Position numbers and translations under genes: made by a program
The notes under the pieces: generated by a model
Database searches by the model: none
What the model saw: the letters and a program-made list of their open reading frames with translations, nothing else
Told to the model about the DNA's origin: nothing
From: Ignavibacterium sp.
GTDB lineage: Bacteria > Bacteroidota > Ignavibacteria > Ignavibacteriales > Ignavibacteriaceae
NCBI GenBank assembly: GCA_018059515.1
Contig: JAGOXU010000004.1
Span: 1 to 36,928 of the forward strand
DNA length: 36,928 nt
Reading direction: 5' to 3'
Part shown: one piece after another, positions 1 through 36,928 of the stretch
Numbering within the stretch: the stretch's first letter is position 1
Layout of the letters: each line of letters opens with the position of its first letter

Positions 1-2
1 TT

Positions 3-626
3 AATGATATCGCAAACACAGAAACTGATACACTTTTAAAGAAGATTTACAATCAAAACGCAATTAAGTGCGATTTAAGCAAACAAGAATATCTAACTGC
101 AATAAATAAGTTCGATAACATAATTCAACAAAACCCAAACAGCGAAGAAGCTGTTTATGCTGAGATTGATATTATAACAACTGCATTAAATCTTGATACA
201 ACAAACTCACAGCTTGGTAAAATGGGCAATGGAAAATATCTTGTAAAAGGTACATCGGATTATCTAACAAAACTTAATAACATTCTTCAATCAAAATTCG
301 GAATTAACTCAGAAGAAGGAAAACAAATAATTCCAAAAGAATATTCGCTTTATCAAAACTATCCTAATCCATTTAACCCAACTACAACAATTAAATTTGA
401 TCTACCAGCCTCCCTAAATCCCTCCCAAGGAGGGACTTTAAGAAATGTTACATTAAAAGTATATGATATACTTGGCAGAGAAATAGTAACTCTTGTAGAT
501 GAACCTAAAAATGAAGGAAGATATGAAGTAATATTTAATGCATCTTCACTTGCAAGCGGTGTTTATATTTACAAATTACAAGCTGATGATTATATTAATT
601 CTAAGAAAATGTTGCTGGTAAAATAA
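3..626 (+). CDS. C-terminal part of a secreted protein with a type IX secretion (Por) sorting domain; 5' end outside the window
   Basis: The reading frame is open from base 3 to the TAA at 624-626, so this is the last ~207 residues of a longer protein; the first in-frame ATG (222) is internal. The first ~100 residues are helical and look like repeat-type (TPR-like) sequence (YLTAINKFDNIIQQNPNSEEA). From about 340 the protein carries a type A T9SS C-terminal sorting domain: YPNPFNPTTTIKFDLP, then VYDILGREIVTLVDE, then SSLASGVYIYKLQ and a basic end (KKMLLVK). In this family the domain directs export through the outer membrane by type IX secretion and is usually cleaved. The domain is interrupted by about 12 extra residues (408-443), described separately. 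The function of the passenger is not visible. A terminator follows 14 bp after the stop. Confidence 0.9.
   Translation, partial: NDIANTETDTLLKKIYNQNAIKCDLSKQEYLTAINKFDNIIQQNPNSEEAVYAEIDIITTALNLDTTNSQLGKMGNGKYLVKGTSDYLTKLNNILQSKFGINSEEGKQIIPKEYSLYQNYPNPFNPTTTIKFDLPASLNPSQGGTLRNVTLKVYDILGREIVTLVDEPKNEGRYEVIFNASSLASGVYIYKLQADDYINSKKMLLVK
408..443 (+). repeat. palindromic repeat inserted in frame in the T9SS sorting domain
   Basis: About 36 bases code for ASLNPSQGGTLR between the beta-strand IKFDLP and the strand VTLKVYDILGRE, which are normally separated by only a few residues in this domain. The DNA has a perfect 7-bp inverted repeat, tccctcc (419-425) and ggaggga (429-435), around a 3-base loop. 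Length divisible by three keeps the frame open. It looks like a small dispersed palindromic element that landed in a gene. The exact insertion borders are an estimate. Confidence 0.6.
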
Positions 627-640
627 TTTGCAGCAAATAA

Positions 641-664
641 TAAAGGGAGCCAAAGCTCCCTTTA
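641..664. terminator. bidirectional rho-independent terminator
   Basis: A perfect 10-bp stem, taaagggagc / gctcccttta, closes a 4-base loop. It sits between the end of the plus-strand secreted protein gene (626) and the end of flgE on the minus strand (691), so it can serve both convergent units. T-tracts on either side are short (TTTATTA on both strands). Confidence 0.85.
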
Positions 665-690
665 TTAACTACTATCTCTTAATTTACTTT

Positions 691-2325
691 TTATCTAACT
701 AAGTTTGTTATTTCTTGTAACAATGTATCCGATACAGTTACAATTCTTGCGCTTGCCTGGAATCCTCTTTGTGATACAATCATTCTTGTAAACTCTTCTG
801 ATAGATCTACGTTTGATTGTTCAAGAGCGCCGGATTGAATTGTTGTTCCTGTTGATTCTCCCGGTGCGCCAATTAGTGGATCGCCTGTGTTTGCAGAAAC
901 TGTAAACATATTATCGCCAACACTTATCATTCCGTTTAAGTTCGGGAATGTTGCAACAAGTATTTGTGCAAGCTGTCTTGATTGACCATTAGAGAACACA
1001 CCAACAATGTATCCGTATTGATCAATATTTATGTTGGATAATGAAGCTGCCGAAGATCCGTTTTGCGTTAATGCAGATACAACAGAGCTTGATGAAGTTT
1101 GTGTTACACCTGTAAAATTATCGCCAAGATTAAGAGTTACATTTTGCGAACTTGCGCCACCCGTTGGTGTATAAGTAACCACCGGAGGATTTGGTGAAAT
1201 TGCATTTATGGAGCCATCAGGATTAAATGATATTGTTCCTGTGTTTCCTGATAATGTACCATCAGCAGTTGGTACACTGCAATTCCAATTCCAGTTATTG
1301 TTTGATGTTTTGGTAAACTTTAATGTTAATGTATGTGCAGAACCCAATGAATCAAATATTGTTACAGAGCCCGTTACAATAGTAGGGTCACGATTATCAT
1401 CAACATTTGATGCTAATGAATTTGAGTTTGCTGTTTGTGTTACTGCTTGTGGATCAAAATTAAAATTTATACCTAATGTTGCATTTGTAATTCCGATCGG
1501 AGCCGGTGCAGCACCATTGATTGTTAACATATCACCGGTTGTGGGATCAAAAGTTACTGCTGCTGTTGTTGGTCCAACTACTGCAACACCGGATGAATTT
1601 AACAATCGGTATTGCATATCATAAGCATCGGCAGCAGTTTTTGTATAAGTTACTTCAAATGTATAAGCATTTCCGTTTTCATCATAAATAGTGTTTTGGT
1701 CTGTAACAGAGTTACCAACTAACAATGCTGAGTTTATATTTCCTGTTTGTGCATAGTTTTCTGATCTTGTAATGCTTGAAGAACTATTTAGATTGCCACC
1801 CCATGAAACATTAGTTGTTGCAACAGCGGGTAATCTTAAGTTAGAATCTATTATAATATCTTCAAGATAATTTCCGGGTGGTACACGTCCTTCGTCATTT
1901 GCGACTTTACCCTGTACAATTGCACCGTTCTGGCTGTTTACTAATCTTCCACCAGCATCAAAAATAAAAGCGCCGGCTCTGGAATAAAATCTTTCGCCGT
2001 TGTTATCTAAAACAAATAAACCTTTACCTTGTAATGCAAGATCTGTAGTTGTGCCTGTGCCCTCGAATGTACCTTGTGACCAGTTTCTATCAACTGAGTT
2101 CATCTTCATTCCAAGACCGATTTGAAATGTGTTTGTTCCGCCGCCGGTTTCAGTTGGGTTAGAACCGTAACGGATTACTTTATTAAAAGTATCACTAAAA
2201 GTTACTCGTGAGCCTTTGTAACCAATAGTATTTACGTTAGCAATATTGTTGCTAATCACGTCCATCATTGCTTGATGGTTGCGAAGACCGGAAACACCGG
2301 AGAAGAGAGAATTTATGAGAGACAT
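691..2325 (-). CDS. flgE: flagellar hook protein FlgE
   Basis: A 544-residue hook protein, polymerised outside the cell at the tip of the rod under the FlgD cap. The N-terminus is typical of rod/hook proteins (SLFSGVSGLRNHQAMMDVISNNIANVNTIGYK), followed by the DLALQGKGLFVL segment. The C-terminus has the matching helix (SNVDLSEEFTRMIVSQRGFQASARIVTVSDTLLQEI). It is longer than the ~400 residues of enterobacterial FlgE. The middle seems to contain two copies of the hook outer domain: one begins near IYDENGNAYTFEVTYTKT and the other at IFDSLGSAHTLTLKFTKT. It is the last gene of the flagellar operon, is preceded by a structured 101-base gap and a strong AGGAGG, and is followed by a terminator. 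Confidence 0.95.
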   Translation of the reverse strand: MSLINSLFSGVSGLRNHQAMMDVISNNIANVNTIGYKGSRVTFSDTFNKVIRYGSNPTETGGGTNTFQIGLGMKMNSVDRNWSQGTFEGTGTTTDLALQGKGLFVLDNNGERFYSRAGAFIFDAGGRLVNSQNGAIVQGKVANDEGRVPPGNYLEDIIIDSNLRLPAVATTNVSWGGNLNSSSSITRSENYAQTGNINSALLVGNSVTDQNTIYDENGNAYTFEVTYTKTAADAYDMQYRLLNSSGVAVVGPTTAAVTFDPTTGDMLTINGAAPAPIGITNATLGINFNFDPQAVTQTANSNSLASNVDDNRDPTIVTGSVTIFDSLGSAHTLTLKFTKTSNNNWNWNCSVPTADGTLSGNTGTISFNPDGSINAISPNPPVVTYTPTGGASSQNVTLNLGDNFTGVTQTSSSSVVSALTQNGSSAASLSNINIDQYGYIVGVFSNGQSRQLAQILVATFPNLNGMISVGDNMFTVSANTGDPLIGAPGESTGTTIQSGALEQSNVDLSEEFTRMIVSQRGFQASARIVTVSDTLLQEITNLVR

Positions 2326-2328
2326 TTT

Positions 2329-2410
2329 AACCTCCTAAGGTTTTTAGTTCTAATTGTTCAACATCAGTCATTCAGTTGAACTGGGCGTCCTTAAAAGGTC
2401 CCGCCCGTAG
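2329..2410 (-). promoter_or_regulatory. structured leader of flgE with two hairpins and a partly paired ribosome site
   Basis: The 101 bases between the upstream gene and flgE are the largest gap in an otherwise tightly packed operon. On the minus strand a GC-rich hairpin comes first: GGGCG pairs with CGCCC (2402-2406 with 2383-2387), enclosing CCTT/AAGG. Next is a 7-bp stem, GTTCAAC with GTTGAAC (2375-2381 with 2356-2362), with a 12-base loop. Finally AACCT (2338-2342) can pair with AGGTT (2329-2333), which overlaps the AGGAGG ribosome site. No T-tract follows the first two hairpins, so they are not ordinary terminators. A role in mRNA processing, stability or translation of hook protein is inference; I do not recognise a known riboswitch. 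Confidence 0.45.
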
Positions 2411-2426
2411 TTAATTAATTTTTTAT

Positions 2427-2801
2427 TTATACTGCAAAAACTACGCTGTCAATATTCGTAAAAACATTTTCGCTGCTGTCTGTAATCGGCAGAGCAGTTA
2501 TAACCGTTTTATTTGGAATGTTGACGATGAACGCCGTTTGGTTCATCATTACAAGTGAATCTTTGGATCCTTTCAATTCTGCTCTTTCAATAGCAGTATT
2601 GATTTTAGACATTTCAGAATCACTAAGTTCAATATTTCTTTCTTCCAATCTTTTAAGAGCGTGAGAAGAAAATTTTACTTTCTCTAACTCTTTCTGAAAG
2701 ATCGATTCAAAACTATCCGCAGGGCTTTTAACCCTGGGATTGTTTCCGTTGTAATCGCCTATCGGAACAAACGGAACACTTATTCCATTAATTTCAGGCA
2801 T
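2427..2801 (-). CDS. flagellar operon protein, TIGR02530 type
   Basis: A 124-residue protein matching a small family that lies between flgD and flgE in many Gram-positive-type flagellar operons. The recognisable core is FSSHALKRLEERNIELSD, then AIERAELKGSKDSLVMMNQTAFIVNIPNKTVITAL. The first ~35 residues are a variable lead with FESIFQKELE, which resembles the short N-terminal segment of FliK-type proteins. It starts 5 bases after the flgD stop, with its GAAGGA ribosome site inside the end of flgD, so translation is likely coupled. The biochemical role of the family is not established; position suggests hook assembly. Assignment is from remembered motif similarity. Confidence 0.8.
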   Translation of the reverse strand: MPEINGISVPFVPIGDYNGNNPRVKSPADSFESIFQKELEKVKFSSHALKRLEERNIELSDSEMSKINTAIERAELKGSKDSLVMMNQTAFIVNIPNKTVITALPITDSSENVFTNIDSVVFAV

Positions 2802-2806
2802 TTGTT

Positions 2807-3490
2807 TTATCCTTCATCATTTGAATTATAAATTTCCATTATATCAGAAAGATTATACTGAGCTCCGTTTACAACCAGCATCGTACCATTTTCTGTAAAC
2901 TTAACTCCATCAATTTTTCCAAGAACATAAGTTGAGTAAGACATCAGGTTACTTTCAGCATCTTTTGGTTCAACTTTAAAAGTGTATCTCCCCTGAGGTA
3001 CACTATTACCATCATTATCGGAAAAATCCCAAATAAGTTTATTGTCCCCGGAATTTTTTGGAGCATCGTGGATGGTTTTTACTAATTGTCCACTTTCATT
3101 ATAAATATTTACCGTTACACTGCTTGCCATTGTGCTTAAGTTATAACCAAGTGTTGTGCTTTCCTGTCCATTATTCTGGAATGTATTTCCGCTAAGTTTT
3201 ACTTCTTTACCAATAAGCGTTGCCGCAAGCGTATTGTTGATTGACTGCGATAAATAATAATTTGCGTTTATACTTGTATCCATCGAATCATTAAGATTCA
3301 TCAACTGCTCTAACGATGTAAACTGCGCCAATTGCGAGGCAAACTCAGTTCCTTCCATCGGACTGAGCGGATCCTGATTTTGTAATTGTGCAAGCATCAA
3401 TTTTAGAAAATCTTCTTTTCCCATTGATGTTCCGTTTGTTAAACCGCCGCTTGCATAACCAGTTGCTATATTTGATAATCCATCAACCAT
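2807..3490 (-). CDS. flgD: flagellar hook capping protein FlgD
   Basis: A 227-residue scaffold that caps the growing hook and is lost when the hook is complete. The conserved N-terminal export and assembly region is clear: MGKEDFLKLMLAQLQNQDPLSPMEGTEFASQLAQFTSLEQL (residues about 24-64). The C-terminal half carries the FlgD Ig-like fold (VNIYNESGQLVKTI, then KLIWDFSDNDGNSVPQGRYTFKV), followed by a Tudor-like tail. Length is normal. AGGAGA lies 7 bases upstream of the ATG. It follows fliK by 9 bases, the usual order for hook genes. Confidence 0.95.
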   Translation of the reverse strand: MVDGLSNIATGYASGGLTNGTSMGKEDFLKLMLAQLQNQDPLSPMEGTEFASQLAQFTSLEQLMNLNDSMDTSINANYYLSQSINNTLAATLIGKEVKLSGNTFQNNGQESTTLGYNLSTMASSVTVNIYNESGQLVKTIHDAPKNSGDNKLIWDFSDNDGNSVPQGRYTFKVEPKDAESNLMSYSTYVLGKIDGVKFTENGTMLVVNGAQYNLSDIMEIYNSNDEG

Positions 3491-3499
3491 TTTTTTCTC

Positions 3500-6439
3500 C
3501 TATGCCAAATATTCGTAAGTATTATAACCCATTTTTTTAGTCAATATCGTTTCATCAATATCTTCAGTTTCTATGTTCTGTTGATATCCGGAATTTTTTC
3601 TTTTGTGATTATTAAATCCGGGCTGCTTCTGCTCGGAGTTGTGATATGAAATATTAATCGAACCTACATTAACTCCGCTTTGCAAAAGATTTTGTTTAAG
3701 CTGATCAATATTATTTCTTACAATGTTTCCTACTGTTTCATTTTCAACTTCAACTTTAGCAGTAAGAACATTATCAATTGTATCAAGCATTATTTTAACC
3801 GCGCCTAATTCTTTTGGTACAAGTCTTAGCACAATTGACTGCTTTTCACCGCTTTCAAAAACTTTATGGATTTCTCTAATCATTTCACCAGATGAAATAA
3901 CTTTTACTTTTTCAATCATCTCTGCTGCGCGTGAAGTAAATTTTGTTTCATCTGTGTGTAAAGTTGATTTCAAAGTTGTCTGTTCAATCTTAATTTCCGG
4001 CTTTAAGTTCGCAGATAAATCCTGCTGAGAGGAAGTGTTTTGAGTATGATTATTATTTTTCACTTCAGTTGTTTGGGATGATTCCGCATTAACAGTTTGA
4101 GGTTTCGTTTTAGAAAAAACTTGTAAATCTTTTTCCGTAAAATTATTCCCTTCAAAATCTTTTTTCATTCCATCATTATTTACATCAATCGTAATTTTAT
4201 TTTGCTGTGGAGTTGATTTTTTTGAATCACTTAATAATTCCTTGTCATTCTTTTCCAAACTAACTTTTACCCAAACTTGTTTTTCATTTTTATTTTTAAG
4301 CTCTGGTTGATTTGGAGTTGATTTTACAGTCTCATCTAATGGTTTAATATTTTCTGTTTTGTTTGATTCAGCACTTAGAATAGTATTTTTAATGTTCTTT
4401 GCTTCAACTTCATCTGTAAATATTTCAATCGGTGGAATTTGGGAATAAACTCTGCGCTGAATAAAATCCACTTTGGTGTTTTTATTTTCAAACTGAGTTT
4501 TATTTGTATTTTCAGTTTTTACTTCTTTATTAGCAAATTCTTTTACACTTGTTTTAAGATTTTCAAAAACATTTTTTTCTTTTGTTGTGTTTGTTAACTT
4601 CTCAGGAGTATTATCAGAATCAACTTCCACAAATAATTTATTTATCTCAGTGCTTTTAGATTTAAGTGGAATGATTTCTTTGACACTTTCCTTTGCAACT
4701 TCTTTAACCGCTTTATTATCAAATAAATTTTTAGAATTGTCATCAGTAATTTCAGTAGTTGGTTTTGAATCAACTTTCTTAAACTCAGTTTTAATTTCTG
4801 GAATTACATTTTTTCTGTTTGGCTCTAAAACTGCTTCCTTAATATTTTCTTTTAAACTCTGCTGATTATTGTTTACTACTTTTACTTGTTCTGATTTTGG
4901 CAATAAAGCATTTTCATTTTCAACTAAATCAACATCAACAAAAAGTTTTTGTTTAATCCCTGTTTCGGGCGTAATATTAACTTTGGTGGCATCAGATAAT
5001 TTAATTTGATTTTCAGTTTTAGCTGCTGCAGTATTTTCTGATTTCAAAGTATCTGTTTTAAAATTATTTTTTACTGACTGCTGCTTTATTTCAGATGGAG
5101 TTGATAAATTCTTTTCGGTAACTTCATTCAAGATGGGTGATTGAACTTTTATCGTTTCAGCTCTTAGAGTTGTAGTTTCAGTTTGATTATCACTTTTATT
5201 TTGGGGAGTTGAACTGCTTACCGTTTTTACTGTGTTCTCAATCTTTACTTCAATCCCTTTAACACTTGTTTTGTCAAGCAATTCATTTAACACTATTTTT
5301 TCTTTAATATCATTTTTGCTTATCGAAACAGAAGATAATTTTTGATTAGACTTAACACTTAATTTATTTTCAGATTTAGTCAACTCTGTAAAGTTCACAT
5401 CTTTTATTGTACTATCATTTGTTTTAATCACATCTGATTTAACATTATCATCAACAATTTTATTATTAGTTGATTGAACTTTTTGCGATTCATTTATTTC
5501 CGGAAGTTTTTTCAATCCAGCAACTTTTGAAAATAAATTTCTTATTTCATTTGGGATGAATTTAACTTCACCGGTATTTTTCAAAATTGTTTTTTGTGAA
5601 GTTGAAGTTTCAAGTGTTTTATCTTTAATTATTGAATCAGCAGTAGTTGTTTTCAAGCCCTTTAATTGGGACTGATATTCTCCTTCAGTTTCTGGCTTAT
5701 GTTCCAAAGTTGAAGCTGCAATAACTTTATTATTAGTTTCAGCCGAAATATTATTTCCATCAATATCTACATTAGAATTTTCTGCAATTACTTCAATTCT
5801 ATTAGTGGATTTAATTGTTTCCGTTCTTACCGGTTCAACATCAACAGCTAATTTTTGCGCGCTGTTTTTTACAAGTATCTCAAAATCATTATTGGTTTCT
5901 AATTGCATTGAAACCCAATTTTCTAATTTTACCACATCAGTAGTTAAAGGATTAATTTGAATTGACTGCCCATTCGCAATCAAACTGATTGAAACGTTTT
6001 CTAAATTTTTTACATCACCTTTTTTTAGAGTCTCAACAATATTTTTTATTTGACTGATAAAATCGTTTTTATTAAGTGAAAAATATTTTGGAATGTTATT
6101 GTTCTCTAAGCTTTTATCATCATTTACAGGTAATTTTTTAGCCTCCTCCGGATTTAGCTTAGAAAGAAATGCAGCAATAATGGATGAAATATTTTGATTA
6201 TCTAAAGTTGCTTTGTTGTCTGACAAAAGCGATACGTTCAGCAATTGGCTTTGAGTTTCAGTTGCATTTTCCGAATCCAATTCTGTTAATTGAAATGGAA
6301 CGGCACCATTCTGTTCATCTTTTACAATTCTAAAAACATTAGAAAATAAATGTGAAAAATTGCCACTCTTACCAGAAATACCTTCCGGCATAGTTTGGTC
6401 CGATAAATTTTTTGGCAAAAAAATCGAATTGATAAACAT
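3500..6439 (-). CDS. fliK: very long flagellar hook-length control protein FliK
   Basis: A 979-residue protein whose only clear domain is the C-terminal FliK switch domain at about 845-940 (SIVLRLVPKELGAVKIMLDTI ... NNIDQLKQNLLQSGVNVGSINIS). In known systems this domain contacts FlhB and switches export from hook to filament subunits. The remaining ~800 residues are rich in Lys, Asn, Glu, Ser and Thr and look disordered; this is the part that acts as the molecular ruler. A weak internal motif recurs: KLFVDVDLVENENALL, KLFVEVDSDNTPEKL, VWVKVSLEKNDKELL. FliK of Salmonella is about 405 residues, so this is more than twice as long. Its ATG overlaps the stop of the preceding gene (TAATG). Confidence 0.88.
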   Translation of the reverse strand: MFINSIFLPKNLSDQTMPEGISGKSGNFSHLFSNVFRIVKDEQNGAVPFQLTELDSENATETQSQLLNVSLLSDNKATLDNQNISSIIAAFLSKLNPEEAKKLPVNDDKSLENNNIPKYFSLNKNDFISQIKNIVETLKKGDVKNLENVSISLIANGQSIQINPLTTDVVKLENWVSMQLETNNDFEILVKNSAQKLAVDVEPVRTETIKSTNRIEVIAENSNVDIDGNNISAETNNKVIAASTLEHKPETEGEYQSQLKGLKTTTADSIIKDKTLETSTSQKTILKNTGEVKFIPNEIRNLFSKVAGLKKLPEINESQKVQSTNNKIVDDNVKSDVIKTNDSTIKDVNFTELTKSENKLSVKSNQKLSSVSISKNDIKEKIVLNELLDKTSVKGIEVKIENTVKTVSSSTPQNKSDNQTETTTLRAETIKVQSPILNEVTEKNLSTPSEIKQQSVKNNFKTDTLKSENTAAAKTENQIKLSDATKVNITPETGIKQKLFVDVDLVENENALLPKSEQVKVVNNNQQSLKENIKEAVLEPNRKNVIPEIKTEFKKVDSKPTTEITDDNSKNLFDNKAVKEVAKESVKEIIPLKSKSTEINKLFVEVDSDNTPEKLTNTTKEKNVFENLKTSVKEFANKEVKTENTNKTQFENKNTKVDFIQRRVYSQIPPIEIFTDEVEAKNIKNTILSAESNKTENIKPLDETVKSTPNQPELKNKNEKQVWVKVSLEKNDKELLSDSKKSTPQQNKITIDVNNDGMKKDFEGNNFTEKDLQVFSKTKPQTVNAESSQTTEVKNNNHTQNTSSQQDLSANLKPEIKIEQTTLKSTLHTDETKFTSRAAEMIEKVKVISSGEMIREIHKVFESGEKQSIVLRLVPKELGAVKIMLDTIDNVLTAKVEVENETVGNIVRNNIDQLKQNLLQSGVNVGSINISYHNSEQKQPGFNNHKRKNSGYQQNIETEDIDETILTKKMGYNTYEYLA

Positions 6440-7059
6440 TATTCAAACCTAAAAATTCTATTTGCTGTTTCCGGGTTAAATTCAGAGACAACCTTCGCCG
6501 CTGTCTTCTTATTCATACCGTATAAAATATCTCTTGCTACATTATCGGAATAAGTTTGAATTATTTTAGCCGCCTTTTTAGGTTCCATTGAAGAATAAAT
6601 GCTCGAAACCTTTTTTATCCACTCATTGTACTCTTTACCTTGCGGTTCGTTTTGAGTTTCGGGTTTATCTTTTTGTGGTTCTGTTACAGTTAAATCTGTT
6701 TTATTGTTTTGTTGAACAATATTTTCTTTTACTTTTTTGCTGTCCGATTTCTCAACCAAATTTTTAACTTTCACAGAGTCAATCGTATCATTTTTTGATG
6801 AGTCGTTACTTTCTATCCCTCCTAACGATGAAAGTAATATGCTATCCTGAGCCGTAGAATCTGGAGTTTGAACAACTTCCAAAGTTTCTGCAATATTTAA
6901 TGAATCTGTTTGAGTGGAATCAGATAATTCTACAATAGGCTTTGGTGCAAAGTTAAATTCAAAAATATTTTCGTAAGATGAATTGAGATAGATTAACAAT
7001 CCGGTTACAACAAAGAACGCAAAAAGAAAAGCTACGCCGTATATTATTCCCTGCTTCAT
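6439..7059 (-). CDS. MotE-like (YlxF-type) membrane protein of the flagellar operon
   Basis: A 206-residue protein with one N-terminal membrane segment (residues 5-25, IIYGVAFLFAFFVVTGLLIY). A long Ser/Asp/Lys-rich linker follows. The C-terminal ~65 residues resemble the MgtE N-terminal fold (SSMEPKKAAKIIQTYSDNVARDILYGMNKKTAAKVVSEF). This architecture and its place between fliJ and fliK match YlxF/MotE proteins; MotE is a periplasmic chaperone of stator protein MotC in other bacteria. The ATG overlaps the fliJ stop (ATGA), so the two are translationally coupled. The family call is good; the exact role here is inferred. Confidence 0.75.
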   Translation of the reverse strand: MKQGIIYGVAFLFAFFVVTGLLIYLNSSYENIFEFNFAPKPIVELSDSTQTDSLNIAETLEVVQTPDSTAQDSILLSSLGGIESNDSSKNDTIDSVKVKNLVEKSDSKKVKENIVQQNNKTDLTVTEPQKDKPETQNEPQGKEYNEWIKKVSSIYSSMEPKKAAKIIQTYSDNVARDILYGMNKKTAAKVVSEFNPETANRIFRFE

Positions 7060-7493
7060 TTTTTTGCCTTGTTAAAATTTTGAACCGCTATCTCATCAAA
7101 GTTCTTAAGTTCACTCATATTAATATCTTTATAAAAATTTTCGCGGTAAGTTTCTTCAAGCTGATTTAATATTTTTTTCTCTTTTGTTTTGATAACAACC
7201 TCTTCAATCTTTTTTTCACGTTTTTTCTCAAGCTGCATAATAACCTCGGACTGCATTTGTACCTGCTGTTTAAGCACTGTATCGTATCCGCCTAAAAATT
7301 GAAGTTCGGAAATATTCATTCTCTTTTTATAAGCCGAGTTTCGCAGATCATTTATTTCATCTTCCAATTTTTGTCTTAAGATATTATGTTTTTCAATAAT
7401 CAAATCAATCTGTGCTAATTCTTTTTGTGCTTTTTTTTCAAAAGTCTCTTTAACCTTTTTTACCGACTCAAATTTGAATCTGAATTTTGACAT
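7056..7493 (-). CDS. fliJ: flagellar export chaperone FliJ
   Basis: A 145-residue, almost wholly coiled-coil protein. It begins with the typical FKFESVKKVKETFEKKAQKELAQID, and it lies directly after fliI. FliJ resembles the gamma subunit of F-type ATPases and links the FliI hexamer to the FlhA export gate. The family is poorly conserved, so the call rests on length, helix pattern, the N-terminal motif and position. AGGAG lies 11 bases before the ATG. Confidence 0.88.
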   Translation of the reverse strand: MSKFRFKFESVKKVKETFEKKAQKELAQIDLIIEKHNILRQKLEDEINDLRNSAYKKRMNISELQFLGGYDTVLKQQVQMQSEVIMQLEKKREKKIEEVVIKTKEKKILNQLEETYRENFYKDINMSELKNFDEIAVQNFNKAKK

Positions 7494-7517
7494 TGTTTAC
7501 ATTGCTCCTGTTTACAT

Positions 7518-8840
7518 TTACAATTCTATGATTTCATTCAATCTGTCTAATGTTGAGTTATATTCTGATGATTCAAAAATATCCTGTTTAAGAAATGATC
7601 TGAGATGACTGATTTTATTTAATGCATGATCAATCTGCGGATTGCTTCCTTTTACATAAGCGCCAATGTTTATAAGATCTTCTGCTTCTCGATAAGTAGA
7701 TAAAATTTCGTTAAAAATAATTGTTCTATCACGATGCTGCTTTGTAACTATATCAGGCATTACACGGCTAACACTTTGCAGCGGATCAACTGCGGGAAAC
7801 TGACCGCTGTTTGCAAGCTTTCTTGATAACACAATATGTCCATCAAGTATTGATCTTACCGCATCAGCAATTGGCTCCGTCATATCGTCTCCATCAACAA
7901 GTACGTTATACAAGCCTGTAATCGAACCGGAATCGGTTGTACCTGCGCGCTCTAAAAGTTTTGGAAGTGCTGCAAAAACGGATGGCGTATATCCTTTTGT
8001 TGTTGGCGGCTCACCGATTGTTAACCCAATTTCTCTCTGTGCCATTGCAAATCGTGTAACAGAATCCATCATCAATAAAACATCCATCCCAAGATCACGA
8101 AAATATTCTGCAATCGTTGTTCCGATGTATGCACCTTTTATTCTAACTAAGGCTGACTTATCACTTGTTGCTACAACCACTACTGATTTTTTTAATCCAT
8201 CTTCACCCAAATCTTTTTCGATAAATTCTCGTACTTCTCTGCCGCGCTCTCCGATAAGTGTAATTACGTTTACATCAGCGTCTGTATTTCTTGCAATCAT
8301 TCCGAGTGTTACGCTTTTACCAACGCCGCTTCCGGCAAAAATTCCAACACGCTGTCCACGCCCGACTGTCAGCAAACCATCAATTGCTCTTACCCCGGTT
8401 TGCAGAACAGAATTAATTCTTTTTCTCTCTAATGGATTTGGCGGCTCTCTATGTAATGAACGAAATGACGAAACTTTAATTTCACCTTTACCATCAATCG
8501 GATTTCCAAGTCCGTCAATCACTCTTCCAAGTAATTCTTTACCAACACCGATTGTAAACATTTTTCCGCCGGCTATTATTTCACACTTCGGTGAAATTTC
8601 GTGCACTTCACCAAGAGCGATTGATAAAACTTTGCCGTCACGAAATCCAACAACTTCACACTTGCAGACTTCTTGTCCGGCTTTATTTATGATTGTACAA
8701 ACTTCTCCAAGAGATACGTTTGGACCAACAGAAACAATAACCAAACCGATTACGTCCGTTACTTTGCCGTTAAGCTTTATTAAATCAATGTTGTTAATAC
8801 TGCTTAAATATTTATCTATGTATTGGTGCTTTAAATCCAT
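7518..8840 (-). CDS. fliI: flagellum-specific ATPase FliI
   Basis: A 440-residue AAA-type ATPase powering type III export of rod, hook and filament subunits at the cytoplasmic face of the basal body. The Walker A loop is AGSGVGKS (169-176). The Walker B strand is DVLLMMDSVTRFAMAQREIGL-like at about 255-270, with TKGYTPSVFAALPKLLERAG just after. The N-terminal beta-barrel and the RVIDGLGNPIDGKG segment are typical of FliI/YscN proteins, and the QSVSRVMPDI motif is present near the C-terminus. Length is normal. It follows fliH by 8 bases. Confidence 0.97.
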   Translation of the reverse strand: MDLKHQYIDKYLSSINNIDLIKLNGKVTDVIGLVIVSVGPNVSLGEVCTIINKAGQEVCKCEVVGFRDGKVLSIALGEVHEISPKCEIIAGGKMFTIGVGKELLGRVIDGLGNPIDGKGEIKVSSFRSLHREPPNPLERKRINSVLQTGVRAIDGLLTVGRGQRVGIFAGSGVGKSVTLGMIARNTDADVNVITLIGERGREVREFIEKDLGEDGLKKSVVVVATSDKSALVRIKGAYIGTTIAEYFRDLGMDVLLMMDSVTRFAMAQREIGLTIGEPPTTKGYTPSVFAALPKLLERAGTTDSGSITGLYNVLVDGDDMTEPIADAVRSILDGHIVLSRKLANSGQFPAVDPLQSVSRVMPDIVTKQHRDRTIIFNEILSTYREAEDLINIGAYVKGSNPQIDHALNKISHLRSFLKQDIFESSEYNSTLDRLNEIIEL

Positions 8841-8848
8841 TTAATCAT

Positions 8849-9469
8849 TTACTGATTATTAAAACCAGCATCCAGCTTTCTTTTTAATTCAGTTAATTGC
8901 GCTGAAATTCTTCCATCAGCATTTCCTATTTCACTTTCGATAAAACATCCTCCTAATTCTATTCTATCATCCTTTTCAAATTTTATTTTAGAGAATGAAT
9001 CTTTCATCTGAAATGATTTTCCTTCAACCACAATTGATTCATAATCTTTAGGATGCAATCGCACAATAATTTCGTTTGCGCCTAAAACTTTTTTAAGTGA
9101 TTCATCAAGCACATCTTTAAATATTGATTCGCGTTCAATTTCTCTTTTAAGAATCGCACCTGCTATAACAAATCCAACTTCCATTACTAATTGCTCAAAT
9201 TGTAAATTCAATTGAACCGATTTATCATTTAAATCAGAAATTAAATTATTTAGTTCAGCGTATTTTTTTAAAAGTCTTTCATTAAACTCACGTTCAAGTT
9301 TTTCTTTTAACGCTTCCTGTCCTTCTGAAAAACCTTTTGTGAACTGGTTGTGCAGTGCAACTTGAATGTTTTCTTTCTCCTGTTCCTCACTTGTTTGAAA
9401 AACAGTTGCAGCTTCTGAATAGGAAGAAATATTTATCGGACGTCTATTGATCTTAATTACATCAGACAT
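8849..9469 (-). CDS. fliH: flagellar export regulator FliH
   Basis: A 206-residue protein that binds FliI and anchors it to the C-ring. It has a central coiled coil (HNQFTKGFSEGQEALKEKLEREFNERLLKKYAELNNLISDL). The C-terminal half matches the FliH/V-ATPase E-subunit fold (LKREIERESIFKDVLDESLKKVLGANEIIVRLHPKDYESI ... ELGGCFIES). The ATG lies inside the end of fliG, with AGAGGA upstream, so it is coupled to fliG. Sequence similarity in this family is weak, but context makes the call firm. Confidence 0.9.
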   Translation of the reverse strand: MSDVIKINRRPINISSYSEAATVFQTSEEQEKENIQVALHNQFTKGFSEGQEALKEKLEREFNERLLKKYAELNNLISDLNDKSVQLNLQFEQLVMEVGFVIAGAILKREIERESIFKDVLDESLKKVLGANEIIVRLHPKDYESIVVEGKSFQMKDSFSKIKFEKDDRIELGGCFIESEIGNADGRISAQLTELKRKLDAGFNNQ

Positions 9470-10499
9470 AAACTTCCTCTTTGCCGCCTTGTATGTTCAA
9501 TGATATTTCTCCTGTTTCTTCAAGACTTTTTACTATATCAATAATCTTTGCCTGGGCAATTTCAACTTCTTTTAATTTTACCATTCCCATAAACTGCAAT
9601 TCTTCTTTTAACAGATCAGCAGCACGTTCAGACATATTTGCAAAAATTTTATTCTTAAGTTTTTCATCAGTTACTTTTAGTGATAATGCAAGATCTTTAC
9701 GATCAACTTCTTTAAGAATTTTTTGTATGTCTTTATCCTGGATGTTTATAATATCTTCAAACAAGAACATTAATCTTTTTATTTCAAGAGCAACATCGCT
9801 GTCGCGCGTATCCATTTTATCTAAAATATCCTTACTCATAGAAACGTTTAAACGATTAAGAATTGTAGCAAGTGTTTTTGTTCCACCAACTTTACTTACT
9901 GATTGACTTATAGTTGAGCCAGCCATTTCATCAACAACACGTTCAATTTGTTTTAATGTTTGTGGAGAAACTTTTCCGAGTGTTGCAATTCTATATGCAA
10001 CATCGGATCTAAATGGTTCCGGTAATTCCTTTAATGCTTCTGCAGTTTGATCCGGACTTAAATGGCAAAGTATTAATGCAATAGTCTGCGGATGTTCTTT
10101 ACTTAAAAAATTTACAAGCTGTGTTGATTCAGCTTTTTTAAGAACATCAAATCCTTTTAAAGTAGTAAGAGTTCTGACACGCTCAATAATTTCAACAGCT
10201 TTTTGTGGTCCAAAAGATTTTTCAAGAACAGCTTGTGCATATTCCAATCCGCCTTCAAGCACATATTCGCGTGCAGTAACCATGTCATAAAAATCCTGCA
10301 TCACCTTATCTACAGTTGTGGAAGGAATATTTTTTACTCGTGATATTTCTGCAGAAATTTTTTCCACCTGTTCAGGATCAAGATATTTAAAAACTGTTGA
10401 AGCTGTTTCGATGTTTAGTGCGATTAAAAGCAAAGCAGCTTTTTGAACACCGGCTATTTCTGAATGCTGAACCATTTCTTGTTTAACTGAATTATTCAT
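9462..10499 (-). CDS. fliG: flagellar motor switch protein FliG
   Basis: A 345-residue rotor protein of the C-ring that binds FliF and contacts the stator. All three domains are present: the N-terminal FliF-binding domain (AGVQKAALLLIALNIETASTVFKYLDPEQVEKISAEI); the middle domain with the EHPQ motif (LSKEHPQTIALILCHL); and the C-terminal torque domain (LMFLFEDIINIQDKDIQKILKEVDRKDLALSLK). I chose the ATG at 10499 because it overlaps the fliF stop in GATGAATAA, a coupled start. An ATG at 10517 would add six residues and overlap fliF by 26 bases; neither has a strong ribosome site. Confidence 0.95.
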   Translation of the reverse strand: MNNSVKQEMVQHSEIAGVQKAALLLIALNIETASTVFKYLDPEQVEKISAEISRVKNIPSTTVDKVMQDFYDMVTAREYVLEGGLEYAQAVLEKSFGPQKAVEIIERVRTLTTLKGFDVLKKAESTQLVNFLSKEHPQTIALILCHLSPDQTAEALKELPEPFRSDVAYRIATLGKVSPQTLKQIERVVDEMAGSTISQSVSKVGGTKTLATILNRLNVSMSKDILDKMDTRDSDVALEIKRLMFLFEDIINIQDKDIQKILKEVDRKDLALSLKVTDEKLKNKIFANMSERAADLLKEELQFMGMVKLKEVEIAQAKIIDIVKSLEETGEISLNIQGGKEEVYV

Positions 10500-12090
10500 C
10501 TTCGTGTAACCATGCATTTATAAGTTTTGCGGCTTCAGTAGGATTTTTTGTAACGTAGTTGCTAATTTTTTCCTGTCTGTTTTTCTTATTGATAGCTTCA
10601 TCAGAAATTTCATCCTCAATATCCCCAATTGGTAAAAGCTCTTTCTTCTTTCGCATATCACTTAACACTTGTGGAATCTTAGTACCGCTTTTCATGCCTG
10701 ATGAGGACATTGCAGGCTGCAGCGCATATTCCTGATTTACATTTCCAACAAAGATTTGTCCGTTTTTAAGTTTAGACATCAAACCACGAAGCAAGAATAT
10801 CGCGCCTGCAATTGCAATAATTACAAGCAGTAGGTTTGAAATTCCATCAGCATCTTCAAACCAGGTTGTACTTTGTTCAACAAATTCTGTTTCAGGAGTT
10901 GTTTGAAATGGAAGATTAACTATAGATATCTGATCGTTTCTATCTTCATCAAGTCCGACTGCATTTTTAATCAGCTCTTCTAATTTATTAATCTGCTCGG
11001 GTGAACGAGGCTGAAAAACTGTTTCAGTTACATCACCTTTTTTAACCTCTTTTGGAATATCATTTATAACTGCGGCAATACTTAAACGCGTAATGTTTCC
11101 GCTTCCCTGTACAACTCGTTCAATCGTTTTACCAATTTCATAATTTGTAGTATTGCTCTGACTGTTTTGTGCACTGGTATCACTAATACTTTTTCCTGCA
11201 TTGTTAGAAACCATTGTCTGTTCACTTACAACTACCTGCTGGTCAGGGTCATAAGTTTCCATTGTTTTTTCAACCTGATCAAAATTCAAATCAGCATTAA
11301 CCTGCACCATAGAATTTCCGTAACCAAGAATATTATCCAAAAGTGTTTGTGCTTTTTGAACTAAATAACTTTCAACAGAGTTTTTAATTTCATATTGTTT
11401 ATTGCTGGAGTACGAAATCGAACTTTCGTTATCCTCTTTCCAAAGCAGTTTGCCTTTAGTATCAATCAGTGTAATGGAGTTTGTTGATAAACCTTCAACA
11501 GCGCTTGCAACAAGGTTTACAATCGACATTGAACTTGAACGCTGTAATGCAAAATTATCTTTTAACTTTAACACGACGGAAGCTGTCGGCTGCTTTTGTT
11601 CATCACGAAAAATTGTTCTTTCCGGAAATACAATGTGAACTCTTACGCCGTCAATTCCATTAATACCAAGTATTGTTCTCGCAAGTTCACCTTCAAGCGA
11701 GCGCTTGTAGTTTAACTTTTGCATAAACTCAGACATGCCCATTGTGCTTTTATCAAACAACTCATAACCAATTGTTCCCGATGCCGGAATTCCTTTTCCC
11801 GCAAGGCTTAATCTTGTTTCGTACAGTTTATCTTTTGGAACTTGAATTGTTTTTCCATTGTCTTCAATTTTATAAGGAATTTTTTGTGCGTTCAAAAATT
11901 CAATTACTTTTGATGCATCATCAGAAGTAAGATCTGAGTACAAAGGCGAGTAAGTTGGCTGGTTAAGAAAAGTTAAAAGTACAATTAAAAGTATTGTAGT
12001 TAAAACTGCTGATCCGCCAATTAAAACTTTCTGTTGAAGTGAAAGTTGATTCAGCATTGACATTACTGCATCTGTTGGTTTTTTGTTCAT
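10492..12090 (-). CDS. fliF: flagellar MS-ring protein FliF
   Basis: A 532-residue protein that forms the membrane ring on which the flagellum is built. Membrane segments lie at about 22-43 (VLIGGSAVLTTILLIVLLTFL) and about 420-440 (NLLLVIIAIAGAIFLLRGL). Between them are the ring-building motifs (SDLTSDDASKVIEFLNAQKIPYKI, GYELFDKSTMGMSEFMQKLNYKRSLEGELARTI, VRVHIVFPE). The extreme C-terminus (AAKLINAWLHEDE) is the FliG-binding helix. Length is normal. It follows fliE by 5 bases, the standard order. Confidence 0.97.
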   Translation of the reverse strand: MNKKPTDAVMSMLNQLSLQQKVLIGGSAVLTTILLIVLLTFLNQPTYSPLYSDLTSDDASKVIEFLNAQKIPYKIEDNGKTIQVPKDKLYETRLSLAGKGIPASGTIGYELFDKSTMGMSEFMQKLNYKRSLEGELARTILGINGIDGVRVHIVFPERTIFRDEQKQPTASVVLKLKDNFALQRSSSMSIVNLVASAVEGLSTNSITLIDTKGKLLWKEDNESSISYSSNKQYEIKNSVESYLVQKAQTLLDNILGYGNSMVQVNADLNFDQVEKTMETYDPDQQVVVSEQTMVSNNAGKSISDTSAQNSQSNTTNYEIGKTIERVVQGSGNITRLSIAAVINDIPKEVKKGDVTETVFQPRSPEQINKLEELIKNAVGLDEDRNDQISIVNLPFQTTPETEFVEQSTTWFEDADGISNLLLVIIAIAGAIFLLRGLMSKLKNGQIFVGNVNQEYALQPAMSSSGMKSGTKIPQVLSDMRKKKELLPIGDIEDEISDEAINKKNRQEKISNYVTKNPTEAAKLINAWLHEDE

Positions 12091-12095
12091 AGATT

Positions 12096-12386
12096 TTATA
12101 CAGACATTCTGGTTAGTTCACGATACATATCAACTGTTTTATTTCTTATTTCCATCAACAGTTCTAAACTTGTTTTAGCTTTTTCTCCGGCAATCATTAC
12201 ATCGTGTATTTCTATTGCATCGCCGTTAATAAAACTTTGTGTTGATTTCATTGAATCGATTTGTGATTTATTTACGTCACCAATAAAATCGGTAAGTAAG
12301 TTTCCAAACTCTTCACCCGGAGCCTTTTTAGCTTCCTGCTTAATTAATAACGAGGGCAGATTTCCGCTAATTGATTCTATTGCCAT
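12096..12386 (-). CDS. fliE: flagellar hook-basal body protein FliE
   Basis: A 96-residue adaptor that joins the MS ring to the rod and is among the first proteins exported. The C-terminal region is typical: FGNLLTDFIGDVNKSQIDS, then HDVMIAGEKAKTSLELLMEIRNKTVDMYRELTRMSV. Length is normal for the family. It lies immediately ahead of fliF and 1 base after a small orphan gene. Confidence 0.93.
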   Translation of the reverse strand: MAIESISGNLPSLLIKQEAKKAPGEEFGNLLTDFIGDVNKSQIDSMKSTQSFINGDAIEIHDVMIAGEKAKTSLELLMEIRNKTVDMYRELTRMSV

Positions 12387-12387
12387 T

Positions 12388-12633
12388 TTATCCCTTCCTA
12401 TCGATGTTTGTTCCTACAGAAATTCCATTCATTTTACCAGAGCGTTCGTAGTAGTAGTATTCCATAATTTCATTTTGTTTTGCCGGATACATCTTTGCAA
12501 AAAACTTTTTTTCATCCGGATTGATATTGTCGTTTAATTCCATGGCAGCACTTTTAATATTTGCTTTGCTGCTTTTTGCATTGTTTAATCCGTACGCCGA
12601 ATAGTTACCAATTGAATTTAAGCTTACTGCCAT
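12388..12633 (-). CDS. uncharacterised 81-residue protein between flgC and fliE
   Basis: I do not recognise a family. The N-terminus (MAVSLNSIGNYSAYGLNNAK) resembles the small-residue-rich starts of exported rod proteins. The C-terminal half is denser and likely the conserved part (DEKKFFAKMYPAKQNEIMEYYYYERSGKM, then GTNIDRKG). No signal peptide or membrane segment is seen. Packing is tight: 10 bases after flgC and 1 base before fliE, so it is translated with proximal-rod genes. A rod-associated or export-related role is inference from position. Confidence 0.75.
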   Translation of the reverse strand: MAVSLNSIGNYSAYGLNNAKSSKANIKSAAMELNDNINPDEKKFFAKMYPAKQNEIMEYYYYERSGKMNGISVGTNIDRKG

Positions 12634-12643
12634 AGTTTATCTC

Positions 12644-13141
12644 CTATATCTCCAGCGAGTCTTTAGCCATTTGTTTGGACGAGTTGAACGCAGTAAGATT
12701 TGCTTCGTAGCTTCTTGTTGCTGCAATCATATCAATCATTTCATTTATTGTGTTAATGTTTGAAAGTTGAACATATCCATCTTTATTTGCATCCGGATGC
12801 TCCGGCATATAAACAATATCACCCTGTGTTGTATCATCTTTAACATTAAACTCTAATCCATTTTTTTGTGGTGTGTTAATTTCAAATGTAGATGGCGATG
12901 TAATATGATTTGAGTTTGTTGAAGCAAGTTTTATCGTACTTTTCATATCGTTAAAAGTATCATTGAACGGCATATCTTTTTGTTTAACAGTTAAAATTTT
13001 TCTGTTAACCGGTTTGCCGTCTTCAGTTCTAACAGTATTTCCGTTTGCCAGATTTTCTGCAATCAGATTCATCTTTTTTCGCTGGATGCTTAAGCCTTTA
13101 GCGCTTATTCCAAATCCTAAAAAGTTATCACCAATTTTCAA
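12644..13141 (-). CDS. flgC: flagellar proximal rod protein FlgC (TTG start)
   Basis: A 165-residue rod protein. The N-terminal motif is FGISAKGLSIQRKKMNLIAENLANGNTVRT and the C-terminal helix is NTINEMIDMIAATRSYEANLTAFNSSKQMAKDSLEI. VQLSNINTINEM matches the usual VxxSNVNxxxEM signature. No ATG lies early enough: the next Met is residue 24, inside the conserved helix. The TTG at 13141 has GGAGG six bases upstream and overlaps the flgB stop in TTGA, so it is the real start. Confidence 0.95.
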   Translation of the reverse strand: MKIGDNFLGFGISAKGLSIQRKKMNLIAENLANGNTVRTEDGKPVNRKILTVKQKDMPFNDTFNDMKSTIKLASTNSNHITSPSTFEINTPQKNGLEFNVKDDTTQGDIVYMPEHPDANKDGYVQLSNINTINEMIDMIAATRSYEANLTAFNSSKQMAKDSLEI

Positions 13142-13524
13142 AATTTACCTCCGCCTTTAATTACGTTTTGTAATCCCCTGTAGTAATCACCAATTTTCCT
13201 GGATGCAAATCTGAACTGAATTGAGTTAGCAGCAAGTTCAGACATTTCGCGATCGATATCTACATTATTAACACCGGATACATTATCAAGGGAATTATCT
13301 TTTGATATTTCAAATTCAGGTTTGTTGTTTTGATTAATCTTTAAGTGTTTGGAATTGGTGGATTTCATCTGTCCCATATTATCAGAAAGGATAGATTTAA
13401 AATCAACATCTTCTCGTTTGTAATTTTCCGTTCCGATGTTTGCAATATTTTTACTGATTACTTTATTCTTTGTAGAACAATAATCAATAAATTTTTCCAA
13501 CGATTTAATTCCCGATGACTGCAT
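13138..13524 (-). CDS. flgB: flagellar proximal rod protein FlgB
   Basis: A 128-residue rod protein and the first gene of the flagellar operon. Family marks are FIDYCSTKNKVISKNIANIGTENYKREDVDFKSIL at the N-terminus, and NNVDIDREMSELAANSIQFRFASRKI in the C-terminal helix. Length is normal. It starts 119 bases after the end of the chemotaxis operon, and a sigma-54-like promoter lies 27-43 bases before the ATG. The ribosome site is weak. Confidence 0.95.
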   Translation of the reverse strand: MQSSGIKSLEKFIDYCSTKNKVISKNIANIGTENYKREDVDFKSILSDNMGQMKSTNSKHLKINQNNKPEFEISKDNSLDNVSGVNNVDIDREMSELAANSIQFRFASRKIGDYYRGLQNVIKGGGKF

Positions 13525-13550
13525 ATTCTTTATCTTTTTAGGTATGAAAA

Positions 13551-13567
13551 GACAAGAATAGTACCAG
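13551..13567 (-). promoter_or_regulatory. possible sigma-54 promoter of the flagellar operon
   Basis: On the minus strand the sequence reads CTGGTACTATTCTTGTC. The sigma-54 consensus is TGGCACG-N4-TTGC. TGG, AC and TTG match with exact spacing; the first C is T and the final C is T. A start site would fall near 13540, giving a leader of about 15 bases before flgB. Only a short consensus supports it. Confidence 0.4.
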
Positions 13568-13643
13568 CGAAAAATCTATTAAAATTGCTGTTATTTGCAG
13601 GAAATTGAAAGATGATTGGCTAAAAGTAAACAGTTGTCAGTTA

Positions 13644-13889
13644 TTACTCAGAGTAATCTAATGTTAAAGATTTTGTTTGACCGCAAGAACAAATAAACTT
13701 TATTTCTTTGATGTTGTTTTCAGCATCTTTAGTTAAAACTATTTTTATTCCTTCTGCATGATCTTCTTCAAAACAAATTTTTGAACTACCGGTAATCTGA
13801 ACATCTTCGGCTTTTATCAAACCGGATTTTCTTGCACCGTTTTTACAAGTAACTGAATTAAAGATTGCTTCTTCCATTAAATCGTTCAT
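13644..13889 (-). CDS. uncharacterised 81-residue protein after cheB
   Basis: Not recognised. The ATG at 13889 overlaps the cheB stop (ATGA); a TTG at 13898 is also in frame but less likely. The protein has two parts: an N-terminal helix (MNDLMEEAIFNSVTCKNGARKSG) and a beta-rich second half (SSKICFEEDHAEGIKIVLTKD ... IKEIKFICSCGQTKSLTLDYSE). Four cysteines are present, two as CSC near the end, which could bind metal or form a disulfide. It is the last gene of the chemotaxis operon, so a role in signalling or motility is inferred from coupling alone. Confidence 0.7.
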   Translation of the reverse strand: MNDLMEEAIFNSVTCKNGARKSGLIKAEDVQITGSSKICFEEDHAEGIKIVLTKDAENNIKEIKFICSCGQTKSLTLDYSE

Positions 13890-14974
13890 ATCGTACAAGC
13901 CTTATTTATTGCATTTGAAATATGATCAAGCGGTAAAACTAAATCGGCATAACCAGCATCTATAATTGCTTTAGGCATACCGTAAACCACACAAGAATCT
14001 TCATCCTGTGCGATTGAATAACCGCCTATCATTTTTAATTCTTTTATTGAATCTGCGCCGTCTCTTCCCATTCCTGTCATAATAACACCGAGCGCATATT
14101 TTTTATAAACTTTAACAACGGAGTTCATCATCACATCAACAGAGGGACGATGAAGCGTATCCGGCGGTGTATCCGAAATTGAAATCACCGGATGGTTATT
14201 GCCTGTTTTTTCAACCGTCATGTGAAATCCGCCCGGAGCAATATAAACAACACCGCCTCTAACAATTTCTTTATCAGCAGCTTCTTTAACTTCAACTTCA
14301 CTAAGTCCGTTTAATCTTTCCGCAAGTGATTTTGTAAACTTTGGTGGCATGTGCTGCACAATAAATATTGGTATAGATAAACTTTTAGAAATATTAGGAA
14401 TAACTTTTTGAAGCGACATTGGTCCGCCGGTAGAAACACCAAGGGCAATTGCACGATAACCAATTTGCGGAATTGATTTGTTTAAGTAATCCTGCTTTGC
14501 TGCAGATGTTTCAGAAAATTTTTTATTAAAACTAAGATTTTGAATTCTCTGTAATCTTAAACTTAAAGAACGCTGACTTACAATCGCTTTAACTTTGGCA
14601 ACAAGATCTTCTTTTATTTTTATGATGTTAACATTTACAAAAGAAAGTTCTTTTGGGATAAAATCTACTGCGCCATATTCTAAAGCCTTCAAGGTATCTT
14701 TAGCACCTTCTGTTGTAAGCGAGCTTACCATTAAAACCGGCGTTGGGTGTTCCTTCATTATTTTTTGAAGTGCAGTAAGTCCATCCATTCTTGGCATTTC
14801 AATATCCATTGTAACGATGTCAGGCAATTTTAATTTTACCATTTCAACGCCTTCAACTCCATCTCTTGCAGTTGCTACAACTTCAATTTCGCCTGAGCTT
14901 TCCAGCATTATGGAAAGTGATTTTCTCATAAAAGCAGAATCATCAACTACAACGGCTGTTATTTTTCTTGTCAT
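13886..14974 (-). CDS. cheB: chemotaxis protein-glutamate methylesterase/deamidase CheB
   Basis: A 362-residue enzyme that removes methyl groups from (and deamidates) chemoreceptor residues, activated by CheA. The receiver domain has acidic pair D11/D12, phospho-acceptor D57 (VTMDIEMP) and K108 (PKE). The esterase domain carries the catalytic triad: S181 in ALGVSTGGP, H208 in VQHMPP, and the Asp in GVIMTGMGRDG near 300. Length is normal. The ATG overlaps the cheA stop (ATGA). Confidence 0.97.
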   Translation of the reverse strand: MTRKITAVVVDDSAFMRKSLSIMLESSGEIEVVATARDGVEGVEMVKLKLPDIVTMDIEMPRMDGLTALQKIMKEHPTPVLMVSSLTTEGAKDTLKALEYGAVDFIPKELSFVNVNIIKIKEDLVAKVKAIVSQRSLSLRLQRIQNLSFNKKFSETSAAKQDYLNKSIPQIGYRAIALGVSTGGPMSLQKVIPNISKSLSIPIFIVQHMPPKFTKSLAERLNGLSEVEVKEAADKEIVRGGVVYIAPGGFHMTVEKTGNNHPVISISDTPPDTLHRPSVDVMMNSVVKVYKKYALGVIMTGMGRDGADSIKELKMIGGYSIAQDEDSCVVYGMPKAIIDAGYADLVLPLDHISNAINKACTI

Positions 14975-16818
14975 GTTAGTTTTTCTGCTTTGTGAAGTAA
15001 TTCGTTTACGTCAACTATCATCACAACCGATCCATCGCCCATAATTGTTGAACCTGCTATGCCCTGTACTTTGCCAAAATAATTTCCGAGTGATTTTATT
15101 ACTACTTCTTTTTGTCCCACTAAACTATCTACTTTTATTCCATATCTTTTTTCAGCAATGCCAACAACTACAACATACTGCCATATTCTATTTTCATCTT
15201 TTTCTTCAGCTCCAAAAAGAACTTCTTCAACCGAAACAAGTGGAAGCACACTAGCGCGCATTTTAATTACAGGTCTTTGATTTACCGAATAAATATTTTC
15301 CCTGTGCACTCGTAAAACTTCTAACACTGTATTTAAAGGAATTACAATTTGTTCGTCTTTTACTTTCACAATCATTCCGGAAATTATTGCAAGTGTTAGT
15401 GGAAGTTTGATTATAATTTTTGTTCCAACACCAACATTTGATTCAATATTTATAATGCCGCGCAGCTTTGTAACATTGGTTTTAACAACATCCATTCCAA
15501 CACCGCGCCCGGAAATATTTGTAACAACTTCCGCTGTAGAAAATCCCGGAAGAAAAATTAAATTTAATATTTCCTGTCGCGTTAATTCTTTTGCCCGCTC
15601 TGCAGATATCAATCCCTTTTGTAAAACTTTAGCTTTTATAACTTCCGGATCAATTCCTTTTCCATCATCCTCAATTGTAATTATAATATTGTTGCCTTCG
15701 TGGGCGGCGGAAAGTGTTAATGTACCTGCCGGATTTTTTCCGTTTGCTTTTCTTGTTTCAGGATTTTCAATTCCGTGATCAACACTGTTTCTAACAAGAT
15801 GTACAAGCGGATCATTAATTTCTTCAATTAAAGTTTTATCTAATTCTGTTTCTTCACCTTTGATAACAATATTAATTTGCTTTTTGGCATCACGGGAAAG
15901 ATCACGAACGAGACGTGGAAATTTGTTAAACACTTTTCCAATCTTAATCATACGTGTTTTCATCACAACAAGCTGCAGCTCGTTTGTCATTAAATCAATC
16001 TGTTTTGTTACATCAAAAAGATCGCGTGAAAATTTTGTCCCTTCATTTTCAAGCGCAAACTCTGAGTTTACTTGCGCTAATCTATTTCTTCCAAGCACTA
16101 ATTCAGAAACAATATTTAAAAGCTCGTCTAATCTTTCAACATCAACACGAATAGAATTTTCTACTTTTTTTGTTGTGTCCTGTTTTGATTTATCAACAGC
16201 TACAATTTTATTTTCAACCTGCGGTAATTCGTGTTCTCCATCAGCATCTTCTGTTTCTTCTAAAATTTTATCTTCAGTAGATCCGGACATTACAACAGTT
16301 TCAGTCGTATTATTTGTATCAATGTTCAATTCGCTTTTTGCGGATTTCTTTTTTGATTTTTTAACAGGTTTTTTCTTTTCAACAACTACACCGCCATTTT
16401 CAAGGGTGCTGATTAAATCAGTTAATTCTTTAATAGTATCATCAACATCAATATCTTCATTCTGAAATTCTTCAATACTGTAAAGCAATGATTTCATTTT
16501 ATCATAAGCCAAAAGCAATGCATCCATTATGCTTGCACTCAAACTTACTTCAAGCTTACGAAGCTTGTTAAGGATGTCTTCACCTTTATGTGTAACACCT
16601 GTAAGCTTATCAAGCCCCAGAAAGCTTGATGTTCCTTTTATAGTATGAAAATGTCTGAACACACTGTTAAGCAATTCATTATCATCCGGTCGCTTTTCCA
16701 TCTCAACAAGATCAGCATCTAACTTTTCAAGAATTTCTTTTGTTTCGATAATAAAACTCTCAACAATTTCCTTCATATCAGGATCGATGAGAATCGGATT
16801 TTGATTTGATTTTGCCAT
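14971..16818 (-). CDS. cheA: chemotaxis histidine kinase CheA
   Basis: A 615-residue kinase that phosphorylates CheY and CheB in receptor arrays. The Hpt (P1) domain holds the phospho-histidine H58 in FRHFHTIKGTSSFLG. Residues ~145-215 form a Lys/acidic linker where other CheA proteins have the CheY-binding P2 domain, which I do not see. The dimerisation domain starts near 220 (IRVDVERLDELLNIVSELVLGRNRL). ATPase boxes follow: HLVRNSVDHGIE, IEDDGKGID, and PGFSTAEVVTNISGRGVGMDVV. A CheW-like domain closes the protein. It follows cheZ by 5 bases. Confidence 0.97.
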   Translation of the reverse strand: MAKSNQNPILIDPDMKEIVESFIIETKEILEKLDADLVEMEKRPDDNELLNSVFRHFHTIKGTSSFLGLDKLTGVTHKGEDILNKLRKLEVSLSASIMDALLLAYDKMKSLLYSIEEFQNEDIDVDDTIKELTDLISTLENGGVVVEKKKPVKKSKKKSAKSELNIDTNNTTETVVMSGSTEDKILEETEDADGEHELPQVENKIVAVDKSKQDTTKKVENSIRVDVERLDELLNIVSELVLGRNRLAQVNSEFALENEGTKFSRDLFDVTKQIDLMTNELQLVVMKTRMIKIGKVFNKFPRLVRDLSRDAKKQINIVIKGEETELDKTLIEEINDPLVHLVRNSVDHGIENPETRKANGKNPAGTLTLSAAHEGNNIIITIEDDGKGIDPEVIKAKVLQKGLISAERAKELTRQEILNLIFLPGFSTAEVVTNISGRGVGMDVVKTNVTKLRGIINIESNVGVGTKIIIKLPLTLAIISGMIVKVKDEQIVIPLNTVLEVLRVHRENIYSVNQRPVIKMRASVLPLVSVEEVLFGAEEKDENRIWQYVVVVGIAEKRYGIKVDSLVGQKEVVIKSLGNYFGKVQGIAGSTIMGDGSVVMIVDVNELLHKAEKLT

Positions 16819-16823
16819 TTGTA

Positions 16824-17573
16824 TCAGCTAAATAATTTATCTATTTCTTCTTGTGATGCTGTTTTAATTTCTTTATTAAAGATCAGGTCAACTTCCTGCT
16901 GCGGAGCTTTTGATTTTGAGTAACGTGCATTCGGATCATAAGATGCGCCTTCAGGAAAGATCAAAGAATCATAATCGCCAAGTCTTGTATTATCAAAATC
17001 CTCAATTAAAGCTGAAAGTTTATCCTGCACGGATTCAATAAGATGATTTACAGCGGCTAATTGCTGCGCTGTTATATCCTGCACCTGAAGTGAAATTGCA
17101 ATACTGTTTGAATCATTTTTCATCTTACCAACTTGAAGCAGTAACTCACCAAGTTTTTCGGAACTGCAGTTTTTCTTTAGAAAATCTTTTACAAATACTT
17201 CTGCATCACTTCTATTCAGCATCGGAATGATACTTAGTAGAAAATCTTCTTTATCAGTTTCTTTGGCTAAAATATCAACCATTGTTTTTTCGATGCCGAT
17301 CAAATTGCTATTAAGCGAATCAACAAGATCTAAGATTTCTGTTGTTGCCATTTCGGTTGCACTGGTAACATTCTGTATTTGATTTGTTGCTTTCGGAATT
17401 TTTGATGTGCTTTCCGCAATTGATCTGTTTATGTTTTCCAACAGCGGAACTGTTTCCGACATAAACTCGCCAAGGCTTTGAATGATAGGTATAAGTTTTT
17501 CGCCGTAACTAAAGACTTTTTTCAAATCGTTAAGCTTAGAAAAAAGCTTAGCCATATTTTCTGCTGTTAGCAT
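16824..17573 (-). CDS. cheZ: CheZ-type CheY-P phosphatase
   Basis: A 249-residue, mostly helical protein. The catalytic signature of CheZ is visible as VQDITAQQL, with D166 and Q170 matching D143 and Q147 of E. coli CheZ (QDLTGQ). A long helical hairpin precedes it. The C-terminal ~50 residues look flexible and end in SQEEIDKLFS (240-249). That end resembles both the CheY-binding tail of CheZ and the SQxEIDxL motif at the N-terminus of FliM. A similar stretch (QQEVDLIF) lies just before. Its start overlaps the cheY stop (TGATG), so the phosphatase is coupled to its substrate. Confidence 0.85.
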   Translation of the reverse strand: MLTAENMAKLFSKLNDLKKVFSYGEKLIPIIQSLGEFMSETVPLLENINRSIAESTSKIPKATNQIQNVTSATEMATTEILDLVDSLNSNLIGIEKTMVDILAKETDKEDFLLSIIPMLNRSDAEVFVKDFLKKNCSSEKLGELLLQVGKMKNDSNSIAISLQVQDITAQQLAAVNHLIESVQDKLSALIEDFDNTRLGDYDSLIFPEGASYDPNARYSKSKAPQQEVDLIFNKEIKTASQEEIDKLFS

Positions 17574-17962
17574 CAGTTTGCTCCTACATTATTAGAAATT
17601 ATTTGATCGATTTTATCACGCAGTATTGCAGGTGTAAATGGCTTAACCACATAATTATTTACCTTTGCTTTTAATGCTTCGATAATGTCATCCTTAACAC
17701 CTCGTGTTGTTACCATTAATACCGGAATCTTTCCCATTTTCTCATCAGAGCGAATTGCTTTTATTAATTCAAGTCCGCTAAGTACAGGCATGTTCCAATC
17801 AGTGATAACAAAATTAATTGTGTCATCGGCGGCTAATTTAATAAGTGCATCTTTGCCGTCTGCTGCTTCAACAAACTCTTCATAACCAAGATTTTTTAAT
17901 GAGTTGGTAACGATACGCCGCATAGTTTGAGAATCATCTACAATTAAAAATTTTAAGCTCAT
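17573..17962 (-). CDS. cheY: chemotaxis response regulator CheY
   Basis: A 129-residue single receiver domain that, when phosphorylated by CheA, binds the flagellar switch. It has acidic residues D9/D10, phospho-acceptor D55 (FVITDWNMPVLSG), the switch Thr in LMVTTRG, and the lysine in YVVKPFTP. TDWNMPxMxG is typical of true CheY proteins. It lies between a second receiver gene and cheZ. Confidence 0.93.
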   Translation of the reverse strand: MSLKFLIVDDSQTMRRIVTNSLKNLGYEEFVEAADGKDALIKLAADDTINFVITDWNMPVLSGLELIKAIRSDEKMGKIPVLMVTTRGVKDDIIEALKAKVNNYVVKPFTPAILRDKIDQIISNNVGAN

Positions 17963-17972
17963 AGTTTTCTTT

Positions 17973-18338
17973 CTAGTTTAAAAATTTAGAGACTTCGTAT
18001 AAAACTCTTTTTGAATCAAACGGTTTAAGCAAATAAGCATTTGCACCGCATTGCATACCCCTTTCAATATCTGCATTTGCTGAAAGTGATGAGAGAATGA
18101 TTATCGGAATTTCCTGGTAATCTTCGTTTGAACGAATTGCTTTTATCAGTTCAAATCCATCAATGTTAGGCATATTTAGATCTGTAATAACAAGATCAAC
18201 CTGTTCAGACGGCAGAACTTCTAAAGCCTGCATTCCGTCAGCAACCTGAATTATTTCATATCCTTTAACTTTTAATGAGATTGAAACAAATTTTCTTATT
18301 GTAGGAGAATCATCCGCAACAAGAATAACTTTCTTCAT
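17973..18338 (-). CDS. second single-domain response regulator, CheY-like
   Basis: A 121-residue receiver with D9/D10, phospho-acceptor D53 (LVITDLNMPNIDGFELI) and KPF near the C-terminus. The usual switch Thr/Ser is a Ser (IIILSSLSA). I chose the ATG at 18338 because AAGGAG lies 10 bases upstream, inside the last codons of cheR; a TTG at 18365 would add nine residues and is unlikely. It may be a phosphate sink for CheA, or a regulator for another target. The more CheY-typical TDWNMP sequence is in the next gene. Confidence 0.88.
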   Translation of the reverse strand: MKKVILVADDSPTIRKFVSISLKVKGYEIIQVADGMQALEVLPSEQVDLVITDLNMPNIDGFELIKAIRSNEDYQEIPIIILSSLSANADIERGMQCGANAYLLKPFDSKRVLYEVSKFLN

Positions 18339-18345
18339 TTTACAT

Positions 18346-19245
18346 TTACTCCTTTTTATATCCAATTGTTTTAGGAAAACTTGTCAGCTTAAAAGATTTT
18401 GATATACCATGCAGAGTTTCAGAATATCCAATAAACAGGTAACCGTCTTTTAATAATGAATTATACAAATGATTTATCACTTTAATTTTTGAATCCTGAT
18501 CAAAATAAATCAATACGTTTGCACAAAAGATTACATCAAAATTTATCATCGTACGCATGCTCAAATCATCGTATAGATTAAGCAATTTAAAGTACACCAT
18601 ATCTTTAATTTTAGGATCAAGATCAAACGAAGCGCCGTTTGTTTTAAAATATTTTTTAAGATAATAAACAGATGTGTTTCTAACAGAGTATTCTTTGTAT
18701 GAAGCGCGTCTTGCGGCATCAACAACAGCGTTGCTAATATCCGTACCAACAATTTCAAATTCCATATTTGGATATTTGGGACTAATAAGATCGTTAATTA
18801 TAATAGCAATAGAGTACGCTTCTTCCCCGCTTGATGAAGCTGCGCTCCAGATTTTTATTTTATTCTTACCAAGTTTTTCTTTTGATGAAATGATTTTAGG
18901 AAGTATTGAAGTAACAAGTGCATCAAGCTGAGGCTGGTTACGAAAGAAAAATGTTTCGTTAATTGTTATTGCTTCGTACAGATATTTAACTTCAGTAGTG
19001 CCGGATGGATTGAATTTAATGTAATCAAAATATTTTTCAAACGATTCAATTCCTAAGTGACTAATCCTTTTTTGCAGCCTGCTTTCGAGCAAATACTTTT
19101 TATTATCTTGGAAATAGATGCCTGTGCTTTCATAAATATATTTACGCCAGGTTTCAAATGAGTTAAGCGAGAGGCTTGTCTTTGTTGGCGTAAGCACCAT
19201 AGATGGCGGCGGCGCTGCAAAATCACTTTGTGTAAACTCGTGCAT
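18346..19245 (-). CDS. cheR: chemoreceptor glutamate methyltransferase CheR
   Basis: A 299-residue SAM-dependent enzyme that methylates receptor glutamates. After a ~30-residue non-conserved lead comes the N-terminal helical domain (WRKYIYESTGIYFQDNKKYLLESRLQKRI). The methyltransferase domain follows, with NETFFFRNQPQL, the SAM loop IWSAASSSGEEAYSIAI, FEIVGTDIS, and IFCANVLIYFD. It starts 9 bases after the HEAT-repeat gene, with no strong ribosome site. Confidence 0.96.
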   Translation of the reverse strand: MHEFTQSDFAAPPPSMVLTPTKTSLSLNSFETWRKYIYESTGIYFQDNKKYLLESRLQKRISHLGIESFEKYFDYIKFNPSGTTEVKYLYEAITINETFFFRNQPQLDALVTSILPKIISSKEKLGKNKIKIWSAASSSGEEAYSIAIIINDLISPKYPNMEFEIVGTDISNAVVDAARRASYKEYSVRNTSVYYLKKYFKTNGASFDLDPKIKDMVYFKLLNLYDDLSMRTMINFDVIFCANVLIYFDQDSKIKVINHLYNSLLKDGYLFIGYSETLHGISKSFKLTSFPKTIGYKKE

Positions 19246-19254
19246 TTCTATCGA

Positions 19255-20643
19255 TCAGTTTGTTAAATATTGTTTACGCAAAGAAATCTCTTTTGCTTTT
19301 TCACTTACCATCTCTTCGGGATCATTAGCTAATTTAAAAAGTGCTTCTGCAATAATCGGATTATCCAAATCTGTAAACAGATCAAGCAAACGCATTCTGT
19401 TCCAAAAATTTTCATCATTTAACATTGAGTCAATAAATAGCAATGCAGTTTCATAATCAATTTTAAATAAAAGCTCTGCTGCTGTTATGCGAATTACTTC
19501 ATCCGGATTTGTAAGACTTTTTGATAACGATTCCGTCATTCGGCGTTTTTCAATCTGTGTTAAATTATTAATTCCTTCCGGCTCTGATATTAGAATTGTT
19601 TGCAATAGATCTAAAACAGCGGATAAATACTTGTTTGAATTATCAATTACCGTGTGAAGTTTTGGAAGAATGGTTCTTTTATTTTCCATAAACTTATCAT
19701 GCAGCACTTCATTTAAATCTTCATCCATTCCATAAATACATAAGCACGCATAAAGTATTTCAGGGTCATCAAAAACACTTACTAAGTGAGCCGCAATAAT
19801 TTGATATTTGGGTTCTGAATTTATTATTGTATCTAAAACGCATTTTTTTATTTTTTCATCAAACGGAACATCAAGATCGTACTTAACTTTAAGCTTATAA
19901 ATAGCTTCTAAAAGCGGCCATATAAGCGCACCGTTTAAATTTTCAACCTGCGAAAGAAGAAAATAAAAAGTACTCTCATCACCAATTTCCCCCATACTTT
20001 CAATCATTGTAAATTTTATGAAATCATCATCCAAGTTGAAATTCTCTACAATAAACTTTAATGATTCCGGAGTCCTTATTTTTCCAACAGCTTCAATTAC
20101 AACCGGTTTTAATACTTCTGCTTTATCATAAAAACTAATGATATGTTCAACAGCTTTTTCGCTGTAAATATTTCCAAGCGCTTCAATGCAGGCAACAATT
20201 ACATTTTCATTTTGATTAACTCTTAGAATTTCAATTATCAAATCTTCCGGTTGTCTATCTCCAATCAATCCAAGTATATCAACCAAAAATTTAATATCAT
20301 CATCAATTTTAATTTCAGAAAGTCGTTTACAAATTGCATTAATTGAATCTGTACCTTTTCTTAATAAAACTTCACCGGCAAGATTTCTAACTGAAATATC
20401 CTGTGAACTTGTGTAATCAATAATTGCGAATGGAATTAAGGGATTGTTATTCTGAATCAGAAATTTTGATACAGCATTTTTTATAGACTTATCATCACCT
20501 TTAATAAGATTAACGGCTTTTCTAATTACTTCACAGTCAACTTCTTCAAACGTTAGATTAAACAACACTTCTGTTTTTAAAACAGAATCACCTGAGTTAA
20601 GAATTTCTAAAACATTTTGATCGGTTTGGTTTTCTGCATTCAT
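19255..20643 (-). CDS. HEAT-repeat protein heading the chemotaxis operon
   Basis: A 462-residue, all-helical protein built from repeats of about 30-35 residues of HEAT/PBS-lyase type. Examples are LAGEVLLRKGTDSINAICKRL, IVACIEALGNIYSEKAVEHIISFY and IRITAAELLFKIDYETALLFI. No signal peptide, membrane segment or catalytic motif is seen. It is the first gene of the che operon and lies 9 bases before cheR, so it probably serves as a protein-binding scaffold in chemotaxis. I do not know a named family for it; its partner is unknown. Confidence 0.8.
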   Translation of the reverse strand: MNAENQTDQNVLEILNSGDSVLKTEVLFNLTFEEVDCEVIRKAVNLIKGDDKSIKNAVSKFLIQNNNPLIPFAIIDYTSSQDISVRNLAGEVLLRKGTDSINAICKRLSEIKIDDDIKFLVDILGLIGDRQPEDLIIEILRVNQNENVIVACIEALGNIYSEKAVEHIISFYDKAEVLKPVVIEAVGKIRTPESLKFIVENFNLDDDFIKFTMIESMGEIGDESTFYFLLSQVENLNGALIWPLLEAIYKLKVKYDLDVPFDEKIKKCVLDTIINSEPKYQIIAAHLVSVFDDPEILYACLCIYGMDEDLNEVLHDKFMENKRTILPKLHTVIDNSNKYLSAVLDLLQTILISEPEGINNLTQIEKRRMTESLSKSLTNPDEVIRITAAELLFKIDYETALLFIDSMLNDENFWNRMRLLDLFTDLDNPIIAEALFKLANDPEEMVSEKAKEISLRKQYLTN

Positions 20644-20689
20644 TTGTTTTACTATTTGATAGTTTTAAATCCAATTAACTAACTGTATT

Positions 20690-20707
20690 TGCCAATTATA
20701 GTGCCGC
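20690..20707 (-). promoter_or_regulatory. weak sigma-54-like site upstream of the chemotaxis operon
   Basis: The minus strand reads GCGGCACTATAATTGGCA, 47-64 bases before the ATG of the HEAT-repeat gene. GGCAC fits the -24 element, but the -12 element is off by one: GG-N10-GG or GG-N11-GC instead of GG-N10-GC. Two direct copies of TTTTTACGG (plus-strand 20722-20730 and 20798-20806) lie upstream and could be activator sites. All of this is tentative. Confidence 0.25.
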
Positions 20708-20836
20708 ACAAATTCTTTTGTTTTTTACGGTTTTTCTACATATTTGAAAAGAACTTGTAGGATATTAGCCAACTGATACTTGCTGTACATTTTCCGCTTT
20801 TTACGGGTGGATTAACCGTCCTAGCAATACAATTTG

Positions 20837-22936
20837 TTATTTATAGAAATCTTCATTTTCAACATATTCTTGTTCCTCTGCTGCTTGGTGCTTATTTGAA
20901 TGATGCAGAGATTTATCAACTTTAAAACCGGAAATTAATTTTTGCAGATTATCTGTAAGCTGATTTAATTCTTCGGCGGATTGTGCAATCTGTCTAACAC
21001 CAATTGCACTTTGCTGGGTAACATTTGTAATCAATTCAATATTTTGTGTAATCTGTTGAGAAGCGCTTGATTGTTCTTCACTTGCGGCTGCAACCTGAGT
21101 TACAATATCCACAACTCGTTCTGCACCATTAATAATTTCGTTAAGAGAATTACCGGCTTTTTCTGCAAGTGCGTGTCCGTTTTCAACTTCTTTTGTTCCC
21201 TGCTGCATAGATTGCACAGCGCCTTCAGTATTTTTTTGGATGTGTTTTATCATAACAGCAATTTCCTGCGTTGCTTTTGAAGTTCTTTCAGCAAGTTTTC
21301 TAACTTCATCGGCAACAACTGCAAATCCTCTTCCCTGTTCGCCTGCACGAGCAGCTTCAATAGCAGCGTTTAGTGCAAGCAGGTTTGTTTGATCTGCAAT
21401 ATCATCAATCACTTGTACAATCTCACCAATTTCGTTACTGCTCTTACCAAGGTCTTGAACAGTGTCAGAACTACGTTTAACAACTTCAGAAATTCTTATC
21501 ATACCTTCGATTGTTTCTTTAACAACGCTACCGCCCACCACAGCAAAGCTTCCTGCAGTCTTACTTGCTTCTGCGGCAATTGTAGTATTTTTTGTGGTTT
21601 CAAAAATTGTTCTTGTCATCTGTTCGATTGCACTTGCAACTTCAGAAGCTTGCGCACTTTGTTCACTTGCGCCGGCTGCCATTTCCTCTGTACTTGAACT
21701 TATTTCTACCGCAGCTTTTGCAGCGGCTGAAACTACGTTTGAAACTTCTGTTAGTGTTTTACCAAGTGAATCAGTTACATAGTTAATAGAGTTTTTTATT
21801 CTTTCATGATCGCCGGCGTACTCTTTAGTGATTTTAACAGTAAAATCACCTGCGGCAACTTTTTCTAAGGTTTCTATTGCTTCATTTATTGGTTCATAAA
21901 CGGCATCAAGGGTGTTATTCATTCCTTCGATTATCGTTTTGTATCCGCCGCTAAATACTTTTGTATTACCACGCGCACCACTGTTGCCTTTTATTGATGC
22001 AGTAGTTAGAAACTTAATTTCCAAAACAAGTTTATTAAGATTATCAATCATCTTTTCAAAACTTTTTGATAGAACATCATGATCGGATAAAGCATTAATT
22101 TTCAGTTCAAGATCACCGGATGCAATTTTTTCTGCAGCATCAATTTTTTCTAACTGGGAATCTCTAAGCTTGTTTAGCATTACTGCCATTTGCCCAAACT
22201 CGTCATTGTTCTTGGATTCCATTTTCTGTTCAAAATTCCCGAGAGAAAATTGTTTTAGAAGTTCTTTAATTATTTCAATCGGTTTTGTAAGTGTGGGTAT
22301 CAACTTGAAGAATGTAAATAAGAATGCAAGAGTTCCGATAAGCATCCCTGCTAATATCAGAATAATTGTTTTAGACATAATAGAACTTACTTCAGATTCT
22401 AACCCGGCTTTTTGATTGTTAATGTCCGACATTATATCTGCCATTTCACTTTCAAACTTTTTTCTTAACTCTTCACCGGAAGTTGTAGCAATGTAGGAAG
22501 CCATTTCAAAGTCTTTCATAGCTGCAGCACTTAATGTTCCATCTACAACAGACTCAAAAAATTCATTAAAAATTTTATCAAAGTTCTGGCTATGCTCCTC
22601 AAAAATATCTGCTAATGATGAATCTTTAATTAATGCCATTGTTTCAATAATCTTTTTCTTGTGTTTATCTACTGCTTCAAAGTTCTTATCAAATTGATTT
22701 TCAAAACCGGGGATTGAAAATTTAAGAAGATAAAATTGTAAGCTTTGAAATTCAGCCTGAACATCGGTTAAATGCTCTCTTGATAAGATTATTTTATTAT
22801 TTAATGTTTCATTTATTCTTGAAAATTGAAAAAAATGATACAAATCGTTTACGACCAATAGTGTAGAAATTGCAGCAACAACAAAAAAGGATGTTTGTAT
22901 TTTTGTTTTAAATGATACGTTTTTTAGGTTTATCAT
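20837..22936 (-). CDS. methyl-accepting chemotaxis protein with a four-helix-type sensor and several HAMP units
   Basis: A 699-residue receptor. Membrane segments lie at about 12-30 and 189-212. The ~155 periplasmic residues between them are helical and look like a four-helix-bundle sensor. HAMP follows TM2 (about 211-265). Two further HAMP-like units end or begin at ASGDLELKI and AAGDFTVKI. The signalling hairpin tip is canonical ([38 protein letters not shown]). A flexible ~25-residue tail ends in the acidic-aromatic ENEDFYK, which is not a standard CheR-binding pentapeptide. It is 26 bases downstream of a TonB-C-domain gene, probably in one transcript. Confidence 0.95.
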
Positions 22937-22962
22937 AATTTTTTTTCCGAACGTTTTAATGT

Positions 22963-23361
22963 TTACTTAAGTTTAAAAACAACCGATATTGTGGTTTTTA
23001 CTTTTACTGTTTTACCCTCGTGTTGACCGGGTTTAAACTTTGAAGTACTTAACACACGAACAACTTCTTCATCACAACCAGCACCAAGCCCTTTTATAAT
23101 CTTAACCTTATCAACGTTTCCTTTATCATCCACATACGCCATCGCATAAACTTTACCTTCTGTATTTGTTTGTTTGGCAATACTGGGATATTTAATTTTT
23201 TTGGATAATTCAGCCATTCCGCCATCCAATTCTGGCATGGTGGTTGCAAATGCAAGATATTGATCATCTTCGGCAGGTGTGTTTTGTGAAAAGCAAACTT
23301 TACTTAAAAGTACAATTAGAATTAATGTATATAGGTATCCAAGATATTTTTTAGCTTTCAT
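22963..23361 (-). CDS. small exported protein with a TonB C-terminal domain
   Basis: A 132-residue protein with a clear signal peptide ([20 protein letters not shown], cut near residue 26). The mature part is a TonB C-terminal fold: [72 protein letters not shown]. It has no TonB membrane anchor or Pro-rich spacer, so it is unlikely to transduce energy by itself. Such stand-alone domains are common in Bacteroidota. It shares a predicted transcript with the chemoreceptor downstream, and a sigma-28-like site lies 41-67 bases upstream of its ATG. Confidence 0.88.
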
Positions 23362-23401
23362 AATATTTCCGTTTCTGTTAAACTTTTAATTTCCTCTACT
23401 A

Positions 23402-23428
23402 TTATCGAAAATTGTTTGCATTTGTTAA
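23402..23428 (-). promoter_or_regulatory. sigma-28-like promoter ahead of the TonB-C/chemoreceptor pair
   Basis: On the minus strand CTTAA is followed by a spacer and then CGATAAT; TTAA and CGATAA are 17 bases apart. The -10 part resembles the FliA/SigD element GCCGATAA. The same arrangement occurs ahead of cheW (34992-35018), with further matches (ACTTAAyAAAT, TTCGATAAT). The start site would be near 23395, about 34 bases before the gene. Confidence 0.5.
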
Positions 23429-23639
23429 GTAAAGATTGGGGATAATTACTACGGAATTTGATTTGTTTCCATTTTTACAACAGAAAAATGTTAGGATATA
23501 TTAAACCTCTATTTAAACTTCTGAGGTTTAGGTAAGCTTCAGAAATTTTGGGAGAAATTTTATGATTTGAATTTAATTCTATCGAGAATTTTAAAAACTT
23601 TGAGGGTTTAGCTGAGGTTTTGTTTGCATTTGCAGAAAC

Positions 23640-26600
23640 TTAGTTTGGATCAGAGGAAGAAATTAATATACCGTTCAATAATCCTTTTAATTCCGATGAA
23701 GTAAACGGTTTTGAAATGTAATGTGAGAATCCTTTTGCTAAAAATTCTTCTTTATCAGATTGTGCGGCATAAGCTGTAACTGCAACAATTGGTATTGATT
23801 TATAATTTTCTATTTTTCTAATTTCCTGCATTAGTTCAACGCCATCCATACCTTTGCCAAGATTTATATCCAGCATCAGAACATCGTATTCAGTTTTATT
23901 AACCTGTTCTAACGCGGCTTTGGCACTGAATGCAGTACTCACTTCATACAATGATCTTAATACAATTGATATATAATTTAATGCGATTATATCATCTTCA
24001 ACATACAGCACTTTATATTTTTTGTTATCAGGATTTTGAACAGGCTGCTTTATCGGGATAGTAGTTTTTGCCGACTCATCTTCCGTTTTTATGTCAATAT
24101 CATTTATCGGCAGTACAATGGTAAAAGTGGAACCAGCATTCACTTCGCTTTCAAGAGTAATTTTACCACCAAGTATTTCAACATATTTTTTTGTGATAGT
24201 AAGACCTAGCCCGGTTCCTTCAAAAGATCTATTAAGTCCCTCACTCACTTGCCTAAACTCATACCAAACAAGATGCTGTTTATCTTTTGGTATCCCAATT
24301 CCATTGTCTTTAACCTTTATGATTAAATTTTCTTTATCAACATCAAACTCTTTTTGTGCTGATATTTTTATTGTTCCATTCTCTGTAAACTTAACAGCAT
24401 TGCTTACAAGATTATTAAGTATTTCCTCTAACAGTCTTTGATCAGTTTTGAAAGGAAGTTTTTCGTTTTCCGGTGTTACTGTAATTACTGTGTTATTCAA
24501 TTTTGCAGAATTAGAGTAAAGTGATTGCGTATTTTTCAGTACCTGCCAAACATCAAATTCCTTATTTATTAAATCTATCCTATCAAACTCTAATCGTGTT
24601 ACATTTAATATTTTGTTTAAAGTATCTGTAAGTCTTTTGGAGGATTTAAGAATTTGCCGCGCCATATTCTTTTCTTCTTCATTCTGTAAAGATTCAGAAA
24701 GTATTTCCGAAAATCCCATAATGCCAACAAAAGGCGTGCGCAGTTCGTGACTCATATTTGCAAAGAAAAAAGCTTTAAGCCTGTTCATTTCCTCCGCTCT
24801 TACTTTGGCATCAGTAAGTTCAGTTATTAAATTTTTTCTGTCAGATATATCCCGGATAATACTTAGCAGTGAAATATTATTTTCATATTCGATAAATGAA
24901 TTTGTTAGTTCTATCCAAATTTTAGTACCGTCTTTTTTTAGAATTTCTGTTTCAAATTTTTTAAGAATTGTTTTATCATTAAACCGTTTTTTAAATCCTT
25001 CTAATGAAGAATTCTTTTCTGTAATGATGTAAGAGATGTTAATTGAGTTTCCAATTAAATCTTTTTTCTCAAGCCCGAATAATGAGCAGTAAGAGTTATT
25101 AACATTTAGTATTACACCTTCCGCATTTACAAGTCTCATTGCATCAACTGAATTTTCCCAAATGGATCTGAATTTTTCTTCAGAACCTATTATTTCTGCC
25201 AGCAGATGTTTTCTTTCAGTTATATCTTGGGTAACAGATACAAAATTTGAGATTTCACCTTTATTATTAAATATTGGGGAAATTGAAGCAGCTTCCCAGT
25301 ACAACTCTCCATTTTTCTTTCGATTGCAAAATTCACCAAACCATTCTTTGCCACTAATTATTTCCTCCCATATCTTCTTGTACTCTATATCAGTTGTGTG
25401 CCCTGATTTTAGAATGTTAGGATTTTGTCCCAGCATTTCATCGATAGTGTATCCTGTAATCTCGGTAAACTTTGGATTTACATATTCAATTTCGCCCTTG
25501 GGGTTTGTAATTAAAATGCTTGTGGGACTTTGTTTTATAGCTTGAGAAAGTTTAAGTAGTTCAGCTTCAGCTTCTTTAATGTTAGAAATATCTGTATGCG
25601 TACCAAGCATTCGTAAAGGCTTTCCAGAGGAATCATATTCAACAATTTTACCAATAGAAAGTATCCATTTCCATTCATCGTTTTTAGTTCTTTGCCTAAA
25701 TTCAACCTTATACTCTGAAGTTTTTCCCGCGATATAATCGCGATAAGCTTTTGCTGTTATTTCACTTTCATCAGGATGTAATCTCTCAATCCAATATGAG
25801 TTAGATTCATTAAATGTTTTGGGATCAAATCCTAACATTAACGCATACTCATCATTAACAATCGCTTCACCTGTTTGGATATTCAAGTCATACAAACCTT
25901 GATTGGCAGCTTTTAAAGATAGGCGTAATCTTTCCTCGCTTTTAAAGAGAGCTTGTTCTGCTAATTTACTTTCGGTAACATCCACAGCAACACCTATTAA
26001 GCCATTGTTCCTTCCCTCTTCATCAAAAAGAGGAGTATAATTAACATCATAAATTAAATTACCAACCTTATGGATTATAGATGCGGTTTCTCCTTTCAGA
26101 CAATTTCTTATAGAAGTACATACATCGGGATAATCTTTATAAACCTCCAGGGCAGAAAGACCAACAACCTCACCAGGTTTTAATGATAATGCATCAAGCC
26201 CTTTACCTTCAGAGAGGGTAAATTTTGCATCTTTATCTAAAACAAATAATACAATGGGTGTACTGTTTATAACGGATTGCAGTTGAAGCTGATTTGCTAA
26301 TAAAACTTTTTCTGCAATTTTTTTATCCGTTATATCAGTGCTTAAGGCTGTTACACCTGTGATTTTTCCCCCTGTAATAATTGGGTTTAAATAAATTTGA
26401 AAATATCTAATTTGATTATTCATTGGAGTTGAAAATTCAAACACCTGCTTTTCACCGGCTAAGGCAGCATCGTATTTAGGTTTCCAAAATAATTTTAAAT
26501 CGAGTGTTACAGAGTCTAATGCATTTAATCCTTTTTCTAATTTTTTATTAAAAGTCTCAAAAAATGATTTCTGAAAAAAATCATTGAAAACTATATAGTT

Positions 26601-28448
26601 ATAATCTTTATCAATAGACCAGATTGACTCAACTCGATTATTTATAAGTGAATACAGATTAGCTTCAGAATTTCTAATACTTTGCTGTGCAAGTTTTAGT
26701 TCGGATATGTCTCTTGTAATGCTAAGTATATGTTTTTCACCATTCAATTCAATGATTACTGCAGACATTAGTCCGTCTTTTACCATGCCATTTTTTAATC
26801 TGAATCTTGCTTCAAGATTTTCTACAATACCATTTGCTTTTAAACCTGCAATAAGCTTTTCTCTATCTGCGGGGTCTGCCCAAATATTAATTTCAAAGGA
26901 TGTTTTACCACTTATTTCTTCCTCAGAATATCCGGTTAATTTTTCAAATCCTTTATTAGTAGTAATGTATAATCCATCGGACATTCTATTAATGTTTACA
27001 GAATCGGGGCTTGTGGTAAATGCTTTTCTAAATCTTTCTTCACTTTCTAACAATAATTTTTCTTTAGCTCGTTCTTTTGTTTGATCGCTAAAAACTAAAA
27101 CAACACCTCTAATATTATTTTCAGAATCTTTTATTGGTGATCCGCTATCAGCAATCGGTATTTGCTTTCCATTTTTAGAAATAAGCGTTGTGTGATTTGC
27201 CAATCCAACAACCATACCTTTTTCTAAAACCATATCAACCGGGTTGCTTACAGGTTTTCCTGTTTCTTCATTAACAATTTTAAATACTTTACTTAACGCT
27301 GTTCCTTTAGCATCCTTCTCCATCCATCCTGTAAGCTTCTCGGCAACTGAGTTCATTTGTCTTATGTTGCCTTTAGTGTCTGTGGTTATAACCCCATCAC
27401 CAATACTGTATAAAGCTGTTCTAAATTCTTCTTGAGCTTCGGATAATTCTTTTTGTTTTTGGAAAAGGTTTTTATATATGCGGCTTTGCTGAAGTTTATA
27501 AAAATAAAGCGCAAAAGTTGCAAACAGCAGAATTAAAAGTAATGTTAATAATATTAGTATCTGCGCTCTAAAAAACAGCTCTTCAAACACTTCATCTTTA
27601 TCAATTTCTGAAGACATATACCAATCAGTTCCCGGAATTGGATTAAGCTCTGCAAGAACTTCTACACCGCGATAATCTTTGCCTTCAATAGTTCCGCGCT
27701 CACCTAAAGCTCCTTTAACAGTTACAACATCTGTTTGTGATAAAGGAATTTTAAGCTTTAATGCGGAATTTTTTTTATGTCTAAGTTCATTTATATATAC
27801 TACTGATTTGTTTTCTACCCTAAACAATAGAGTTTCAGCGGTTTTACTTGGCGATGGCCATTTTTTAATTAGTGAAATTAATGATTGCTCAACATCTACT
27901 TGCTGGATAAACACACCAATTGGAGACTTGCTGTTATCCTTTATCACTGAGATGATGTTGATGAAAGATTTATTTTTTTTGTTGTCAAAATAAAAATCAC
28001 CAAAAGTAACACTATCATTAATTATGGTGTTATTAATTTCCTTAATTCTATCAGGGTCAAATTCAATAACTGTGCTATCAACAGAAAAAAGTATTTTACC
28101 GGTAATATCAGCAATTATAATATTTTCATCATATCCATTTAAAGTAAACTGCTCTAATGTTCTCGAAAAATATAATTTAGCCTCGGCGGTATTCTCGGAT
28201 TTAGAAAAATAATCTGTGTACTTGATAAATTGACCAATGGTTGGAAAAAACTTTGCATCAGCAGTTCTGTTTTTTTTCCAGCTTAGTATTTGCGCAAGTT
28301 TTAAATTAGATACAGCATCTAAATACTCATGTCTTGTTTTAACAATTTGTCTTGATTCCGCCTTGTAGTACAAAAAGGCAATAGATAACAACACTGTGCT
28401 TGCAATTAATACAATAAATAAAATATTTAGTTTGCTTAAAGTCTTCAC
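23640..28448 (-). CDS. multi-PAS hybrid sensor histidine kinase (GTG start)
   Basis: A 1602-residue kinase. Membrane segments at 9-27 and 295-316 enclose a ~265-residue extracytoplasmic region that looks like a double-Cache-type sensor (ADITGKILFSVDS ... GVFIQQVDVEQSL). From ~341 I count seven PAS units, starting near EEFRTALYSIGDGVI, EERFRKAFTTSPDSV, SLINNRVESIWSID, SVINSTPIVLFVLD, EERLRLSLKAANQGLYDL, LSQAIKQSPTSILITN and EEKFRSIWENSVDAM. Then come HisKA with the phospho-His in FFANMSHELRTP, an ATPase domain (NLVSNAVKF, DNGIGIP, GTGLGLTI) and a C-terminal receiver (VLYVEDD ... VLMLDINLGKG). No output domain is present. The start is GTG: a TAA lies directly upstream and no early ATG exists. 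Confidence 0.93.
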   Translation of the reverse strand: MKTLSKLNILFIVLIASTVLLSIAFLYYKAESRQIVKTRHEYLDAVSNLKLAQILSWKKNRTADAKFFPTIGQFIKYTDYFSKSENTAEAKLYFSRTLEQFTLNGYDENIIIADITGKILFSVDSTVIEFDPDRIKEINNTIINDSVTFGDFYFDNKKNKSFINIISVIKDNSKSPIGVFIQQVDVEQSLISLIKKWPSPSKTAETLLFRVENKSVVYINELRHKKNSALKLKIPLSQTDVVTVKGALGERGTIEGKDYRGVEVLAELNPIPGTDWYMSSEIDKDEVFEELFFRAQILILLTLLLILLFATFALYFYKLQQSRIYKNLFQKQKELSEAQEEFRTALYSIGDGVITTDTKGNIRQMNSVAEKLTGWMEKDAKGTALSKVFKIVNEETGKPVSNPVDMVLEKGMVVGLANHTTLISKNGKQIPIADSGSPIKDSENNIRGVVLVFSDQTKERAKEKLLLESEERFRKAFTTSPDSVNINRMSDGLYITTNKGFEKLTGYSEEEISGKTSFEINIWADPADREKLIAGLKANGIVENLEARFRLKNGMVKDGLMSAVIIELNGEKHILSITRDISELKLAQQSIRNSEANLYSLINNRVESIWSIDKDYNYIVFNDFFQKSFFETFNKKLEKGLNALDSVTLDLKLFWKPKYDAALAGEKQVFEFSTPMNNQIRYFQIYLNPIITGGKITGVTALSTDITDKKIAEKVLLANQLQLQSVINSTPIVLFVLDKDAKFTLSEGKGLDALSLKPGEVVGLSALEVYKDYPDVCTSIRNCLKGETASIIHKVGNLIYDVNYTPLFDEEGRNNGLIGVAVDVTESKLAEQALFKSEERLRLSLKAANQGLYDLNIQTGEAIVNDEYALMLGFDPKTFNESNSYWIERLHPDESEITAKAYRDYIAGKTSEYKVEFRQRTKNDEWKWILSIGKIVEYDSSGKPLRMLGTHTDISNIKEAEAELLKLSQAIKQSPTSILITNPKGEIEYVNPKFTEITGYTIDEMLGQNPNILKSGHTTDIEYKKIWEEIISGKEWFGEFCNRKKNGELYWEAASISPIFNNKGEISNFVSVTQDITERKHLLAEIIGSEEKFRSIWENSVDAMRLVNAEGVILNVNNSYCSLFGLEKKDLIGNSINISYIITEKNSSLEGFKKRFNDKTILKKFETEILKKDGTKIWIELTNSFIEYENNISLLSIIRDISDRKNLITELTDAKVRAEEMNRLKAFFFANMSHELRTPFVGIMGFSEILSESLQNEEEKNMARQILKSSKRLTDTLNKILNVTRLEFDRIDLINKEFDVWQVLKNTQSLYSNSAKLNNTVITVTPENEKLPFKTDQRLLEEILNNLVSNAVKFTENGTIKISAQKEFDVDKENLIIKVKDNGIGIPKDKQHLVWYEFRQVSEGLNRSFEGTGLGLTITKKYVEILGGKITLESEVNAGSTFTIVLPINDIDIKTEDESAKTTIPIKQPVQNPDNKKYKVLYVEDDIIALNYISIVLRSLYEVSTAFSAKAALEQVNKTEYDVLMLDINLGKGMDGVELMQEIRKIENYKSIPIVAVTAYAAQSDKEEFLAKGFSHYISKPFTSSELKGLLNGILISSSDPN

Positions 28449-28538
28449 ACTTATGTTATAGTTTTAAAAGAAATAAATCGGTTAAAGAGGATAGGAATAA
28501 AATTTTAATCATTTTTCGTTTAATCTAAAGTAAAAAAT

Positions 28539-28561
28539 AATTGCATCGCTGCATTGCAATT
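28539..28561 (-). terminator. rho-independent terminator of the receiver/CHASE4 kinase operon
   Basis: On the minus strand AATTGCA (28555-28561) pairs perfectly with TGCAATT (28539-28545) around a 9-base loop, followed by ATTTTTTACTTT. It lies about 40 bases after the stop of the lone receiver gene, before the start of the multi-PAS kinase gene. Confidence 0.7.
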
Positions 28562-28600
28562 GTATTATTTTATCTGATAATTATCAAGAAATGCAGAAAA

Positions 28601-29026
28601 CTATTTATTAAAATCTGCATGGATTTTATTTAAGACGTTAATTAATTCCGGCTTAATAAATGGTTTTGAAAGATAATAATTACAACCTGCACCCAAAAAC
28701 TCTTCGGCATCACCATTAAGTGCAAAAGCAGTTTCTGCAATTACCGGCAAATTTTCTAAACCAGGAATCTTTCGTAATTCTCTTAACACATTTAATCCGT
28801 TACCGCCTCTACCAAGATTTATATCTAACAAAACAGCAAAATATTTTTTGCTTTTTAAAAAGCCCAAAGCCTGCTGTTCGGTTATAGCAATATCTACTAA
28901 ATAATCATTTTTAAGATAGAACTGAATAACTTCGTTGGTTATTGGGTCGTCTTCTACTATCAATACTCGCGGCTTCTCAATAGTTTGTTCACTATTCAAA
29001 GCGGGATGATCAGCTTCAGCTTGCAT
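28601..29026 (-). CDS. single-domain response regulator partnered with the CHASE4 kinase
   Basis: A 141-residue receiver with a ~17-residue N-terminal lead. It has the acidic pair D26/D27 (VLIVEDDP), phospho-acceptor D68 (AVLLDINLGRGGNG) and KPF near the end. It resembles the receiver fused to the multi-PAS kinase next door (DINLGKGMDG), suggesting duplication of a shared module. Its ATG lies inside the last codons of the kinase gene (11-base overlap), so the two are coupled and probably form one phosphorelay. No DNA-binding or enzymatic output domain is present. Confidence 0.9.
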   Translation of the reverse strand: MQAEADHPALNSEQTIEKPRVLIVEDDPITNEVIQFYLKNDYLVDIAITEQQALGFLKSKKYFAVLLDINLGRGGNGLNVLRELRKIPGLENLPVIAETAFALNGDAEEFLGAGCNYYLSKPFIKPELINVLNKIHADFNK

Positions 29027-31232
29027 AATTCATTTCCTTTTGTTTGATCGGCAATGTAATAATAAATTCCGATCCATTATTAACAGCACTTGATAATTCT
29101 ATTTTTCCGTTAAGCAAATCTATATATTTTTTAGTTATTGCTAATCCAAGACCGGTTCCCTCAAAACTTCTTGAGTAACCTTCACTTACCTGTCTAAATT
29201 CTTCAAAGATAATGTTAACGCTTTCCTGCGGAATTCCAATTCCCGTATCTTTAACTTTAATTGTATAATTTTCATTATCTAAATTGAGTGAAACTTTTAC
29301 ACTGCCGTAAAAAGTAAACTTAATTGCGTTGTGAATTAAGTTGTTCATCATATCTCCAAGTACACCGCTATCGGTTTGAGTTATAATTTCAAAATCAGGT
29401 TCTGTAAAGGATAGATTTAATCCTTTGGCTGCGGCATCCACTTGAAAAAGATTTACTGTTTCGGCAATTAAGCTGTTAATATTTACTTCTGATATTTTAA
29501 CTTCATATTTATCAGCTTTTAATTTAGAAAGGTTTAAAACTTTGTTAAGCGTTTCTATTAATCTTTTTCCGCCCTTGTTTATTGTTGAAGACATGTGTTT
29601 GATTTCTTCATTATAATCTCCTGTTGCCATCATTTCAGAATAACCCAAAATTCCAAAAAGCGGAGTTCTAAGTTCGTGACTCATATTTGCAAAAAATGCT
29701 GCTTGTGCTTTGTTAGCTTTTTCTGCTCTGTCAATAGCTTCGATCAAATCATTTTCTGTCTTTTTAATTGCAGTTATATCAACACCCGAAAAAAGGATTG
29801 CCCTTTTTCCGTTTAACGGATTTTTTGTAACGATACTATTTATTAAAAGCTTACGTTCTTCTTTTTTGCTTGTAAGCAAACTAAATGTATAATCAGTGCA
29901 AGAACTTTCGGTTCCATTCATCAAACCACTAAATCTAACATTACAAGAATTAACAGTATTTTCATCAAAACAAAAATCCATCCAGTTTTTACCAATCAAT
30001 TCGCCATCTTCATATCCAAGTATATCGTAACCCATTTTATTAATTAGTAAAATATTTGAATTCTCATCTAACAGACAAATTACCGCACCAGCCATTTCTA
30101 AATAAAGCTTCGCCTGATCACGCTCAGCTTGCATAAGATTTGTTGCATCAAGTAATTCGGATGTGCGTGCTTCAACTAAGTTTTCTAAGTTAACTTGAAT
30201 TTCTTTTAACTCAAGTTCTGTTTCAGTTCTAATTCTAATTTCTGTTTCAAGATGTTTCTTTTGGATAAAAAATCTTTCCATCATTCTGGATAAAGCGCCA
30301 AACTCATTTTTCTTTGATAATAGGGGAGTTAATATTGATTCATCTTCGACTGTTAAACTATTGCTTAAAACTGTGATCGGCTTTACTATATAAATCAGCA
30401 AAAGAATTAAAATTGAACCGAAAAAAACGAAAGATATTATTGCAACAAGCGGAATTGAATTATGTGCTGATACTAAATACTTTTCTGTTGCTTTATCAAT
30501 ATGGAAAGATGTTAAGTAAGCAACCGTTTTATTATTAATATCTTTAAGTGGAACTTGTGCATAAACGCCTGCATCATTCTTAAAAGATCTTTCAAATGAT
30601 TTTATTGAGCCTGGAAAAACTATTCTTACTTCAGAATTTGTTATTTGCATTATCTCGTTTAACATTTCGGACTTATACAATCTGCCAATGATAAGCCACC
30701 CTTTTGGTTCAGTAATTCTTTCAGAATCTTTGGAAGGTTGAATAGGAGCACCATAAACGTGAAAAAGTTCACCTTTTTCAACAACCCAAAAATCATTAAA
30801 CCATTTTTGTGAAAAATTACTTGTCAGTATTTTTCTTTCTATAAACGAATTAAAGTTTGAGCCTTTTAATGTTGTGCGATATCCATAAACCTGTTTGAAG
30901 TTTGGATCAAAAATCCATGCAAAGTTTATATTATAATTTACTATTGGATTTTCGATATTATCTGTTGCCCATTCAGGGTCAGGATTTTTTACATACTTAA
31001 GCATATCATCCCAGTATGAATTATCATAACAGAATTGATACAACGTTTGTGAAAAAGATTTTAATGTTTCAGACAATAATTTTGTTTGTCTTTGTTTTGC
31101 TTCTTGCAAAAGCATTTTTGAATTAGTGTTTGAAGCATTATCAACAAGGTATAAAGCAACTGCTACAAAGATTAATAATACAATAAATATTAACCCAATT
31201 TTGTACTGTATTTTCGATTGGATTTTAGTCAT
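29016..31232 (-). CDS. membrane histidine kinase with CHASE4 sensor
   Basis: A 738-residue kinase. Membrane segments lie at about 12-30 and 258-283. The region between matches the CHASE4 sensory domain: QTLYQFCYDNSYWDDMLKYVKNPDPEWATDNI, with the usual W-D-D-M core. After TM2 come a HAMP-like linker, a coiled coil and one PAS domain (AGAVICLLDENSNILLINKMGYDILGYEDGELIG). HisKA has the phospho-His in FFANMSHELRTPLFG, and the ATPase has NLIHNAIKF, DTGIGIP and GTGLGLAI. It starts 3 bases after the outer-membrane protein gene and overlaps the receiver gene. The ligand is unknown. Confidence 0.92.
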   Translation of the reverse strand: MTKIQSKIQYKIGLIFIVLLIFVAVALYLVDNASNTNSKMLLQEAKQRQTKLLSETLKSFSQTLYQFCYDNSYWDDMLKYVKNPDPEWATDNIENPIVNYNINFAWIFDPNFKQVYGYRTTLKGSNFNSFIERKILTSNFSQKWFNDFWVVEKGELFHVYGAPIQPSKDSERITEPKGWLIIGRLYKSEMLNEIMQITNSEVRIVFPGSIKSFERSFKNDAGVYAQVPLKDINNKTVAYLTSFHIDKATEKYLVSAHNSIPLVAIISFVFFGSILILLLIYIVKPITVLSNSLTVEDESILTPLLSKKNEFGALSRMMERFFIQKKHLETEIRIRTETELELKEIQVNLENLVEARTSELLDATNLMQAERDQAKLYLEMAGAVICLLDENSNILLINKMGYDILGYEDGELIGKNWMDFCFDENTVNSCNVRFSGLMNGTESSCTDYTFSLLTSKKEERKLLINSIVTKNPLNGKRAILFSGVDITAIKKTENDLIEAIDRAEKANKAQAAFFANMSHELRTPLFGILGYSEMMATGDYNEEIKHMSSTINKGGKRLIETLNKVLNLSKLKADKYEVKISEVNINSLIAETVNLFQVDAAAKGLNLSFTEPDFEIITQTDSGVLGDMMNNLIHNAIKFTFYGSVKVSLNLDNENYTIKVKDTGIGIPQESVNIIFEEFRQVSEGYSRSFEGTGLGLAITKKYIDLLNGKIELSSAVNNGSEFIITLPIKQKEMNYAS

Positions 31233-31235
31233 TTT

Positions 31236-31976
31236 TTATAAACCTAAACTAAAAGTAATACCGTAATTAAAAACACTATTGTAAAGTGCTGCTCTAAATT
31301 CTTTATCAATTATAAAATATGTTTCTACAAATGGCGAGATTGAAAGTGTCTTATTAATTGTATAATTAAAAGTTCCTTTTAATGAAAAATAATTGAGCGT
31401 GCTTTTTGGTATTCCAACATTATATTCATTAAAAGATTTGTTTGCCCATCCAACTTCTGATGAAAATCTTAAAGAAATATTTTCTGTTAATTCAGGTTCA
31501 TAGCCAGCAATAAGTGCAACTGATAATGCACCTTTGGATTCAACAACATCTTTGATAAAACTTGTACCAAGCGTAAATTCATCTAAAGAATAAGAAACGT
31601 CTAAACCTAATTCCACTGTTGATGGAGCATCATCCTGCCCGGGAAATTTGTAATAAACAAAGGATGGAGAAAAAGTAAAACTTTCGATTTCATAATCATA
31701 CCAAACTATAAACTCTATTTCGTGTCTTTTAATATCATCATCAACATCGTTTGCGGTGTAGCTGCCCCAAACCTGTGCAAAAATATTTTTGTAAGATGCG
31801 GTTATGGCGGGCTGGATTATCAATCCCGTGTTATAAGTTAAACCGCGCCAAACATATTTTGATTGTGCCGAAGATTCTAAAGTTAAATTTAAGTTTTCAG
31901 TTTCTTCTTGAGCAAGTAAATTATTTATTGATAACAAACAAAAAAACATAAGTAGAAAAAGAGTACTGAATTTCAT
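31236..31976 (-). CDS. outer-membrane beta-barrel protein, Gcw_chp/TIGR02001-like
   Basis: A 246-residue protein with a signal peptide (FSTLFLLMFFCLLSINNLLAQ). The mature part is a series of alternating beta-strands, starting with ESSAQSKYVWRGLTYNTG and ending in an aromatic/hydrophobic strand (YGITFSLGL), as outer-membrane barrels do. The SKYVWRG opening is the mark of the Gcw_chp family of unknown function. I chose the ATG at 31976, which has AAAGGA 8 bases upstream; a TTG two codons earlier is unlikely. It is the first gene of an operon with a CHASE4 kinase and a receiver, so the barrel and kinase may respond to or handle the same compound. Confidence 0.8.
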   Translation of the reverse strand: MKFSTLFLLMFFCLLSINNLLAQEETENLNLTLESSAQSKYVWRGLTYNTGLIIQPAITASYKNIFAQVWGSYTANDVDDDIKRHEIEFIVWYDYEIESFTFSPSFVYYKFPGQDDAPSTVELGLDVSYSLDEFTLGTSFIKDVVESKGALSVALIAGYEPELTENISLRFSSEVGWANKSFNEYNVGIPKSTLNYFSLKGTFNYTINKTLSISPFVETYFIIDKEFRAALYNSVFNYGITFSLGL

Positions 31977-32205
31977 TTTCAAGGTCCTTTAACAAAGAAA
32001 AAGAACTGGTTGTCGATCAATCATTTAACAAGATATTTTAATTCAATTAACATAATGTGCATTTATCAGCAAATATGATTCCAATTGTATTATCGGGTGC
32101 TGCTTGTTTTATTTTAGGATTAAAGTCAGTAATTATTGAATTTTAAGTGAAATGACAGCAAAAAAAAATAAAGAGAAAATTAAATGCGTTAGAATAACGT
32201 TAATG

Positions 32206-32221
32206 TGGTTAATGTTAACCA
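32206..32221. repeat. 16-bp palindrome, possible operator
   Basis: TGGTTAA and TTAACCA (7 bp each) flank two bases. A related TTGGTTAAC core appears at 35083-35092 upstream of cheW. It could be a regulator site or the tip of a transcript hairpin; it has no adjacent T-tract. Confidence 0.35.
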
Positions 32222-32236
32222 ATTAAATCCTACAAA

Positions 32237-32263
32237 AAAAGGGCTGCCGCAGCAAACCCTTTT
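32237..32263 (-). terminator. rho-independent terminator of the cheW/chemoreceptor operon
   Basis: On the minus strand AAAAGGG pairs with CCCTTTT around a 13-base loop that can itself form CTG/CAG, and the stem continues into a run of seven T. It lies about 75 bases after the stop of the receptor gene. Confidence 0.8.
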
Positions 32264-32336
32264 AGTGTGTGTAAAAATTGTCCCCCAATTTCATTTAAGT
32301 AAAGAAGCAGCTACTGCGTCTCTACAATATTAGATA

Positions 32337-34361
32337 TTAAACGTTAATCAATTTTCCGTTTTGTCTTACTGCATACTTTTCTTCTTTTCCTTCTAACTTA
32401 AACTGCGCAATTAGTTCTTGCAGATTTAATGTTAACCTGTTAAGGTCCTCGGAAGCGTGAGCTATTTGCTGTATGCCGCTTGCACTTTGCTGTGTTACAC
32501 TGCTTATCGATTCTATGTTTTTGCTTATCTGTTCTGATGCACGTGATTGTTCTTCGCTGGCTGCGGCTACTTGTGTTACAATAACCACAACTTTTTCTGC
32601 TCCATGTATTATTTCTTGAAGTGATGAGCCAGCTTTTTCAGCCAAAGCTTTTCCCGCTTCTACTTCTTCTGTCCCTTGCTGCATTGATACAACTGCACCA
32701 CTTGTGTCTTTTTGTATCTGTTTTATCATCGTTGCAATTTCTTTGGTTGCTTTTGTTGTTCGCTCTGCAAGTTTACGTACTTCATCAGCCACAACAGCAA
32801 AACCTCTGCCCTGTTCACCTGCGCGTGCTGCTTCTATAGCTGCGTTTAATGCAAGCAGGTTTGTTTGATCTGCAATGTCATCAATTACTTGAACTATCTC
32901 ACCTATCTGATCACTGCTTCTACCAAGAGCTTGAACAGTTTCAGCAGATTTTCTTACAACTTCTGCAATGCGATTCATTCCGTGTATTGTTTCTTCAACA
33001 ACGTGTCCGCCTTCTTTTGCAACTTTGCCGGCGTTCCTACTTGCTTCAGAAGCCTGTCCGGTATTTTTTGTTGTCTCATAAATTGTTTTTGTCATCTGAT
33101 CAACTGCGCCTGCAACTTCTGTTGCCTGTGAAGATTGTTCCTGTGCGCCCGCTGCCATTTCTTCTGTTGATGATGAGATTTGATTTGCTGCGCTTGCTGT
33201 TGCTTGTACTGTTTCCGAAATTTGGCTGAGAAGATGAGATAATGAATCGCCAAGTTTATTAACATCTTTTTTTAATTGTTGATGTTCGCCTTGATATTCA
33301 CCGGCTACTCTACTCGTTAAATTCCCTTGTGCAAATTTTGCAAGCACTTGCGATCCTTCTCTAATCGGTTCCGTTAGATAATCAAAAGTAGAATTAAAAC
33401 CCTTAATTATTTTTCCAAAAATTCCGGGATGTTTTGTTATATCAACTCTCTCAGATAGATTACCTTCTGCCGCAGCTATTGAAAGCCTTTTAGAATCTTC
33501 CGACAACAATGTAAGTGAATCTTTAATTTGCTGAATAGATTTACCGAGCACATCTTGTTCAGTTAGAATTGTTACATTACATTCAAAATTTCCTTTTGCA
33601 AACTCACTAACTGTATTTGCCTGGGTTGTAAGGTTTTTCTTTAATGACTGAAGTGAATAAGCCATTTGACCAAATTCATCTTTACGTATGCAAGTGATTT
33701 CTGTATTTAAATTTCCGTTTGAAAAATCTTTTATTGCACCAATAAACTTGAATAAATCATTAAGAATGTTTTTCTTAATTAAATAAACAATTAAAACAGA
33801 TACGAAGACTACTAAAAATAATATTATCAAAGCACCTGATATTCGCTCGCTTACAATTGCAGAATGTGTTTCTTCCATTGAATATCTAATACTCATTACG
33901 GCATATACATCACCTTCTTTTCCAGCGTGGCAGCTTATACACGATGCATCAGCAACAATAGGACTTATGGACCGAAGGACAGATAAATTTTGAAACTCTT
34001 CTTCACCGTAAACTTCTGCTTTGGACTTTGAAACAGCTTTTTCCTCTTTATCCATGCCTTTAGCCTTATCGGAATCTATTACTTCTGTTGGGAGTATTCT
34101 TAACTCTTTAATGCTCTTTATGGATTTCATTCTATCAATAAACGGACTAACATCCGTTACACCTTGCGCCATAGAAAAATAAATTGCTTCCTTAATAGAT
34201 TGATTCAACTCGTGAATATTATCATTTGCCGAAGTCATTTTTAATTTTTCAGAAAACATTAAAAAAACAAATAGCCCAATACTTAATAGGCTCAGTATTC
34301 CAATAGCAACCGACATCGATATTCTTCTGGAAATAGATTTGTTTGATGAGATAATTTTCAT
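32337..34361 (-). CDS. methyl-accepting chemotaxis protein with a CxxCH haem-binding sensor
   Basis: A 674-residue receptor from the ATG at 34361; a TTG four codons earlier is in frame. Membrane segments lie at about 16-36 and 177-195. The ~140-residue periplasmic domain contains CISCH (C141, C144, H145), the covalent attachment motif of c-type haem, in a context ([15 protein letters not shown] ... [14 protein letters not shown]) like the DUF3365/haem-PAS sensors of Geobacter-type receptors. Four HAMP-like units follow, each marked by a GN motif: [24 protein letters not shown] and QGNLTSRV. The hairpin tip is canonical ([37 protein letters not shown]). It lies 81 bases after cheW. Redox, oxygen or NO sensing is inferred from the motif. 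Confidence 0.93.
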
Positions 34362-34442
34362 ATTCAATTTCAATAATTAATAATTGATTTTTAGATTTAT
34401 TTATTCAACATGTAAGAACAATAATTTTTTTGTTTGTTTTTT

Positions 34443-34928
34443 TTACGCCGCTGTTTCTAATATTTTGAAATCAGATGTAGATAGTATTTTTTCCAAATCC
34501 AATAGTATCAAAAGCCTATCTTCAAGTTTTCCGATTGAAGTGATATAATCGCTGTTCATTCCGCCAACCATATCAGGCGGTGCTTCGGTTATGTTTTTTG
34601 GAATTCGCAATACTTCACTTACCTCATCCACAATAAACCCGATTGTTTGTCCTTTAAGTTCTACTACAACAATGCGAGTGTTTTTGCCGTGATCTTTTCT
34701 TGTCATTCCAAGTTTAACGCGTAAATCGATAACAGGAATAATTCTGCCTCTCAGGTTTATAACTCCTTCAATAAATTCCGGAGTGTTTGGCACCTTTGTA
34801 ATCTGAGACATTCTATTAATCTCCTGCACGCTAAGAATATCAACACCAAACTCCTCATCACCAATTTTAAAACTTACAAGTTGAAGTAATTCTTCCTGCA
34901 CATGTTTTGTTTCTTTACTGTCTGCCAT
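34443..34928 (-). CDS. cheW: chemotaxis coupling protein CheW
   Basis: A 161-residue adaptor linking receptors to CheA. Family marks are VSFKIGDEEFGVDILSVQEINR, TKVPNTPEFIEGVINLRGRIIPVIDLR, and TIGFIVDEVSEVLRI. The ATG at 34928 is chosen because AGAGG lies 7 bases upstream; a TTG at 34949 would add seven residues. It is the only stand-alone CheW in the window, since the che operon lacks one. It leads a transcript with the haem-motif receptor, and a sigma-28-like site lies upstream. Confidence 0.96.
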   Translation of the reverse strand: MADSKETKHVQEELLQLVSFKIGDEEFGVDILSVQEINRMSQITKVPNTPEFIEGVINLRGRIIPVIDLRVKLGMTRKDHGKNTRIVVVELKGQTIGFIVDEVSEVLRIPKNITEAPPDMVGGMNSDYITSIGKLEDRLLILLDLEKILSTSDFKILETAA

Positions 34929-35276
34929 TTTTAATCCTCTAATAATCAATTTTTTATGTAATTCTCCCAGCCAATATGTGTTCCAAATAGATTATCGAAG
35001 GTTTTAGTGATTTATTAAGTAGAAATGTTGTTTATAGATAGGCTTATAAAGATTTGTTTAAAAACAAAAAACTATTGCGAAAGGTTAACCAATATAATAT
35101 TGTGCGTTTGGCTAACATTGTACAATTTAAAAAAGTTAATGTTATATAAAGTATTTTTAATATTTAACGACTATTGTTAATAAGATTATTAATAGAATTG
35201 TTTATTTAATTTTAAACCAAATGTATATTTTTATTGTAGGTAATTGATATAATTTTTTAAATAAGGAAAAAATAAT
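34929..35276. other. divergent intergenic region, 348 bp, no gene
   Basis: Very AT-rich (mostly A/T runs) and without a coding frame. It separates cheW (minus) from a small plus-strand gene. It contains the sigma-28-like site for cheW at 34992-35018 and a GGTTAACC palindrome near 35086. Around 35150-35180 a TAAAGT ... CGACTA pair with 17-base spacing faces the plus-strand gene. The last is only a weak promoter candidate. Confidence 0.6.
34992..35018 (-). promoter_or_regulatory. sigma-28-like promoter of cheW and the haem-motif receptor
   Basis: The minus strand reads ACTTAATAAAT, then a spacer, then TTCGATAAT; TTAA and CGATAA are 17 bases apart. This matches, base for base in the key parts, the site ahead of the TonB-C/chemoreceptor pair (23402-23428). 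The predicted start near 34984 gives a ~55-base leader. The sigma-28 label is inferred from the CGATAA element and the chemotaxis targets. Confidence 0.5.
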
Positions 35277-35564
35277 ATGAAGTGGTACAAAGTTACACTT
35301 TTAAATTTCGAGTTATCAAAGCAGCTTGATAGAAAGATTATCGGAGATTTTATTCGATTCCTGATTAAACAGGGCTCGCCCCCCGGTCTTGCAATGTACA
35401 CATCAACAACAGAAAATATAACATTGGGAGAAATGCATTATTATTTTTCATCCCCTGAAGAATTATCAATTTTATTTAATGAATGTTTAACTGGATTTCA
35501 TCTAAGAGAAATACCCGAACCAAAAATAAATTCGCTTCATACAATTCTTGGATCATTTATTTAA
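35277..35564 (+). CDS. uncharacterised 95-residue protein
   Basis: A small plus-strand gene with AAGGA 8-10 bases ahead of its ATG and a strong terminator 17 bases after its stop, so it is probably real and monocistronic. The protein opens with MKWYKVTLLNFELSK, and has an amphipathic helix (QLDRKIIGDFIRFLIKQG), then PPGLAMYTSTT and MHYYFSSPEELSILFNECL. No signal peptide or membrane segment is seen. The pattern (WYKV start, SPPGLAMY, YYFSSPE) recalls small stand-alone proteins annotated only as hypothetical; I cannot assign a function. It is divergent from cheW. Confidence 0.7.
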   Translation: MKWYKVTLLNFELSKQLDRKIIGDFIRFLIKQGSPPGLAMYTSTTENITLGEMHYYFSSPEELSILFNECLTGFHLREIPEPKINSLHTILGSFI

Positions 35565-35580
35565 ATATTATAAAAAAAAA

Positions 35581-35606
35581 TAAAAGCGGGGCATACCCCG
35601 CTTTTA
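35581..35606. terminator. bidirectional rho-independent terminator
   Basis: An 11-bp perfect stem, taaaagcgggg / ccccgctttta, closes the loop cata. A run of A precedes it, giving a long T-tract on the minus strand; the plus strand has CTTTTA. It lies between two convergent genes (ends at 35564 and 35620) and serves both. Confidence 0.92.
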
Positions 35607-35619
35607 AACTTACAATAAA

Positions 35620-36324
35620 TTATACCGGTGGTTCTGCTGGCGGTTCTTCTTCATCATCTTTTCCGCTGCCGCGAATAAAACTCTGATCAAAAAAATCCAT
35701 ACACTTATCCACATCACCTATAAACATTGATGCAATTAAATGAACATTTTTCATAAGTTCATTTTCTATTCCATCGCGTGTTGTACTGGTGGTAGTTTTT
35801 TGTGCAGATACTTCACCTATCTTTTCTAACTGTGCTTTGCGTGCGGCTTTAAAATTAGTTAAATAATTTTCGGCATCAGATTGTATTGCTGCACCGAGTG
35901 CAGCGTTGTGTCTTTCACTTGCCGCCGCAAACCTGCTCATTAGTGTTTCTATATTTGCAAGATTTGCCTGCCTGTATTCGGTTACACCGTTGGGGTAAAA
36001 CTCCTGGTACTCTGCTGATTCTTTACCAAAGTTACCAAACACAATACCTTCCTTTTTACTAACAAAATCCTTAAAGTTTTCAAACAGGTTATTCATAGTA
36101 ACCGTAAGACCCTGTTGTATTGCAAACTTTGTATCTTCATTTGTCATTGCACCAAAGTAAGCGGTGTATGCGGCGGTTGTTGCAGTAATCATTGTGGTAA
36201 ACTGGGCAGTTCCGTTATTTGCAGATAACCTTTCTAAATGTATCTCTGCAAATTTTTTCATATTATCGTCACTGATTTTATCAGTATCGAAATGGTTTTT
36301 AAAGAGCTTTTTTAGATCGATCAT
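35620..36324 (-). CDS. uncharacterised 234-residue helical protein
   Basis: Not recognised. The ribosome site is strong (AAAGGAGG, 5 bases before the ATG), so the gene is real. The protein is mostly helical: LKKLFKNHFDTDKISDDNMKKFAEIHLERLSA, a small-residue-rich helix (TTMITATTAAYTAYFGAM), then EFYPNGVTEYRQANLANIETLMSRFAAASERH. It ends in an acidic, Pro-rich tail (DDEEEPPAEPPV). There is no signal peptide and no certain membrane helix. It is a single-gene unit with the 42-bp repeat array about 150 bases upstream of its start. A cytoplasmic structural role is possible, but nothing shows it. Confidence 0.75.
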   Translation of the reverse strand: MIDLKKLFKNHFDTDKISDDNMKKFAEIHLERLSANNGTAQFTTMITATTAAYTAYFGAMTNEDTKFAIQQGLTVTMNNLFENFKDFVSKKEGIVFGNFGKESAEYQEFYPNGVTEYRQANLANIETLMSRFAAASERHNAALGAAIQSDAENYLTNFKAARKAQLEKIGEVSAQKTTTSTTRDGIENELMKNVHLIASMFIGDVDKCMDFFDQSFIRGSGKDDEEEPPAEPPV

Positions 36325-36400
36325 CTCGACCTCCTTTATATTAATTGAACATTAAGTTATTTAGATGGGAGGTTTTTGATGGGATATTAACCCCACCCCA

Positions 36401-36419
36401 AATCCATCCCCGATGGATT
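36401..36419. repeat. short inverted repeat, possibly a dispersed palindromic element
   Basis: AATCCATC and GATGGATT form an 8-bp perfect stem with a CCC loop, preceded by a C-rich stretch (CCCCACCCCA). The layout, AAATCC-TCCC then a G-rich arm, resembles the element at 408-443 inside the secreted protein gene. No T-tract follows on the plus strand (TAAAAATT), so it is a poor terminator. Confidence 0.45.
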
Positions 36420-36475
36420 AAAAATTCCTTAAATATTTAATTTGTCCATTTTTTGCCCAAAATAAAGGTTTTCAA

Positions 36476-36744
36476 TTTCCATTTTTGGAAGTACGATCCA
36501 ACGATTGTGGAGCCCTATTTCCATTTTCGGAAATACGACCCAACGGTTATGGAACCCTTTTTCCATTTTTGGAAATACGACCCAACGGTTGTGGAGCCCT
36601 ATTTACATTTTTGGAAGTACGATCCAACGGTTGTGGAGCCCTATTTCCATTTTCGGAAATACGACCCAACGATTGTGGAGCCCTATTTCCATTTTTGGAA
36701 ATACGACCCAACGATTGTGGAACCCTATTTCCATTTTTGGAAAT
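36476..36744. repeat. tandem array of a 42-bp unit, about 6.4 copies
   Basis: Units begin at 36476, 36518, 36560, 36602, 36644 and 36686, with a partial seventh from 36728. Each reads like tttccatttttggaaatacg followed by acccaacgattgtggagcccta. Copies differ mainly by transitions (att/gtt, gat/gac, aag/aaa, ttt/ttc before gga). The first half of nearly every unit can form a small hairpin (TTTCC with GGAAA). Units are contiguous, with no spacers. All three plus-strand frames stay open because 42 is divisible by three and the unit has no stop, so an open frame here is not evidence of a protein. Confidence 0.92.
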
Positions 36745-36928
36745 GCCATTCTGAACATTCTGAGCCGTATTCTGAATATTACGAACTCGGTTTTGGTTAA
36801 TTTGGGGTTTTTTAAGTTTTTTAGGGGAATGTAAATTAAGGATATACCGCCTTACCTTATTTTACGCAATAGTGTATAATTAACTAACGCAAATAAAATG
36901 AATTTATTGGGAAAAGGCAAGTGGGAAA

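Follow-up and report, generated by a model that had tools for sequence, protein, structure and literature searches.

A 42-bp tandem array near the end of the stretch of DNA analyzed here (the window, 36,928 nucleotides) lies 151 bp upstream of the start of a previously unannotated gene encoding a 234-residue protein, and the two are linked. The gene and the array, the latter a lattice of palindromes, occur together in two classes of one phylum. The side on which the array lies is fixed by the protein clade, and the period of 41 or 42 bp and the palindromic symmetry are kept while the sequence itself turns over. The array is best read as the DNA half of a two-part genetic unit whose other half is the adjacent gene. 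That it is the cis-partner of its neighbor is the main point missed by an initial annotation of the window.

The array and its neighbor in the window

The window is an entire contig (C261) of a fragmented genome (G000, 3.42 Mb in 358 contigs), and its principal features are provided in Table 1. According to Tandem Repeats Finder, the array has a period of 42 with 90% matches, no indels, and a score of 442, and it is the sole tandem array of the window at a score of at least 40; the copy number of about 6.4 in the initial annotation was correct. Past 36744 the repeat continues as a degenerate stretch to about 36786, and 184 bp separate the array from the contig end. Nearly every unit contains an inverted repeat, (A)TTTCC..GGAAA(T), which, as had been claimed, is unaffected by T/C substitutions in the loop. 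In one unit, 36601-36642, it is broken by the sequence TTTAC. In each unit, a second, weaker palindrome (B) is centered 21 bp from the first (A), giving the full 42 bp two-fold symmetry (column-shuffle p=0.004). A CRISPR array was rejected given that the units are contiguous and have no unique spacers, and intrinsic curvature arising from phased A/T tracts was ruled out by the lack of excess power at periods of 10.5 or 21 bp. A dif-like site was considered in the conserved distal flank, where the match is weak. Also near the array are a CheW-like gene and a chemotaxis receptor-like gene.

Table 1. Location of the array, its partner gene, and associated features in the window
Feature	Position	Strand	Basis or remark
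42-bp tandem array, 6.4 near-identical units	36475..36744	none	Tandem Repeats Finder and unit listing
Palindrome A, dominant, example ATTTCCATTTTTGGAAAT	36685..36702	none	dyad center 36693.5 (dyad analyses)
Palindrome B, weaker	center about 36714.5, 21 bp beyond A	none	in relatives, second center 21.0 bp off
Distal flank of the array, AAGGATATACCGCCTTACCTTATTTTACGCAATAGTGTAT...	36797..36924	none	86% identity over about 129 bp to the orthologous locus of G003
Spacer between array and gene start	36325..36474	minus	GGAGG just before the ATG
234-residue gene, protein partner (MIDLKKLFKNHF...MDFFDQSFIRGSGKDDEEEPPAEPPV)	35620..36324	minus	open reading frame listing and homologs
Intrinsic-terminator-like hairpin, 3' of the gene	35581..35606	minus	sequence

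A comparison by eye of the spacer with that of the orthologous locus in a sibling species, G003, reveals a common block, GGGGTGGG...CCCATC. Members of the protein family are about 224-244 residues in length. The 234-residue protein is predicted to be mostly helical, and an AlphaFold model calculated from an input of 4 sequences is poor, with a mean pLDDT of 60. A fold search of the PDB with this weak model returned nothing significant, the top match (LemA) having an E value of 0.8. There is no confident match to the family in Pfam, NCBIfam, PHROGs, or PADLOC and no relative in the PDB by sequence, nor was a DNA-binding domain found by sequence searches. Matches to Pfam Phage_nozzle (E 5e-4, below its cut-off) and to PADLOC PDC-S06, each in one of 17 members, were treated as chance matches of a helical protein. 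The most conserved positions of the family are F12, T74, P111, L190, and the aspartate of a C-terminal FD motif, and no invariant column points to a catalytic site. The median pI is 9.1; some members are acidic, and the close ortholog in G003 has a pI of 4.9 and an acidic tail. On the basis of the conserved positions and the median pI, a binding or structural protein is therefore favored.

Linkage and symmetry across relatives

Family- and order-wide searches revealed homologs only in G000, G001, G003, and four genomes of another genus. A search of the phylum led to a distant GC-rich genome, G311, with six copies of the gene, each having a 41/42-bp palindromic array on one side (three upstream and three downstream). 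In the distant family to which G311 belongs, the protein is present in 44 of 204 genomes, with up to 11 copies in each.

The strength of the linkage was assessed at 44 homolog loci, 9 from the Ignavibacteriales and 35 from the distant family. A locus was counted when the strongest periodicity in one 600-bp flank was 41-43 bp or double that value with at least 50% matches. As can be seen from the counts, 42 of the 44 loci qualify, with 27 arrays upstream and 15 downstream. The exceptions are G057 (L167), for which no array was detected, and L226, which has no downstream sequence to test. The same periodicity test is passed by 11 of 400 positions drawn at random from G311 and, among 270 size-matched genes from three genomes, by 5, two of which adjoin gene-less arrays already recognized as being of the same kind. 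Because many of the loci are orthologs, they are not fully independent; their array sequences, though, are largely unrelated. When 88 lags were compared in the 600 bp upstream of ten homologs, a lag of 42 was top in eight, including the window locus; in the ninth a lag of 41 was top with 42 third, and the tenth (G057) gave no clear signal. The median copy number is about 7 for upstream arrays and 6 for downstream arrays, and the median distance from the gene is 61 bp for the former and 0 bp for the latter. In all 42 cases the nearest protein neighbor has its array on the same side.

Arrays from different genera have unrelated sequences, and so do even those of paralogs within a single genome; around most homologs in the Ignavibacteriales there are 42-bp arrays of wholly different sequence. 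Some arrays are built of 41-bp units. Dyad symmetry was observed at p<0.05 in 40 of the 42 arrays of the large set, and in a first set of 17 arrays whole-unit symmetry reached p<=0.025 in 15 by column shuffles. The two non-symmetric arrays of that set are L056 and L176, the latter beside a gene fragment, and neither adjoins an intact family gene. In 7 of 16 42-bp arrays examined singly, the top two dyad centers lie exactly 21.0 bp apart. Such a spacing follows if the 42-bp unit is palindromic, and spacing and symmetry are thus one property rather than two. Examples of palindrome A in relatives are TTGCCACCGGTGGCAA, CCAGAGCTCTGG, GGGACGTACGTCCC, and ATTGTAAACTTTTACAAT. Palindrome B is weak in many arrays; in several arrays of the upstream clade in the distant family, B is near-constant (CCGGAAAACTTCGG and variants) and A is variable.

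The initial annotation had held that the hairpin is kept as its loop base changes, and here it understated the case. At stem position 11-22, 13 units have a U-A pair and 11 a C-G pair, and in another genus the stems are fully different. Note that in G074 (L154, L153, L152) several versions of the palindrome A stem coexist, all with full compensation, namely ATTGTAAA/TTTACAAT, ATTGCAAA/TTTGCAAT, and ATTTCC/GGAAAT. The innermost dyad positions are self-complementary at frequencies of 0.59 at offset 0.5 and 0.67 at offset 1.5.

Loci with more similar proteins tend to have more similar arrays, as judged from 6-mers without regard to strand. The Spearman correlation between protein identity and array similarity is 0.33 for the 42 loci and 0.29 for the distant family alone, and these values were reached in none of 2000 permutations.

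Further arrays and mobility of the unit

The array of the window is not a one-off. A second array in G000 (C103:585-860), 87% identical to the first, lies beside ppk, and related arrays occupy several intergenic sites in sibling species; the array counts per genome are samples rather than whole-genome totals. The corresponding locus of G003 also has a 42-bp array, upstream of that genome's ortholog of the 234-residue gene, and its units align without gaps to those of the window, though much changed. A further array of the same family, downstream of tsaD, is common to G001 and G003. The suggestion of a dispersed element in the initial annotation is thus partly right. Arrays are also present away from any detected family gene.

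Several other repeats were observed in these genomes. Between the second G000 array and ppk there is a distinct 51-bp tandem repeat (L155 1048-1229, GTTAAGGACGAAATATTGCTAACCAAAGCAATATC...). On contig C42 of G003, at about 381 kb (L063 906-1177), 13 units of 21 bp (AAACGTACGTTCCTTAATATA) each contain a AACGTACGTT palindrome, and no gene of the family was found within the 20-kb stretch surrounding them. The open reading frame to the left resembles an integron integrase. A 22-bp array of 16 units (CGTGTTACAAATTCGTGCCATT; L097 4091-4449), with a period near two turns, occurs in G012, a genome without the family. The 42/21-bp array of G003 at L056 3304-3553 is of unrelated sequence, displays no dyad symmetry, and has as neighbors genes named by eye as acyl-CoA synthetase-like and aldehyde/P5C dehydrogenase-like.

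The unit moves or is lost, since the content of the ppk locus differs among genomes: G001 contains the 3' part of the gene, the contig ending inside it, G000 only the array, and G004 neither. The ends of G001 contigs within the gene probably reflect near-identical copies that broke the assembly. Two copies in G001 (L177 and L178) lie directly before polyphosphate kinase genes, one being ppk and the other a PPK2-like gene recognized by eye. No homolog of the protein was found in IMG/VR or in phage or plasmid collections (72,556 plasmid records), and thus nothing points to carriage by a plasmid or phage. In G003 (L173), a 15-bp word from a terminator-like hairpin, AAGGCACGATTAACA, is present ahead of the distal flank and again behind the gene, reminiscent of the insertion or duplication of a block at a terminator. 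Isolated C-terminal pieces of the 234-residue protein (MDFFDQSFIR...) adjoin 42-bp arrays in G001 (L021/L176) and in G074 (L154 368-448), the piece in G074 starting at its own ATG.

Possible functions and related systems

As to mechanism, we lean tentatively, at slightly less than an even chance, toward binding of the array DNA by the product of the linked gene. This helical protein, alone or as an oligomer, would recognize the palindromes as two-fold-symmetric sites. With a spacing of 21 bp, or roughly two helical turns, these sites would all present the same face of the DNA, and protein oligomers would then coat or bridge the array. The outcome might be self-regulation of the gene, the holding together of DNA copies, or organization of the locus, and gene-less arrays may be sites served in trans, or remnants. 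The pairing of the innermost dyad positions fits recognition of double-stranded DNA better because the loops of RNA hairpins need no self-complementarity. The co-variation of array and protein backs recognition without proving it, given that cognate pairs and shared descent both predict such a correlation; against DNA binding, it could reflect common descent instead.

As the main alternative, the array may work as RNA, forming a string of hairpins on the gene's own mRNA, at the 5' end in one clade and at the 3' end in the other, to which the protein or another factor would bind, giving rise to autoregulation or an RNA-protein body. A shared transcript would accommodate an array either before or after the gene, and changes in the stem columns are compensated. 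Compared with shuffled sequences, the array of the window folds more stably on both strands, with the greater difference in the gene sense (z -4.3 and -5.7), but good folding is to be expected of any perfect inverted repeat. G-T mismatches exceed A-C mismatches on the gene-sense strand (97 versus 63), although counted per array the bias is not significant (21 versus 11, p=0.11). Furthermore, the innermost dyad positions, which would be loop in RNA, are paired in roughly half of the cases (0.52), a search of Rfam over the window array returned no match even at E<=5, and gene-less arrays exist. RNAalifold, when applied to 24 units, predicts no pairs or consensus structure, whereas counting on a named structure shows covariation. 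Taken together, a function as RNA appears rather unlikely. The array could also be a passive minisatellite riding with a mobile, multi-copy gene, with slippage and unequal exchange copying the unit length and thereby keeping it at 42 bp. Such an origin would account for the homogenization of units within an array and for the turnover of gene and array, both of them multi-copy, at the ppk locus. The sequence has changed beyond recognition between lineages, however, and yet the 41/42-bp period and the symmetry survive; neutral drift should have altered the one and lost the other. The array side likewise stays fixed by clade, and a passive repeat is in our estimation decidedly unlikely.

A mobile system of the REP/RAYT type, in which the protein mobilizes or processes the palindromes, is suggested by a gene that adjoins its own palindrome family, by paralogs with different palindromes, by extra array copies elsewhere, and by the co-variation. 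There is, however, no HUH/Y1 signature, with the 17 members lacking a Pfam Y1_Tnp match at E<=0.01, and the invariant columns give no hint of a catalytic site. Y1_Tnp genes occur with or without arrays, G001 having arrays and no Y1_Tnp, and the array is tandem and one-sided rather than consisting of one REP per end. We consider such a system highly improbable. The remaining alternative is a protein of 14-residue repeats encoded by the array itself, proposed in the initial annotation as a gene in the making. The unit length is divisible by three, and, as had been stated, three plus-strand frames are open throughout the window array. The minus strand also has long open reading frames. The HFWKYDPTIVEPYF frame constitutes a 115-codon open reading frame that begins at a TTG at 36453, and the window has no start with a ribosome site. 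The proposal fails because, in the orthologous array of G003, the HFWKYDP frame is interrupted by stops and the one plus-strand frame that is open lacks an ATG start; the array is non-coding. In addition, both leading frames of the G001 tsaD array contain stops, and the 41-bp units of some arrays are at odds with a coding repeat. A repeat protein is scarcely credible.

Returning to the protein paired with a palindrome lattice, we propose, with somewhat greater reserve than for DNA binding itself, that the helical family, with up to 11 paralogs per genome and a private 42-bp double-palindrome lattice for each, may represent an undescribed phylum-specific DNA-array/protein system. Its pairs would be mutually distinct, with a sequence that evolves fast and a spacing that does not, and would all serve one task, which might be segregation, locus anchoring, cohesion, or defense. 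The unit is apparently undescribed so far: no description of it was found in the openly accessible papers searched on tandem or palindromic repeats in Ignavibacteria, Bacteroidetes, and Hymenobacter, and one may exist in subscription papers. A tight link of one protein family to one DNA architecture across classes of very different base composition is rare, and it suggests that a new player is at work in some basic handling of DNA (or RNA). The linkage accounts for arrays otherwise listed as junk repeats in these genomes and provides an example in which the conserved property is spacing rather than sequence. A multi-paralog genome would offer a ready set of private protein-DNA pairs for tests of mutual specificity.

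Of the known systems, bacterial minisatellites or VNTRs are likewise tandem and homogenized, with a copy number that varies between loci; unlike these, the arrays described here have a fixed partner gene, a fixed period, and palindromic symmetry despite unrelated sequence. In partition systems of the StbA, ParB, and ParR types, a centromere-like repeat array lies beside the gene of its binding protein; here, too, an array lies beside a gene, whose product may bind it. No ParB, ParR, or StbA match to the family was found in Pfam or NCBIfam, and the structure model is too weak for a judgment of the fold. StbA of plasmid R388, a ParB-like protein for which no motor is required, binds the stbDR array (PMC3098194). 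As in the present unit, a single small protein gene adjoins an array of short repeats, and further copies of the motif occur at other sites of the replicon. The stbDRs are 9-bp direct repeats spaced by 2 bp, however, rather than palindromes in 42-bp units, and StbA is plasmid-borne, whereas the 234-residue family is absent from the plasmid records searched.

RAYTs (TnpAREP) and their flanking REPs are reported to coevolve (PMC2817692), and a co-variation of gene and palindromes was observed here as well (Spearman 0.29-0.33). In both cases the gene is linked to its own palindromes, which occur also elsewhere, and paralogs have different ones; BIMEs are similarly clusters of regularly spaced palindromes (PMC2817692). 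In contrast, the present protein lacks any known domain and does not belong to the Y1/HUH transposases, and the arrays are few per genome in the sample. A RAYT gene lies between inverted REPs that carry a GT(A/G)G tag, whereas here one continuous 42-bp lattice lies on one side only at nearly every locus. By analogy, then, the RAYT-REP and StbA-stbDR systems would resemble the present unit in outline, as a gene beside the repeats that it handles.
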